Source of the DNA: Chitinophagales bacterium
Lineage (GTDB): Bacteria; Bacteroidota; Bacteroidia; Chitinophagales; UBA10324
Assembly: GCA_025056305.1 (NCBI GenBank)
Contig: JANWWJ010000007.1
Location: 1-64,000, forward strand
Reading direction: 5' to 3'
Length of the DNA: 64,000 bases
Position numbers and translations under genes: made by a program. Below are positions 1-64,000 of this stretch, one piece after another. Within the stretch, counting starts at the first letter, position 1, and each line of letters begins with the position of its first letter. The notes beneath the pieces are model-generated. The model was not told where the DNA came from. It did not search any database and saw only the letters and a program-made list of their open reading frames with translations.

Positions 1-584
1 TTTATAAGGTTTTTGCTGCGCGTTTTATGCAACAATATCAGCTTTCCGGCATGCTCGATACCCGCACAAGCGACGTGACGCGTGCCTGTTTTATCAGCCA
101 CGATCCGCAAGCCCTTTTTCGGGCCGAGGCAGAACCCATAAAGTTGGAGGAATACATCAACCCGAATGATTACGATGCATCGGCTGCCGCGATTCATCAG
201 GCTGAAGCAGAACTGAACAAGCATCAGCCCCCTGCTGCTCCCGACCCTCTGAGTAAGGAAGCATTAGAAGAAATCATAAAACGTCTTGGAGGGCGGGTTA
301 AGGTGTTGCGCCAACGAACCATATACCTACCCCCTGAAGTTGATGCTATTTTGCCTCGAATTGAAGAAGAGCTTAAAAAATATGGTATTGCCGTAGTTCA
401 TACCGAACCTATCAATTACGGTAGAAAGATCAAAGTGCAAAACGGCATTCGCTGGGCTGAGCTAAATATTTTTTATGGCAAACGGGGCTATTCAATAGTG
501 AGAACTCCGAAAACGGGAAGCGACGAACAGTTGGCTGAAGTTGCAGCCGTTTTGGTCTGGCAAATTTTGAGCGGGGGATCATGA
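1..584 (+). CDS. C-terminal part (truncated by window edge) of a VirE-N/BT4734-like or primase-polymerase-like protein; possible CRISPR-associated primase-polymerase
   Basis: Frame stays open to base 3 (YKVFAARF-MQQYQLSG...). The stretch 'DVTRACFISHDPQALFRAEAEPI' resembles the 'RxCFxSYDPxxYxNPxA' signature of Bacteroidota VirE-N/primase proteins. The stop overlaps the downstream cas2 start (ATGA). Confidence 0.5.
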   Translation, partial: YKVFAARFMQQYQLSGMLDTRTSDVTRACFISHDPQALFRAEAEPIKLEEYINPNDYDASAAAIHQAEAELNKHQPPAAPDPLSKEALEEIIKRLGGRVKVLRQRTIYLPPEVDAILPRIEEELKKYGIAVVHTEPINYGRKIKVQNGIRWAELNIFYGKRGYSIVRTPKTGSDEQLAEVAAVLVWQILSGGS

Positions 585-1051
585 GCCGGCCCAAAAGAAG
601 GAATTATGACTTACGCACCCGACTGGAGCTGTTGCGACGGGCAGGATTGACAGGAGCGTCTGAAGCATCAGAGCAGGATAAGCTGCTGCCGCTAGAAAAA
701 AGAATAAAAAAAATACTAAATATTCTTAGAGATAAGCCCAAAAAGCCGCTCGCCATGTTGTACCTCATCATGTACGACATCGAAAATGACAAGGTACGTA
801 ATCGAATTTCCCGCTATTTAGAACGCAAAGGATGCGTGCGGATTCAAAAATCGGTATTTGTGGCTCGAACCGAACCTAAAGTATTTGAAGAAATTCATGA
901 AACCCTGCGCGAGGTGCAGTCGTTTTACGACAATCGCGACAGTATAATTCTAGTGCCAGCCAACAGCAGTGATTTACGAAGTATGAAAATTATTGGCAAA
1001 GAGCTATATTTAGAAGCGATTTTGGATAAACCAAATTCATTGTTTTTTTAA
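581..1051 (+). CDS. cas2: CRISPR-associated Cas2-like protein with ~58-aa basic N-terminal extension
   Basis: Core 'MLYLIMYDIENDKVRNRISRYLERKGCVRIQKSVFVARTEP...SIILVP' matches the Cas2 ferredoxin fold pattern (YDI-D/N strand 1, RIQKSVFVA strand 2, IILVP strand). ATGA overlap with the upstream ORF. Confidence 0.8.
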   Translation: MSRPKRRNYDLRTRLELLRRAGLTGASEASEQDKLLPLEKRIKKILNILRDKPKKPLAMLYLIMYDIENDKVRNRISRYLERKGCVRIQKSVFVARTEPKVFEEIHETLREVQSFYDNRDSIILVPANSSDLRSMKIIGKELYLEAILDKPNSLFF

Positions 1052-1157
1052 GCCTGAATTTCATGAATAACTGCCCTTTGGATAGACATAAAACAGTGAT
1101 AATTAGGCATTTGCAAAAAATAGCTCAAAGACCATCATCCATTAAAACAAGGATTAA

Positions 1158-1310
1158 GTGAAGCAGCCTTTCCTGTTTGTTCCAAAGGGAAACTGGCGGG
1201 TAGAATTGCTTTCAACAAAACATAATGTCATTAAATCAGTAAACTTTTATAGGCAGGGTTATTGGTGGCCAATATCAAAATGGGAATTTATTTTTCTGCA
1301 TGCGCAATAA
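1158..1310 (+). CDS. Possible small ORF (50 aa, GTG start): VKQPFLFVPKGNWRVELLSTKHNVIKSVNFYRQGYWWPISKWEFIFLHAQ
   Basis: Open frame read by hand; AAGGA a few nt upstream of the GTG; not in the supplied ORF track (short, non-ATG). Could be a gene remnant. Confidence 0.25.
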   Translation: MKQPFLFVPKGNWRVELLSTKHNVIKSVNFYRQGYWWPISKWEFIFLHAQ

Positions 1311-1333
1311 TGCTGTGTAAATGCCGTTTACCA

Positions 1334-1420
1334 CTAAGTGTGCCTGCTGATGTCGGGTGCTGTGGCATTCCGCCGACTCAATCAGAAAAAGCTGCGGAGC
1401 CCATCAGACAGGCACACTAG
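1334..1420. repeat. Near-perfect inverted repeat / long stem-loop element
   Basis: AGTGTGCCTG (1337-1346) pairs with CAGGCACACT (1409-1418); CTGATG (1347-1352) pairs with CATCAG (1402-1407); inner GGCatTCCGC pairs with GCGGAGCC. Confidence 0.7.
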
Positions 1421-1472
1421 GAAAAAATCTTAACTAACCTAGTAGCAACAAATAAAAAAAATTTCATCACCT

Positions 1473-1691
1473 ATGACAGTCAAAGAATTCAAGGAACTGA
1501 TGAATCTTGATGAGGACGGATGGGTAAAAGGAATAGAGATATCAGAGGAAACCAAGCGGGAAATCATGGAATTTTTGCGTAACCCGAAAATAGTTATGAT
1601 TTACCATGGGAATACTTCAACGCCCAAACGGGTTTCGGACAAGGCCGTAGCCGGCCAGGCTACCAAGCGGAAGCGCAAAAAGAAAGAATAG
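1473..1691 (+). CDS. Small hypothetical protein with lysine/arginine-rich tail (72 aa)
   Basis: ATG-started ORF, no overlapping alternative; C-terminus ...TKRKRKKKE. Confidence 0.5.
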   Translation: MTVKEFKELMNLDEDGWVKGIEISEETKREIMEFLRNPKIVMIYHGNTSTPKRVSDKAVAGQATKRKRKKKE

Positions 1692-1830
1692 ATTGGCTGC
1701 GCTTGGTCAACACATTTAACCTGTTGACTAGGAGCATAGAAGCGACGCGTTAATCATCATAAGAGTTCTTTTGCCGCCCGGCGAGCTGGTGACAGGAATC
1801 TTATAAACCATCCCGGGCAGTTATGCATTT

Positions 1831-1866
1831 ACGGATCAGGGCTTAAGCTTTCTGATCCGTTTTTTT
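1831..1866 (+). terminator. Rho-independent terminator
   Basis: ACGGATCAG ... CTGATCCGT stem (9 bp) followed by T7. Confidence 0.85.
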
Positions 1867-1942
1867 ACGAATCGTGCCTACAATAGCCAAGTATTAGCTC
1901 CACCCGGCAGCATCCTCGGACGGAAGGGTTTGAATAGCTTTT

Positions 1943-3208
1943 TTATGCTTCAGCTATCGTAGTTGGGCGTTCCCTTCGGGGAAGGTAGAACAGTGTGGAG
2001 CAATTTTCAGGCCTCAGGATGTTTCGGGCCTGTTGCAAAATCTGTTCGGCGGTAACGGCCCGGTAACGCTCCAGCTCTTCATTGACCAGGTTGGCATTGC
2101 CGAGCAATTCAGCCACGGCGAGGTTGAGGGCGCGGTTCAACAATTCGGTGTCGGATAAAGCAGTTTGCGTTTCCAGGCGGTTTTTGACTTTTTGTAATTC
2201 AGGTTCATCTACAGGTTGCTCTATGAGCTTTTGCAGTTCTTGTTCTACGGCCTGTTCCGCTTGTTGGATGGATGTGCCGTGCGTAAGTTTTCCTTCAATC
2301 ACCAACAAGCCAGGATCAAGGCTGCCGGTATGATAGCAGTGAATTTCTGAGAATAGCTGCTGTTTCATTACCAGTTGTTGATGAAGGCGACCGGACTTTC
2401 CAGCACCCAGTATGTCGGTAATGAGGTCAGCGGCATAGAAATCGGGATGGTTGCGGGCGGGGAAATGCCAAGCCTTGTAAAGAGCCGGTACGGGCACCTT
2501 GGCGGCGATGGTGCAGCGCCGGCTTTGTTGTTGTGGGGGTTCGGTGGGAAGCTGGTGGATTGGTAATGTGCCGGGTGCGATGACACCGAAATAGGTTTCG
2601 GCCAAGCGAAACACCTCATCAGGCTGTACGTTGCCAGCCACAACCAAGATGGCATTGTTCGGCCGGTAATATGTATAGAAAAAATCTTTAACCTCAGGCA
2701 AGGTAACGCTGGCGATGTGTTCGGGTGTTAGTCCGATGGTAGGCCATCGGTAAGGATGGATGGTATAGGCCAGTGCGCGCAAGTGATGCCACACATCGCC
2801 GTAGGGCTGGTTTAGGTAATGTTCTTTGAATTCCTCAATAACCACTTTCTTCTGCACTTCAAGGGCTTTTTCACTGAAGGCCAGCTCATTCATGCGATCG
2901 CTTTCGAGCCAAAAAGCGGTTTCTAAGTTGGCCGCCGGCAAGGTTTCGTAATAAACGGTGATGTCGCACGAAGTAAAGGCATTGTTTTCCCCGCCGGCCC
3001 GTTGGAGGGGTTCATCAAATACGGGTATGTTTTTGGAGCCGCCGAACATGAGGTGTTCAAACAAGTGAGCAAAGCCAGTTTTGTGGGCTTGTTCGTGTTT
3101 GGAGCCCACATTATACAAGATGTTGACGGCAGCCAGGGCGGTGGTGGTATCCTGGTGAACAATTAGGCGAAGACCGTTGTTCAGAACGGTGCGATGGTAG
3201 GTGATCAT
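1943..3208 (-). CDS. M16 family zinc metallopeptidase (catalytic)
   Basis: HLFEHLMF (HxxEH) motif; M16 architecture; likely start MITYHRTVLNNGLRL at 3208 (ORF track starts at 3217). Confidence 0.93.
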   Translation of the reverse strand: MITYHRTVLNNGLRLIVHQDTTTALAAVNILYNVGSKHEQAHKTGFAHLFEHLMFGGSKNIPVFDEPLQRAGGENNAFTSCDITVYYETLPAANLETAFWLESDRMNELAFSEKALEVQKKVVIEEFKEHYLNQPYGDVWHHLRALAYTIHPYRWPTIGLTPEHIASVTLPEVKDFFYTYYRPNNAILVVAGNVQPDEVFRLAETYFGVIAPGTLPIHQLPTEPPQQQSRRCTIAAKVPVPALYKAWHFPARNHPDFYAADLITDILGAGKSGRLHQQLVMKQQLFSEIHCYHTGSLDPGLLVIEGKLTHGTSIQQAEQAVEQELQKLIEQPVDEPELQKVKNRLETQTALSDTELLNRALNLAVAELLGNANLVNEELERYRAVTAEQILQQARNILRPENCSTLFYLPRRERPTTIAEA

Positions 3209-3214
3209 GGCAGG

Positions 3215-3222
3215 CAAAATTA
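3215..3222 (-). promoter_or_regulatory. Putative -7 box TAATTTTG, 6 nt before ATG
   Basis: Exact TAnnTTTG on minus strand upstream of the M16 gene. Confidence 0.5.
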
Positions 3223-3270
3223 GACAGATGAGGTAAGCAGCCTTTGCCCGGCGCCAGTTTTGAGGTTTTG

Positions 3271-3278
3271 TACTTTTG
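3271..3278 (+). promoter_or_regulatory. Putative -7 box TACTTTTG, 4 nt before ATG
   Basis: Exact TAnnTTTG upstream of the second M16 gene. Confidence 0.5.
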
Positions 3279-3282
3279 GCTT

Positions 3283-4557
3283 ATGAGGCAGTGGTTCAAG
3301 GCTTCGGCGCCGCCATTGCGGCCTATACATCGTATTGATTTACTTAAGGCAAGATGGCAACAGCTAAGTAATGGAACGGGTATTTGTATTATTCCATCTG
3401 AAAATCAAAATATTATTAAGATGGAATGGCTGTTTTATGCCGGTCGGTATCAGGAGCCGCAGCAAGCAGTAGCAGCTGCTGCGGCAGCTATGTTGATGGA
3501 TGGGACGCGGCGGCGAACGCAGCAACAAATCGCAGACTTCGTAGAGTATTATGGTGCCACCTTGCAGGCCGATGCATATGCCGACTATGCAAGCTTGACG
3601 TTGTATGCTTTGCCGCGCTATGTGGGGGAATTAGTGCCATTGATGACTGAATTGATTACCGAGGCCATTTATCCGGAGCAAGAACTGGAAGTTTACCGGC
3701 AACAGAAGCGGCAACGGTTGATGGTAGAATTGCAGCGCGTGGAATTTTTGGCCCAGCGAGCTTTTCAGCAAAGACTGTTCGGAGAGCAGCATCCATTAGG
3801 TTATGTGACTGATTTTTCTGATTTGGACAAACTGACTTCAGAAGGGCTGCAGCAATTTCACCGGCAGGTGTATGCCTTTGGCCCGTTTTACATAGTTCTG
3901 GCCGGATCTGTTGACGACAGACATGTGACCTTACTGGAACAGGCTATATCGGGTTTGGGTAAAGTCTGTCCAGACAAGAGCAAAGTCATGCAGGTTGCGA
4001 CGCAGCCCGCTAAGGTGCATTTGGCCAAGGAGGATGCTGTACAGGTTGCCTTGCGTGTGGGGCGGCGGATGGTGAACCGATTACATCCTGATTATAACAA
4101 GCTGGTGGTTTTGAACACCATTTTAGGCGGCTACTTTGGAAGCCGATTGATGCAAAGTCTCAGAGAGGAGCATGGATATTGCTACGGTGTGCACAGCAGT
4201 TTGGTCTCGTTTCGTCACGATGCGTATTTGTGTATCAGCACCGAAGTAGGCAAGGAAGTGGCAAGCGCTGCCATTGCAGAAATATACCGGCAGGTTCAGC
4301 GTTTGCGAACAGAGCTAGTAGAAACCGATGAATTGCTGCTGGTGAAGAATTATCTGATGGGGGCCTTGCTGGCTGACACCGATGGGGCTTTGAACACCGC
4401 CGACGTGTACCGCAACTTAATTTTATTTGGACAAAAGGAAGAAGATTTTCACGAGCGGGTGCGTCAGATCCGGGAAATACAGGCCGAAGAATTGCTGCAG
4501 TTGGCACAAGCATATTTAGACCCGGAACAGATGGTGGAAGTGGCGGCTGGAATGTAA
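3283..4557 (+). CDS. M16 family peptidase-like protein, probably inactive subunit
   Basis: M16 fold sequence, C-terminal R/Y-type motif (GYCYGVHSSL) but no HxxEH; likely start MRQWFKAS at 3283 (ORF track 3244). Confidence 0.88.
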   Translation: MRQWFKASAPPLRPIHRIDLLKARWQQLSNGTGICIIPSENQNIIKMEWLFYAGRYQEPQQAVAAAAAAMLMDGTRRRTQQQIADFVEYYGATLQADAYADYASLTLYALPRYVGELVPLMTELITEAIYPEQELEVYRQQKRQRLMVELQRVEFLAQRAFQQRLFGEQHPLGYVTDFSDLDKLTSEGLQQFHRQVYAFGPFYIVLAGSVDDRHVTLLEQAISGLGKVCPDKSKVMQVATQPAKVHLAKEDAVQVALRVGRRMVNRLHPDYNKLVVLNTILGGYFGSRLMQSLREEHGYCYGVHSSLVSFRHDAYLCISTEVGKEVASAAIAEIYRQVQRLRTELVETDELLLVKNYLMGALLADTDGALNTADVYRNLILFGQKEEDFHERVRQIREIQAEELLQLAQAYLDPEQMVEVAAGM

Positions 4558-4575
4558 GCACGCAATGAAAGACGG

Positions 4576-6315
4576 ATGAAGCGATTGGTCTTATTGTTGG
4601 TGGTTGGAGTTGCAAGTGCGTCAACATACGCCCAGGTGATTGAAGCGCCCCGGCTGAATTGTGTTGCAGTCAACAATAGCGGTGACGTCGTGCTGCAATG
4701 GACCTTACCCACCGTGACATGCGGCCCGTTTATTGCCCGTTACATTTACCGGTCGACGAACCTTTCCGGGCCGTACAGCCTGGTGGCATCGATAACCAAT
4801 CCCGCGACGACAAGCTATGTGGATCCGGTAGGAAACGGCAGCTCGCAGGTGTATTATTATTATATGGAAAGTTCATATAACTGTCCGGGCTACAGCGTTG
4901 CACAGTCGGACACGTTGGATAACCTTCAACCGCAAACGCCGGAGTTGACCGTAGTTACTGTAAATAATGGATGGGCAGAAATTCATTGGCAGGTGAGCCC
5001 GTCGCCAGAGACGTACGGATACATCATTTACAAACTCATCACCGCATTCAATCCTTACGATACGGTTTATGGAAAAAATGTCACCAGCTATGTGGATGTG
5101 AATTCTCAGCCTGATGTGGACACGATGAGTTATTCGGTTGCGGCCATTGACAGTTGCTTTAATGCCAGCCTGTTCAACATCCATCCACATCATACCATTT
5201 ATTTAGAAGCGGACATGGACCGCTGCAAGCAGCAGGTGAAGTTGTGGTGGACGCCGTACGAAAACTGGAAAAACGGAGTGGATCGATACGACGTTTATGT
5301 ATCGGTAAATGGGGCACCAACGCAGCTGGTGCAAAGTGTGGATACCACGGCAGTGGTGCTTACCGGTTACGATGATGGCGATCAGTTGTGTTTTGTGGTT
5401 GTGGCGGTCGAAAAAATTACCGGCATTTCCTCGGCCAGCAATCAACGGTGCATGACCTTTAATGTAGTACAGCCGGCTCATGATTTTTACCTCAGAAACC
5501 TATCGGTAGAAAGTGATGGAAGCGTGTCGGTGTACTACTCATTAGATCCGTTGGCCGATTTGACGCAGCTGCAGGTGATGCGCAGTGTGGATGCGGTCAC
5601 GTATGCAGTAGTGCAAACGTTTGTGCCTCCGGCTGACTTGAGTGGGGTGTTGCACTTGCAGGATGCTGGAGCTTTTACGGACCGGCAGGCATACAGCTAT
5701 CGAATTGTTGCTACAGACAGTTGTGGTGGCAAAGACACGTCCAGTACGGGGCGCACATTACTGTTGTTAGGCTATGCTTTTACCGACCTGACGTTTTATC
5801 TTCAGTGGAATGCTTCAGAACTTCAGTATGCTCACACGTTGCGCTACGAATTATTCCGTAGCGACGGGCAAGGCTTTGTGTCTGTTGGCACCTTTCCAAC
5901 CGACGAGCGCAGTTTTTATGACAGCCAACCCGATGAGGTACATCCCTGCTATTATGTGGAGGCCATTGACAGTTTAGTGTTTCCGGACGGCAGTATCGAT
6001 GTAGTTCGGCGCAGGTCGAATGTGGTGTGTTTGGATCAGCCATCTCAGCTTTATGTACCTAATGCCTTTGCCCCTGGTGGTGTAAACCATGAGTTCAAGC
6101 CGCTGATCAATGCAGAGGCCATACTGAGTTACAGGATGATGATTTTTAACCGATGGGGGGAACTGATTTTTAGTACCAACGATCCTGCCCAGGGATGGGA
6201 CGGCACTTATGGGGGATCGGTCATGCCGCAGGGGGCTTACGCGTATATCATCGAGCTTACGGACGGCCAAGGTAAGCGGGTTGAAGCGAAGGGGACGGTC
6301 TTGCTGCTGCGTTAA
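4576..6315 (+). CDS. Secreted protein with gliding-motility/T9SS type B C-terminal sorting domain
   Basis: Signal peptide; C-terminus 'LYVPNAFAPGGVNHEFKPL...FNRWGELIFSTNDPAQGWDGTYGGSVMPQGAYAYIIELTDGQG...' is typical of CHU_C/type B T9SS domains. Confidence 0.9.
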   Translation: MKRLVLLLVVGVASASTYAQVIEAPRLNCVAVNNSGDVVLQWTLPTVTCGPFIARYIYRSTNLSGPYSLVASITNPATTSYVDPVGNGSSQVYYYYMESSYNCPGYSVAQSDTLDNLQPQTPELTVVTVNNGWAEIHWQVSPSPETYGYIIYKLITAFNPYDTVYGKNVTSYVDVNSQPDVDTMSYSVAAIDSCFNASLFNIHPHHTIYLEADMDRCKQQVKLWWTPYENWKNGVDRYDVYVSVNGAPTQLVQSVDTTAVVLTGYDDGDQLCFVVVAVEKITGISSASNQRCMTFNVVQPAHDFYLRNLSVESDGSVSVYYSLDPLADLTQLQVMRSVDAVTYAVVQTFVPPADLSGVLHLQDAGAFTDRQAYSYRIVATDSCGGKDTSSTGRTLLLLGYAFTDLTFYLQWNASELQYAHTLRYELFRSDGQGFVSVGTFPTDERSFYDSQPDEVHPCYYVEAIDSLVFPDGSIDVVRRRSNVVCLDQPSQLYVPNAFAPGGVNHEFKPLINAEAILSYRMMIFNRWGELIFSTNDPAQGWDGTYGGSVMPQGAYAYIIELTDGQGKRVEAKGTVLLLR

Positions 6316-6434
6316 GCATCAAATGATTTTGATGTTTCCGTTCTGGGTGCAGGCAGGCCGCTATGTTTTTGCTGCTTTAAGGGCTGCTGTGAAAAAGAGA
6401 ATTTTTATTTATCAAAAAGAATATCATCTATTTT

Positions 6435-7436
6435 TTATAATGCAGCTGCTTTCAGTTGTTGCCAGAGGATCTCTTTGAGTTTCGTGAGGTTATAGCCGGT
6501 ATGAGCCGAGATGAAAATGGCGGGTATGTTTTGAGGTAATTCCTTCAATAACAAATGTTCAAGTTCGCGGTCGATCAGGTCGGCTTTGCTGATGGCCAAC
6601 ACACGGGGCTTATGCAATAGTTCGGGATTGTAGGCGCTGAGTTCTCTGAGCAAGACCTGGTAGTGTTCGGATATGGAAGGAGCATCGGCAGGGATAACGA
6701 AAAGCAGGACGCTGTTTCGCTCGATGTGGCGCAGGAAGCGCAGGCCAAGGCCTTTGCCCTGATGGGCACCTTCGATAATGCCGGGCAGGTCGGCCATGAT
6801 GAAGGAGTGGTCGTGGTAAGAAACAATGCCAAGTTGAGGGACAAGGGTAGTGAAAGGATAGTCGCCGATTTGCGGTTTAGCAGCGGTAAGAGCTGCCAGC
6901 AATGTGGATTTGCCTGCATTGGGGAAGCCAACCAAGCCGACATCAGCCAGCAGCTTGAGTTCAAGGATCTTCCATCCTTCTTCCCCGGGTTGACCGGCGG
7001 TAGCCTGCGTAGGAGCCTGATTGGTGGGTGATGCGAAGCGGGCATTGCCAAGTCCGCCTTTGCCGCCAAGGCAAAGGATGTGTTGTTCGCCATCATGAGT
7101 TATTTCAAAGAGGATTTTTCCGGTATCGGCATCGCGGGCTATAGTCCCCAGGGGTACGTCGATGATGACATCGTCACCTGAGGCACCGGTGCGGCATTCA
7201 CGGCTGCCCGATTGACCGTGAGGAGCGTGGATGTGCTTGCGGTAACGCAAGTGGAGTAACGTCCATAGGTTGCGGTTGCCACGAAGGATGATATGGCCAC
7301 CGCGGCCACCGTCGCCGCCATCGGGTCCGCCTTTGGGCATGTATTTAAGCCGTCGGAAGTGGACGACGCCATTGCCACCGTGGCCGGCGCGGCAGTAGAT
7401 GCGAACCTGATCAACAAAATTGGACTCTTCAGCCAC
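6435..7436 (-). CDS. obg: GTPase Obg/CgtA
   Basis: FVDQVRIYCRAGHGGNGVVHFRRLKYMPKGGPDGGDGG and G-motif GFPNAGKST. Confidence 0.97.
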   Translation of the reverse strand: MAEESNFVDQVRIYCRAGHGGNGVVHFRRLKYMPKGGPDGGDGGRGGHIILRGNRNLWTLLHLRYRKHIHAPHGQSGSRECRTGASGDDVIIDVPLGTIARDADTGKILFEITHDGEQHILCLGGKGGLGNARFASPTNQAPTQATAGQPGEEGWKILELKLLADVGLVGFPNAGKSTLLAALTAAKPQIGDYPFTTLVPQLGIVSYHDHSFIMADLPGIIEGAHQGKGLGLRFLRHIERNSVLLFVIPADAPSISEHYQVLLRELSAYNPELLHKPRVLAISKADLIDRELEHLLLKELPQNIPAIFISAHTGYNLTKLKEILWQQLKAAAL

Positions 7437-8025
7437 CGTTGTTGGTCAGGAAGCGGTCAATGACGGAACACAGCCGTTGATGCACTTCACCGATAGTACC
7501 TTCACCAGCGATGGTATAAAGCAGACCATGTTGCCGGTAATAGTCAGCCAAGGGTAGGGTTTGTTCTTTATAGACGTTTAAGCGGTTTTGGATGACCTGC
7601 TGGCTGGTGTCGTCGGTTCGGCCTGAGGTAGCACCGCGCAGCAAAATGCGGCGAATGACTTCTTGGTCGCTGACCTGCAGGGATAAGACGGCACGCAGGG
7701 GTTGACCGGAAGTGCGCAGGTAATCGTCGAGCAACTGCGCCTGTGTAACGGTACGCGGGTAGCCGTCAAAAAGTAAGCCGCGGATGGCAGGACTGCTGCT
7801 GCGCTGGATTTCTGCCACCAGCACCTGAAAAGTGAGTTCATCGGGGACGAGTCGCCCTTCGCTCAGGTAGGAGCTGACTTGTTGACCAAGGGGGGAATGG
7901 TTCTGAATTTCCCGACGGAACACATCGCCGGTTGAGAGGTGCAGGAGCTGGTAGCGATCGCGCAGCAAAACAGCCTGAGTGCCTTTACCGCTACCGGGAG
8001 GGCCAAACAGCACGAGGTTGATCAT
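7429..8025 (-). CDS. adk: Adenylate kinase
   Basis: MINLVLFGPPGSGKGTQA ... LSTGDVFR ... LFDGYPRT; start refined from 8055 to 8025. Confidence 0.96.
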   Translation of the reverse strand: MINLVLFGPPGSGKGTQAVLLRDRYQLLHLSTGDVFRREIQNHSPLGQQVSSYLSEGRLVPDELTFQVLVAEIQRSSSPAIRGLLFDGYPRTVTQAQLLDDYLRTSGQPLRAVLSLQVSDQEVIRRILLRGATSGRTDDTSQQVIQNRLNVYKEQTLPLADYYRQHGLLYTIAGEGTIGEVHQRLCSVIDRFLTNNGG

Positions 8026-8051
8026 ATAAAAAAATTCCAAATGAGTTGTGC

Positions 8052-8588
8052 TCAAGAAATTTTGGCGTACAGGTCAGGGAGGTTTCTGCCGAGGCCGTCG
8101 TAGTCCAGGCCATAACCGACCAAAAAATCGTTGGGAACCTGAAAGCCGACATAGTCAATATGGAGGTGGTATTGAAGGGCAGCAGGTTTCAGCAACAGGG
8201 CAGCAATGGCGATTTGAGAGGGGCGCTGGGCACGTAAGTGGTGAAGCAATTCATATAAGGTTTTTCCGGTATCTATGATGTCTTCCAGGACGATGATCAC
8301 GCGATCTTGCAAGGGGCGGTCCAAACCGATGGGCATGCTGACTTGATTGGTGGAGGAGGTGCCGCGATAGGAGGCGAGTCGGATAAATGAAACTTCACAG
8401 CGCAACTGAATGTTTCGAAGCAGGTCAGCGGCAAACATGAAGCAACCGTTGAGGATGCCCAGAAACACGGGTTGTTGTCCAAAGAAGTCGCGGTTGATCT
8501 CATCGGCCATTTGGGCCACACGCTGCACGATTGCCTGGTGAAGCAGGAAGCGGCGGAAGCGCAAATCGTGCAGTTGGATTTCGTTCAC
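8052..8588 (-). CDS. hpt: Hypoxanthine phosphoribosyltransferase
   Basis: PRPP motif VIIVLEDIIDTGKTL, GILNGCFMFAADL; GTG start. Confidence 0.93.
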   Translation of the reverse strand: MNEIQLHDLRFRRFLLHQAIVQRVAQMADEINRDFFGQQPVFLGILNGCFMFAADLLRNIQLRCEVSFIRLASYRGTSSTNQVSMPIGLDRPLQDRVIIVLEDIIDTGKTLYELLHHLRAQRPSQIAIAALLLKPAALQYHLHIDYVGFQVPNDFLVGYGLDYDGLGRNLPDLYAKIS

Positions 8589-8624
8589 GGCATAAATGTA
8601 GCAAAGCGGGTTTAAGACATCGGG

Positions 8625-9848
8625 TCATTCCTTTTCAATTTGGATTGGGCTGATGGCGGCCTGGCGTGCTGGATACCACGCTGCCAGCAAGGCAATAGCA
8701 ACCACAGTAGCAAGAACGAGCAGCAGATCGGAGCCATGCACTTCAACGGGATAAGCATCAATCACGAAGGTGCCGCTCATGCGCAGCAAGGAGAACTGTT
8801 GTTGCAGCCAAACCAGTACCAAAGCCAGGGCCATGCCGATGAGCAGGCCCAACAAAGCGATAAGCAGCCCTTCAAACAGGAATATTTTGCGGATGATGGG
8901 GACATGAGCACCCAAGGCTTTAAGCATACTGATGTCGCGTTTCTTCTCGATGACCAGCATGCTAAGTGAGCCAACCATGTTAAAGGAGGCTACCAACAGA
9001 ATGAGGGTCAGGATAGCATAGACGGCCCATTTTTCTGTATTCATGACGCGGTATAGGGTTTCGTTTTGCTGAAAGCGGTTTTTAACGACCAAGTGAGGGG
9101 GCATGCGCTGAGCTAAGGCTGAAGCAACGGCAGAGACGTTGGCGCGGCTGGTTACGGAAATTTCTAATGCGGTGATTTGCTGGGTGTATCCCGTGAGCCG
9201 TCGGGCAAGGTCAAGGCTTACAAAGACGTATTTGTTGTCTATGTCTGCCTGAATGGAGAAGATGCCGGTGGGGCGAACGATTTCGCGATGGAAGGCATCC
9301 AGGGGATTAACCCAAGTGGTAATGTTTTTTTTCGGGATGTAAATACTGACGAGCGCAAATGGATCTTGAGGATGAACCCCCAGGGTTTGAGCAACACCCA
9401 AGCCCAGCACAGCATAATCGGAAATGGAGTCACGCACCAGAAAGCTGCCGTCAACAACAGCTTGGTCAATAGCAGTAACGCTGACATAGGCATCGTCAAC
9501 ACCTTTAATGGTCGTGATTGCCTGTCGGTCGCCGGCAATGAGCAGGGCATTTTCCTCAATGACTCGGCTGATGGACTTGATTCCCGGGATGGCCTGCAGA
9601 TCGGCTAGAAAAGCCGAGTCGGCGATAAAACTTTTGCCCACGGAAGCTTCAATAACAAATTCAGGACTAAACGCATTGTATAAGGAAATGACCAGGCTGC
9701 GAAAACCGTTAAAGACCGATAGGACCAGGATCAAACCAAGGGAACCTATGGCAATGCCGGACACGGAAATCCAAGAGAGGATATTGATTGCAGACGAGGA
9801 TTTCCGCGAAAAGAGGTAGCGGCGTGCAAAAAGCCAGGACAAGTGCAT
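8625..9848 (-). CDS. FtsX-like/LolC-E family ABC transporter permease
   Basis: N-terminal TM plus FtsX C-terminal domain (LVASFNMVGSLSMLVIEKKRDISMLKALGA). Confidence 0.9.
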   Translation of the reverse strand: MHLSWLFARRYLFSRKSSSAINILSWISVSGIAIGSLGLILVLSVFNGFRSLVISLYNAFSPEFVIEASVGKSFIADSAFLADLQAIPGIKSISRVIEENALLIAGDRQAITTIKGVDDAYVSVTAIDQAVVDGSFLVRDSISDYAVLGLGVAQTLGVHPQDPFALVSIYIPKKNITTWVNPLDAFHREIVRPTGIFSIQADIDNKYVFVSLDLARRLTGYTQQITALEISVTSRANVSAVASALAQRMPPHLVVKNRFQQNETLYRVMNTEKWAVYAILTLILLVASFNMVGSLSMLVIEKKRDISMLKALGAHVPIIRKIFLFEGLLIALLGLLIGMALALVLVWLQQQFSLLRMSGTFVIDAYPVEVHGSDLLLVLATVVAIALLAAWYPARQAAISPIQIEKE

Positions 9849-9862
9849 GGGGGGCCAGCAAG

Positions 9863-10213
9863 TCAGCTTTTCTTGATTTGCTTAAAGAGTTCTTCAAGAT
9901 GAAAGACGTGATCCAAAGTCTTATCCAGTACAAATTGAAGCTCGGGGATGCGGCGTACGCGATTGCGGATGCGTCGACCTAAAAGCATACGAATTTCAGA
10001 CTGATGTTCTTTGATTTGATCCAAGTAAGCTGCCGGGTCGGAAACCTTAAACAAGCTCAGGTAGATACGGGCTATGGAAAGGTCGGGCGACATGCGCACT
10101 TCACTGATGGTGAGTAAGGCCGGGCCGGCGGGGTGTTGCCAATCCTGGCGGAAGACTTCGCTGAGTGCCTGTTGCAGCAAGCTAGCCACTTTTTGTTGGC
10201 GCACGTTGGTCAT
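9863..10213 (-). CDS. rbfA: Ribosome-binding factor A
   Basis: MTNVRQQKVASLLQQALSEVFRQD ... LTISEVRMSPDLSIARIYLSLF; start refined to 10213. Confidence 0.93.
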   Translation of the reverse strand: MTNVRQQKVASLLQQALSEVFRQDWQHPAGPALLTISEVRMSPDLSIARIYLSLFKVSDPAAYLDQIKEHQSEIRMLLGRRIRNRVRRIPELQFVLDKTLDHVFHLEELFKQIKKS

Positions 10214-10310
10214 GGTGCAAAGCTGAGCATAAAAGTGAAAATGCCGGCAGCCCGACAGAACCGCTCCTGTTTTTCTAATTTGAGGGCTTACGGGCATCTT
10301 TGAACTCGGA

Positions 10311-12179
10311 ATGAAGACTTATTTACGGCTGCTGGGCTTTGCAGGGCGCTGGCTGCACTATCTGCCGGAATACATCGCAGTAGTGTTGCTGAGTGTAATT
10401 TTTGGAGCAATCAATTTTTCATTACTCATACCACTACTTAATGTGATGTTCGGGCAGGCGGAGGCCGGGGCCGTGCAGTCGTTTCCCGAACCATCGTTGT
10501 CGCTGAGCTATGTGACTGCTCTGTTTCAATACTGGTTTCAACGTATTCTGCAACAACAGGGGCAAATCGGTGCGCTGACGTTTGTGTGTTTGGCCATGTT
10601 GAGTTGCGTGGTGTTGGCTAATCTATTTCGGTATTTGGGGCAGCGCATTTTGGTACGCATGGGCACGCGCTTGATTCAAAATATGCGTCGGGCCGTATAT
10701 GAAAAGTTGCTGATGGCTCATGCAGCATTCTTCCACCGGCAGAAGAAAGGGGACCTGCTGAGTGTTTTGTCGCACGACATTCAAGAAGTAGAGCATTCAT
10801 TAGTCACGACTATTCGGGTGTTTTTCCGAGAGCCACTGTCCATCCTTGCCTATTTGACGTTGCTTTTTCTGATTTCCCCGAAGCTGACGCTGTTTACCAT
10901 ACTGACGATTCCGGCTGGTGCAGCTGTAATTGGATGGGTGACGCGGCGTTTGCAACGCTATTCAGGTCAAGTGCAGCCGATGTTGGGCCAGGTGCTCAGT
11001 CATGCCGAAGAGACGGTCAGCGGGGCCAAGGTGATTCGAGCTTACGGTGCTGAACAGCAGCGGCTGTGGGAATTCGAGCGACTCAATGAGGGGTCGAGGC
11101 AGCTGGCCAAACGAATTCAAAACCTCAAGGAATTGGCTTCGCCTTTGTCAGAAACACTGGCGGTTTTTGTTGTAGCCGTCATCGTTATATATGGCGGCAC
11201 TTTAGTGCTGAAAGGAACCGAGGGGCTCACGGCCAGTGCGTTCGTTGCTTACATAGCTGTTTTTTCTCAGTTGATACCGCCAGCCAAGAATCTCACATCG
11301 GCAGTATCGAACATCCAGCGGGGCTTGGCAGCTGGTCGTCGCATTTTGCAGTTGACGCAGACACGCGTAGAACTTCATGAAGCCGCAGATGCTATTGCTA
11401 AAGACAGTTTTGATGAAGCAATCGAATACCGAAGTGTTTCGTTTGGATATGAACAACAGCGGTATGCTTTGCGGCAAGTTTCGGTGCGCATTGAAAAAGG
11501 CAAGGTGATTGCTCTGGTAGGGCCTTCGGGAAGCGGCAAGACCACGTTTGCCGATTTGCTACCCAGATTTTATGATCCCACGGAAGGCCAGATTTTGTTG
11601 GATGGGGTTGATCTGCGCCGATTGCGTTTACGGGATCTACGTAAGCTCATCGCTATTGTTACCCAGGATGCCGTACTGTTTCATGATACGGTGCTTCGCA
11701 ACATCACTTTAGGGGATGAGCGGCCGGATCGGGAGCGGGCGATAGCGGCGGCGCGCTTGGCCCATGCCCATGATTTTATCATGAATCTGGAGGGGGGGTA
11801 CAATGCAGTCATCGGAGACCGAGGCATGCGGCTTAGTGGAGGCGAAAGGCAACGGCTCACAATTGCGCGTGCCATTTACAAGAATGCGCCCATATTGATT
11901 TTGGATGAAGCCACCTCATCGCTGGATGCGGCCTCGGAACAATTGGTGCAGGAGGCTTTGCAACGGCTGATGGCCAACCGTACCAGCATCGTCATTGCAC
12001 ACCGTCTTTCTACCATACAGCGGGCAGATGAAATACTGGTGTTGGAGCATGGTCGGATCGTAGAGCGCGGAACGCACGACACCTTGATGCAACAGCGTGG
12101 GCTTTATTACCGACTGGTTTCGTTGCAAAAGTTCTATGACAAAAGTGGGCAAACGATAGCCACCAATCTTCAGGCCTGA
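10311..12179 (+). CDS. ABC exporter (MsbA-like, TMD-NBD fusion)
   Basis: Six TMs, Walker A GPSGSGKTT, signature LSGGERQR, Walker B ILILDEATSSLD. Confidence 0.95.
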   Translation: MKTYLRLLGFAGRWLHYLPEYIAVVLLSVIFGAINFSLLIPLLNVMFGQAEAGAVQSFPEPSLSLSYVTALFQYWFQRILQQQGQIGALTFVCLAMLSCVVLANLFRYLGQRILVRMGTRLIQNMRRAVYEKLLMAHAAFFHRQKKGDLLSVLSHDIQEVEHSLVTTIRVFFREPLSILAYLTLLFLISPKLTLFTILTIPAGAAVIGWVTRRLQRYSGQVQPMLGQVLSHAEETVSGAKVIRAYGAEQQRLWEFERLNEGSRQLAKRIQNLKELASPLSETLAVFVVAVIVIYGGTLVLKGTEGLTASAFVAYIAVFSQLIPPAKNLTSAVSNIQRGLAAGRRILQLTQTRVELHEAADAIAKDSFDEAIEYRSVSFGYEQQRYALRQVSVRIEKGKVIALVGPSGSGKTTFADLLPRFYDPTEGQILLDGVDLRRLRLRDLRKLIAIVTQDAVLFHDTVLRNITLGDERPDRERAIAAARLAHAHDFIMNLEGGYNAVIGDRGMRLSGGERQRLTIARAIYKNAPILILDEATSSLDAASEQLVQEALQRLMANRTSIVIAHRLSTIQRADEILVLEHGRIVERGTHDTLMQQRGLYYRLVSLQKFYDKSGQTIATNLQA

Positions 12180-12204
12180 ATTGTGCGGCGTACCTTTGGC
12201 ACTG

Positions 12205-13584
12205 ATGGCTACTGCGTTACAATCATTTCGTCTGGCTGCACGAAAGGCAGGTACGGATCATGAATTACACCGTAAGCTCAACTTTAATATTCAGCAATAC
12301 GATAAAAAAGTTAAAGAAGGCAAAAAGCAGTTTACCGACCTGCTGTTAGCCAGCCAGCGGGCGAAAAATTTAAAGTGGAAAGCGCTTGAGCAATTAGACA
12401 AGCTGCTGTTGGAATTCGAGGCCAATATCACGAGGCGTGGGGCAAGAGTTGTTTGGGCAGAAACAGCCAAAGATGCATTAAACGAAATAGCCTCAATTGT
12501 CAAGCGAATTCGGGCTCGCAGTGTGGTCAAGTCCAAAAGCATGACTACCGAAGAACTTCATCTTAATGATTTTCTGGAGCGTTTAGGGGTTGAAGTCGTC
12601 GAGACCGATTTGGGAGAATACATTCAACAATTAGACGGAGAGCCACCTTTCCACATCGTTACACCGGCCATGCATAAAAGCAAGGAAGATGTGGCCCGGG
12701 TGTTTCATGATAAGCTGGGCACACCGCTCACTCTTACGCCTCAGGAGCTTACCATGGAGGCCCGGCAACGGCTTCGTGAAAAATATCAGCGAGCCGATAT
12801 TGGAATTACCGGGGCCAACTTTATTCTGCCGGATATCGGTGGGGTATTGATTCTGGAAAACGAAGGCAATGCCCGCTTGTGTGTCACTTTTTCCAAGGTG
12901 CATATCGTAGTGGTTGGTATAGAAAAGGTGATTCCTTCAATTTATGATTTATCCTTGTTTTTGCCCTTATTAGCGACTTATGGCACAGGCCAAAAAGTGT
13001 CGGTATATAACACAATTTACACCGGCCCCCGACAGGAATATGAAACAGATGGGCCCCAGGAAATGGTTGTCATTTTGCTGGACAATGGCCGCAGCCGGCT
13101 GTTGGCGCAATTGCCGCAGCGCGAAGCTTTATATTGCATTCGCTGCGGCGCCTGCTTAAATGCTTGTCCGGTGTACAAGAACATCGGAGGGCATGCCTAC
13201 CAAACCACTTACAGTGGACCTATTGGCAAGGTCATCACACCGCATTTGCTGGGTATGAAAGAGTACCGACATTTAAGTCAGGCGTCCTCGCTGTGCGGCA
13301 ATTGCACGGAAGTGTGCCCGATGAAAATTAACTTGCATCATTTGCTGGTAATCAACAGGCATCAAGCTGTGCTTCAAGGGTATGGTAGTTTCTACGAGCA
13401 AATGAGCTGGAAAATCTGGCGGCGCATCATGCTTTCCCGACGATTAATGAATTTGGGCAACGCTGCTCTTAAAAATGCCGGCATGCGTCTGCTATTTCGC
13501 AAATCGTGGGGCTCTTACCGAACTATGGTGACCTTTCCTTCCAAATCGTTCAATCAATTGTGGAGGGAAAAGAACGGTCAATGA
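12205..13584 (+). CDS. LutB/LldF-type iron-sulfur lactate utilization protein
   Basis: LUD domain followed by two 4Fe-4S motifs CIRCGACLNACPVY and CGNCTEVCPMKI. Confidence 0.9.
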   Translation: MATALQSFRLAARKAGTDHELHRKLNFNIQQYDKKVKEGKKQFTDLLLASQRAKNLKWKALEQLDKLLLEFEANITRRGARVVWAETAKDALNEIASIVKRIRARSVVKSKSMTTEELHLNDFLERLGVEVVETDLGEYIQQLDGEPPFHIVTPAMHKSKEDVARVFHDKLGTPLTLTPQELTMEARQRLREKYQRADIGITGANFILPDIGGVLILENEGNARLCVTFSKVHIVVVGIEKVIPSIYDLSLFLPLLATYGTGQKVSVYNTIYTGPRQEYETDGPQEMVVILLDNGRSRLLAQLPQREALYCIRCGACLNACPVYKNIGGHAYQTTYSGPIGKVITPHLLGMKEYRHLSQASSLCGNCTEVCPMKINLHHLLVINRHQAVLQGYGSFYEQMSWKIWRRIMLSRRLMNLGNAALKNAGMRLLFRKSWGSYRTMVTFPSKSFNQLWREKNGQ

Positions 13585-13721
13585 ATTTTTCAGGTTTTCG
13601 TTTGATTTTTTGAATAGCTGCTTTTTCCGCATAAATTCTTTGGCCGCAGGTACATGCACTATTTTCGCAAGGCAAGGTGAAATTCCATGGTTGTGTCGTT
13701 TTGCGCAAAAAATTTACCTAT

Positions 13722-16700
13722 ATGACCTTTTGGAAGTTCAAGTGCTTTTTGATTACAACGATTGTGTCAGTATTCGGCTTATTGACGAAGGCACAAACAG
13801 TCATTATTCCGGCCAACAATGCCAACGATTCCAGTGACAACCGACCTTTCGGATGTTACTGGGGTTATGAGCGCACGCAAATCCTGTTGTTGCAGAGTGA
13901 ATTAGGCAACACCAACTACGTTACGGAAGTTGGATTTTTCGTTAACGCGGTCAACAGTCCAGCAGCCAGTACACCAGTAGTTATTCGGATGAAGTCCAGC
14001 ACGGCCACGACCCTCACGTCGAACACATATGCAGCAGCCATCAGCGGTTCGACAATCGTTTGGTCGGGAAACATCACGGCATCAATGCTGAGTGCTAACA
14101 ACTGGGTATCTGTTCCTTTGACGACAGCATTTTATGTTGGAAATGCCAATCTGGAAATTTTTGTTGAAACCAATTACGGTGCATATGGGGGTGAAGCAGT
14201 AACGGCTAAGCAATTCCGTCAAAGTCTTGGTGCAGCACAATGTCAGTTTTGGTACAATGATTTAAGCGAACCTAAGGATTATGGCACAGTGCGCAACATG
14301 CGTCCAAACGTGCGGTTGAAGTTTGAGCCTGCGTGCAGCGGAACACCCACGGCAGGCACTGCTGTTGCTTCGGTTAATCCGGTATGCAAAGACAGCCTTT
14401 TTGTGCTGAGCCTTTCAGGAGTAACCAATATAGGTGGGCTCACCTTCCAATGGCAATCGTCCAGCAATGGCACCAACTACACCAACATCAGCGGAGCCAC
14501 CGGAGCCACCCACACTTTATCGCAAACGTCGGCCAAATTTTATCGGTGTCAGGTTACCTGCAGCCTGTCGGGTCAGTCCGCTACCTCGGCAGCGGTGCAG
14601 GTGACCATGAAGCCCCATTACAATTGCTATTGCCCTTCGTATGCTTTCAGCAGTCAAGACAGCAAGATTGATTCGGTGAAGTTGGGCACCTTGGTGAGCG
14701 GAAGCAGCAGCACGCAGTGCGAAACATATACCGACTACACCTCATTGCCGGCACCTGTTCTGACGCCGGGAGTGCCGCAGAAGCTTCGCGTGGTCAATGG
14801 CTCTTGCTCGGGCCAAGCTTTTGATGTTTACTTAAATGTTTATATTGATTATAATCAAAACGCTGATTTTGGTGGGGGCAACGAACTGGTGTACAGCGGA
14901 GGGCCGGTGTCGCAGCTCAACGGCTTTGGCGACATTACGTTTGTTATCCCTACGACGGTAGCTTCCGGACTGACGCGCATGCGCTTGGTATTGTCTGAAC
15001 AGGATCCGGCAAGCTATTGTGGAGGTTACACCAGGGGGGAAACCGAAGATTACCTGGTGCAGATAGCCGCACTGACGCCGTGCAGCTCTACGCCTTGGTC
15101 GGCCGGTGCCACGGTGGCTTCTCCTGCTGCTGTATGCAGTGGCAAAAGCGTGGTGCTCTCATTAGACAATTATCCGACTGTTTCCGGGCTGTCGTATCAG
15201 TGGCAGTTCTCTTATGACAACATCAGCTGGACTTCCATCACCGGTGCCACTTCATTGATATATACCGTTGCGTCCGTTACACAAAACACCTATTATCGTT
15301 GTCGAATTTCTTGCTCGGGAGGTCAGACCCAGAACTCTGCTCCGGTATTGGTACCCTTGCAGCCATTTTATTATTGTTATTGCGCTTCTCATGCTTTGCA
15401 GCCGGAGGACACCAAAATAGACACGGTGCTGCTGAACAATCAGGTCTATGCATCGTCGCCACAAAAATGCGAGGTATATACTCCTCATGCGGCTCCGGTT
15501 GATGTTTATTTAAACGCACTCAATACCATTGAAATTGCCAACGGCACGTGCACAGGCGACTGGTATCCGGCATGGCTAAGCGTGTATGCTGATTTTTCTA
15601 AAGATGGTGATTTCACCGATGGCGGCGAGCTGATTTACTCATCAGGACCTATCAGTTCTGCCAACAGCATACCTGTAATCAGCTTTCAACCACCAGCGGG
15701 TACCACAACGGGGCTGACAGGCCTGCGTATCATATTACATGAAGCCAGTGGCGCACCGTCACCCTGTGCGGTGAATAATTATGGTGAGACGGAGGATTTT
15801 GTCATTAATCTGGTAACCTTGCCTCCGTGTGTTGAACCACCTACGGCGGGAACTGCTTCTGCATCGGTAGTGGAGGCGTGTAGTTTTGAGTTTCCCCTTC
15901 AAAACATACAATTAACTCTTACAGGCAACAGCAGCGGTATAGGTCAGACATATCAATGGCAACAATCTTTCGACGGAGTTGTCTGGACTGACATTCCGGG
16001 CGCCACAGCTACGGTTCATTTTGTTACCGTCACGCAATCAACCTACTACCGTTGCAAAGTCACGTGCAACAATACTACCGTTACTTCCAATGAGGTTTTT
16101 GTACACATGATTCCTGAGCCTAGCGGCAATACCACTGCCAACCCCATTGTGGTTAATTCGTTTCCCTTCAGCTACAGCGGTACCAATCAAGCGAGTCACT
16201 GTTACACCGACGATTACACAGGACCGAACAATCAGTCGGCGCCTGATGTGTTTTTTCTGGTTCCCCTAACGAAGACAGGCACCCTGAAAGTTTCCACATG
16301 CAATGGGAATGACCTGAACACGTATATCCATCTTTTGGATGCCGATGGAAATCACTTAAATAGCAATGACGATAACGGGCCTTATTGCACCGGCCCCTTA
16401 GCGTCTGATAGTTTACATCATATTGGTGATGCTACCAACTATCTGGTAGTGGTCGAGGGCTACGATATGAGTGAAGGAGCTTTTGTGCTAGAGCTCGCTT
16501 TCAGTCCAGATACGGTGGTGGGGATGAGTGATGAAAGCCGCGCCGTTTACTTGAGTGTGTTTCCCAATCCGAACAACGGAGTATTCGTTCTGAGCGGCCA
16601 GGTCACTGCAGCTGACCAGGAACCGGTGGGTGTGATCGTAACCAACTCATTAGGGCAAGCGGTGGTTCATACCTCTGTCGAAGGGCGCGCCGGTTTTCTA

Positions 16701-16808
16701 CATCAGCTCATTCAGCTTCCTGAAGGAGCAGGCAGGGGCACGTACTTAATCACCGTGCACACTGCTTCAGGGCTTTATCGTACGCTTATGATGGTTGTGG
16801 GTAATTAA
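13722..16808 (+). CDS. Secreted multi-domain protein: repeated Ig-like + GEVED modules, T9SS type A C-terminal domain
   Basis: Signal peptide MTFWKFKCFLITTIVSVFGLLTKAQT; repeated YxCYCxS..GETEDYLVQI modules; C-terminal VYLSVFPNPNNGVFVLSG...GTYLITVHTASGLYRTLMMV. Confidence 0.9.
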   Translation: MTFWKFKCFLITTIVSVFGLLTKAQTVIIPANNANDSSDNRPFGCYWGYERTQILLLQSELGNTNYVTEVGFFVNAVNSPAASTPVVIRMKSSTATTLTSNTYAAAISGSTIVWSGNITASMLSANNWVSVPLTTAFYVGNANLEIFVETNYGAYGGEAVTAKQFRQSLGAAQCQFWYNDLSEPKDYGTVRNMRPNVRLKFEPACSGTPTAGTAVASVNPVCKDSLFVLSLSGVTNIGGLTFQWQSSSNGTNYTNISGATGATHTLSQTSAKFYRCQVTCSLSGQSATSAAVQVTMKPHYNCYCPSYAFSSQDSKIDSVKLGTLVSGSSSTQCETYTDYTSLPAPVLTPGVPQKLRVVNGSCSGQAFDVYLNVYIDYNQNADFGGGNELVYSGGPVSQLNGFGDITFVIPTTVASGLTRMRLVLSEQDPASYCGGYTRGETEDYLVQIAALTPCSSTPWSAGATVASPAAVCSGKSVVLSLDNYPTVSGLSYQWQFSYDNISWTSITGATSLIYTVASVTQNTYYRCRISCSGGQTQNSAPVLVPLQPFYYCYCASHALQPEDTKIDTVLLNNQVYASSPQKCEVYTPHAAPVDVYLNALNTIEIANGTCTGDWYPAWLSVYADFSKDGDFTDGGELIYSSGPISSANSIPVISFQPPAGTTTGLTGLRIILHEASGAPSPCAVNNYGETEDFVINLVTLPPCVEPPTAGTASASVVEACSFEFPLQNIQLTLTGNSSGIGQTYQWQQSFDGVVWTDIPGATATVHFVTVTQSTYYRCKVTCNNTTVTSNEVFVHMIPEPSGNTTANPIVVNSFPFSYSGTNQASHCYTDDYTGPNNQSAPDVFFLVPLTKTGTLKVSTCNGNDLNTYIHLLDADGNHLNSNDDNGPYCTGPLASDSLHHIGDATNYLVVVEGYDMSEGAFVLELAFSPDTVVGMSDESRAVYLSVFPNPNNGVFVLSGQVTAADQEPVGVIVTNSLGQAVVHTSVEGRAGFLHQLIQLPEGAGRGTYLITVHTASGLYRTLMMVVGN

Positions 16809-17429
16809 ATGATCTAACGCTTGAGGTAGCCATCCGGGCTCTCCTCTTCGAGCCGACCATATGGAGGTGATGTATGTTTTCAGATCATTAAAAAAACAAA
16901 TAAATTGTTTTTGTAGTTGGCCATAATGGAGTAGCAAGGGAAGGTGTGCCTGTTGCCAATTCGGTCGTGCCGCCATGCGGTAGCTTAAGCGCTGCAGGGC
17001 CAAATGAACCCCTTCAACGGTAGCGTAACTGGTCAACCAGTCATCTGATTTCATGTGCTCAAGCATGCGGCGATTGCGTTCCGGCATCAAACTCTTGTGG
17101 GTTTCCAATACAGTGTAAACGACCTGAGCAAAAGCATCAAGGGAGATTGAGCAATAAGCAGTCCAATGCACAGCCAAAAAATGATCATAATATAGATCCA
17201 CGATGATGCTGCTGTAGCGACCGCAGGTAGGGCGCACAAGCTGCTTGCTTTGGCTGACAAGCGGATGGGTGTCCGTGTACGTATCAATGTCGCGATGCAT
17301 GAGAATACCTTCAGCAATGGAAGGAGGGTACTGCACGTAGCGACGGCCTTTGACGGAGTCGGCAATAAAATTTCCCACCATCAGAGCAACGGAATAAGAC
17401 GACAAATAGAAATGAGCCAGGTGATTCAT
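16767..17429 (-). CDS. Acyl carrier protein phosphodiesterase (AcpH/DUF479)
   Basis: MNHLAHFYLSS...VGNFIADSVKG...GILMHRDIDTYTDTHP; start refined to 17429. Confidence 0.9.
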   Translation of the reverse strand: MNHLAHFYLSSYSVALMVGNFIADSVKGRRYVQYPPSIAEGILMHRDIDTYTDTHPLVSQSKQLVRPTCGRYSSIIVDLYYDHFLAVHWTAYCSISLDAFAQVVYTVLETHKSLMPERNRRMLEHMKSDDWLTSYATVEGVHLALQRLSYRMAARPNWQQAHLPLLLHYGQLQKQFICFFNDLKTYITSIWSARRGEPGWLPQALDHLITHNHHKRTIKP

Positions 17430-17570
17430 CCCTACAAACCAGCATTGCCTAGGATCGGCAAACCTTTTAAGCATATCAAAGGTAGAGTGACATGAGTTGA
17501 TTTTTCCTTATCCGCATCCATGACAGTTTGGCCTCATTCTAAATTCGCAACACTGCAGTAGAGCGGCGCA

Positions 17571-18089
17571 ATGAACTGGTGTTTTACCCGAGGGACAACG
17601 TACCCATGCATGCTTGTCCTACTTTTGATGGGGATGGCAGGCCAAGCCTGTGGTCAAAAAAAGCAAAGCGGCACCACTATGGAGGACTCTTTTCCTATCG
17701 TTAAGACAGAGGAAGAATGGAAACGGATATTGACGCCGGAGCAATACCGCATCCTGCGGCTAAAGGGTACCGAACGAGCCTTTAGCGGGACCTATTGGAA
17801 CCATCATGCACCAGGGGTATATCGTTGTGTTGCTGATGGCCAAGTGCTTTTCCGCTCTGAAGACAAATTTGATTCAGGGACAGGATGGCCCAGCTTTACC
17901 AAACCGGCCAGTGAAAATGCGATCCAGGAATTTCCGGATTACAGCTATGGGATGGTGCGCACTGAAGTTGTGTGCAGCCGTTGTGGCGGGCATTTAGGTC
18001 ATGTGTTCCCTGATGGACCGCCGCCTACGGGGTTGCGCTATTGTATTAACTCAACGGCCCTGAAGTTCGAACCACATCGTGGTGAATAG
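17571..18089 (+). CDS. msrB: Peptide-methionine (R)-S-oxide reductase, exported/lipoprotein-like
   Basis: GTGWPSF, ...[25 protein letters not shown]-terminal hydrophobic segment ending ...GQAC. Confidence 0.95.
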
Positions 18090-18149
18090 GTCATTGATTT
18101 TCACAGGGACAGGCTTGAACTAATTTTGCGGCCCCAAATCAGGGGCGTC

Positions 18150-18839
18150 ATGTCGCTTGTAGTTGATGTAGTTATCCCTGCTTTAAACGAAGAATTGTCT
18201 ATTGGCAAGGTCGTTGGTGAACTGGATCGAAAGCTGGTGCGCCATGTAGTAGTCGTGGACAATGGCAGTACCGATCGTACGGCACAAGTGGCGCAAGAGG
18301 CAGGGGCCGTGGTTTTACAGGAAGCCCAGCGAGGCTACGGTGCAGCTTGCCTGCGGGGGTTGGCATATCTCGATAAGTTGACCCCAGCTCCTGATGTGGT
18401 AGTTTTCTTAGATGGCGACTATGCCGATAATCCCCAGGAACTTTCGCAGTTGTTAGCTCCCATAGCGGTGGGGTCAGCCGACTTGGTGATAGGGACAAGG
18501 CAAACTACCGAGCGTGGCTCTTTAACCGTGCCCCAACGTTTTGGTAATTGGTTAGCTACACTTCTCATCCGCTGGCTGTATGGTTATCGTTTCACGGATT
18601 TAGGACCCTTTCGGGCGGTTACTTGGTCAGCTTTGCGCCGGCTTCAGATGTCCGATCGGAATTATGGCTGGACAGTAGAAATGCAGGTAAAAGCTGCCAA
18701 GTTGGGCTTGCGCTGCCAGGAAGTGCCAGTTTCCTACCGCCGGCGGTTGGGCCGTTCAAAGGTCTCAGGTACGTTGACTGGCACGGTTGGGGCGGGCTAT
18801 AAAATCATGTACACCATTTTCAAATATGCATGGTCATGA
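18150..18839 (+). CDS. GT2 family glycosyltransferase (dolichol-phosphate mannosyltransferase-like)
   Basis: VVIPALNEELSIGKVV...VVVDNGSTDRTAQVA...FLDGDYADNP; start refined to 18150. Confidence 0.92.
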   Translation: MSLVVDVVIPALNEELSIGKVVGELDRKLVRHVVVVDNGSTDRTAQVAQEAGAVVLQEAQRGYGAACLRGLAYLDKLTPAPDVVVFLDGDYADNPQELSQLLAPIAVGSADLVIGTRQTTERGSLTVPQRFGNWLATLLIRWLYGYRFTDLGPFRAVTWSALRRLQMSDRNYGWTVEMQVKAAKLGLRCQEVPVSYRRRLGRSKVSGTLTGTVGAGYKIMYTIFKYAWS

Positions 18840-20332
18840 TGCCCATCACTCATGCTTTGATTTTCGTAGCCTATAGCTTAGCAGCATTGTTCTTGCTGGG
18901 ATACAGTTTTGCACAGATACATCTTGTTTTTTTGTATTTGAGAAAAAAGAAAAAAGCGGAAAGTTCCTCCGCCAGATCACTGCCGGACCCTTTACCCCGA
19001 ATTACGGTGCAGTTGCCGATTTATAATGAGATGTATGTAGTGCGGCGGTTGCTGCGGGCAGTGGCTGCCTTACAATATCCCCGTCATTTGTTGGAGGTTC
19101 AGATTTTGAATGACTCAACCGATGAAACGTCGACGTTGATCGAAGAGTCGTTGCCGGAATTACGCCAACAGGGTCTGAATGTGCATCATTTGCGCCGTAC
19201 GGAACGACGGGGGTTTAAGGCGGGAGCCCTTGCTTATGGCCTGCAACATGCGCAGGGAGACTTTATCGCCATTTTTGATGCCGACTTTGTGCCGGCGCCT
19301 GATTTTCTCCTAAAGGCCTTACCCTATTTTGCAGATCCGCAGGTAGGAGTGGTACAGGCCCGCTGGGGTCACTTGAATCGAGACTATTCGTTATTGACGG
19401 AGTTGCAAGCTATGGCGCTGGATGCTCATTTCACGATAGAACAAGCTGGGCGTAATGCCGGCGGATTGTTCATCAATTTTAATGGAACTGCTGGCCTTTG
19501 GCGCAAAACAACTATTACGGATGCAGGGGGGTGGCAAGCTGATACTTTAACGGAAGATCTCGATCTCAGTTATCGTGCTCAGCTGAAGGGTTGGAAGTTC
19601 ATCTATCTTGAAGATTTGATTGTACCTGCAGAGCTGCCGGTAACCATGGATGCCATCAGAAGCCAACAATTTCGCTGGAACAAGGGAGCTGCCGAATGTG
19701 CGCGCAAACATGTGCGGGCCATTTTATTGCAACCGATGCCGTGGCGCATTCGCCTTCATGCCCTCTTTCACTTACTCAACAGCAGCGCTTTTGTGGCCGT
19801 ATTGACCCTGGCGGTCTTTAGCCTTCCCCTGATGATGATCAAACCCCTTTATCCGGATCATGTGATCTGGTCGGTGTTGTCTGTTGTTTCTTTAGTGTCC
19901 TGTTTAAACTTCGCTGTGTTCTTTTACCATAGCAAACGCGCGCAAAACTTAGAATCCTTTTCGATAAGTCGCTTTTTGAAAAAATATATTTTACTGCTCT
20001 GTGTATATTTAGGACTGTCGCTTCACAATGCATTGGCGGTGGTGGAGGGTTTTCTCGGGCGTCATTCTGTATTCGAGCGCACGCCCAAGTTTAACATCAT
20101 CAGCCGAAACGATGATTGGCGTCTGAACCGCTATTTAAATCCGCGCATCAGCCTCAAGATTATTGTCGAAGGTTTATTGGGTGTTGTTTACGCTGCAGCC
20201 ATCGTAGTATCGGCGCTGTCGGAGCAATGGATGATGGTGCCTTTCTATATCTTGCTTAGTGTAGGTTTTCTTTTTGTTTTTGCGACTTCCATCGCGCATG
20301 CACGTCGGCCGCTGGCGATCCGGATGGCTTAG
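18830..20332 (+). CDS. Membrane GT2 glycosyltransferase (cellulose-synthase/glucomannan-synthase-like)
   Basis: PRITVQLPIYNE...NDSTDET...FDADFVP...TEDLDLSYRAQ...QQFRWNKG (D,D,QxxRW type) with C-terminal TMs. Confidence 0.93.
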   Translation: MVMMPITHALIFVAYSLAALFLLGYSFAQIHLVFLYLRKKKKAESSSARSLPDPLPRITVQLPIYNEMYVVRRLLRAVAALQYPRHLLEVQILNDSTDETSTLIEESLPELRQQGLNVHHLRRTERRGFKAGALAYGLQHAQGDFIAIFDADFVPAPDFLLKALPYFADPQVGVVQARWGHLNRDYSLLTELQAMALDAHFTIEQAGRNAGGLFINFNGTAGLWRKTTITDAGGWQADTLTEDLDLSYRAQLKGWKFIYLEDLIVPAELPVTMDAIRSQQFRWNKGAAECARKHVRAILLQPMPWRIRLHALFHLLNSSAFVAVLTLAVFSLPLMMIKPLYPDHVIWSVLSVVSLVSCLNFAVFFYHSKRAQNLESFSISRFLKKYILLLCVYLGLSLHNALAVVEGFLGRHSVFERTPKFNIISRNDDWRLNRYLNPRISLKIIVEGLLGVVYAAAIVVSALSEQWMMVPFYILLSVGFLFVFATSIAHARRPLAIRMA

Positions 20333-21671
20333 GTATGGCCTGGTGGCTTGCGCATGGCTTTTGTCTGTAGGTGGGCATGCTGTCTTGGCTTATTGCGTCC
20401 GGCGCGAACAGTTTTACTTGTTGGTGGGCTTATGGTCAATACTTTTTGTATTGTATTTTGTTATATTAAGAAATGCTCTACAGTTAAATCTATGGGTGCT
20501 TACTGTCGGTGCGGTTGTGCTACGCTTGGTGTACTTGAAGGCCGTGCCGGCGCTCAGCGATGATTACAACCGGTTTCTGTGGGATGGGCATTTGTGGCAA
20601 CTGGGGATCAATCCTTACGCTCATCGTCCTGTGGATTTAATGGCGCAGAACCGGGAGTTGCCAGCACCCTTACCATCTTTGTTTGCGGGCCTGAATTCGC
20701 CATTGTACTACACGGTTTATCCCCCGCTGTTGCAATATGTGTTTAGGCTTTCAGCCCTAACAGGTCCAGACATCGAACAGGGCATCATGGTCCTGCGAGC
20801 GGTGGTTGTGCTGGCGGAAACGGGCACTTTGCTGTGCTTGCCAGGGTTGCTGCGGCGTTTGGGCTTGCCGGCTTCGCGGACTTGGTGGTACGGCTATAAT
20901 CCCCTGATCATTACTGAGCTCACGGGAAATCTGCATATGGAAGGGTTGATGATTTTTGCAATAACTATAGCGCTTTGTTTTTTGTTGCTTGGACGTAAGC
21001 CCTCAGCAGCAGTCGCCTGGGCGGCAGCGGTGGCTGTAAAGCTGTTGCCGCTGATGTGGTTGGCCTTTCTGCCAAAACGTATGCGTGGATACAGCATACT
21101 TTTCGGTTTTGCTGTGGTGGCCTTGGTTGCGCTTTCATTTCTCCCTTTTGCAGAGATCGTTTCCGCAAAGAATCTAGGGCAGTCGTTAGATTTATATTTC
21201 AGAAAATTTGAATTCAATGCAGGGATCTACGGCTTTGTGCGTTGGATTAGCACACAGTTGTACGGATACCATCACATCGCTACCACAGGACCGTTGCTGG
21301 CATTGCTTGCGGCAGTGTTGATCGGAGCGTTGGCCGTGACGGAACGCCACGCCGACATGACCCGTCTTCCCCGGATGATGCTGCTTTCCCTAACGATTTA
21401 TTTGCTTTGTTCGCCTGTAGTGCATCCGTGGTATTTAGCTACGTTGGTGGCCCTGGCGCCCATGGCCGGAGTGTATTTTCCGCTGGTATGGTCGGCAGCG
21501 GTGGTGGTTTCGTACGCAGCCTACCGGCAACAGCCGTATGAGGAAATAGGCTGGCTGGTGGCGCTGGAGTATGTGCTGGTGGGCGCAACCATGGTTGCCG
21601 ATTATGTTCGAAGCATAAAGGTGAGCGGGAAAGAGCCCAGGGAACCAGCTGCTGCAGCAGGCGAGGTTTAA
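20274..21671 (+). CDS. Polytopic membrane glycosyltransferase (GT87/GT-C like)
   Basis: Multi-TM, 'LSDDYNRFLWDGHLWQLGINPYAHRP' and 'NPLIITELTGNLHMEGLM' typical of GT-C mannosyltransferase-like proteins. True start uncertain (GTG at 20343 possible). Confidence 0.8.
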   Translation: MFLRLPSRMHVGRWRSGWLRYGLVACAWLLSVGGHAVLAYCVRREQFYLLVGLWSILFVLYFVILRNALQLNLWVLTVGAVVLRLVYLKAVPALSDDYNRFLWDGHLWQLGINPYAHRPVDLMAQNRELPAPLPSLFAGLNSPLYYTVYPPLLQYVFRLSALTGPDIEQGIMVLRAVVVLAETGTLLCLPGLLRRLGLPASRTWWYGYNPLIITELTGNLHMEGLMIFAITIALCFLLLGRKPSAAVAWAAAVAVKLLPLMWLAFLPKRMRGYSILFGFAVVALVALSFLPFAEIVSAKNLGQSLDLYFRKFEFNAGIYGFVRWISTQLYGYHHIATTGPLLALLAAVLIGALAVTERHADMTRLPRMMLLSLTIYLLCSPVVHPWYLATLVALAPMAGVYFPLVWSAAVVVSYAAYRQQPYEEIGWLVALEYVLVGATMVADYVRSIKVSGKEPREPAAAAGEV

Positions 21672-22750
21672 ACAAACCGATCGCCCTTCTTGAGCCGGAC
21701 ATCCATGATTATTTCTTTAATACGTTGTTCCTGTTCGCGGCGACAGATCATGAGCACTTCCTCTGTATCTACCACGATAAAATCTTCCAACCCTTCTAGG
21801 ACAACCAGTTTATGGTCGGGAACCATTACCATGCAATTCTGGGCGTCGTAAATCATAACGTTTTTCCCTTTGACGGCATTGCCCAAATAATCTTTAGGAA
21901 AAGCTTGATATAAGGAAGCCCAGGTACCCAGGTCGCTCCAACCGAAGGCAGCCGGTATGACCATGACGTTGCGGGCTTTTTCCATGATGGCCGTATCGAT
22001 GCTGACGTTGGGACACAGGGAATAAGCACGCGAAATAGCAGCCGGCTCCTCGGCTGTGTTGATGAATCGTTTGATTTCCTTAAAATACTGTATCACTTCG
22101 GGCAAGTAGTGCTGGTACGCATTCAGCAGGCTGCGCAGGTTACTGATGAATATGCCGGCATTCCACAGAAAATCACCGCTGCGGTAAAATACATTGGCGA
22201 TTTCTTGAGGAGGTTTTTCGACGAAAGTTTTAACCTTGAAAAGCCCTTGCTCTTCACGGTCTTCTAAAAATTGAATGTAACCGTAGTTGGTATCAGCACG
22301 GGTAGGCCGAATCCCCACGGTGATGATGAAGTCTTTCTTTTCCGCCGCTTTAAAGGCAGCAGTTACGGTCGTGGCAAATTTGTCTTCTCCAAGGATAAAA
22401 TGGTCAGCAGGAAAAAAGCCAACACAAGCGTTGTTGTCATGGTAAAACAAGCGTAAGGCACTATAGGCGATGCAAGGTGCCGTGTTTTTACGATAAGGTT
22501 CCAGCAGTAAGTTGGACGGAGGTAATTGAGGCAGCTGCGATCGGGAAATGTCTCCGTAATCCACATTGGTGATCACATAGATGTTTTGCGGTAAAAAAAC
22601 GCGCAGCAGACGTTCGTACGTAAGTTGCAGCAACGATTTGCCGATGCCGAGGATATCTAAGAACTGTTTGGGAAGACCGGTTTTACTGTACGGCCAGAAG
22701 CGACTGCCGATACCGCCGGCCATGATTACGGCAAAGTAGTTGCGCTTCAC
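21668..22750 (-). CDS. manC: Mannose-1-phosphate guanylyltransferase
   Basis: VIMAGGIGSRFWPYSKTGLPKQFLDILG...FVEKP...NAGIF...WSDLGTW; GTG start. Confidence 0.93.
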   Translation of the reverse strand: MKRNYFAVIMAGGIGSRFWPYSKTGLPKQFLDILGIGKSLLQLTYERLLRVFLPQNIYVITNVDYGDISRSQLPQLPPSNLLLEPYRKNTAPCIAYSALRLFYHDNNACVGFFPADHFILGEDKFATTVTAAFKAAEKKDFIITVGIRPTRADTNYGYIQFLEDREEQGLFKVKTFVEKPPQEIANVFYRSGDFLWNAGIFISNLRSLLNAYQHYLPEVIQYFKEIKRFINTAEEPAAISRAYSLCPNVSIDTAIMEKARNVMVIPAAFGWSDLGTWASLYQAFPKDYLGNAVKGKNVMIYDAQNCMVMVPDHKLVVLEGLEDFIVVDTEEVLMICRREQEQRIKEIIMDVRLKKGDRFV

Positions 22751-22800
22751 AGCACGAAGATAGCAGCCGCGGTGTCACTACTTGGGAGCATCATGGCATC

Positions 22801-23868
22801 TTAGACTAAGCCTTCATGGAGTAAATCGTGCACATGCACCATACCAACGTAGCGTCCGCGGGAAGTCACAATCAATTGCGTGATTTTATGCTGGCGCATT
22901 AGTTCCAAGGCCCGTACTGCCAGTTCGTTTTCGTCAATAGTTTTAGGATTTCGGGTCATAACGTTGCGGGCCAGCAGTCCATCGAAGTTGGGATGGTTTT
23001 CCATGAGGCGGCGCAAGTCTCCATCGGTGATGATACCGGCCAGCCGGTCACGGGCGGTCAAGACGGCGGTAGCTCCTAAACGCCCGGAGGTGATGGTCAG
23101 GATCACATCTTTAATGGAAGCATCAAGACGCACCGCTGGCGCAGGGTGGCGGGGATACAAATCGCGGACGCGCAGGTAAAGGCGTTTCCCCAGTGCCCCA
23201 CCCGGGTGAATGCGTGCAAAGTCAGCAGCAGTAAATCCGCGCAGCTTCACCAAAGACATGGCCAGAGCGTCGCCTAAGGCCATCTGTGCTGCCGTACTGG
23301 CCGTAGGAACCAGGTTATTGGGACAGGCTTCACGAGCCACTGTAACCGGCAAGATATAGTCGGCGTGGCGGGCCAAAAAACTGTTAGTGTTGCCCACCAT
23401 GGCAATGACCTTATTTCCGTTGTGGCGTACCAGCGGCACCAGCACCCGTATTTCCGGACTCTCGCCGCTGTTGGAAATACACAGCAGCAGATCCTCGGGT
23501 TGAACCGAGCCCAAGTCGCCGTGAATGGCATCAGCAGCATGCAAAAACAGGGCGGGGGTTCCTGTGGAATTTAACGTGGCGACAATTTTCTGAGCTATCA
23601 GTGCGCTTTTGCCGATGCCGGTAACCACAAGGCGGCCGCGGCATTCATAAATCATGCGCACGACGGTAACAAAAGTTACATTAATCTGTCGTTTAAGACC
23701 AGCTACTGCAGCGGCTTCCGCGTCAAGCGTTTGCCGTGCTGTATGCAAAATGTCTTTGTCGTCTAAAGAAAGCTTTTTGGCCAATAAAAAAGAGCGTAAT
23801 ATTTTTGTAAAAGTATAAAAACAGCTATTTTTAATCGAAGTCGATTCTTCGATCACAAACCACGTCAT
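22801..23868 (-). CDS. kdsD: KpsF/GutQ family arabinose-5-phosphate isomerase (SIS + 2 CBS)
   Basis: SIS domain GRLVVTGIGKSALIAQKIVATLNSTGTPALFLHAADAIHGDLG and CBS pair. Confidence 0.93.
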   Translation of the reverse strand: MTWFVIEESTSIKNSCFYTFTKILRSFLLAKKLSLDDKDILHTARQTLDAEAAAVAGLKRQINVTFVTVVRMIYECRGRLVVTGIGKSALIAQKIVATLNSTGTPALFLHAADAIHGDLGSVQPEDLLLCISNSGESPEIRVLVPLVRHNGNKVIAMVGNTNSFLARHADYILPVTVAREACPNNLVPTASTAAQMALGDALAMSLVKLRGFTAADFARIHPGGALGKRLYLRVRDLYPRHPAPAVRLDASIKDVILTITSGRLGATAVLTARDRLAGIITDGDLRRLMENHPNFDGLLARNVMTRNPKTIDENELAVRALELMRQHKITQLIVTSRGRYVGMVHVHDLLHEGLV

Positions 23869-23999
23869 TTTAACCTCAATGAAAAAACGCCAGCTGGTAT
23901 TTGTAGGAAATGGATGTGTGTGTGCATTGGGATAAGTACAATGAAAAACTTGAATTCTCGTTATAATTCATTACACCCCTAAACGTGAGATAGGAGCAA

Positions 24000-26353
24000 T
24001 GGGAAAAAAAAGTTCTGGAGCAGAAGTGAAGGAAGTAAAGGAGCCACGAGCCAGAAAAGGCCGTGCGGCAGCAAAAATTTCCTTAAACGGAAACGGGCAG
24101 AGCCTGAGTACCGCTTCGGTCCAAGACGAAGCGCCGCGTTCGTTACGGCCTGAACCGTTGCGTTTGCTCAACCCCGAGGTAAACCTGCTGCATGCTCTGC
24201 AGGAGCATTTCGGATTCGATCATTTTAAGGGAGAACAAGAGCGAGCCATTCGCAGCATCATTGCTGGAAACGACACCTTTGTCATTATGCCGACTGGAGG
24301 GGGCAAATCCCTCTGTTATCAATTGCCGGCATTGCTTGCGGAAGGTACGGCCATCATCATCTCTCCGCTGATAGCCCTGATGAAAAATCAGGTGGATGCC
24401 ATCAGAGGCTACAGCACACGGGACGCCGTAGCCCATTTTCTCAACTCTACCTTGACCAAGCAGCAACAACGGCAGGTGAAAAAGGATTTGATGGAGGGCC
24501 ATACCAAGATGCTTTACGTGGCTCCGGAAACCCTAACCAAAGAGGAAAACATCCGCTTTTTGAGTGAGCAGAAGATCTCTTTTGTGGCAGTTGACGAAGC
24601 CCATTGCATTTCCGAATGGGGACACGATTTCCGTCCCGAGTATCGTAAAATCAAAAGCATGGTGGAGGCCATGGGGCACCGTATTCCCATCATGGCCCTG
24701 ACAGCTACAGCTACGCCAAAAGTGCAAAGCGATATCATCAAGAACCTGGGGATGATCAATCCTACGGTGCTGATTGCCTCATTCAACCGGCCCAACCTTT
24801 ACTATGAAGTTCGGCCTAAGGTTAAACGCGACTTAGCCCTAAAGGAAATCGTTCGGTTCATCAAAAACCATCCGGGTAGTTCGGGAATCATTTATGTGTT
24901 AAGCCGAAAGACAACTGAGGAAATTGCTGAATACCTCACTGTCAACGGCATCAGAGCGGCTGCTTACCATGCCGGCCTTGAGGCGGCCGTTCGGTCGCAG
25001 CGGCAGGACCAATTTCTCCATGAAGAAATTGACGTCATCGTCGCTACCATTGCTTTTGGCATGGGCATAGACAAACCCGATGTGCGTTTTGTGATCCACT
25101 GGAACATGCCCAAATCTTTGGAAAACTATTATCAGGAAACCGGCCGGGCTGGGCGCGATGGACTGTTGGCCAAATGCATCGCTTATTACAACTATCACGA
25201 CATAGAGAAGTTGGAAAAGTTCATGCGGGACAAAACGCAGAACGAACGCGAACTGGGCGGGCATCTGCTCATGGAAACAGTGGCATATGCCGAAACCTCT
25301 GTCTGTCGTCGTAAGTTTTTGATCCACTACTTCGGTCAACGTTACGAAGAAGATAATTGCGGAAACTGCGACAACTGCCTCCATCCCAAAGAACAACTGG
25401 AAGGCAAACAGTACCTTCAAGACTTGTTGCGCGTAGTTGATGCCATACACGAAAGCTTTCCTATTGATTACGTGGTGGACATTTTGTGTGGCAACAAGCA
25501 CAATCAGGTCACCATGTTTCGCCACGACGAGTTGGAAGTGTTTGGTATTGGGAAGGACCACGACAGCCATTTCTGGAATTCCGTATTGCGGCAAGCTTTG
25601 CTGCATGACCTTTTGTTCAAAGACATTGAGAACTACGGCGTTATTCGCATCAGTGAAAAAGGGAGGCAGTTTCTGAAAAAGCCCTACAGCATTCCTATAT
25701 CCATCAATCATGATTTTGATAATCTGGAAGACGCTGAGCCGGAGGGGGGTACAGGGGCTTTAGATCCGCAACTGCTGGCCATGCTTAAGGATTTGCGCAA
25801 GAGCGAAGCTGACCGGCTCAAGCTGGCTCCTTACATCTTGTTTCAAGACCCCTCGCTGGAAGAGATGGCTACGATGTATCCGACCAGCTTGGATGAGCTT
25901 ATGCGCATTACCGGTGTAAGCCGAGGTAAAGCAGAAAAATTCGGGCGCCCCTTTGTGGAGCTCATCAAACGATACGTAGAGGAAAACGAGATCGAAAAAC
26001 CCTCGGAACTCGTGGTGCGCAGTGTGGTCAACAAGTCAGCAAACAAAATTTACATCATCCAAAACGTTGATAAACGTATACCGCTGGAAACCATAGCGCA
26101 GGCAAAGAACATGAGTATGGCCGAGCTTATTCAGGAAATGGAATCCATCGTAGCTTCCGGCACGCGCCTCAACCTGGATTACTACATCAATGAACTCATA
26201 GATAAAGAAAGGCAACAGGAAGTTTTTGAATATTTCCGGACTGCCGCAAGCGATTCGGTCGAAGAGGCCGTGAATGCCCTGGGTAAAGAAAATTATACCT
26301 ATGAGGAAATTCAATTGCTGCGGTTGAAGTTTTTAAGTGAAATCGCTCACTAA
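24000..26353 (+). CDS. recQ: ATP-dependent DNA helicase RecQ
   Basis: MPTGGGKSLCYQLPAL, DEAH box VDEAHCISEWGHDFRPEY, QETGRAGRDG, Zn-binding C..CGNCDNC, HRDC. Confidence 0.97.
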
Positions 26354-26415
26354 GCCGTTGCAGGCAAAGAGGACTTCATCAGAAAACGAATACGTCTGAA
26401 ATTTAATTTTTCATA

Positions 26416-29175
26416 ATGAGAAAGATTTTTATTGCTGTTGGCATCATCGTGGTGTTGTCGTTGGGTGCTTTGGTGGCAGTTCCTTATCTGTTCCGCGACA
26501 CGTTGAAGGCCAAGGTGCAGGAAGCGTTAAACAGGCAGCTCGAGGCGAAAGTTTCGTTTGGCTCTGTAGGCTTATCGTTGATTCGTGATTTTCCTCAACT
26601 GAGCTTTTGTCTCGGCGACCTTACGCTCGTGGGTACCGGCCCTTTTGAAGGAGATACGTTATTGTATGCCGAAGAATTTCGGTTGGCGTTGTCCCTGTTT
26701 GATGTGTTGGGAGGCAAGCAAATAGGCATCCGCTCGGTTCGGGTACATCGGCCCTATGTGCAGCTGAAAATATTGGCAGATGGCCGGGCCAATTACGATA
26801 TCCTCAAAACTGATACGGTAGACGCAGCACAGGAGCCATCTGAATATCGGGTATCCCTGCAGTCGTATCGCCTTAGCGAAGGGCGCATTGTCTATGACGA
26901 TGCGTCCACCCGCACCTACATTCGATTGGATGGAGTTTCGCACAGCGGACGGGGCGATTTCACTCAGTCGGTTTTTGATTTGACCACGCAAAGTGACGTC
27001 AGTGGCCTGACGTTCCGCTATGATGGAGTTTCCTACCTCAATCAAGTACGGCTGAATGCCGAGGCTACCTTTCGAATCCATCTCGATTCATCCCTTTACA
27101 CATTAAAGAAAAATGAATTTGTATTAAATGAATTGCCTCTGTCGCTGGACGGGTGGGTTGCGCTTCCGGAACAGGACGTGGTCATGGACTTGCGATGGGC
27201 ATTAGGGCGCAGTGATTTCCGTAGCCTGCTGTCGCTGGTCCCCGGATTGTATTCAAAAGATTTTCGACACATCAAGGCTGAAGGAAAAGTGGCTGCCTCA
27301 GGACGCGTCTGGGGCACATACGGGGTAGACCGCATGCCTGCCTTCGAAGTCAGCCTTAAGGTGGAAAACGGACAGTTTCAATATCCGCAGCTTCCTCAAG
27401 CGGTACACAATGTTCACATAGACCTCAACATCAATAATTCCAATGGCCAACCCGATCAGACGGAGATTGATTTAAAGCAGCTTCATGCTGAATTAGGCAG
27501 CGATGTCGTCGATGCCCGCCTCAATGTCAAGACGCCGGTCAGCGACCCGAATGTAAATGGCATGATCAAAGGAATGCTCAACTTGGGTAATTTGAAAAAT
27601 GTTATCCCGCTGCCGGAAGGCACTGATTTAAGTGGCATAGTGCGCAGTGATGTAATGCTGAAAGGCCGTTACTCAGCAATCGAACAGAAACGGTATGAGC
27701 AATTTGAAGCCAGTGGGCGCATTAAAGTGGAAAATTTATCGTACCAGGCCGCAGGCATGCCGGCCCTGAGCATTCCTGCATTGGACCTGGAGTTTCATCC
27801 GCATCAGGTTGCTTTGCAACGCTTGCAAGTACGTTCGGGAACCAGCGACTTCTCTGCTTCTGGCTACGTGGACAATCTGTTAGGTTATTACTTCCGCGAT
27901 GAATTGCTCAAGGGTTCATTCCAGCTTACTTCCCAACTGATTGATTTGAATGAGTTCATGACGGGCACGGCTACCACGACCCAACCGCCCGATAGCGCTG
28001 CAATGGAGGTTTTACCAGTTCCGGCTAACATAAACTTTCAGGTACAGATGGAGGCGGGTCGGCTGTTGTACGAAAAATTAGAATTGAGAAATGTAAAAGG
28101 CATTTTATCCGTGCGCGATCAAATGTTGGAGCTGCAACAGCTGAGCTTCAGCACGCTGGGAGGAACCGTACGCATGAGCGGAAGCTACAATACCAAAAAC
28201 CCCAGCGAGCCACAGATAAGTTATTCATTAAACATAAATAACATAGACATTCAACAAGCGGTGGCTGCCGTGAACTCAGTTGGTCAATTAGCACCCATAG
28301 CCCAAAGGGCAACTGGGCGTGTGGGCGGAGAACTAGCGGTTCATGGCAAGCTGGATAAGCACATGCAGCCAATCTTGATGTCGTTAAGCGGACATGGTCT
28401 GATCAGCGGTGATCAGATCTCTGTGAGCAATTTTGAGCCGTTGCAGCAATTGGCCGAAGCTTTGAAAATGACTGCATATCACCAGCTCAACTTGCCCCAA
28501 GTGCGCTTGTCGTTTCGCATGGAAAACGGGCGGGTACACGTAAGTCCCTTTGAAACATCATGGCACGGGGCTAAAAGTGTTATTTCCGGCAGCCATGGCT
28601 TGGATCAAAGTTTAGACTACTTAGTTCAGCTCAGCATACCCCGCTCGCAACTGCCCCCTGCAGCGGTTCAGGTGTTTTCGGCCGGTCTGGCTAAGGTGCA
28701 GCAAATGGCCGGAGCATCAGTTTCTTTACCCGATCCTGTGCAGGTGAACATAAAAGTCAGAGGTACGGTAGCAAAGCCCATCATCACGACTGATTTTCGG
28801 CAACAGGCAACCCAGGCTGCTGAAACGATGGTGCAGGCAGCAGAACAGAAAGCTCAAGAGAAGATCCAAGAAGTCAAAGCCGATCTGCGTGCCGAGGCTG
28901 ATCGTATTCTGAAACAAGCCCAACAGCAGGCACAGCTGATTCGCCAGCAAGCTCAGCAGGCTGCTGACAAAATCAAAAAGGAGGGCTATGCGCAAGCCGA
29001 CAAACTGGTTGCTGAAGCAAAAAATCCGATAGCTAAAGCAGCAGCGCAGGAGGCAGCCAAAAAGCTAAAACAGGAAACAGACAAGAAAGCTCAGGCTGTG
29101 TTGGATGCAGCAGAGAAAGAAGCTCAGAAGGTGCTTCAGGAAGCCCAGAAAAAGGCTGATGAATTGCTTAAATAA
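26416..29175 (+). CDS. AsmA family protein with C-terminal Ala/Gln/Lys coiled-coil
   Basis: N-terminal TM; AsmA-like FGSVGLSLIRDFPQLSFCLGDLTLVG; C-terminal ...SFRMENGRVHVSPF; ~120-aa coiled-coil tail. Confidence 0.9.
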   Translation: MRKIFIAVGIIVVLSLGALVAVPYLFRDTLKAKVQEALNRQLEAKVSFGSVGLSLIRDFPQLSFCLGDLTLVGTGPFEGDTLLYAEEFRLALSLFDVLGGKQIGIRSVRVHRPYVQLKILADGRANYDILKTDTVDAAQEPSEYRVSLQSYRLSEGRIVYDDASTRTYIRLDGVSHSGRGDFTQSVFDLTTQSDVSGLTFRYDGVSYLNQVRLNAEATFRIHLDSSLYTLKKNEFVLNELPLSLDGWVALPEQDVVMDLRWALGRSDFRSLLSLVPGLYSKDFRHIKAEGKVAASGRVWGTYGVDRMPAFEVSLKVENGQFQYPQLPQAVHNVHIDLNINNSNGQPDQTEIDLKQLHAELGSDVVDARLNVKTPVSDPNVNGMIKGMLNLGNLKNVIPLPEGTDLSGIVRSDVMLKGRYSAIEQKRYEQFEASGRIKVENLSYQAAGMPALSIPALDLEFHPHQVALQRLQVRSGTSDFSASGYVDNLLGYYFRDELLKGSFQLTSQLIDLNEFMTGTATTTQPPDSAAMEVLPVPANINFQVQMEAGRLLYEKLELRNVKGILSVRDQMLELQQLSFSTLGGTVRMSGSYNTKNPSEPQISYSLNINNIDIQQAVAAVNSVGQLAPIAQRATGRVGGELAVHGKLDKHMQPILMSLSGHGLISGDQISVSNFEPLQQLAEALKMTAYHQLNLPQVRLSFRMENGRVHVSPFETSWHGAKSVISGSHGLDQSLDYLVQLSIPRSQLPPAAVQVFSAGLAKVQQMAGASVSLPDPVQVNIKVRGTVAKPIITTDFRQQATQAAETMVQAAEQKAQEKIQEVKADLRAEADRILKQAQQQAQLIRQQAQQAADKIKKEGYAQADKLVAEAKNPIAKAAAQEAAKKLKQETDKKAQAVLDAAEKEAQKVLQEAQKKADELLK

Positions 29176-29181
29176 ATGCGC

Positions 29182-29730
29182 CTAAAGCTTAGGCGTCGAT
29201 TCTAAACCGGTGATCGGCCGAGCGTGCAGCGGTTGTATGATGTAAAGGGTACGTTCCAGCCGCCGAACCTGCGAGGTGTCTTTGCATTGATGCAATAAGG
29301 CGATGGCCGTCTTTTTCAACAAAGGGTGCACCCAGTGGGGCAGGAGTTCTACCAGAGGGGTAAGGGCAAAGCGACGACGGTGCAGGCGAGGATGAGGCAG
29401 AGATAATTCAGGGGAAGAGAGCACCAACTGGTCGTAAAGCAAAATATCAAGATCCAGTGCACGGGGCGCTCCGTTGGTGTCAGGGCTGCGGCCCGCGGCT
29501 TGTTCCAATCGCTTCAGAACAGCCAACAGCATCTGCGGCGACAGACTGGTTTCCAACAACACACCAACATTCAGATACCACGGCTGAGAACGTACGCCCC
29601 AAGGTTCGGTTTCATAAATAGAAGAAATCTTAATGATTCTTCCGACAACGTCATGCATCGCATTAAGGGCTTGTTGCAACTGTTGCTGTCGATTGCCCAG
29701 GTTGCTGCCGGCCAAAATCACGACCTGCAT
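29182..29730 (-). CDS. folK: 2-amino-4-hydroxy-6-hydroxymethyldihydropteridine pyrophosphokinase
   Basis: VVILAGSNLGNRQQQL..YETEPWG...APRALDLDILLYD...LPHPRLHRRRFALTPL; start refined to 29730. Confidence 0.95.
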   Translation of the reverse strand: MQVVILAGSNLGNRQQQLQQALNAMHDVVGRIIKISSIYETEPWGVRSQPWYLNVGVLLETSLSPQMLLAVLKRLEQAAGRSPDTNGAPRALDLDILLYDQLVLSSPELSLPHPRLHRRRFALTPLVELLPHWVHPLLKKTAIALLHQCKDTSQVRRLERTLYIIQPLHARPITGLESTPKL

Positions 29731-29792
29731 GAGTGGTTTACTGGTTTGCGAAAAGTGAAAGTTACTGTGGCGAGCCAAACCTTATAGCTCTT

Positions 29793-31055
29793 TTAATGCC
29801 AATGCCGAATGCGATGCCCCCGCCAGGCGTAAATCAAAATAATCAGATAGCAGGGCAACAACACAAGATATGCTGACTGGGCATTGAAGCGGTCGGCCAG
29901 ATGGCCGTACATCAGGGGCAACAAGGCTCCACCCGCTATTGCCATAATGAGCAATGCAGAAGCCAATTTCGTGTAATTACCCAGGCCATAGAGGGCTAAT
30001 GGCCAGATCGCCGGCCACATGACTGCATTAGCGAGGCCAAGCAGAGCTACACTGGCCACAGACCATGCCGGCGGCGTTACTACAATCAGTACAGAAAGCC
30101 CCAAACCCAACATGGCCGAATACAGCAGAAACTTTTCTTGACGGATCAGGCGGGGTATGGTCCATACGGCCAACAAATAGCCGCACAACATAGATAATAA
30201 AGTGAAGGTGGTAAAGGTTTTGGCGGTCTGCATAGAAAAGCCCAGTTCGATGCCATATGCGATAATGGTATCGCCGGCAATGACTTCTGCACCTACGTAA
30301 AAAAACAAGGCCACGACCCCCAATACCAAATGAGGATAATGCAATACCGAAGGCCGTTGCGGCAAGGGTTCGCCAACAGTTTCAGTCCCGGTCTGTGCCA
30401 AATCGGGAAGCGGCGAATAGCGCACCCAAAGCGCTAATCCCGCTAATGCCAGCGTCAAAAGCACATAAGGTGGAATTACTTTTAAAGCCAGTGCATCCAG
30501 CAAAGCTTGCCGCTCCACGGCACCGGCATATTTGAGCTGCTCTTGCAGTTTGTCAGCATTCGCCAACAGCACGCTACCCAAAAGGTAGGGGCTTATTGCT
30601 CCTGCTGTTTTGTTACAAATACCCATAATGCTGATGCGGCGTGCACCACTTTCTACAGGTCCCAACATGGTTACATACGGGTTTGCCGCTGTTTGTAATA
30701 AAGCCAGACCAGCGCCGGTGATAAACAGGCCCGTCAAAAACAGACCATAGGTGCGCAGGTAGGCGGCAGGAATGAATAATAAAGCACCAATCGCCATAAC
30801 CATCAGGCCTAAGACCATGCCTTGTTTGAGATGCGTACGTTGCAAGACCCAGGAGGAAGGAATAGCCATTACGAAATAGGATATGTAAAAAGCAAAAGCG
30901 ACCAGATAAGACTCTAGGTTGGATAATTCGCAAGCCAGTTTTAAGTATGGGATTAAGGCGGCATTAAGCCAGGTGACAAAACCAAACAAAAAGAAAAGGC
31001 CTCCCAAAAGCACAATGGGCCTTTTCCAAAAGGGCTGATCGGCGTTCACAATCAT
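29793..31055 (-). CDS. Sugar MFS transporter (FucP/glucose-galactose-like)
   Basis: FFLFGFVTWLNAALIPYLK...GAGLALLQTAANPYVTMLGP...WPAIWPLALYGLG. Confidence 0.92.
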   Translation of the reverse strand: MIVNADQPFWKRPIVLLGGLFFLFGFVTWLNAALIPYLKLACELSNLESYLVAFAFYISYFVMAIPSSWVLQRTHLKQGMVLGLMVMAIGALLFIPAAYLRTYGLFLTGLFITGAGLALLQTAANPYVTMLGPVESGARRISIMGICNKTAGAISPYLLGSVLLANADKLQEQLKYAGAVERQALLDALALKVIPPYVLLTLALAGLALWVRYSPLPDLAQTGTETVGEPLPQRPSVLHYPHLVLGVVALFFYVGAEVIAGDTIIAYGIELGFSMQTAKTFTTFTLLSMLCGYLLAVWTIPRLIRQEKFLLYSAMLGLGLSVLIVVTPPAWSVASVALLGLANAVMWPAIWPLALYGLGNYTKLASALLIMAIAGGALLPLMYGHLADRFNAQSAYLVLLPCYLIILIYAWRGHRIRHWH

Positions 31056-31119
31056 GGCCGAAAAGAAACGGCATCAACTGGCCATGTACAAGCAGTCGGG
31101 TCTGTATTTTTAAACGAAC

Positions 31120-31986
31120 GTGGATTGGTCGTTGCTGATCCTGGCGGCGGGCATCAGCCAACGTTTGGGAGAAAACAAGATTTCCATTCCAATAGGACCC
31201 GCCGGCGAGTGGTTAATGGAGTTCACCATCTATGATGCCCTGCTGGCTGGATGCCGGAATGTTGTTTTAGTGACGCGAGCCGATACGGAAGCACTGGTAC
31301 AGAAACGGTTGGCACAACTGCCGTCAACGGTAACATGTTCAACGGTAGTACAGTCAATTAGAACAGGTCGCAGTAAGCCATGCGGGACAGCAGAGGCGGT
31401 GGTGGCCGCCGCCTCGAAGGTGCAAGGTCCCTTCTTGGTGGTTAACGGCGATGATTATTACGGCCGACAAACACTGTGGCTTTTGATCAAATGGTTAGTG
31501 GAAAATATAAGGCCAGGGTTGGGGGCCTTACCTGTTTTTTCTTTGGCCAATGCCAACATAGGTCGTCGACCTGTTTGGCGTGCACTTTGCCGGCTCGACG
31601 ACAGCTGTCAATTGGTTGACTTAAAGGAAACTCTTGTTGTTTATGAAGAAAACAAATACGTAACGCTGAAACCTCAGCAGGGCGAAGTCTTGCCTTCTTC
31701 TACATGGGTTTCTATGAACAGCTTTGCCTTGCCTGCTGATATAATTCCGCTTTTGAGCGCATTAATGCATCAGTTTTATATGAACGAAGATCCGGATGCT
31801 GAATTGACCCTGGCACAAGCCCTCATGCAGCTAATCAGCACTAAGCAGGTGTGCCTTGAGGCCTTACCCTCAAACAATCGTTGCATAGGACTTACCTATC
31901 CTGAAGATGTGCTTCAGGTTCGTTCTTACTTTGAGGAGCTTATCGCCAAAGGATTGTTCCCATCCCCTCTATGGTTTAGATCATAA
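31120..31986 (+). CDS. Nucleotidyltransferase-like protein
   Basis: LLILAAGISQRLG..., VNGDDYYG; GTG start. Confidence 0.8.
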   Translation: MDWSLLILAAGISQRLGENKISIPIGPAGEWLMEFTIYDALLAGCRNVVLVTRADTEALVQKRLAQLPSTVTCSTVVQSIRTGRSKPCGTAEAVVAAASKVQGPFLVVNGDDYYGRQTLWLLIKWLVENIRPGLGALPVFSLANANIGRRPVWRALCRLDDSCQLVDLKETLVVYEENKYVTLKPQQGEVLPSSTWVSMNSFALPADIIPLLSALMHQFYMNEDPDAELTLAQALMQLISTKQVCLEALPSNNRCIGLTYPEDVLQVRSYFEELIAKGLFPSPLWFRS

Positions 31987-32284
31987 CTGAAGTCTTTAGC
32001 TTGCGAACGCAACAGCTTCATCCATCAGCATCTTCGTCATTACATGGGATTTTTCAATATAAACGTTCAGGTCAATGAAATCCTTCTTTTCTGGCTGTTT
32101 AAGAAATTTTTAGGAGTGTCAATAAGATGGTTGCTGTTTCCCGTCTTTGACAAAACCGTGTGGAGCAATATTTAAGGTATATATGAAATGATTATTGTGT
32201 ATTTGAAGCCTTTTAATCAGAAGATCTTACGGTTTTTTTGAGCTCACCTGACTTTTTGATGTTTTCCTAAAACAGCACCGGCAT

Positions 32285-33646
32285 GTGATTTTAAAAATTT
32301 TAGACCTACTTGGCCAAAGCAGGAAAAGCACGTGCGGACTGAAGCTGCGCCCGTATTTAATATTCTGCTATCTTGTCACAGCCATTACCCAAATGTGTGC
32401 GCCGCTTCGGCATGCAGATTGGAGGGCCACGCCCTTATTGTGTCTTGCTGCGGTCATAGCCGGATTGTTTACCAACCGGGCTATAGCGAGTGTACCCATG
32501 ATTGTGCTCTGTGGTTATGTATTGCTGGCGGCACCCTTACAAACGTTTCGCATGTTCTTATCTGACCGTGTATTAATTGCTTTGACATTAGTCTTTTTTG
32601 TTTACGTGGGTAGTGCAATCAATTCCACCAGCGATAAAGCATTCCTGCTGGAACGCTTGCGTATCAAGCTGCCCTTTCTTGCCTTACCGGTATGTTATGC
32701 TTACTTAAAAAATCGCCTGCATAGCCGGCAGGTCTTTGTACTGCTTTACTTCTTTGTTTTTCTTGCCTCTTTCATGTCTTTGCGAATCAGCTTGAATTTG
32801 TTGTTGCATCAGGATCGCATGGTTCAGCTGTATCAGATGGGTCAAACCATTGAAACGCCCTACCACCACACGCGCTACAGCCTCATGGTCGCGTTTGCTT
32901 TTCTTGCTGCGATTTACCTGTGGCAAAAAAACTTTGTGTTATGGTACCGCTGGGAGCGCATCGCTCAGCTTTTGGCAGCCGCTTTCCTTTTTGTTTTTCT
33001 TCATCTGTTGGCCGTGCGTAGTGGGTTGCTTACTACGTATCTGTGTTTGTTTTATTTGTTAATCAGGCGACTTTGGCATCAACGAAACTTCACCTCTGCC
33101 ATTGTCACGCTCCTGGGGCTGATCCTGGTTCCGGTGGCGGCGTACCTGATGATGCCGACGTTGCGGGCAAAGGTTTCCTACATGCGTGATGATTTAAATC
33201 GAATTCTGGCAGGTGAAAAAGCTTTTAATTATTCGGATGCAGGGCGGCTGGCCAGCATTGCAGCCGGCTGGCAATTGTTTGCCGAAAACTGGCTTACCGG
33301 AACAGGAATTGGTGATCTTAAGACCGAAATGCAACAGAAATTAGGCAACGACACGGAGGCCGCACGCCTGAATTTGCCACACAATCAGTTCATCTTTGTT
33401 GCAGCGGGCACCGGAGTGTTTGGATTAATCATTTTTATCCTAGCTGTGTTTTTGCCGCTGCTGCCTGCTGCTTCGCGCCAAAATTGGTTGTTTGTGTGTT
33501 TTAACTTAATCCTGCTCACTTCCTTTTTGTTTGAAGCTACCGTGGAAGAACAGATCGGCACAGCCTTCTACTTGGTCTTTTTATTGCTCGGCCATACTTT
33601 TCTGAATCAAAAAGAATATGCACGACCCGGTTGCCTTGCAGCTTAA
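32285..33646 (+). CDS. O-antigen ligase/Wzy-like polymerase family membrane protein
   Basis: Polytopic; large periplasmic region with 'GRLASIAAGWQLFAENWLTGTGIGDL...LPHNQFIFVAAGTGVFGL'. Confidence 0.88.
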   Translation: MILKILDLLGQSRKSTCGLKLRPYLIFCYLVTAITQMCAPLRHADWRATPLLCLAAVIAGLFTNRAIASVPMIVLCGYVLLAAPLQTFRMFLSDRVLIALTLVFFVYVGSAINSTSDKAFLLERLRIKLPFLALPVCYAYLKNRLHSRQVFVLLYFFVFLASFMSLRISLNLLLHQDRMVQLYQMGQTIETPYHHTRYSLMVAFAFLAAIYLWQKNFVLWYRWERIAQLLAAAFLFVFLHLLAVRSGLLTTYLCLFYLLIRRLWHQRNFTSAIVTLLGLILVPVAAYLMMPTLRAKVSYMRDDLNRILAGEKAFNYSDAGRLASIAAGWQLFAENWLTGTGIGDLKTEMQQKLGNDTEAARLNLPHNQFIFVAAGTGVFGLIIFILAVFLPLLPAASRQNWLFVCFNLILLTSFLFEATVEEQIGTAFYLVFLLLGHTFLNQKEYARPGCLAA

Positions 33647-33711
33647 ATGGCCTGACCAAATTCCTGTTCCCTTGCAGTTGTCTATGAAAGAGTAGCAAAC
33701 GCTTGTTGCCG

Positions 33712-34488
33712 ATGAACAGTATTTCGGGGATTTCGGCCGTCATTATCGCCTTTAACGAAGAAAAAAACATCGGCCGTTGTTTGGATTCGCTTCAAGGGGT
33801 GGCTGATGAAGTGGTGGTGGTCGATTCGTTTTCAACCGACCGAACAGTGTCCATTTGTAAGGAAAAAGGCGCACGGGTAGTTCAGCATCCATTCATGGGC
33901 CATGTGCATCAAAAGAATTTTGCCCTACAGCAAGCCACGCACGATTGGATTATGAGCTTAGATGCGGACGAAGCCCTGGATGATGTGCTACGAAAGGCGC
34001 TGTTGAGGGAAAAGCAGCATCCAACAGCACGAGCCTATTTTGTCAATCGATTAAGCAATTTTTGCGGGAAGTGGATCCGCCACGGGGCCTGGTATCCAGA
34101 CCGAAAGATTCGGTTTTGGCACAAAAGCTGCGGCAGGTGGGGCGGCCAAGACCCTCACGACCGCGTGGTGCTTCGGCCCGGTACGTCGACGAAAACACTG
34201 CCGGGCCATCTGCTTCATTACACAGCTTCCGATGTAGAGAGCTATCGCAAAAAGTTATATGCATATGCAACGATTGCAGCTCAGGCCATGTTCGAACAAG
34301 ACCGAGGGCCCATTTTCTGTGTCGGCGTGCGTGCGGCTTGGATGTTCGGGCGTAGCTATGTTCTTCGATTGGGATTTTTAGATGGCAAATATGGATTTAT
34401 TATAGCAAAACTCATATACGATTATACCTATAAGAAATATGCGTTACTCGGTGAACTACATCGAAAAAAATCCGCAGTCAGTAGTTAA
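33712..34488 (+). CDS. GT2 family glycosyltransferase (WaaE/KdtX-like)
   Basis: ISAVIIAFNEEKNIGRCLDSL..VDEVVVVDSFSTDRTVSI..DADE..RHGAWYPDRKIR. Confidence 0.92.
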   Translation: MNSISGISAVIIAFNEEKNIGRCLDSLQGVADEVVVVDSFSTDRTVSICKEKGARVVQHPFMGHVHQKNFALQQATHDWIMSLDADEALDDVLRKALLREKQHPTARAYFVNRLSNFCGKWIRHGAWYPDRKIRFWHKSCGRWGGQDPHDRVVLRPGTSTKTLPGHLLHYTASDVESYRKKLYAYATIAAQAMFEQDRGPIFCVGVRAAWMFGRSYVLRLGFLDGKYGFIIAKLIYDYTYKKYALLGELHRKKSAVSS

Positions 34489-37264
34489 TGGCTTCGGCAG
34501 GCACGCGAATCAATTTTTTCATAAAACGTGTATCCTGAGTAAGCACTGTAAGCGTGTAGCATCCCGCCGGCAGCTGCTGCGTTTCGATTAACCAACGATG
34601 TTGGCCTGCAGCCAGAGGGCTGCTTCTGGCATAAAACCGATGGCCGTTGATGTTTTCAAGCATGACGCTCACCAACGAAGCCGTGGGGAGTTGAAATTCA
34701 ATTTGGATAAAACAAGCGAAAGGATTGGGATAGGTATGGAAATAGGGTTGAGTATTGATGGCTGACTGCGCGGTATAGAGGTTGCTGTCCAGATGAACAA
34801 AGAGTTCATAGCACAAGCTGTCGTTCCATTGAGTCGGATCGGCTGAACGAACAGCCAATACATAGGTACCTGCGTTAATTAGTCCTGTACTTACATTTTC
34901 AGGTTGCAGTCCAGCATTTACCGATTGAGTGATCAGGGTACCATATGAGTCATATATGAACAGATTATAATCGGCTGCCAGCGATTTTAAGGTGACCAGA
35001 AGTTGTTGCTGCGGTTGGGCAAGTTCAAAAGCAAAGAAGTCTTCATCCGAAGCAGAAGCGATAGCCCCGTAAAGTGGAGGCTGAGTGGTGTCGTAAGAAA
35101 TTTTAAGGTCAGCAGGCGTGTTGAACGAATTGTTGGGTTCGTACCGATCAAAACATTTATCGTCGAATCGGGCCAGAAAAATATCGTAGTTGCCAGCCCG
35201 ATAAATTTGGTAAGCGCCTAAAGTGGCTATGCTGTCGTCGCTGGTCGTAGAGCTGCAAACGTAAATGCGATTTTGATTGTCGGTTTCGATATTGAGGCCA
35301 TACCCACCAACCTGCTCGTCTCCGTCGCCGCCAAAGTAGGTACTGTACAGTAGTTGTCCGTCAGGCGTGAATTTGGCAAACCAGGCATCAGAAACACCGC
35401 CCAGTTCAAGTTGCCAGGCATTACCAATGGCAATGCCTTTCGGAGAAAACGTTGCTCCGCATATCAGTATTTCATTGGCATTATTGACCGTTAGCCCCCG
35501 TACGGTTTCGCTGAGGGTGTCACCAAAGTAGGTACCCCACAAGAGGACTCCATTGCTATCATATTTCTGAAGAAAAGCATCGAGCGTATAGTAGCCTGTA
35601 CTGTCGATACCAAAGACGTGGTTTGGCTGCCAGGCCCCCGGTGTAGTAAAGCCGGTATCGCTTTGGGTGAAACCAGTAACTACGATGTTGCCCTCAAGGT
35701 CGACGATGCAGTCGCGCCCGCGGTCTTCAAAGGCACCTGCGATGTAGGTACCCCAAACGGGAAATCCGTCGGGGGTGAAGCGGGCTAAAAAGGCATCCAG
35801 AAGGTTTGCACCTTGGCTTTGATTTGCCCCAGGGGTAGCAATGCCGGTTTTGCTAAGAGCGGTGCCGCTCACGTAGATCTGATTCGATGCGCTTATGGCC
35901 ACGTGATGGCCACGATCGTCTTTGTCGGCTCCGTAGTAAGTGCCCCAGATGATATCGCCTTTGGTGGTATCAAAAGCTGCAAGGAAGATGTCCCCCTTTC
36001 CTCCGTAAAACGGCATGTGGGCTCCCGCTGTGGCAATGCTATCGTTGCTTAGTGTGTAACCCGTAGCGATGATGCGACCTAATCCATCCAAAGCAATGCT
36101 CAATATTTGATCCTTATTTGCCCCTCCATAGTACCGACACCATTGAAGATGTCCGTTACTGCCAAAGCGGGCCAGCAGGCCATCGGATTCGGGACCGTTG
36201 ATCACCGATTGTTGAGCACCGGCGGTAGTTAAGCCACTGGAATAGGTTTCACCGCCCACATAAATGCGTCCTTTGTTGTCTATGTCAAGGGCCCAGCAGT
36301 AATCCACCCGGTTTCCTCCGAAATAAGTAGCCCATTGCATTTGGAACTGCTCATTGAACTTAAAAAGAAAGATGTCAAATGATCCGCCGTTGTAGCTCTG
36401 ATCGTAGGCCCCACTGGTTGCAATGTTTGACATGGAAGCGGTGCGGCCCGCAACGATGATATTTCCCTCATGATCCAACTTCATGTCTTCGCTGTAATCA
36501 ATAGAATCGCCTCCGAAATATGTAGCATACGTCAAGATGGGATCAATCAGCAGCGGCTTGCCTATGAAGTTTTGAGGAATGGCAAACTGCACGACATTAC
36601 CCGAAGCAACAAAGTCGGCAAAGAAACTGCTGTGGTCTTCAGCATAGCATAGCGGCTGACTTTCGCGCACCACACCCAGAGGCGTTTGTATGCTTAGGGC
36701 ACCGGCGATTTCAAGTTTTCCCGAGCTGGATCCGTAAATCAGTTTAAGTCCCTCTGGGTTGGCTCCGGCATGCAGGCGGAACGAGTATTTGATTTGTGGG
36801 TTGGGCTGGGCACGAAGAATCGTAAATTCTAAATCCACGGCAGGAAGAATGTCTTTATAAACCACATTTTGAACATGCTTTACATCGGTTATCGCCTGGC
36901 CCATGGATCCGAAATAATGAAGGGGAAATGGGGCAGGGTTTGTCGCATAGACTATCGGGTGTTCAGCCGCTCCTGCTATAGTTACATCTATACGGCTAAC
37001 CTGAAAAAATGCGTCCTTAGAGGAAGCAGTGATGGCTTCCAGGTGCCTCTCATCGTTGAGGATTTGAACGAACTCATAGCTCCATCCATTGCGGCGCAAT
37101 TGCAATCGAAATCCTGGAGTTTCGTACACATAAAGCACCTCGGGGTTAGGAAAGCCATGACCATTTGTGATTTGGCCCCTGTTTTCAACAAATAAAATAT
37201 CATTTACAGAAGAATGGCTGTAAACGAGCAGGGGCAAACAAACCAGAATCAGCCAACAGCGCAC
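34478..37264 (-). CDS. SBBP-repeat secreted protein with T9SS type A sorting domain
   Basis: Repeated 'xWATYFGGxxxDxxxxxxxDxxGxIxVxGxTxS' units; C-terminal QPYFHTYPNPFACFIQIEFQLP...LPAGCYTLTVLTQDTRFMKKLIRV. Confidence 0.9.
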   Translation of the reverse strand: MRCWLILVCLPLLVYSHSSVNDILFVENRGQITNGHGFPNPEVLYVYETPGFRLQLRRNGWSYEFVQILNDERHLEAITASSKDAFFQVSRIDVTIAGAAEHPIVYATNPAPFPLHYFGSMGQAITDVKHVQNVVYKDILPAVDLEFTILRAQPNPQIKYSFRLHAGANPEGLKLIYGSSSGKLEIAGALSIQTPLGVVRESQPLCYAEDHSSFFADFVASGNVVQFAIPQNFIGKPLLIDPILTYATYFGGDSIDYSEDMKLDHEGNIIVAGRTASMSNIATSGAYDQSYNGGSFDIFLFKFNEQFQMQWATYFGGNRVDYCWALDIDNKGRIYVGGETYSSGLTTAGAQQSVINGPESDGLLARFGSNGHLQWCRYYGGANKDQILSIALDGLGRIIATGYTLSNDSIATAGAHMPFYGGKGDIFLAAFDTTKGDIIWGTYYGADKDDRGHHVAISASNQIYVSGTALSKTGIATPGANQSQGANLLDAFLARFTPDGFPVWGTYIAGAFEDRGRDCIVDLEGNIVVTGFTQSDTGFTTPGAWQPNHVFGIDSTGYYTLDAFLQKYDSNGVLLWGTYFGDTLSETVRGLTVNNANEILICGATFSPKGIAIGNAWQLELGGVSDAWFAKFTPDGQLLYSTYFGGDGDEQVGGYGLNIETDNQNRIYVCSSTTSDDSIATLGAYQIYRAGNYDIFLARFDDKCFDRYEPNNSFNTPADLKISYDTTQPPLYGAIASASDEDFFAFELAQPQQQLLVTLKSLAADYNLFIYDSYGTLITQSVNAGLQPENVSTGLINAGTYVLAVRSADPTQWNDSLCYELFVHLDSNLYTAQSAINTQPYFHTYPNPFACFIQIEFQLPTASLVSVMLENINGHRFYARSSPLAAGQHRWLIETQQLPAGCYTLTVLTQDTRFMKKLIRVPAEAINY

Positions 37265-37324
37265 GGACAGTTTCGTTCGTAATAATTTGATTAGTTCAAA
37301 TATACACGTTCACTTGCGCCCTGA

Positions 37325-38143
37325 CTAAGGACGCGCGACCACAAGAGGCAAAGTGTAGGTTTTTCCTCGGTTGGTTAGAAGCTGCAGCGTATAAAAGCCG
37401 GGATTTATCGTGCTCACGTTACATGCCCAAAAGTTGCTGTGAGGGAAGACGTACAACGGATTTCTCTGCGCGCCCACAGGAGCTATGAGCGTTGCGCATA
37501 ACATTTGTTCACTGACCTCAGGTAAACGAATGTATAGGCGATCTGAGGCTGGGTTAGGAAAATAAATTAGCTCACCAGTTTCTTCTGATGGAGATCGGAA
37601 CTGATAATCACTTAAGTGGTAAATCAGATGATAGCAGTCGAACTCATCGAAGCCATTCTTCGGATGAAAGATTGCTACATAATACGTGTCGGGGAAGATG
37701 AGATTCATGATGATGGTTTCATCAATTTTTTTGGGACTACTCGCCTCGGCCACGCGTTTTCCTTTATCGTTGATCAGCCACATATTGTAATTTGTCTCAA
37801 ATTGACTTAATGTGAGTTTTATGTTGGGCTTGCTGGGTGGAACGATAAGCATATAAAAGTCACGGTCGCCTGCATAGGCAATGGTACTTTGTAGCTCTGT
37901 GTCGGGTGGGAAAAACACAGCTTCTGCGTGGGAATTGTTGGGCTCAAGCAAGGCACAGGCTACTTGGGCCTTAGCAGCCGTTAATCGGAACAACAAGGCC
38001 AAGCAGCAAAATGCAACAAGAGCATAGGTTCGCTTTACCCATAAACTTCGTGCTCGCAAAACTTTGAAACAGCATGTAGGGCATGCCAGGCTCCCCTTTT
38101 CTGAAGCACTGGGATTTTGCCGGTGTTCCGCCTCACGTTCCAT
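37325..38143 (-). CDS. Secreted protein with T9SS type A sorting domain
   Basis: Hydrophobic export segment; C-terminal ELIYFPNPASDRLYIRLP...NPGFYTLQLLTNRGKTYTLPLVV. Confidence 0.8.
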   Translation of the reverse strand: MEREAEHRQNPSASEKGSLACPTCCFKVLRARSLWVKRTYALVAFCCLALLFRLTAAKAQVACALLEPNNSHAEAVFFPPDTELQSTIAYAGDRDFYMLIVPPSKPNIKLTLSQFETNYNMWLINDKGKRVAEASSPKKIDETIIMNLIFPDTYYVAIFHPKNGFDEFDCYHLIYHLSDYQFRSPSEETGELIYFPNPASDRLYIRLPEVSEQMLCATLIAPVGAQRNPLYVFPHSNFWACNVSTINPGFYTLQLLTNRGKTYTLPLVVARP

Positions 38144-38189
38144 AATCCCTTAAAGTTAGCTGCTGATTCCGAAAAAACCGCAGCAAGGG

Positions 38190-39467
38190 TTACTGGATTT
38201 TGAACTTATTGGGAATAACGGCTCCTTTTTTTACCACCACGATGCCATTACGTACGGCGAAATGCTGGCTTTCCTGATCAGGAAGATGCGCACCACCGTT
38301 GATGATGACTTCGTTGCCGATGTAACAATTTTTATCGATGATGGCATTTTTAATGTAACAATCGTTTCCAATACCCATTGCCGGAATGCCTAATTTATGC
38401 GATTCGGTCAAGGATTCCAGGCTTTGATAGAAGTCATTACCCATTACATAGCTGTTGTATATCTGGGTGCCCTTTCCGATTCGGGATCGGGTGCCGATGA
38501 CACAGCGTTCCAACCGATCGGCCAGAATTATTGAGCCTTCAGCAAGAATACATGACTTGATGGTGGTGTTGCTGATTTTTGCCGGCGGCAAGTTGCGCGG
38601 GTGGGTGTACACGGGGTTATTGCCGTCGAAAAGGTTGAAGGCCGGTACTTCATCGGTTAATGCCAAATTGGCTTCATAAAAGGAACGAATGTTTCCAATG
38701 TCGGTCCAATACGTTTTGTGCGGATAGCTATACATGCGCAATTTTCCGACAGAGGACGGGATGATTTCTTTTCCAAAGTCGGTTGCCTGATGCAACGTGG
38801 TCAAGGTTTCATACAAAACGTCGCGGTTAAATACATAAATGCCCATACTGGCCAGGTAAATCCGACCGGCGCGTTTCATGTCCTCGCTGACTTCGCTGCT
38901 CCAATGTGGTAAGAGTTCAGGAGCAGGTTTTTCGACAAAGGCTTCAATAAAGCCGTCGCTTCCTGTTTTGAGGATGCCAAACTCTGGCGCTTCTTCTTCA
39001 CGCACGGGGATGGTGGCGATGGTAACATCGGCGCCCTTGTTTTCATGAGCTTCCAGCAAATGCTGGAAATTCATTTGATACAGCTGGTCGCCGGAAAGGA
39101 TGAGCACATAGTCAAAAGCATGATCGTAGATATGGTGCAGGGATTGGCGCACGGCATCAGCCGTACCTTGAAACCAAGAGCGGTTGCTCGGGGTCTGTTC
39201 CGCAGCCAGAATGTCCACAAATGCTTTACTGAAAATGCTGAAATGATAGGTATTTTTAATGTGTTTGTTTAGCGAGGCAGAGTTGAATTGGGTGAGCACA
39301 AACATTCGCTGAATATTGGAATTGATGCAGTTGGACACAGGAATGTCCACAAGGCGATATTTTCCGCCGATGGGTACGGCCGGTTTGGCCCGGTAAAGCG
39401 TCAGCGGATACAGACGCGTTCCTGCCCCGCCTCCCATAATGACTGCAATCACGCGTTCAGGACTCAT
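38190..39467 (-). CDS. glgC: Glucose-1-phosphate adenylyltransferase
   Basis: GGGAGTRLYPLTLYRAKPAVPIGGKYRLVDIPVSNCINSNI. Confidence 0.97.
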   Translation of the reverse strand: MSPERVIAVIMGGGAGTRLYPLTLYRAKPAVPIGGKYRLVDIPVSNCINSNIQRMFVLTQFNSASLNKHIKNTYHFSIFSKAFVDILAAEQTPSNRSWFQGTADAVRQSLHHIYDHAFDYVLILSGDQLYQMNFQHLLEAHENKGADVTIATIPVREEEAPEFGILKTGSDGFIEAFVEKPAPELLPHWSSEVSEDMKRAGRIYLASMGIYVFNRDVLYETLTTLHQATDFGKEIIPSSVGKLRMYSYPHKTYWTDIGNIRSFYEANLALTDEVPAFNLFDGNNPVYTHPRNLPPAKISNTTIKSCILAEGSIILADRLERCVIGTRSRIGKGTQIYNSYVMGNDFYQSLESLTESHKLGIPAMGIGNDCYIKNAIIDKNCYIGNEVIINGGAHLPDQESQHFAVRNGIVVVKKGAVIPNKFKIQ

Positions 39468-40903
39468 AGGCCGCTGGCAGTGACAGTGCGATACAATGCT
39501 AAGTAATTTCTGGCAGCTTCAGTCCAAGAATGATCAAATTTCATGATATAGGATCGGAGATGATCCAGTTTCGAGGAGAGCGCATAAAGTTGGTAGGCAC
39601 GGTGTAGCGCATGGCAGATGTCGTCAACCGTAGCTTGTTCGAAGCGGATACCAAAGCCCCCCGGGTCGCCAAAATCGATGACGGTGTCTTTGAGGCCACC
39701 TACACTACGCACTATCGGAATGGTACCGTAACGCAAGGCGTAAAGTTGGTTTAAACCACACGGCTCAGAACGAGAAGGCATCAATAAAAAGTCGGCAGCC
39801 GCATACAGCAAATGGGCTAACTCTTCATGGTATCCGATATAGCAATTGAAATAATCGGGAAGGGCGCCATGAAGATCCTGTAAGCTTCGCTCATATTGTG
39901 GTAAGCCGCTGCCGAGAACAAGAAAGCTGAAGCCTCCGTTGGTTTCGTGTGTCATTCGATAAAAACTATCGGCCAGCAAGTCGGCACCTTTTTCGGGTAA
40001 AAGCCTGCCGATAAAAACTACTAAGGGCCTTTGCGCCGAAAGACCAAACTGGTTGCAAACAAATTCTTTGTTCATCCGCTTTCCCTCGGCTACGGTACTG
40101 CTGTCGTAATGAGCCTTCAGGTACTGATCGGTTTCGGGATTCCACACCTGATGGTCAATGCCGTTCAAAATGCCCAAACCTTTAGCTGCCTCATCGGAAA
40201 ACAATTTACCCAGCACTGGTTCGTGCTGGAGTTCTTCCAAATAGCTGGGCGATACGGTAGTAAAGCGCCAACAACATTTAATGGCGGCGGCCAATGAATT
40301 GATGGCATGGTTCCATTCCAGCAATCCGCGGTGCAACGGGTCGTACGCCGGCAGCAGATGCTCCTTGTCCCAATTGATCCAACCTTGGTAACTGCCGTTG
40401 TGCACCGTAAAAACATTTGGCAACTGAGTAAGTCGGTTGAATGCAAAAGCATGCATAAAGAAGAAAGGCAGCAGACCCGTGTGGTGGTCATGGCAGTGAA
40501 CGACATCAGGTAATGTTTGCCACGTATTTAGCCAGCCGGCCACTGCCGTTTGAAAGGCAATGAATCGGTCGGCGTCGTTATCATACCCGTAAGGCTGAGG
40601 CTGTTCCAGCAAACCGGGGATTCTGATGGCGTGCAGGTCAAAGCCCAGGTCCTGTTGCTGCAACCGCCATACCTGATAGGTGTGTGTACCGTACATCCGA
40701 AAGCGGCCGGTATAGATCAATTCAAACGAATGTTGGGTGAAGAACGCATTTTGATACCACGGCATTACCACCAGGGCCGTAACTCCCTGTTGATTCAAAT
40801 ACTTAGGCAAAGCACCTACCACATCGCCCAAGCCGCCTATCTTGGCTGCAGGATAGCATTCAGCGCTAACATGCAGAATGGTCATATATTTTTTTGTAAT
40901 CAT
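39464..40903 (-). CDS. glgA: Glycogen synthase (GT5)
   Basis: SAECYPAAKIGGLGDVVGALPKYL; VFIGRLLPEKGADLL; SRSEPCGLNQLYALRYGTIPIVRSVGGLKDTV. Confidence 0.95.
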   Translation of the reverse strand: MITKKYMTILHVSAECYPAAKIGGLGDVVGALPKYLNQQGVTALVVMPWYQNAFFTQHSFELIYTGRFRMYGTHTYQVWRLQQQDLGFDLHAIRIPGLLEQPQPYGYDNDADRFIAFQTAVAGWLNTWQTLPDVVHCHDHHTGLLPFFFMHAFAFNRLTQLPNVFTVHNGSYQGWINWDKEHLLPAYDPLHRGLLEWNHAINSLAAAIKCCWRFTTVSPSYLEELQHEPVLGKLFSDEAAKGLGILNGIDHQVWNPETDQYLKAHYDSSTVAEGKRMNKEFVCNQFGLSAQRPLVVFIGRLLPEKGADLLADSFYRMTHETNGGFSFLVLGSGLPQYERSLQDLHGALPDYFNCYIGYHEELAHLLYAAADFLLMPSRSEPCGLNQLYALRYGTIPIVRSVGGLKDTVIDFGDPGGFGIRFEQATVDDICHALHRAYQLYALSSKLDHLRSYIMKFDHSWTEAARNYLALYRTVTASGL

Positions 40904-40998
40904 ACGGAAAATCGTTGCAAAAGCTACAACGGCGAGGTCGGCTTAGCATAGAAATTTTAATGCTCTTGACATCAAAGCAAGGCTGAAGTCGCAAGTCA

Positions 40999-42972
40999 TT
41001 AAAAATTCAGTAGCTTTTGTAGGGTAGGGCGTAGTCGCCGTCGTGCCAGAAACTGTTGCTCCAGCAAGCTGGAAAAAGGCACAGGTGTATCGAGCGATGC
41101 GCACCGTACAACCGGTGCATCCAACCAGCGAAACAGATGCTCACCGATCCAGGCGGCCAGCTCACCACCTATGCCACCGGTAAGCGTGTCTTCGTGCAAG
41201 ATCAACACCTTACCGGTTTTTTTAACGCTGTCTGCAATCAATTCTTTATCCCAGGGCAACAAGCTACGCAGGTCTATGATATCTGCCGATACATCGGTAC
41301 AATCCTCCAATGCCCAATGAACGCCTGCGCCGTAAGTAATGATGGTTACCTCTTCACCGCTGCGGACCCGGCGGCCTTTGCCGATGGGAATGGTGTAATA
41401 AGCTTCGGGCACCGGTCCACTAATGCTTCGATACAGCGCTTTATGTTCAAAATACATTATGGGATTCGGATCTTCAAACGAAGCCAACAACAACCCTTTT
41501 GCGTCGTAGGGAGTAGAAGGATAGACCACTTTCAGTCCGGGCGTATGAACGAACCAGGCCTCGTTGCTTTGGGAGTGAAAGGGACCGGCCCCCACGCCCG
41601 CGCCGGTTGGCATTCGGATAACTACGTCAGCATGCTGCCCCCAACGCCAGTGAATTTTCGCGAGGTTATTTACAATTTGATTAAAACCGCACGTAACAAA
41701 GTCTGCAAACTGCATTTCCACCATGCTTTTGAAGCCTTTGATGCTGAGCCCCAAGGCTGCACCTACGATGGCTGATTCGCATAAAGGAGTATTTCGCACC
41801 CGATCTTTTCCGAACCGTTCCACCAGTCCCTCCGTAACCTTGAACACACCGCCATACTCGGCAATATCTTGACCCATCAAAATCAGATTATCATGCCGCT
41901 CCATGGCTTGACGGATGGCTTCAGCTATGGCATCTACAAAGCGGAGGGATCGAGTGGTAGGGAGTTCTTTCTCTTCATCAGGCACAGGTGAAGGGGCATA
42001 AATGTCAGCCAACTCTTGCTCCTCATTTACCTGGGGTGGTGCGTCGGCAAAAGCTCGTCGCAAGCCTTCTTCTATTTCCTCTCGAATGGCTGTTTTTATC
42101 TCCTCACATTCGTGCGGCGTTAAGATCTGATTTGCCCGTAAATACTGTTCGTAGTTTACAATAGGATCTTTCCTGGCCCATTCTTCAAACAAATGCTTAG
42201 GCACGTATTTAGTGCCACTGGCTTCTTCATGGCCGCGCATACGAAAGGTCATGCATTCTACCAAATAGGGACGTTGCTCGCGGATACAATAGTCACGTAC
42301 GGTTCGGATGGTGTCGTACACCTCCAAAATGTTATTGCCATCGATGGTCATTCCCTCCATGCCGTATGCAACCGCTCGGTCGGAAAGTTTGGAGCAGCGA
42401 TATTGCTCCGTCACCGGAGTTGACAGGCCGTAGCCGTTGTTTTCAATGACGAAGATGACGGGCAAATCCCACACACTGGCCACATTGAGGGCTTCATGAA
42501 AGTCGCCTTCGCTGGTACCTCCCTCGCCGGTAAAGGCCAGGGCTACCTTTTTTTCTCCCCTCAGCTTGTGGGCCAGAGCAATGCCGTTGGCAATAGCCAG
42601 CTGAGGACCCAGATGGCTGATCATACCCACGATGTGGTGTTCGTTGCTTCCGAAATGGAATGAACGTTCACGCCCTTTTGAATAGCCATTCGGATGCCCT
42701 TGCCATTGGCAGAACAGCCTGTAAAAAGGCATACCCCGCGTGGTGAATACGCCGAGGTTGCGGTGCAAGGTCATGATGTACTCATCGGGCTCCAAAGCCA
42801 TCGTAGCCCCTACCGAAATAGCCTCCTGACCAATGCCGGAAAACCATTTACTGATTTTACCTTGCCGAAGCAAGTTGAGCATTTTTTCTTCGATCAGGCG
42901 AGGCTTAACCAGATTTCGGTATAGCGCTATTAAGGTTGCATCGTCGTAATGACGGCGTTGAAAAGTGATCAT
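40999..42972 (-). CDS. Branched-chain/2-oxoacid dehydrogenase E1, fused alpha+beta
   Basis: N-terminal E1alpha (GEGGTSEGDFHEALN...IENNGYG) followed by E1beta (GQDIAEYGGVFKVTEGL...TPLCESAIVGAALGLS). Confidence 0.95.
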   Translation of the reverse strand: MITFQRRHYDDATLIALYRNLVKPRLIEEKMLNLLRQGKISKWFSGIGQEAISVGATMALEPDEYIMTLHRNLGVFTTRGMPFYRLFCQWQGHPNGYSKGRERSFHFGSNEHHIVGMISHLGPQLAIANGIALAHKLRGEKKVALAFTGEGGTSEGDFHEALNVASVWDLPVIFVIENNGYGLSTPVTEQYRCSKLSDRAVAYGMEGMTIDGNNILEVYDTIRTVRDYCIREQRPYLVECMTFRMRGHEEASGTKYVPKHLFEEWARKDPIVNYEQYLRANQILTPHECEEIKTAIREEIEEGLRRAFADAPPQVNEEQELADIYAPSPVPDEEKELPTTRSLRFVDAIAEAIRQAMERHDNLILMGQDIAEYGGVFKVTEGLVERFGKDRVRNTPLCESAIVGAALGLSIKGFKSMVEMQFADFVTCGFNQIVNNLAKIHWRWGQHADVVIRMPTGAGVGAGPFHSQSNEAWFVHTPGLKVVYPSTPYDAKGLLLASFEDPNPIMYFEHKALYRSISGPVPEAYYTIPIGKGRRVRSGEEVTIITYGAGVHWALEDCTDVSADIIDLRSLLPWDKELIADSVKKTGKVLILHEDTLTGGIGGELAAWIGEHLFRWLDAPVVRCASLDTPVPFSSLLEQQFLARRRLRPTLQKLLNF

Positions 42973-43033
42973 GCAGGGCCCGCAGTTGAGCCGGCAAAGT
43001 TCGTCACGGTGCCGGCAAATTCAGCCGGGCCTT

Positions 43034-44065
43034 TTACAGCTCTGGGCCCGGTTCGGTGTAAATGACCTGAAGTACGGTTTGGCCTACTGCCTTTAAGGTA
43101 TTTCGGTCAATGATGCTCATATTATCGTTTTGCGTGTGCCAATGGGGGCCAAAACCGGTTTCGGTTTCCTGCGAGAGGTTAATGATGTCTATACATGGGG
43201 TGAAGTTGAGGCGGTTAATGAAGGTATGGTCGTCCACAATGCCGGGAACACGCGTATCCAGGAAGTAATGACCATAGCCGAGAGCTGCTGCCGTACGCCA
43301 CACTTTTTCCACCACCGAAGGGGCAAATTCCATGGAAATGCCTTCTTTCAGAAAGGTGGCATTTTTTGCACCAACCATGTCAAGTAAGATACCGTAGTAA
43401 GCACGGTAGTTGGGCACGTGCGGGCGTTCAATCCATTCGCGCGAACCCAGGCAATAACCTTCCTCATGATGTGGTGAGGGTTTTTCCCAGGCGGGTGCTC
43501 CGTAATCTTCCACATCGAAGAATGCTATATCAATGCCTACAGCGGGCGGCTGCTGGGCAAACAACCGGGCACATTCCAGCAATACGCCTACACCGCTCCC
43601 TCCGTCATCGGCTCCGTCGAAGGGTTTACGCGGATGTTGCGGATCCCGATCGCTCCACGGGCGCGTGTCCCAGTGTGCAAACAGCAGAATGCGCTTGGTC
43701 GCCGAGGGCTGGAACGACCCAATAATGTTAATGCAAGGCACGCGGGTTCCATTATACAGCTCGACCGTAGAGCGTTGAACGTAAACGGTATCAGCCCAAC
43801 GACGCAGCATGGTTTCCAGCCAGCGGGCACAGCTTTCGTGCGCTGCGGTGCCGGGTATCCTTGGGCCGAAGGCAACTTGCCGTGCAATAAAAGCATAGGC
43901 ACTGTCGGCATTAAAATCGGGAGCGGCAACTTGTGGAATTTGCTGTTTTGCCTGAGAAGTACCGGTAGCCGGCGCAGGCTCGTCGCGGTTCTGCCGGCAG
44001 GAGGGCAATGACACCACTACTGCAGCTGAAAAGAAAAATAATGTATTAATTAGATTTTTATACAT
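43034..44065 (-). CDS. M28 family peptidase / glutaminyl-cyclase-like lipoprotein
   Basis: LLFAHWDTRPWSDRDP..PFDGADDGGSGVGVLLECAR...FFDVEDYG; N-terminal signal ending LPSC. Confidence 0.92.
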   Translation of the reverse strand: MYKNLINTLFFFSAAVVVSLPSCRQNRDEPAPATGTSQAKQQIPQVAAPDFNADSAYAFIARQVAFGPRIPGTAAHESCARWLETMLRRWADTVYVQRSTVELYNGTRVPCINIIGSFQPSATKRILLFAHWDTRPWSDRDPQHPRKPFDGADDGGSGVGVLLECARLFAQQPPAVGIDIAFFDVEDYGAPAWEKPSPHHEEGYCLGSREWIERPHVPNYRAYYGILLDMVGAKNATFLKEGISMEFAPSVVEKVWRTAAALGYGHYFLDTRVPGIVDDHTFINRLNFTPCIDIINLSQETETGFGPHWHTQNDNMSIIDRNTLKAVGQTVLQVIYTEPGPEL

Positions 44066-44082
44066 ATAACTATTTGCCTCAA

Positions 44083-45372
44083 TTAATTTTTATAAGCAAC
44101 CCATCGCCCTATCTCACGTAACGTCACTTTTTTTCCGTACAGCAAAATTCCCGTCCGGTAGATTTTTGCCGACATCCATAAAAAGAGCAGAAAACAAAGC
44201 AGCAAACTTATCATGCTGAGTAAGAGCTCCCCGGTGGGGGGATCAAAGCCCAGGCGGGCCGGCATTACGATGGGGGAGGTTAAAGGAAAAATTGAACCAA
44301 AGACAGCTATTCCACTGTGGGGTGCACCCATGGCGATGATGCCCAAAATAAATGCCAAAATGATGGGTGCGGTCACGATTAAAGACAACGATTGGTCACT
44401 TTCGTCGGTCATTGCTGCACCAAAGGCAGCAAACAGGGATGAGTAAGTGAGATATCCAAAAAGAAAATAAAAGATGAAGCCAAATAAGATTAAACCCAAA
44501 GGCAGGTTTTGAGCTTCCTGCATCAGTTGAGCCATTGCCACTGTGGGTGGCGTGTCCGCAGCCGGCTGGTCTGGAACCTCAGCATACTGCTGCAGGATTT
44601 GTTGTGGGTCAGGCAGCAGGCCTGAAAAAATGCTGAAAAACAGCAGTCCTAATACAATCCAAATGGCGAACTGGGTGAGGCCGACCAGAGCAATGCCGAT
44701 GATTTTTCCACTCATCAACTCAAAAGGCTTTACCGAAGAAATGATCACCTCGGCAATCCGTGATGATTTTTCTTCCATCACTCCTCGCATTACCATGTTT
44801 CCATAGACCAACAACAGTACATACAACAGCAAGCCGGAAAAATAACCCACAGCTGATGCCAGACCGATGTTTCCTTCTTTTCCCTTGATAACAGTCGTGA
44901 AAGAAACAGGCTTACTGAGTTGATCTACGAGCTCGGGGGTCAAGTTTACCTGCTGCAGCCGAAGGCGCGTGACTACCAAGGTGAGTTGCTCTGAGAGAAG
45001 CTCTGCAGTTGTAAAGCCTGGAGCTTCATCACTGATGTAGCGAATACCGTCTGGCTGATCTAAATGGAACGCTGCCGGAATGTGCAAGATGGCTGTATAT
45101 CCTTGCTCGCCAAAGGTGTTTAGGAGGGAGTCCAGCGGTTCTGTTACGAAGACATATTGCAGCTCATCGCTGCTTTTGAGCTGATGCAGAAAAATGCCGC
45201 TTTCGTCAATCACGGCAAGTTTTTCACTCGTCTTGCTGGCACTCATGATCCAAAAAGGAAGAATGCCAATCAGCGCCATGAGAAAAGGGACCAGCAAGGT
45301 GGTGATGATAAACACGGGCTTAAGCACCCTGCTCCTGTATTCTCGGGCAATGATCACCGGGATTTTACTCAT
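44083..45372 (-). CDS. ABC transporter permease (NatB-like)
   Basis: Multi-TM ABC-2 type: REYRSRVLKPVFIITTLLVP..., GNMVMRGVMEEKSSRIAEVIISSVKPFELMSGKIIGI. Confidence 0.92.
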   Translation of the reverse strand: MSKIPVIIAREYRSRVLKPVFIITTLLVPFLMALIGILPFWIMSASKTSEKLAVIDESGIFLHQLKSSDELQYVFVTEPLDSLLNTFGEQGYTAILHIPAAFHLDQPDGIRYISDEAPGFTTAELLSEQLTLVVTRLRLQQVNLTPELVDQLSKPVSFTTVIKGKEGNIGLASAVGYFSGLLLYVLLLVYGNMVMRGVMEEKSSRIAEVIISSVKPFELMSGKIIGIALVGLTQFAIWIVLGLLFFSIFSGLLPDPQQILQQYAEVPDQPAADTPPTVAMAQLMQEAQNLPLGLILFGFIFYFLFGYLTYSSLFAAFGAAMTDESDQSLSLIVTAPIILAFILGIIAMGAPHSGIAVFGSIFPLTSPIVMPARLGFDPPTGELLLSMISLLLCFLLFLWMSAKIYRTGILLYGKKVTLREIGRWVAYKN

Positions 45373-46276
45373 TGCTGGTGGCTTTTACTTGCATAATGAA
45401 AATTTCATTCAGGCTGGGCAACAACTCAGCAAAAGCAGTGACGCGTACATTTCGCACAATCAGTTCCCGAAGCAGATCGTTTCCGGTGTGGGTAGGCGGC
45501 AGCTTGACCACCAGTTCGTGGTTTACGTCACGGATGATCTGTACGTGCGGGGGCAGATCGGGTCGTGTCCCTTCGTAATGGAATGAATATTCATTTCGCT
45601 TGTATTGCTGGCGGATGTCGGAAACTTTTCCACTCAGGATTACCCGCCCCTTGTTAATCAGAATAATGTATTCGCAAAACTCTTCTACCTGCTCCATGCG
45701 GTGGGTACTAAATAATACGGTAGCCCCCTGCTGTTTCAAACTCAAAATTTCTTGCTCGATGAGCTTTGAGTTTATGGGATCTAACCCGCTGAACGGTTCA
45801 TCCAAGATGATCAACGACGGCTGGTGCAAGATGGTTGCCAGAAACTGCACTTTTTGACTCATCCCCTTGGACAAGTCTTGCACTTTTTTGTGATACCAAT
45901 CGCTGATTTCGAATTTTTCCAACCAAAACCGTACTTGCTTTTGTGCTTGCTGGGCACTGAGTCCTTTAAGGCGGGCCAAGTAAATCAAATGCTCACCTAC
46001 TTTCATTTTTTTATATAAGCCGCGCTCTTCAGGCATATAACCTATATGTGCAGCGTGCTTGTCCTGTAGTACGTCGCCATTGAAGAAAACTTGACCTGCA
46101 TCTGGTTTTAAGATTGTAGTGATGATGCGCAGAGCGGTGGTCTTACCGGCACCATTGGGGCCAAGCATGCCGAAAATGCTTTGATGCGGCACCTCAAAGG
46201 AAACTCTGTCGAGCGCCCTAACCTTGTCGAAATTTTTAATAACATTTTGCAAGGACAATAGGGAAACTGAATTCAT
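45365..46276 (-). CDS. ABC transporter ATP-binding protein (NatA-like)
   Basis: Walker A GPNGAGKTT, LSKGMSQKVQ, LIILDEPFSGLDP; adjacent/overlapping permease. Confidence 0.95.
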   Translation of the reverse strand: MNSVSLLSLQNVIKNFDKVRALDRVSFEVPHQSIFGMLGPNGAGKTTALRIITTILKPDAGQVFFNGDVLQDKHAAHIGYMPEERGLYKKMKVGEHLIYLARLKGLSAQQAQKQVRFWLEKFEISDWYHKKVQDLSKGMSQKVQFLATILHQPSLIILDEPFSGLDPINSKLIEQEILSLKQQGATVLFSTHRMEQVEEFCEYIILINKGRVILSGKVSDIRQQYKRNEYSFHYEGTRPDLPPHVQIIRDVNHELVVKLPPTHTGNDLLRELIVRNVRVTAFAELLPSLNEIFIMQVKATSNE

Positions 46277-46380
46277 GATGATGCGTTCAAACAAAGGAGT
46301 CAGGGTTGCAAAGATCGGGACAACGCCTCATCAAATCGTTGGGTTTAAAAATTTGTTCATTTCAAAAATTAGGGTCTAGG

Positions 46381-47040
46381 TCAGGTATTCGGTGGGGTTA
46401 ATTGTGCCAGCAAGGTTTCGCCCCCCCGCACCCTTTGACCTACCGCCACGCGAACCAAGGCATGCAAGGGCAAAAACACATCCAGCCGCGAACCGAATTT
46501 GATGAAACCCATCTCTTGGCCGGCACTTACGTGTTGGCCTTCATGCAGGTAACACACGACCCGCCGGGCCACCGTTCCCGCGATCTGGCGCACCAATACC
46601 GATCCCCCTGCACTTTCTATGACGATCGTTGTGCGTTCGTTCAGCAGGGAAGACTTTGGGTGCCAGGCCACCAGATACCGACCGGGATGGTAGCGGAGAT
46701 AAACCACACGGCCTGCGACGGGGCTTCGGTTTACATGCACATCAAACGGCGACATGAAGATGGATATCAGCAGGCGCTGGTCACCGAAAAATTCGGGTTC
46801 TTGAGTTCGAACAATCTGAACAACTTTTCCATCACAAGGCGCCAGAACATGTTCGGGCAGGGCCTGAACACTGCGCTTTGGATTACGAAAAAAATTTAAA
46901 AGTAAATAAAATAATATTAATGAAATCGCTAAAGAAAAAAATACCAGCATGGGGGCGGCCACAGCTGCAATGCCGTTGAGGACCGCCAGTCCAGCGGCAG
47001 CCCACAACAACGTTCGAGTTCCCTCTCGATGAATGCGCAT
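46381..47040 (-). CDS. psd: Phosphatidylserine decarboxylase family protein
   Basis: FFRNPKR...APCDGKVVQI...SIFMSPFDVHVNRSPVAG...IKFGSRLDVFLP. Confidence 0.94.
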   Translation of the reverse strand: MRIHREGTRTLLWAAAGLAVLNGIAAVAAPMLVFFSLAISLILFYLLLNFFRNPKRSVQALPEHVLAPCDGKVVQIVRTQEPEFFGDQRLLISIFMSPFDVHVNRSPVAGRVVYLRYHPGRYLVAWHPKSSLLNERTTIVIESAGGSVLVRQIAGTVARRVVCYLHEGQHVSAGQEMGFIKFGSRLDVFLPLHALVRVAVGQRVRGGETLLAQLTPPNT

Positions 47041-47043
47041 CGA

Positions 47044-47886
47044 TCACGCAGATGAGGTGAGCATCCAATATGCCGATGCCGGCATGGCTGTCAGCCATCC
47101 GTCGAAACGGTCCAGCATCCCGCCATGGCCGGGTAAGAGACGGCCTGCGTCCTTTACGCCGGCTTTTCGTTTCAGCCACGACTCGCCCAAATCACCCATA
47201 ACACTCGAGACGGCAACGACAACGGCCAGACCTATCCAGAAATGGATGGGGTGGCGCTGCATGAATTCGGCCAGCAACAATGCCGTCGCCACAGCACCCA
47301 CCAAACCACCGACCAAACCTTCCCATGTTTTGTTCGGAGAAATAAGTGGGGCCAGTCGATGCTTTCCCCAGAATTTTCCGCAGAAATAGGCGGCAGTGTC
47401 TGTGGCCCAAATAAGCAGAACCACGGCAAGCACCAACAGTGCGGGCCACGGCCGCCACTCCTCTGTTGCCGGCAGGCTGATGAGGTAGCAGTGTGATAAG
47501 GTACCCGAAATACAGATCAGGCCGGCAAAAAAAAGCCCTAGATTTTTCATGCTTACTCTTTGCGTGAGCAAAAGTTCAGCCATCGTCAATACCACCAGAA
47601 GAAGGGGAAATGCCAGCCACAATGTATAGTAGTCTGCAACATCAGCAGCAAACCAAATGCTCAGATGCCAAGCTGTGGCCAGTGCTACGGTGAGCATGCG
47701 CACCCTGCGCCGCAAAGCATCTTTATAGTTTAGAAATTTTTCTATAAGTCCGAAATATTCCCACAAACATACGGCCTGCACGGCAGCCACAAGCAGATAA
47801 AACGAAAGGCGGTGTGCAAGTACGCTGGCAAGTACAAGCGATGCAAGCACTGCTGCCGTTTTGACCCGAAGCGGTAGTTCTTTCAT
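47044..47886 (-). CDS. cdsA: Phosphatidate cytidylyltransferase
   Basis: WATDTAAYFCGKFWGKHRLAPLISPNKTWEGLVGG...SVMGDLGESWLKRKAGVKDAGRLLPGHGGMLDRFD. Confidence 0.97.
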   Translation of the reverse strand: MKELPLRVKTAAVLASLVLASVLAHRLSFYLLVAAVQAVCLWEYFGLIEKFLNYKDALRRRVRMLTVALATAWHLSIWFAADVADYYTLWLAFPLLLVVLTMAELLLTQRVSMKNLGLFFAGLICISGTLSHCYLISLPATEEWRPWPALLVLAVVLLIWATDTAAYFCGKFWGKHRLAPLISPNKTWEGLVGGLVGAVATALLLAEFMQRHPIHFWIGLAVVVAVSSVMGDLGESWLKRKAGVKDAGRLLPGHGGMLDRFDGWLTAMPASAYWMLTSSA

Positions 47887-48086
47887 GCCGGCTCTAACAA
47901 GTCCAAAGCCTGGGCCGCCTGTTCCAACGGCACATGGATCTCCACAAATCCATATGCCAGTTGCGATCTATCAAGTTTGTTCACCAGTACGGCATTGATG
48001 CCATGTGCTTGCAGCCGCTGCTGCAGCATCAAGGCAGCGTAATAATCAGGAACCGTAGTAAGGCAAAACCACTGGTGTTGGGTCAT
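47883..48086 (-). CDS. DUF2007-like putative signal-transducing protein
   Basis: Short ORF 'CLTTVPDYYAALMLQQRLQAHGINAVLVNK...GFVEIHVPLEQAAQALDLL'; 4-nt overlap with cdsA. Confidence 0.75.
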   Translation of the reverse strand: MTQHQWFCLTTVPDYYAALMLQQRLQAHGINAVLVNKLDRSQLAYGFVEIHVPLEQAAQALDLLEPA

Positions 48087-48090
48087 GCGG

Positions 48091-49035
48091 TCAGTAAATG
48101 AATTTGCGTTCCAACACCAGCCGGTACAGAGCGTAAAGCAAAGCAGCGAATAAGGCGGTGCTGACGGCTACTGCCGGCCATGAAAAGGGTTCTTGGGATC
48201 GAACGTCGTAGGCCAGCCAACCGTGATCGTGCAAAAAGGCCAACAGCACCTGAACGCCGTTATACAAAGCATGAGCAATGATGGGCACCCACAGATTATT
48301 GGTCCATAAAAAAAGATATGCCAACAATCCTCCCAGGACCAGTCGGGGAAGAAAAGCATAGACATCGCCGTGCACCAAGCTGAATACGGCTGCGGAAAGC
48401 CAAACGGCAACATGACCTTTTCGGAACCACTCTAAGAGCAATTGAAACAGACAGCCTCGGAACAACAACTCTTCTCCTATTGCGGGAATGAGTGCGATGA
48501 CGATGAGGTTGATTAACAGATCAGGCGGCCTTGGGGTAGCTAAGAAGGCAATTGTAAGCTGTTCGTTGGTATGGGCCGCAGCATCGATGGCTTCTTGCAG
48601 GGTTGCCCATGAAGGGGGCAACTCTAACTTTTTGTTCAGCTCATAAAGCCAGCCTACTGCCGGCACTGCGGTAAAGAGCACCAACGTACCTACAACGGCA
48701 AACAACCACCAGGGGCGTGCACTTAAGTACAAATAGTCGCCCTGCGGAAACTTCAGATAGGCAAAAATGAGTGCGGGAATCAAAAACATGCCCAATGAGG
48801 CCAGCAGTTGCACCAGCTTCAGGGCATTGATGTGGTTTGCGTTTTCTGCTACCATTAAGGGTTGCTCTATAGCTGCCTGCATCACCTTATCCAGGGTTGT
48901 GATGCCGAACAGAGGCCTGACCAGATACATGCCCAACAGGGTCAATACCGATGAAAAAATCAGCATGAGTGAGGCCAATAATAACAGTTGGACAAAGGGA
49001 TGGATGCCATCAAGAAAATACCTACGCCACACCAT
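48091..49035 (-). CDS. CPBP family intramembrane metalloprotease
   Basis: EELLFRGCLFQLLLEWF...SLVHGDVYAFLPRLVLGGLLAYLFLWTNNLWVPIIAHALYN; start refined to 49035. Confidence 0.92.
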   Translation of the reverse strand: MVWRRYFLDGIHPFVQLLLLASLMLIFSSVLTLLGMYLVRPLFGITTLDKVMQAAIEQPLMVAENANHINALKLVQLLASLGMFLIPALIFAYLKFPQGDYLYLSARPWWLFAVVGTLVLFTAVPAVGWLYELNKKLELPPSWATLQEAIDAAAHTNEQLTIAFLATPRPPDLLINLIVIALIPAIGEELLFRGCLFQLLLEWFRKGHVAVWLSAAVFSLVHGDVYAFLPRLVLGGLLAYLFLWTNNLWVPIIAHALYNGVQVLLAFLHDHGWLAYDVRSQEPFSWPAVAVSTALFAALLYALYRLVLERKFIY

Positions 49036-49040
49036 GCGCT

Positions 49041-49048
49041 CAAAAGTA
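49041..49048 (-). promoter_or_regulatory. Putative -7 box TACTTTTG, 5 nt before ATG of the CPBP gene
   Basis: Exact TAnnTTTG on minus strand. Confidence 0.5.
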
Positions 49049-49112
49049 ACGGTGGCGTGGCATTTATTTTGAAAATGCGGGTGTGTACCGGAATTTTGAC
49101 CTTGCTGGAAGC

Positions 49113-50147
49113 ATGGTACGCATTGGTCATCTGCAATTAGGTGATTTCCCATTGTTGCTGGCACCCATGGAGGACGTCAGCGATCCCCCGTTTCGCGTCT
49201 TGTGCAAAAGGCACGGAGCAGATCTTATGTTTACGGAATTCATCTCATCAGAAGGGCTGATCCGCCATGCGGAAAAAAGCGTGCGCAAACTGGATCTCTA
49301 CGACGAAGAACGGCCAATCGGTATTCAAATCTTCGGGGGTAATATTGAAGTGATGGCTGATTGTGTGGAAATTATTGAAGCGGCTAACCCCGATTTGATC
49401 GATATAAATTACGGCTGCCCGGTCAAGGCCGTTACCTGCAAAGGGGCAGGTGCAGCTATTTTGAAGGATGTGCCCAAAATGGTGGAAATGACGGCCCGTA
49501 TCGTGCGTCGAAGCCGCCTGCCGGTCACCGTAAAAACCAGATTGGGCTGGGATGCTTCCTCCATCAACATTATGGAGGTAGCTGAGCGTTTACAGGATGT
49601 CGGCATCGCTGCCTTGACCATTCATGGCCGAACCCGTGAGCAGATGTACAAGGGCAAGGCTAATTGGGATTTGATTGGCGAGGTAAAAAACAACCCCCGT
49701 ATTCGCATACCTATCTTTCTAAATGGCGATGTCACTACGCCGCAGCAGGCTTTGTATATCCGGCAGCGGTACGGAGTGGATGGCATCATGATCGGTAGGG
49801 CCGCCATTGGCAATCCATGGATATTCAATCAAATCAAGCATTTTTTGGCTACCGGTACAGAATTGCCTCCGCCCTCCGTCGCAGAGCGAGTGGAAGCCGT
49901 GCGCATGCATTTACGACGTTCTCTGGAATGGAAGGGAGAGCGGCTGGGTCTATTGGAAATGCGCCGCCATTACGGCAACTATTTCCGCGACTTGCCGGGC
50001 ATCAAAGCTTTTCGCGATCAACTGGTGCGGCTCGATACACCCCAAGCCGTCTTCAGTGTGCTCGAGCAAATAGAAAACCATTACAGCCAGCATCAACCTT
50101 TTCAAACCACAAGCCCATCAGCAGCACTAATCCCGGTAGGGATTTAA
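49113..50147 (+). CDS. dusB: tRNA-dihydrouridine synthase
   Basis: LLAPMEDVSDPPFRVLCKRHGADLMFTEFIS...INYGCPVKAVTCKGAGAAIL...TIHGRTREQMYKG; start refined to 49113. Confidence 0.95.
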   Translation: MVRIGHLQLGDFPLLLAPMEDVSDPPFRVLCKRHGADLMFTEFISSEGLIRHAEKSVRKLDLYDEERPIGIQIFGGNIEVMADCVEIIEAANPDLIDINYGCPVKAVTCKGAGAAILKDVPKMVEMTARIVRRSRLPVTVKTRLGWDASSINIMEVAERLQDVGIAALTIHGRTREQMYKGKANWDLIGEVKNNPRIRIPIFLNGDVTTPQQALYIRQRYGVDGIMIGRAAIGNPWIFNQIKHFLATGTELPPPSVAERVEAVRMHLRRSLEWKGERLGLLEMRRHYGNYFRDLPGIKAFRDQLVRLDTPQAVFSVLEQIENHYSQHQPFQTTSPSAALIPVGI

Positions 50148-50185
50148 TTATGTTTGATCTAATTTCTGTCCGGTAACGCTGTTTT

Positions 50186-51289
50186 ATGATGATTTGTTTA
50201 ATTCGACTTTCGGTGCATGTTGTTTTGCTGGGGTTGGTGCTGAGCGTTGGTGCTCAGCCGTATTCTGTTTTCGTCAATTTGCGCGATGAGTTTATCGTGC
50301 TCGACGACAGCATCTTTCGTCGGTTGGACTTTCTTCCCCCGCGCAATCACCAAGTAGGGGGGAATGCTGTCGTTTTCACGGATAATCGAGGAGATTTACG
50401 CATTTATCAATATGGAAAAATGCATAAGCCCTTCGATGCCGTGGTCAGCGAATACGGGGTGAGTGCCTCACTCATCTACCTGCGAACGCCCGGAGGGCTC
50501 TATATATGGGAGGAAGAACGGCCCATCCTGTTAACCCGATTTCCGGGCACCTACGTGCTTACCGATAGCTTGTTTGCATGGCTCGATGCAGCCACACGTA
50601 ACTTTCATGTTTATTACCGGGGCCGGCAGCAACTAGTCATGGAAGCGGCCAGCGTCAATCCGGCAGTGAAAATGGTAGCCGCTGGACCCAACATCATCGC
50701 CTTCAAACCCTATGAAGGGGTACTGAACGCCTTCTGGAACGATCAAGTGTTTGACCTGCAACCCGCTAACCCCCAACGTATGGTCGCCGGAACCGACTTA
50801 CTGGCCTACACCGATCTTCATGAACCGGGGTTGCATGTTTTTTACCGAGGCGACGAGTACACCTTAGAACAGTTTAATCCTCAGAGTTTTCAGGTCGGCA
50901 ATGGAACAGTGGCCTTCATCAATCGGGAGGGCCAGTTTCGTGTATTTCAAAACGGGGATTTGTTCGATTTGGGAAATTATCAGCCTCAACTGCTCGTCGT
51001 TAAAGACAATGTCGTGTTGTTTTCCGACGAATTGCAACAGACGCAGGTGTTGTACAACGGAGAACTTTACAAGCTGGATAATTATATTATAGAAAACTAT
51101 TATGTAAATCAAAACAGTGTCTTGTTTATGGATCGCAGCGGGCGTTGGCAGCATTTTTATGCCGGCATGCTTAATCCCTTGCCGCCGGCTTCGTACTTGT
51201 CCACTCGCCTGGATTACGATGTGGTACAGGCTGAAATGCAGGGAAAAAAGTTTCGATTTCTGGTCCGCGGCCGTCTCCTGGACTATTGA
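50186..51289 (+). CDS. Secreted protein with tandem beta-propeller-like repeats
   Basis: Signal peptide ending SVGAQPYS; repeated ~40-45-aa units ('VGNGTVAFINREGQFRVFQNGDLFDLGNYQPQ', 'VVKDNVVLFSDELQQTQVLYNGELYKLDNYIIE'). Confidence 0.75.
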   Translation: MMICLIRLSVHVVLLGLVLSVGAQPYSVFVNLRDEFIVLDDSIFRRLDFLPPRNHQVGGNAVVFTDNRGDLRIYQYGKMHKPFDAVVSEYGVSASLIYLRTPGGLYIWEEERPILLTRFPGTYVLTDSLFAWLDAATRNFHVYYRGRQQLVMEAASVNPAVKMVAAGPNIIAFKPYEGVLNAFWNDQVFDLQPANPQRMVAGTDLLAYTDLHEPGLHVFYRGDEYTLEQFNPQSFQVGNGTVAFINREGQFRVFQNGDLFDLGNYQPQLLVVKDNVVLFSDELQQTQVLYNGELYKLDNYIIENYYVNQNSVLFMDRSGRWQHFYAGMLNPLPPASYLSTRLDYDVVQAEMQGKKFRFLVRGRLLDY

Positions 51290-51296
51290 TCAGGGA

Positions 51297-52898
51297 TTAC
51301 ATCAGCCAACGCTCTTTGTCCAGGCTGCGGTACTGAATGGCCTCGGCCAGGTCAGAAAGCTGGATCTCAGCAGAGCCGTTGAGGTCGGCAATGGTCCGTG
51401 CTACTTTGAGAATACGGTCGTATGCCCGGGCCGACAAGCCTAACTTGTCCATAGCTGCCTTGATGAGCTGATCTCCCCCTGCAGGCAAATGACAATATTG
51501 GCGCATCAGTGAGGGGGTCATCTGTGCATTGCTATGGATTCCGTCACAATGGCGGAACCGCTCAGCCTGCCGCTGCCGGGCGGCCACAACCCGCTTGCGG
51601 ATCACCTCGCTGGGTTCGCCACGCTGCGTTGCCGATAGATCTCGGTAGGGCACAGGAGTGACTTCCACGTGCAGGTCTATGCGATCCATAAGTGGACCGG
51701 AAATCTTATTCAAGTATTTTTGAATAGAAGTCGGAGGACAAACACACTCTTTTTCCGGATGGTTGTAGTAACCGCAGGGGCAGGGGTTCATTGCCGCTAC
51801 CAACATGAAGTTGGCCGGATACTCTACGGAAAAACGGGCGCGCGAGATAACAACACGCCTTTCTTCCATCGGCTGGCGGAGTACTTCCAGCACCGATCGT
51901 TTGAACTCGGGCAGTTCGTCCAGAAACAACACGCCGTTATGAGCCAGTGAAATTTCTCCCGGTTGCGGATGAATACCTCCCCCTACCAAAGCCACATCGC
52001 TGATGGTGTGATGCGGAGCACGAAAAGGGCGTACCGACAACAGCGAGGTGTGGGGCGCTAATTTTCCCGCTACCGAATGAATCTTGGTAGTCTCTAAAGC
52101 TTCTTGCAGGGTTAAAGGAGGCAGAATGGAAGGAAGGCGGCGGGCCAACATCGTCTTACCGGCTCCCGGCGGTCCGATCAAAATCAGGTTGTGACCTCCG
52201 GCAGCAGCAATTTCCAAGGCCCTCTTTATGTTTTCCTGACCCTTAACATCGGCAAAATCAAATTCGGATTGCTGTTGTTGTTGCTGTCGAGCAAATTCTG
52301 CACGGGTGTCCACAACGATTTGATCCAGTTTTCGATGGCCATTGAAAAAGGACACCACATCACGCAGATGATCGGCTGCAAATACGTCGAGTTTGTTTAC
52401 GATCGCCGCTTCCCGCGCATTGGCGCGCGGCAGAATAAAACCGGTAAAACCTTCTTTTCTGGCCTGAATGGCAATGGGTAATGCTCCGGTTATGGGCTGC
52501 AGCGAGCCGTCCAACGACAGCTCGCCCATGATGATGTATTTTGAAAGTTGCGATACATCTATTTGTCCGGTAGCAGCAAGAATGCCAATGGCCATGGTTA
52601 AATCGTAACAACTCCCCTCTTTGCGCAGGTCGGCTGGCGATAGGTTGATTACGGTTTTTTGGCGTGGCATGCGGTAGCCACAATGCTTGATCGCAGATTC
52701 AATGCGATGGATGGCTTCTTTTACGGCATTGTCCGGCAGTCCGACGATAAAAACTTTGATGCCGGGCATGATGGTTACCTCAACGGTAATTGTCAGTGCG
52801 TTGATTCCGTCTACAGCACTGCCGAAGACGCGCACCATAGGGTGCATCGTATGTGACTCAAGCTCGTCAGCTTCTTCCAGCCATTCTTCTGCTTCCAT
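51297..52898 (-). CDS. YifB/ComM family Mg-chelatase-like AAA ATPase
   Basis: GLPDNAVKEAIHRIESAIKHCGYRMP...GPPGAGKTMLARRLPSILPPL...NPCPCGYY. Confidence 0.96.
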   Translation of the reverse strand: MEAEEWLEEADELESHTMHPMVRVFGSAVDGINALTITVEVTIMPGIKVFIVGLPDNAVKEAIHRIESAIKHCGYRMPRQKTVINLSPADLRKEGSCYDLTMAIGILAATGQIDVSQLSKYIIMGELSLDGSLQPITGALPIAIQARKEGFTGFILPRANAREAAIVNKLDVFAADHLRDVVSFFNGHRKLDQIVVDTRAEFARQQQQQQSEFDFADVKGQENIKRALEIAAAGGHNLILIGPPGAGKTMLARRLPSILPPLTLQEALETTKIHSVAGKLAPHTSLLSVRPFRAPHHTISDVALVGGGIHPQPGEISLAHNGVLFLDELPEFKRSVLEVLRQPMEERRVVISRARFSVEYPANFMLVAAMNPCPCGYYNHPEKECVCPPTSIQKYLNKISGPLMDRIDLHVEVTPVPYRDLSATQRGEPSEVIRKRVVAARQRQAERFRHCDGIHSNAQMTPSLMRQYCHLPAGGDQLIKAAMDKLGLSARAYDRILKVARTIADLNGSAEIQLSDLAEAIQYRSLDKERWLM

Positions 52899-52965
52899 AT
52901 TCAGCGATAACCAATATGTTGCCTAAAAGTAAGTGTTCGGTTTTAAAAAACCACGCTGAACAAGC

Positions 52966-53643
52966 TCAAAACCGGATTTCTGAATTTAGATCATCGGTGG
53001 GCCAGCGGTCAGGTTGCCTGAGACATTTGTTCAGCAGTTTTAAAAAATCGTGGCGCAGCATCGGTTGTGCACCCATTTGTTCCAAAAACGGATTGGGTAG
53101 CTGGCAATCAATTACCTCAAAAGGCAGACGGCACAAGTGCACCAGAGCAATTTTTCCTGCATTAGGCAGGGCCGAAAAAATGCTCTCACCACAAAACATG
53201 CTTCCCATGACTACACCGTACAGACCGCCGGCAAGCTGCTGTTCCTGCCACACTTCAATACTGATGGCTTTACCCAACTCATGGAGCTGGGTATATGTAT
53301 CAATAAAAACTTCATCTATCCATGTCAAGCCTTTCTGACGTTGGTGAGTCTGGGCACAAGCTTGAATGAGGGTATGAAAGCACTTGTTAACCGTTACGTG
53401 AAACCGGTTTTTTCGCAGTAAGCTGCGCAAGCTATGGCTGATGTGTAACTGGGTAGGAAATAAGACCATTCGGATAGGCGGGCTATACCAAAAGACCACA
53501 TTCTGGCTTCGATGCCAGGGAAAAATGCCCTTGCGGTAGGCAGCTATTACCATTGGTGGGGTAAGTTGTAAGCTAATGCCCACCAAACCATCAGGAGCCG
53601 CCTCTTCAGGATGTGGAAATCGAGTGCCGCTTATAAAGGTCAT
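52966..53643 (-). CDS. aat: Leucyl/phenylalanyl-tRNA--protein transferase
   Basis: FPHPEEA..GLVGISLQLTPPMVIAAYRKGIFPW...WYSPPIRMVLFP...TWIDEVFIDTYTQLHELGKAISIEVW; start refined to 53643. Confidence 0.95.
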   Translation of the reverse strand: MTFISGTRFPHPEEAAPDGLVGISLQLTPPMVIAAYRKGIFPWHRSQNVVFWYSPPIRMVLFPTQLHISHSLRSLLRKNRFHVTVNKCFHTLIQACAQTHQRQKGLTWIDEVFIDTYTQLHELGKAISIEVWQEQQLAGGLYGVVMGSMFCGESIFSALPNAGKIALVHLCRLPFEVIDCQLPNPFLEQMGAQPMLRHDFLKLLNKCLRQPDRWPTDDLNSEIRF

Positions 53644-53755
53644 ATTCAGGCTTGTAAGCAAATTAACACACTTCAATGAAGGTGCAGGCCAATGGTGGCT
53701 GGGAAACTTTTGTTCCTGAGCTTCATGAAACATTGTAGCGAATACAGCTTTATGC

Positions 53756-53763
53756 TAATTTTG
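53756..53763 (+). promoter_or_regulatory. Putative Bacteroidota -7 promoter box (TAATTTTG) of the TetR/paa operon
   Basis: Exact TAnnTTTG consensus 17 nt before the regulator ATG. Confidence 0.55.
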
Positions 53764-53777
53764 CTAACGAATGTTAG
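53764..53777. promoter_or_regulatory. Palindromic operator candidate CTAAC-GAAT-GTTAG for the TetR/PaaR regulator
   Basis: Inverted repeat between the -7 box and the ATG of the TetR gene; closely fits my recollection of the PaaR operator pattern. Confidence 0.55.
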
Positions 53778-53780
53778 TTT

Positions 53781-54380
53781 ATGGGTGAAAGAAAGTCAGC
53801 CGATCGAAAAGACCAAATAGCCAAAGTAGCCAGCGAGTACTTTCATGAGAAAGGATACATGGCTGTAAGCATGCGCGATTTAGCCAAAGAGGTTGGCATC
53901 GAGGCTGCAAGTTTTTATAATCACTTTGATTCAAAAGCAAGTATCCTTAAAGAAATCTGTTTTCGCATGGCCGATGAGTTTTTCACCGGCCTAAACGAGG
54001 CGCTCAGCGAACACAATTCGCCTTCCGAACAGCTCAAAGCCATCATCCGTAAGCATATTGAAGTAGTGCTCAAAAACTTTTCGGCCTCGGCAGTGTTTTT
54101 CCGAGAATGGCGCCATCTGAGCGAGCCATGGTTACAGCAGTTTCTAGAGCTGCGTCGCCGCTACGAAGAACAGGTGCGTCAGGTATTAAACCGGGGCATG
54201 GCCAGCGGGGCCTTTCGGAAAGCAGACCAGCATGTGATGGTTTATGCCCTTTTTAGCCTGATCAATGGCTTGCATGAATGGCCTGATGTTCAAAGACATT
54301 TTTCTGCGGCTGAAATCGCCGACCGCATTGCTTCGCTCTTTTTAGAGGGCATTTCGAATGCCTCTGCTCAAAAATCATAA
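53781..54380 (+). CDS. TetR/AcrR family regulator (PaaR-like)
   Basis: N-terminal HTH 'KDQIAKVASEYFHEKGYMAVSMRDLAKEVGIEAASFYNHFDSKASIL'; upstream of paaABCD. Confidence 0.92.
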   Translation: MGERKSADRKDQIAKVASEYFHEKGYMAVSMRDLAKEVGIEAASFYNHFDSKASILKEICFRMADEFFTGLNEALSEHNSPSEQLKAIIRKHIEVVLKNFSASAVFFREWRHLSEPWLQQFLELRRRYEEQVRQVLNRGMASGAFRKADQHVMVYALFSLINGLHEWPDVQRHFSAAEIADRIASLFLEGISNASAQKS

Positions 54381-54401
54381 AAATCATAAACCCATTTGGT
54401 T

Positions 54402-55385
54402 ATGTACGGTGGTGGTTATGTGTTTTGCGAACCTGACGTGCACGGCCAACCCGACGATCCGGAACGGTTAGCTGAATTCGAAGCACGTATTGACCGTGGG
54501 GAGAAAATCGAACCCCAAGACTGGATGCCCTACGAGTACCGGCGGCAATTGATCCGTCTGATCGAACAACATGCCCACAGTGAAATTATGGGGGCATTGC
54601 CGGAAGGAGCTTGGATTACACGGGCACCGGGTTTCAAGCGTAAGCTGGCCCTCATTGCCAAAGTGCAGGATGAGGTGGGTCATGCTCAATTGCTGTATAG
54701 TGCTGCTGAAACTTTAGGCAAGTCGCGCGCCGATATGGTTAATGACCTGCTAAGCGGTAAATCCAAGTACAGCAATGTGTTCAACTATCCGGCAAAAACG
54801 TGGGCTGATGTTACGGTGATCGGCTTTTTGATTGATGCTGCCGCCATCGTCAATCAGGTGGCTAACTCCAAAGGAAGTTATGGCCCTTATTGCCGTGCGT
54901 TGGAACGAATCTGTTATGAAGAGTCATTTCACCTCAAGCAAGGTTATGATGCTTTTGTGGCCTTAGCTACCGGCACCAAACGGCAACGGGAAATGCTGCA
55001 AGATGCCATCAATCGGTGGTACCGGCCCATCATTCATTTCTTTGGGCCTCCAGACAATGAATCGGTGCACAGCAAGCAACTCATGCGCTGGAAGGTCAAG
55101 ATGGCCTCTAATGACGAGATGCGCAATCAATTTTTGGATGCTTACGTACCAAAAGTCCTTGAATTGGGTTTGACCTTTCCGGATCCGGAATTGCGCAAAG
55201 ACCCCCAGACAGGGCGCTGGCATTACGGCGATCCAGATTGGGCAGAGTTTTATCGGGTTATTAACGGTGACGGGCCGTGTAATGCCGAACGGCTTTCGGC
55301 GCGCCGTCTTGCCGAAGAAAACGGCCGATGGATCCGGCAGGCCATCATGAATCCTCAGCAAAAATTCACAATTCCTTTTGCCTGA
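54402..55385 (+). CDS. paaA: 1,2-phenylacetyl-CoA epoxidase subunit PaaA
   Basis: [23 protein letters not shown]...[16 protein letters not shown] ferritin-like di-iron motifs. Confidence 0.96.
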
Positions 55386-55387
55386 TC

Positions 55388-55792
55388 ATGGAAACAGCCG
55401 ACCGTCACTTGCTCAGTACAAGCGTAGATCCGCGACTTCAGCGCGTACAGCGACATGCGACAGAATTCCATTTGCTTGAGCAGCCTGAAGAGTGGCAAAC
55501 TTTTGAGGTGTTCCATCAGCGACGGCGAGGCGAACATCATGTTCATGTAGGATCCGTGCATGCTCCTGATGCTGAAATGGCTTTGGTTTTTGCCAAAGAG
55601 CAGTTCGCCCGTCGGCAGCAATGCGCTTCCCTATGGGTAGTGGCGTCTGCCCATATCCATAGCCTCGGCTATCAAAACGAAGACATGTTTGCCACTACTA
55701 CTGAAAAAACCTATCGCGAAGCCAGTGGATACCGATTACGGCACAAGATCCAGGCTTATAAACAATCGGTGCAGCATGAATCCAATAGTTGA
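55388..55792 (+). CDS. paaB: Phenylacetyl-CoA epoxidase subunit PaaB
   Basis: WQTFEVFHQRRRGEHHVHVGSVHAPDAEMALVFAKEQFARRQQCASLWVV; start refined to 55388. Confidence 0.95.
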   Translation: METADRHLLSTSVDPRLQRVQRHATEFHLLEQPEEWQTFEVFHQRRRGEHHVHVGSVHAPDAEMALVFAKEQFARRQQCASLWVVASAHIHSLGYQNEDMFATTTEKTYREASGYRLRHKIQAYKQSVQHESNS

Positions 55793-56528
55793 GCTGATTA
55801 CCAAATTGGGTGACGATGCCTTCATCCTTGGGCATCGCCACAGCGAATGGACTGGCCTGGGTCCCATATTGGAAGAAGATATTGCTATGTCTTCTATGGC
55901 TCAAGACAAGATCGGCCATGCATTAGCACTGTACACGATCCTACACGAACAATTTGGAGGCCCTGATCCCGACACCATAGGCTTTCTCCGTAACGAAAAA
56001 GAATTTCGTTGCTGTCATTTAGTGGAATATCCTAATGGAGAGTATGATTTTACACTGGTACGCCATTTTCTGTTTGACCATGCCGAGTTGTTGCGCTATC
56101 AACTTTTGCGCCAATCGACTTTTGCTCCTTTGGCACGCTTTGCCGCGAAAGTGATGGGTGAACTTAAGTATCATGTGCTCCATGCGGACTCGCTGATGCA
56201 GCGGCTGGCTTTAGGCAACGAGGAAAGTCATGCGCGTCTGCAGGCTTCGTTAACAGAGGCTTTTCCTTTAGCAGCAGGAATATTTGAAAAAAGTCCATAT
56301 GAAGACCAGCTGATCGCTGAGGGCGTCTTTGCGGGCGAAGCTTTGCTTCAGCAACAATGGCTTAAGGAGATCGAACAACGGGTACAAGCCTGGGACTTGC
56401 ACCTTCCAGAAGCGCGGGAACCTCTGGCTGGCCTGGGCGGTCGTTACGGCTATCACACGCCTTATTTGCAACCCCTGCTGGATGAGTTAACCAGTGTGTT
56501 TCGTTCCGAAGAAAATGCATCATGGTAA
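55776..56528 (+). CDS. paaC: Phenylacetyl-CoA epoxidase subunit PaaC
   Basis: ILGHRHSEWTGLGPILEEDIAMSSMAQDKIGHALALY...ELKYHVLHADSLMQRLALGNEESHARLQ; start refined to 55776. Confidence 0.95.
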   Translation: MNPIVELITKLGDDAFILGHRHSEWTGLGPILEEDIAMSSMAQDKIGHALALYTILHEQFGGPDPDTIGFLRNEKEFRCCHLVEYPNGEYDFTLVRHFLFDHAELLRYQLLRQSTFAPLARFAAKVMGELKYHVLHADSLMQRLALGNEESHARLQASLTEAFPLAAGIFEKSPYEDQLIAEGVFAGEALLQQQWLKEIEQRVQAWDLHLPEAREPLAGLGGRYGYHTPYLQPLLDELTSVFRSEENASW

Positions 56529-57034
56529 CAACCCATACGCTGAGTGACCCAACGTTTATGACGGCCGACCAAGTGCTGCAGGCGCTGCACGATGTTCACG
56601 ATCCTGAAATTCCTGCATTGTCGATAGTGGACTTGGGCATGATTGGCGAATTAATCATTCAGGGAGAAAACATAACTGTTAAGCTGATTCCCACCTTTAT
56701 CGCGTGTCCGGCTTTAGATTGGATTCGCCATCAGGTGAAAGAACGCCTCAAGCAAATGGGTTTTCGCAAAGTGGAAGTCGTACACGACGATCAAACGGTT
56801 TGGACTTCTGATCGCATCAGTGAAGAAGGGCGCCGCAAGCTTCAGGCCTTTGGACTGACGCCACCTGCGCGAAATTGTGGCCGATGGACCGAAGCATCGC
56901 TGGCGGCAGTTACGTGTCCGCATTGCGGAAGCAGCAACACGGTTTTAAGGTCTTTTTTCGGCTCCACACTCTGTCGGAGCACCCACTATTGCAACCAGTG
57001 CCGCCAGGTTTTTGAATCTTTTAAGCCTGTTTAA
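56522..57034 (+). CDS. paaD: Phenylacetyl-CoA epoxidase assembly/accessory protein PaaD
   Basis: DUF59-like 'VHDPEIPALSIVDLGMI' plus C-terminal CPHCGSSNT...CRSTHYCNQCRQVFESFKPV. Confidence 0.94.
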   Translation: MVTTHTLSDPTFMTADQVLQALHDVHDPEIPALSIVDLGMIGELIIQGENITVKLIPTFIACPALDWIRHQVKERLKQMGFRKVEVVHDDQTVWTSDRISEEGRRKLQAFGLTPPARNCGRWTEASLAAVTCPHCGSSNTVLRSFFGSTLCRSTHYCNQCRQVFESFKPV

Positions 57035-57095
57035 AAGTAGTAGGGCTACAACGCCCGTTCATCCTAAAAAATAAATACAAGTTCTTTTTTTATTT

Positions 57096-57674
57096 ATGCA
57101 TGAGATGACCGGCTTGTTTTTTGGCACCTTTAATCCAATCCATATAGGCCATGTTCTCGTGGCGGAGTATCTGGCTGACTATGCCGGCTTGAAGCGAGTG
57201 TGGTTTATATTATCGCCAATGAGTCCTTTTAAACAAAACACTCCGCAGGTCTTGGCGAAACATAGATTTTTAATGATAAAAAAAGCCATAAAGGGTAATC
57301 CGCGATTTTTCGTTCATGATATCGAGCTGCATATGCCCACCCCGTCCTATACTGTGGATACATTAAAGGCTTTGCACAAACGTTATCCAAGTCGTGAGTT
57401 CATCCTCATGATGGGATCAGATACCTTAGCCGGTATGCCACATTGGAAAGAAGGAACACATTTAATGCAGAAATATCAAATTTTGGTTTATCCGAGGTCA
57501 AGTGCAGATATTTCTCAGTGGAAAAGTTGGAAGAACATTCAGGTGGTGGAGGGGCCAAGGGTAGATGTTTCAAGCACGCAAATTCGCGCATTGATCAAAG
57601 CAGGACGCTCGGTGCGCTATTTGGTCCCCGAATTCACGCGCCGATACATTGTTGAAAACCATTTGTATAAATAA
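57096..57674 (+). CDS. nadD: Nicotinate-nucleotide adenylyltransferase
   Basis: GLFFGTFNPIHIGHVLVAEY (GxFxPxHxGH), DVSSTQIRALIKAGRSVRYLVP. Confidence 0.95.
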   Translation: MHEMTGLFFGTFNPIHIGHVLVAEYLADYAGLKRVWFILSPMSPFKQNTPQVLAKHRFLMIKKAIKGNPRFFVHDIELHMPTPSYTVDTLKALHKRYPSREFILMMGSDTLAGMPHWKEGTHLMQKYQILVYPRSSADISQWKSWKNIQVVEGPRVDVSSTQIRALIKAGRSVRYLVPEFTRRYIVENHLYK

Positions 57675-57693
57675 ACAGCATAAAGCACTGAAA

Positions 57694-57723
57694 CAAGAAA
57701 GCCCCCGTGAGGGGGCTTTCTTG
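57694..57723. terminator. Bidirectional intrinsic terminator
   Basis: 13-bp perfect stem CAAGAAAGCCCCC-GTGA-GGGGGCTTTCTTG between convergent nadD and csp. Confidence 0.9.
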
Positions 57724-57737
57724 CTTGAGCTCCGGCT

Positions 57738-57929
57738 TCAGGCCAGGCGCACATTTACGGCATTAGGACCCTTTTTACCTCGGGTTATTTCAAAAAGGAC
57801 GATATCGCCCTCCTGAATTTGCTGCGTCAAACCCGTGGCATGCACAAAGATGTCCTGACCGGTTTCATCATCGACGATAAATCCATACCCTTTGGCGGTG
57901 TGGAAGAACTTGACTCTACCTTTTTTCAT
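57738..57929 (-). CDS. Cold shock domain protein
   Basis: MKKGRVKFFHTAKGYGFIVDDETGQDIFVHATGL; start refined to 57929. Confidence 0.96.
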   Translation of the reverse strand: MKKGRVKFFHTAKGYGFIVDDETGQDIFVHATGLTQQIQEGDIVLFEITRGKKGPNAVNVRLA

Positions 57930-58008
57930 TGAAAAAAATTTAATTGATGAACTAATGCGTGCAAAAGTAGGGCTTTTTTGATTTGGAATCAGGAAATGCC
58001 GATTTCGG

Positions 58009-59601
58009 CTATAAAATGGTGGGTCGGGCAACTTTTTTCTTAAATGGATAATCGAGGTTGTAATTCAGGCCTCTGCTTTCCTTGCGCAACATGCTACTGC
58101 GGATGATCAAATAAGCCACATTGATCAGGTTGCGCAGCTCGCATAATTCTACCGTGACGACGGTTCTCTGGTACAAGGCTTCTGTTTCGCGGTAAATCAG
58201 CTCAAGGCGCTCCAAGGCGCGCTTTAGTCGCAAGTTGGAACGAACGATGCCCACATAGTTGCTCATGATGTTCTGAACTTCTTGCCGGGTAAAAGTGATC
58301 AGCACCAGTTCTTCCGCATTGAGGGTTCCTTCGGCATTCCAGTCGGGAATGCCTTCCTGAAGGGGGACGTCAGGGAACCGTTGCACCGAATGCCGAAAGG
58401 CCCGGTGGGCGAAGACCAGGGCTTCCAACAAAGAATTCGATGCCAGCCGATTGGCACCGTGCAAACCGGTAGAAGCACATTCTCCGCAGGCATACAGATT
58501 ACGTATGGAGGTCTGGCCATAAATATCTGTTTTGATGCCCCCGCATAAATAATGAGCCGCAGGCACAACAGGAATCATGTCATGAGCAATGTTGATTCCA
58601 GCATCTTTGCATTTTTTATAAATAGTGGGGAAATGTTTTTTGAATTGGTGAACGTTTAGGTGGCGACAATCCAGAAAAACGTAGTCGTCGCCTCGCCTTT
58701 TCATCTCGTTATCAATGGCTCGAGCAACAATGTCGCGAGGGGCTAAGGATTTCCGTCGGTCGTAGCGATGCATGAATTCTTTACCGTCGCGTGTGCGGAG
58801 TACTGCGCCAAAGCCACGCACTGCTTCGGAAATCAAAAAAGCGGGGTTTTGCCCGGGTTGATATAAGGCCGTCGGGTGAAACTGATAGAATTCCATGTTT
58901 TCTACTCGGCCTTTGGCCCGATACACCATAGCAATCCCATCACCGGTAGCAATCAGAGGATTGGTTGTGTTTCGATACACCTGGCCGGCGCCGCCGGTGG
59001 CAACCAGGGTGATGCGTGCCCGCAGGGTATGAATGCGTTGTGTGCGGGTGTTCAGCACATAAGCGCCGTAGCAGGTGATGTTCTTGGTACGACGCGTAAC
59101 GGTTGCCCCCAAATGGTGTTGGGTGAGCAAGTCGATGGCAAAGTGGTGGGTCAGCAGGTCGATATTGCGGCGTTGGGCTATTTGGTGCAGCAAGGTGCGC
59201 TCGATTTCATAGCCGGTTTGGTCTTTATGGTGCAGCACGCGGGGTACACTATGGCCCCCCTCTCGACCCAGGTCATATTCTCCTGAAGCATTCCTGTCAA
59301 ACCGCGCGCCCCAGGCAATAACCTCGCGTACGCGTTCGGGTCCTTCTTTCACCACCAGCTCAACTACCCGGCGCTTGCATAAACCATCGCCGGCATCCAA
59401 AGTGTCGGCCACATGCTTGTGGTAAGAGTCTTCGCTGAAATCCCAGACGGCTGCAACACCACCCTGTGCATATTTGGTGTTGCTTTCATCCTCGGAGCCT
59501 TTGGTCACCACGCAAACGCTACCGTATTCTGATACTTTTAGGGCATAGGTTAGGCCTGCTATGCCTGAGCCGATTACGAGGAAATCATAACTGTCTTTCA
59601 T
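58009..59601 (-). CDS. nadB: L-aspartate oxidase
   Basis: FLVIGSGIAGLTYALKVSEYG...TKYAQGGVAAVW...GGIKTDIYGQTSIRNLYACGECASTGLHGANRLASNSLLE. Confidence 0.96.
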   Translation of the reverse strand: MKDSYDFLVIGSGIAGLTYALKVSEYGSVCVVTKGSEDESNTKYAQGGVAAVWDFSEDSYHKHVADTLDAGDGLCKRRVVELVVKEGPERVREVIAWGARFDRNASGEYDLGREGGHSVPRVLHHKDQTGYEIERTLLHQIAQRRNIDLLTHHFAIDLLTQHHLGATVTRRTKNITCYGAYVLNTRTQRIHTLRARITLVATGGAGQVYRNTTNPLIATGDGIAMVYRAKGRVENMEFYQFHPTALYQPGQNPAFLISEAVRGFGAVLRTRDGKEFMHRYDRRKSLAPRDIVARAIDNEMKRRGDDYVFLDCRHLNVHQFKKHFPTIYKKCKDAGINIAHDMIPVVPAAHYLCGGIKTDIYGQTSIRNLYACGECASTGLHGANRLASNSLLEALVFAHRAFRHSVQRFPDVPLQEGIPDWNAEGTLNAEELVLITFTRQEVQNIMSNYVGIVRSNLRLKRALERLELIYRETEALYQRTVVTVELCELRNLINVAYLIIRSSMLRKESRGLNYNLDYPFKKKVARPTIL

Positions 59602-59820
59602 GCTGCTTTTTCAGGGTGAAAGGTAGTAACACCGCTCTTGCTGCTTTTAGGCGTACGCATGGTCCCGTGGTTGGGTAAATTAGAGCAAGACAATTTTTTA
59701 TTTGGTATTCAATGGATTATGAAAGGGCTATTCAAAAATTTTCGGCCTTAAGGTGTAGTGTTGACTGCGGCAATGTACCTTCGCAGCCCTATTGTAAAAG
59801 CGAAGCTGAAAATCGTGAAA

Positions 59821-60252
59821 ATGTTGACCTACCGCACTACGCACGCAAAAGCAGGTACGGTGCAGCGCCAATGGTATGTGCTCAATGCAGAAAACCAAAT
59901 TTTAGGTCGCATTGCCAGCAAGGCAGCGCGCTTGCTGATGGGCAAGCACAAGCCGTGTTTTACCCCACATGTCGATTGCGGCGATCATGTCATCATTGTC
60001 AATGCCGCTAAGGTTCGCCTGACGGGCAAGAAGATGCAGAATAAAGAAATCATCACCTTCAGTGGCTATCCCGGAGGCTTGAAGAAGACCACGCCTGAAA
60101 AAGTGTTGGCCCGAAAGCCTGAATATCTTTTGGAAGAAGCCATACGGGGCATGCTTCCCAAGACACGCTTAGGGGCAGCGATGTATCGAAAGCTGCATGT
60201 TTTTGCTGGCCCTGACCATCCTCATGCTGCACAAAAGCCTATTTCTGTTTAA
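59821..60252 (+). CDS. rplM: 50S ribosomal protein L13
   Basis: WYVLNAENQILGRIASKAARLLMGKHK...GDHVIIVNAAKVRLTGKK...RGMLPKTRLG; start refined to 59821. Confidence 0.97.
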   Translation: MLTYRTTHAKAGTVQRQWYVLNAENQILGRIASKAARLLMGKHKPCFTPHVDCGDHVIIVNAAKVRLTGKKMQNKEIITFSGYPGGLKKTTPEKVLARKPEYLLEEAIRGMLPKTRLGAAMYRKLHVFAGPDHPHAAQKPISV

Positions 60253-60270
60253 GCGATAATCTTCTGACCA

Positions 60271-60669
60271 ATGCCCACCATTGCGATCCATGTAGGCCGA
60301 CGTAAGGAAGCTTCGGCGCGCGTTCGTCTGCTTCCGGCTACCGATGGCCAGGCTTCAATCACCATCAATGGCCGTGACTATCGCCAGTACTTTCCACACT
60401 TCATTTATTACAGCGTTTTGGATAAAGCTTTGCAAGTGGCGGAAGCAGAAGGAAAATATCGAATTATTGCAAATGTTTCTGGCGGGGGCGTAAAGGGGCA
60501 GGTAGAGGCTGTGCGGCTTGGCATTGCCCGTGCTTTGGTAGCTGAAAACCCTGAACTTAGGCCTCGGCTGCGTGCCGCCGGCTTGCTCACGCGCGACCCA
60601 CGGGCTGTAGAACGCAAAAAGAGCGGCCGTAAAAAAGCACGCAAGCGTTTCCAATTCAGCAAGCGCTAA
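60271..60669 (+). CDS. rpsI: 30S ribosomal protein S9
   Basis: GRRKEASARVRLLP...GGGVKGQVEAVRLGIARAL...RDPRAVERKKSGRKKARKRFQFSKR. Confidence 0.98.
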   Translation: MPTIAIHVGRRKEASARVRLLPATDGQASITINGRDYRQYFPHFIYYSVLDKALQVAEAEGKYRIIANVSGGGVKGQVEAVRLGIARALVAENPELRPRLRAAGLLTRDPRAVERKKSGRKKARKRFQFSKR

Positions 60670-60699
60670 GGATTTTGGTCAAACCATAAAAACAATCCT

Positions 60700-61533
60700 G
60701 TGGAAGCAATCACCTATCAGCAATTGCTCGAAGCCGGAGTTCATTTCGGTCACTTACGACGCAAATGGTGTCCACGCATGGCGCCATACATCTTCATGGA
60801 GCGTAAAGGCATTCATATCATTGATTTAAATAAAACACTGGAATGCCTCAACGAGGCTGCGGCTGCTCTGAAACAGGTTTCCCGAAGTGGTAAAAACATT
60901 TTGTTTGTTGCCACTAAAAAACAAGCAAAGCAAATTGTCAGGGAAGCAGCACAGCGTGCCGGTATGCCGTACGTGACCGAACGGTGGTTGGGAGGCATGC
61001 TGACCAACTTTGCCACAATACGTAAATCCATTAAAAAACTTCAGAATATCGAAAACATGCTCGACGAAAATGCTCAGGTGAGCATTACCAAAAAGGAGCG
61101 GCTGCGCTTGAGCCGTGAGAAAGCCAAGATGGAAAAAGTACTCAGTGGCGTGGCTTCATTAAACCGCCTGCCAGCCGCCGTTTATATCGTCGACATCATG
61201 CATGAAAACATTGCGCTGGCTGAGGCCCGGCGTTTGGGAATTCTTACCGTTGCCATGGTGGATACAAACAGCGATCCTACCCTGGTGGATTTTCCCATTC
61301 CTGCAAATGACGATGCTACCAAATCTATTTCCATCATCACCAACTATTTGGCTGATGCCGTCATAGAGGGAGTTGCTGAGCGGCAGCAGGACCGTGAGGA
61401 AGTCGAGGGAGTTGAAGAAGCGGAATCGGCAACGGTGCTATCTTCACTCGACTTGGGCGATGAAGAAACGCCCAGACATGGTGAACGGCGCAAGAGTGGA
61501 CGGCGCACCTCGGGCCGGGGCATCAAGGGGTAG
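60700..61533 (+). CDS. rpsB: 30S ribosomal protein S2
   Basis: YQQLLEAGVHFGHLRRKWCPRMAPYIFMERKGIHIIDL...VDTNSDPTLVDFPIPANDDATKSI; GTG start. Confidence 0.98.
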   Translation: MEAITYQQLLEAGVHFGHLRRKWCPRMAPYIFMERKGIHIIDLNKTLECLNEAAAALKQVSRSGKNILFVATKKQAKQIVREAAQRAGMPYVTERWLGGMLTNFATIRKSIKKLQNIENMLDENAQVSITKKERLRLSREKAKMEKVLSGVASLNRLPAAVYIVDIMHENIALAEARRLGILTVAMVDTNSDPTLVDFPIPANDDATKSISIITNYLADAVIEGVAERQQDREEVEGVEEAESATVLSSLDLGDEETPRHGERRKSGRRTSGRGIKG

Positions 61534-61576
61534 CAACCAAGGAGCATGATGCTTAATTCATAATCCATCACATCAT

Positions 61577-62416
61577 ATGAGTGAAATCAAAGCCGCAGAT
61601 GTCAATCGTTTGCGTCAGCTGACAGGTGCTGGCCTCATGGATTGCAAAAAAGCCTTGGCCGAAACCGGCGGCAATCTGGAAGCAGCCATAGATTACTTGC
61701 GCAAGAAGGGCGCGAAGGTTTCTGCCTTGCGTGCCGGAAAAGAAACCAAAGAAGGTGTCGTAGTAGCTCAGACGAATGCCGATGCCACGCACGGAGTCAT
61801 CTTTAGCCTGAACTGTGAAACCGACTTTGTCGCAAAAAACGATGAATTCAATGACTTTGCCCGTCAGGTATCTGAAGTGGCCTTACAACAAGACATTAAA
61901 GAGTTATCGGCATTATTGGCTGCCCGCCTGGGAGAGGTTTCCATCAGCGATCGGCTTGCTGAGCTCGTAGGAAAAATCGGGGAAAAGATAGAATTGCGCA
62001 GTTTCTATGCCTGTGAGGGGCCGTGTGTGGTTCCTTACATCCACAGTAACAAAAAGCTTGGAGTGTTGGTGGTGCTTAACAAACTGCGCACTGAGGCCAT
62101 AGAACAGGTTGGCCGAGAAATAGCCATGCAAGTTGCAGCCATGAATCCCGTCGCTGTTGATCAAAAAGGGGTTCCTCAAGCTCTCATTGATCGTGAGCTG
62201 GATATTGCACGGGAAAAAGCACGAGCCGAAGGAAAGGCTGAGCACCTGATCGATAAGATCGCTGCCGGTGCACTTAATAAATTTTTTAAAGAAAACACCC
62301 TGCTCAGCCAGGAGTTTGTTAAGGATCCCAAGAAGACCGTTGCGGAGGTGCTCCGCAGTGTTGACAAAGAATTGACGGTGTTATCCTTTATCCGAGTGAC
62401 TACTCAGGAAGGTTAA
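61577..62416 (+). CDS. tsf: Elongation factor Ts
   Basis: VNRLRQLTGAGLMDCKKALAETGGNLEAAIDYLRKKG. Confidence 0.98.
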   Translation: MSEIKAADVNRLRQLTGAGLMDCKKALAETGGNLEAAIDYLRKKGAKVSALRAGKETKEGVVVAQTNADATHGVIFSLNCETDFVAKNDEFNDFARQVSEVALQQDIKELSALLAARLGEVSISDRLAELVGKIGEKIELRSFYACEGPCVVPYIHSNKKLGVLVVLNKLRTEAIEQVGREIAMQVAAMNPVAVDQKGVPQALIDRELDIAREKARAEGKAEHLIDKIAAGALNKFFKENTLLSQEFVKDPKKTVAEVLRSVDKELTVLSFIRVTTQEG

Positions 62417-62623
62417 GGTTTTAGCTCCGCTAAGCTTGGCGGGTGATAAATCCTCATAGTTCATTACCCTGTAAGTGCTGTTTTGTTTTTTCGCGGTGAA
62501 GGGTTCCTGTGGCTCATGTGAAAGCTGCACAGACCTACGCTCAGGCGATCCGTTCTGATACGTATAGTTTTATTTCTCCAAACAGGGCGCTAACGTTGCA
62601 GCTCATTGATCGAATGCTCGTCC

Positions 62624-63670
62624 ATGCATCAAGAAATCGGCGCGCAACCATTAAAATTTTTGATTATTCAAACGGCTTTTCTAGGGGATGTTCTTTTGGC
62701 CACAGCAGTCCTGGAAAAGCTGCATCAGTATTTCCCAACAGCACAGTTGGATGTTTTGGTTAAAAGGGGCAATGAATCGGTGTTGGAACATCATCCATGG
62801 GTTGGGCGCGTATGGACCATAGAAAAAAAGAAATGTCGGCTACAAGAATTGCTGCGAATTATAAGGCAGGTGCGATACATTGGCTACAACTATGTCATCA
62901 ACTTGCACCGTTTTACCAGCTCGGGCTTGGTGACGTGCTTTTCAGGGGCACCACAACGCATCGGCTTCCGCCAAAATCCCTTTTCATTTTGTTATACCTA
63001 TTGCGTTGACCACCGATTTGGGATAGGGCCTGATGGCAACTACTTGCATGAGATCGAACGTAACCAATTGCTTATTGAACATTTGACGGATGCAAAACCT
63101 GCCCGGCCGCGCATTTACATTTCTGACGCAAGCCACCAGCGCGTGGAGCAACTGTGTCGCCAACATAACTTACATTCCTTTGTTTGCATCGCACCAGCCT
63201 CTGTGTGGTTTACAAAACAATGGCCGCTGGAGAAATGGCTTGAACTGATTAAGTTTCTACCTACATCCCTGGATGTTGTGCTTTTGGGTAGTGCAGATGA
63301 CAGGGCTCTATGTGAAACTTTAAGTCAGCGGGCTGCTCAACTTTCGCGTAAGCTCATCAACCTTGCAGGAGTTTTGTCTATTAACGAAACAGCGGCATTG
63401 ATGCAGCGGGCCGTCATGAACTACGTCAACGATTCAGCGCCGTTGCACATTGCTTCAGCAGTGAATGCACCGGTAACTGCTATTTTTTGTTCCACCTTGC
63501 CGGCCTTCGGTTTCGGGCCGCTTAGCGACAAAAGCTATGTGATGGAAAGCCAAGAGCGTCTGAGTTGTCGACCCTGCGGTATGCATGGTCGTCGTCGTTG
63601 CCCCGAAGGGCATTTCAGATGTGCGCTCAGTATCGATGCCCGCCGCGCCGCTGCAATCTGTAGCCTTTGA
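62624..63670 (+). CDS. Glycosyltransferase family 9 (heptosyltransferase-like)
   Basis: KFLIIQTAFLGDVLLATAVLEKLHQYFP...KQWPLEKWLELI...NDSAPLHIASAVNAPVTAIF. Confidence 0.92.
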   Translation: MHQEIGAQPLKFLIIQTAFLGDVLLATAVLEKLHQYFPTAQLDVLVKRGNESVLEHHPWVGRVWTIEKKKCRLQELLRIIRQVRYIGYNYVINLHRFTSSGLVTCFSGAPQRIGFRQNPFSFCYTYCVDHRFGIGPDGNYLHEIERNQLLIEHLTDAKPARPRIYISDASHQRVEQLCRQHNLHSFVCIAPASVWFTKQWPLEKWLELIKFLPTSLDVVLLGSADDRALCETLSQRAAQLSRKLINLAGVLSINETAALMQRAVMNYVNDSAPLHIASAVNAPVTAIFCSTLPAFGFGPLSDKSYVMESQERLSCRPCGMHGRRRCPEGHFRCALSIDARRAAAICSL

Positions 63671-63695
63671 ATCTGAAGCCATCAGGCTTTCCCGT

Positions 63696-63703
63696 TACTT
63701 TTG
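63696..63703 (+). promoter_or_regulatory. Putative -7 box TACTTTTG, 5 nt before pepT ATG
   Basis: Exact TAnnTTTG. Confidence 0.5.
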
Positions 63704-63708
63704 CAGCC

Positions 63709-64000
63709 ATGGATGTTTCTGCCGCGGCACCATCTCTTGTCAGCCGCTTTTTCCGATATGTCAAAATAGATACCCAAAGCGATCCCAATTCAACCTCCAT
63801 CCCTTCGACCCAAAAGCAAAAAGATTTATCGCAGCTGTTGGTCGACGAGTTGCATCAAATGGGCATCGCCGATGCGCATCTTGACGAATACGGTTTAGTG
63901 TACGCAACTATTCCCGCCACCAGCAACAAGAAAACACCGGTGCTTTGCTTCTGTGCGCATGTGGACACTTCACCCGACCTCAGCGGTGCCGGTGTCAGTC
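63709..64000 (+). CDS. pepT: Peptidase T (tripeptide aminopeptidase), N-terminal part, truncated by window edge
   Basis: Translation MDVSAAAPSLVSRFFRYVKIDTQSDPNSTSIPSTQKQKDLSQLLVDELHQMG...VLCFCAHVDTSPDLSGAGV. Confidence 0.9.
   Translation, partial: MDVSAAAPSLVSRFFRYVKIDTQSDPNSTSIPSTQKQKDLSQLLVDELHQMGIADAHLDEYGLVYATIPATSNKKTPVLCFCAHVDTSPDLSGAGVS

What the first reader, a model, noticed from the sequence alone, without database searches (positions are those of the whole stretch)
1..1051. Possible CRISPR adaptation module (or a Cas2 system lacking an array) at the window edge: primase/VirE-N-like ORF translationally coupled to Cas2
A reading frame open to the left edge ends in a segment resembling Bacteroidota VirE-N/BT4734 or primase-polymerase proteins (DVTRACFISHDPQALFRAEAEPI). 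A separate C-terminal domain follows (RWAELNIFYGKRGYSIVRTPKTGSDEQLAEVAAVLVWQIL). Its TGA overlaps the ATG of a clear Cas2 (ATGA), implying co-expression. CRISPR-associated primase-polymerases linked to Cas1/Cas2 are known, mostly near type III systems, but the fusion and domain layout here are not ones I can name. No array or cas1 is in the window, so upstream sequence decides between a CAPP-type adaptation operon and a CRISPR-independent Cas2/primase system.
Basis: partly seen in the sequence, partly recalled or inferred. Interest (0 to 1): 0.8.

Follow-up and report, generated by a model that had tools for sequence, protein, structure and literature searches.

The report
Tail of known CAPP_B–Cas2 CRISPR operon

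Summary
ORF 3-584 runs off the contig's first base and is the C-terminal 57% of a CRISPR-associated primase-polymerase of class B (CAPP_B; NCBIfam NF040562, E=1.7e-55). It overlaps by ATGA a cas2 (581-1051). Of 26 homologous loci, 23 carry cas1 directly before CAPP_B (two of the other three are cut by contig ends), 25 have cas2, and many have a RecD-like helicase, type III effector genes and a CRISPR array just after cas2. This is the layout published by Zabrady et al. 2021 (PMC8211822), so the 'unnamed fusion' has a name. Its altered 3' end resembles the last repeat of related arrays. It is the only copy found in the 2.41-Mb assembly, which also lacks cas1, Cas10 and RAMP genes; these may lie beyond the contig break. 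Best reading: a truncated view of a known CAPP_B type III adaptation module whose array has collapsed to one repeat. New member of a known kind; low interest.

The parts
3..584 (+). C-terminal part (193 aa) of a CAPP_B primase-polymerase gene, 5' end cut off by the contig edge: the end of the AEP catalytic domain (DxxTxDxTRACFxSxD block), a linker, and the small C-terminal domain
   Evidence: NF040562 E=1.7e-55, model 141-332/335; conserved columns kept in the 26-sequence alignment; frame open, no stops
581..1051 (+). cas2 with an N-terminal extension of about 58 aa; start codon overlaps the stop of CAPP_B (ATGA)
   Evidence: PF09827 8.2e-14 and TIGR01573 1e-13 over residues 59-155; predicted fold matches Cas2 structures; extension present in all 24 relatives aligned
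1052..1123 (+). 72-nt leader-like spacer between cas2 and the repeat
   Evidence: first repeat lies 79-154 nt after the cas2 stop in 13 homologous loci and 238-322 nt in three more
1124..1160 (+). lone 37-nt CRISPR repeat CTCAAAGACCATCATCCATTAAAACAAGGATTAAGTG, 3' end changed as in terminal repeats
   Evidence: 45.0 bits with a weight matrix made only from 13 homologue repeats (their own scores 39.8-53.0; next best in window 6.5; best of 10 shuffles 11.7); only copy in the assembly at up to 3 mismatches in its 20-base core

Best explanation
This is the tail of a known kind of operon, cas1-CAPP_B-cas2, the spacer-acquisition module of a Bacteroidota type III CRISPR-Cas system, cut by the contig edge. 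Most likely mechanism: Cas1-Cas2 captures and integrates prespacers, while CAPP_B, bound to them, primes and extends DNA to make double-stranded prespacers and/or fills the gaps left after integration. Shown here: gene identity, coupling to cas2, operon order in relatives, repeat family, lone repeat. Taken from the literature: DbCAPP and MpCAPP priming/polymerase activity, and Db CAPP/Cas1/Cas2/RecD interactions. Inferred: that cas1 and effector genes lie (or lay) beyond the break, and that the array shrank to a single repeat by recombination between its first and last repeats.
For: NF040562 hit; all 26 aligned proteins including the window's match only that family. 23 of 26 homologous loci have cas1 directly before CAPP_B, and 25 have cas2. 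Type III effectors (Csm1/Cas10, RAMPs, Card1, Csm6-like) and a RecD2-like helicase sit nearby. Arrays sharing the ...CCATTA.AACAAGGATTAAGAC repeat follow cas2. The lone window repeat lies where the array starts in relatives and has a terminal-type 3' end. Published CAPP_B description, including DbCAPP between Cas1 and Cas2 and its yeast two-hybrid contacts. The predicted CAPP_B model resembles the LigD polymerase domain, an AEP fold.
Against: The catalytic DxD half of CAPP_B and cas1 are not in the assembly. No Cas10 or RAMP gene was found in a 99.5% complete genome, so a functional type III system in this organism is not shown; the locus could be a decaying remnant.
Confidence: 0.93

Rival explanations
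1. The locus is a decaying remnant of the same kind of system: the array was lost and the effector genes and possibly cas1 have been deleted, so CAPP_B and cas2 are left over. (This competes only over the present state of the locus, not over the family.)
For: Only one repeat in the whole assembly; no cas1, Cas10 or RAMP genes. A related locus, L033, has a csm gene set and an array but a shortened CAPP_B and no cas1 nearby.
Against: CAPP_B (193 aa present) and Cas2 are open and keep family-invariant residues, so there is no sign of decay in what is visible. The contig break falls exactly where cas1 and effectors would be.
Confidence: 0.3
2. The array is present in the organism but was lost in assembly: the assembler joined the first repeat directly to the terminal flank.
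For: In relatives, contigs often end at the first repeat (L008, L010, L004), showing that these arrays break assemblies. First and last repeat would share about 35 nt here.
Against: A collapse needs an assembly word shorter than about 35 nt (inference). No other contig carries the repeat core at up to 3 mismatches.
Confidence: 0.3
3. A CRISPR-independent Cas2/primase system.
For: No cas1 or effector in this assembly.
Against: Nearly every homologous locus has cas1 and most have repeats, and the window itself has a repeat of that family.
Confidence: 0.02

Closest known systems
CAPP_B (DbCAPP, Dysgonamonadaceae bacterium WP_101486965.1; NCBIfam NF040562), Zabrady et al. 2021, PMC8211822
   Same: Sequence family, position directly before cas2 (between cas1 and cas2 in relatives), AEP domain of VirE-N type plus a smaller C-terminal part, RecD-like helicase nearby in relatives, Bacteroidota, type III context in relatives
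   Different: In this assembly only the C-terminal 57% is present, cas1 and effectors are not seen, and the array is a single repeat
CAPP_A (MpCAPP, Marinitoga piezophila)
   Same: Primase-polymerase tied to Cas1-Cas2
   Different: Different sequence class with TPR/RT/helicase fusions; the window protein matches class B
VirE-N/BT4734 proteins not linked to cas genes (e.g. L034, L035)
   Same: Related N-terminal AEP domain
   Different: Long proteins (about 930-1020 aa) with no cas1 or cas2 homologue in the fetched flanks; matched at only 28-31% identity over the AEP part

Membership tests
CAPP_B primase-polymerase | Sequence match to NF040562 | tested here: met
   E=1.7e-55 over model 141-332; 188.6 bits against a full-length cut-off of 200, protein truncated
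CAPP_B primase-polymerase | AEP DxD catalytic motif | not testable with these tools
   Lies left of the contig edge in this genome; nearly invariant in the full-length relatives (D93, D95 of L008)
CAPP_B primase-polymerase | Gene lies between cas1 and cas2 | tested here: inconclusive
   cas2 directly downstream with ATGA overlap; upstream side missing; cas1 present in 23 of 26 homologous loci
CAPP_B primase-polymerase | Polymerase/primase activity and Cas1-Cas2 binding | not testable with these tools
   Shown for Db and Mp proteins in PMC8211822
Cas2 | Cas2 ferredoxin-like core with conserved YD at the first strand | tested here: met
   PF09827 and TIGR01573; Y65 D66 invariant in 25 sequences; best fold matches are Cas2 structures
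Functional type III CRISPR-Cas system in this genome | Cas10 and RAMP effector genes | tested here: not met
   No PF22335 or PF03787 match in the assembly; may be on an unassembled piece
CRISPR array | At least two repeats separated by spacers | tested here: not met
   One repeat only

The most novel reading that the evidence does not exclude
The organism really carries an intact CAPP_B adaptation module next to a leader and a single repeat with no spacer, i.e. a natural 'empty' CRISPR locus able to acquire a first spacer.
Probability: 0.15. Interest if true: 0.35.

Novelty: new member of a known kind. Interest (0 to 1): 0.15.

Why it matters
It adds one more Bacteroidota lineage to a published family and shows a case where the array seems reduced to one repeat. 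If the module is intact, it would be a natural substrate for testing first-spacer acquisition with a dedicated polymerase. It does not change current understanding.

Tried and rejected
Extending left: impossible, the contig starts at window base 1 and its first 400 bases have no meaningful match on another contig. Searching the assembly for the missing CAPP_B half, cas1, Cas10 and RAMPs: nothing. Same-genus genome G001: no CAPP_B, and its matching contig starts at the equivalent of window 1881, so it is uninformative. Sequence search of CAPP_B against solved structures: no credible relative. The scan of viral contigs failed on the server side and was not repeated. A new domain fusion: rejected, the layout is the published CAPP_B one. 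A literature search for single-repeat arrays gave only one paper, on another subtype, not read.

Full report
What is there. The window begins at the first base of an 87,471-bp contig of a 2.41-Mb, 44-contig assembly (99.46% complete). ORF 3-584 is open to that edge; its TGA (582-584) overlaps the ATG (581-583) of ORF 581-1051. The second ORF is Cas2. The first is not just VirE-N-like: it matches NCBIfam NF040562, 'CRISPR-associated primase-polymerase type B', at E=1.7e-55 over model positions 141-332 of 335, so it is the C-terminal 57% of a CAPP_B protein cut by the contig end.

Relatives. A family search of 60 related genomes and a scan of one genome for each of 85,462 species gave 26 CAPP_B loci (L008-L033; L003 and L004 are the same places as L008 and L030). 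In 23 of them cas1 lies directly before CAPP_B; of the other three, L018 and L032 are cut by the contig end there, and L033 has a shortened CAPP_B and no cas1 nearby. cas2 follows in 25, at most with a TPR-type gene in between (L016); L013 ends before it. Nearby lie a RecD2-like helicase (14 loci, one of them with it downstream of the array) and type III genes: Csm1/Cas10 at 1.3e-168 in L025, a TIGR03986 RAMP, Card1 and Csm6-like proteins. All 26 aligned proteins, the window's included, match NF040562 and no other NCBIfam family.

The missed repeat. In relatives an array with a 37-nt repeat ending in AACAAGGATTAAGAC or a close variant starts 79-322 nt after cas2 in 16 loci, and after an intervening gene or stretch in four. 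A weight matrix made from 13 homologue repeats, without the window, scores window 1124-1160 (CTCAAAGACCATCATCCATTAAAACAAGGATTAAGTG) at 45.0 bits, inside the range of true repeats (39.8-53.0); the next best site in 64 kb scores 6.5 and the best of ten dinucleotide-model random sequences 11.7. It begins 72 nt after the cas2 stop. Its 20-base core occurs once in the assembly, at up to 3 mismatches. Its last two bases differ from the family end; terminal repeats of related arrays diverge at the same end (L017, L024, L027, L031, L033). The simplest reading is recombination between the first and last repeat of an array, leaving leader, one repeat and the downstream flank; an assembly collapse cannot be excluded.

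Comparison with the literature. Zabrady et al. 2021 (PMC8211822) defined CAPP_B as a class with a VirE-N-type AEP catalytic domain, predominantly in type III operons and almost confined to Bacteroidetes; studied DbCAPP, whose gene lies between cas1 and cas2; described its domains (about 1-220 AEP, 220-337 a diverse smaller C-terminus); and showed by yeast two-hybrid that DbCAPP contacts Cas1 and Cas2 and that Cas1 contacts a RecD-like helicase. The paper also reports DNA polymerase, primase and strand-displacement activity of CAPPs and proposes prespacer synthesis and gap filling. These activities are carried over to the window protein by homology only.

Structure. A model of the full-length relative L008 CAPP_B (mean pLDDT 91.6) has its best match to the LigD polymerase domain (E=2e-4), with other AEPs lower down. 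The C-terminal domain (about residues 262-348: helix, four strands, helix) is the likely source of a weak resemblance to the E. coli RnlA toxin over about 80 residues (probability 0.96-0.99, E about 0.04-0.1; the aligned residues were not shown); RnlA has been reported to hold a TBP-like domain (PMC7221094). A nucleic-acid-binding role for the CAPP_B C-terminus is therefore a suggestion, not a result. The window Cas2 model (mean pLDDT 71.7) matches Cas2 structures over its core; the N-terminal extension has two predicted helices and is present in all relatives aligned, more variable than the core.

Limits. cas1, the CAPP_B N-terminus with its DxD motif, Cas10 and RAMP genes are not in the assembly. 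Whether they lie beyond the break or are gone cannot be decided here. The conclusion that this is a CAPP_B-Cas2 adaptation module is firm; that it works in this organism is not shown.

Verdict. A real but ordinary finding: a new member of a known kind, with one small extra, a lone CRISPR repeat at the expected place.

Noticed in passing
window 1124-1160: Lone CRISPR repeat 72 nt after cas2, the only copy found in the assembly, with a terminal-type 3' end.
   Followed up: yes
L013, L015, L016, L018, L019, L020, L021, L026, L029, L031, L032: A TPR protein of 410-493 aa (two representatives match DUF7017, one of them also S1CSD-TOTE-2) sits next to the cas1-CAPP_B-cas2 genes, in L013 and L016 directly after CAPP_B; it was not mentioned in the text read.
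   Followed up: partly
L033:10124-11055: Locus with a csm gene set and an array of at least 17 repeats but only a 154-aa CAPP_B piece and no cas1 nearby: an apparently decayed adaptation module.
   Followed up: no
L008:2717-2977 (CAPP_B residues 262-348; counterpart in the window about 320-570): C-terminal domain of CAPP_B; the model weakly resembles the RnlA toxin fold (possibly its TBP-like domain).
   Followed up: partly
window 581-755: Cas2 of this family has an N-terminal extension of about 58 aa with two predicted helices, present in all relatives aligned.
   Followed up: partly
L019:16311-16570: Hybrid repeats at the far end of the L019 array: the normal 5' half followed by an inserted hairpin-like CCCACAACAATTTTGTTGGGGCGCG before AAACAAGGATTAAGAC.
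   Followed up: no
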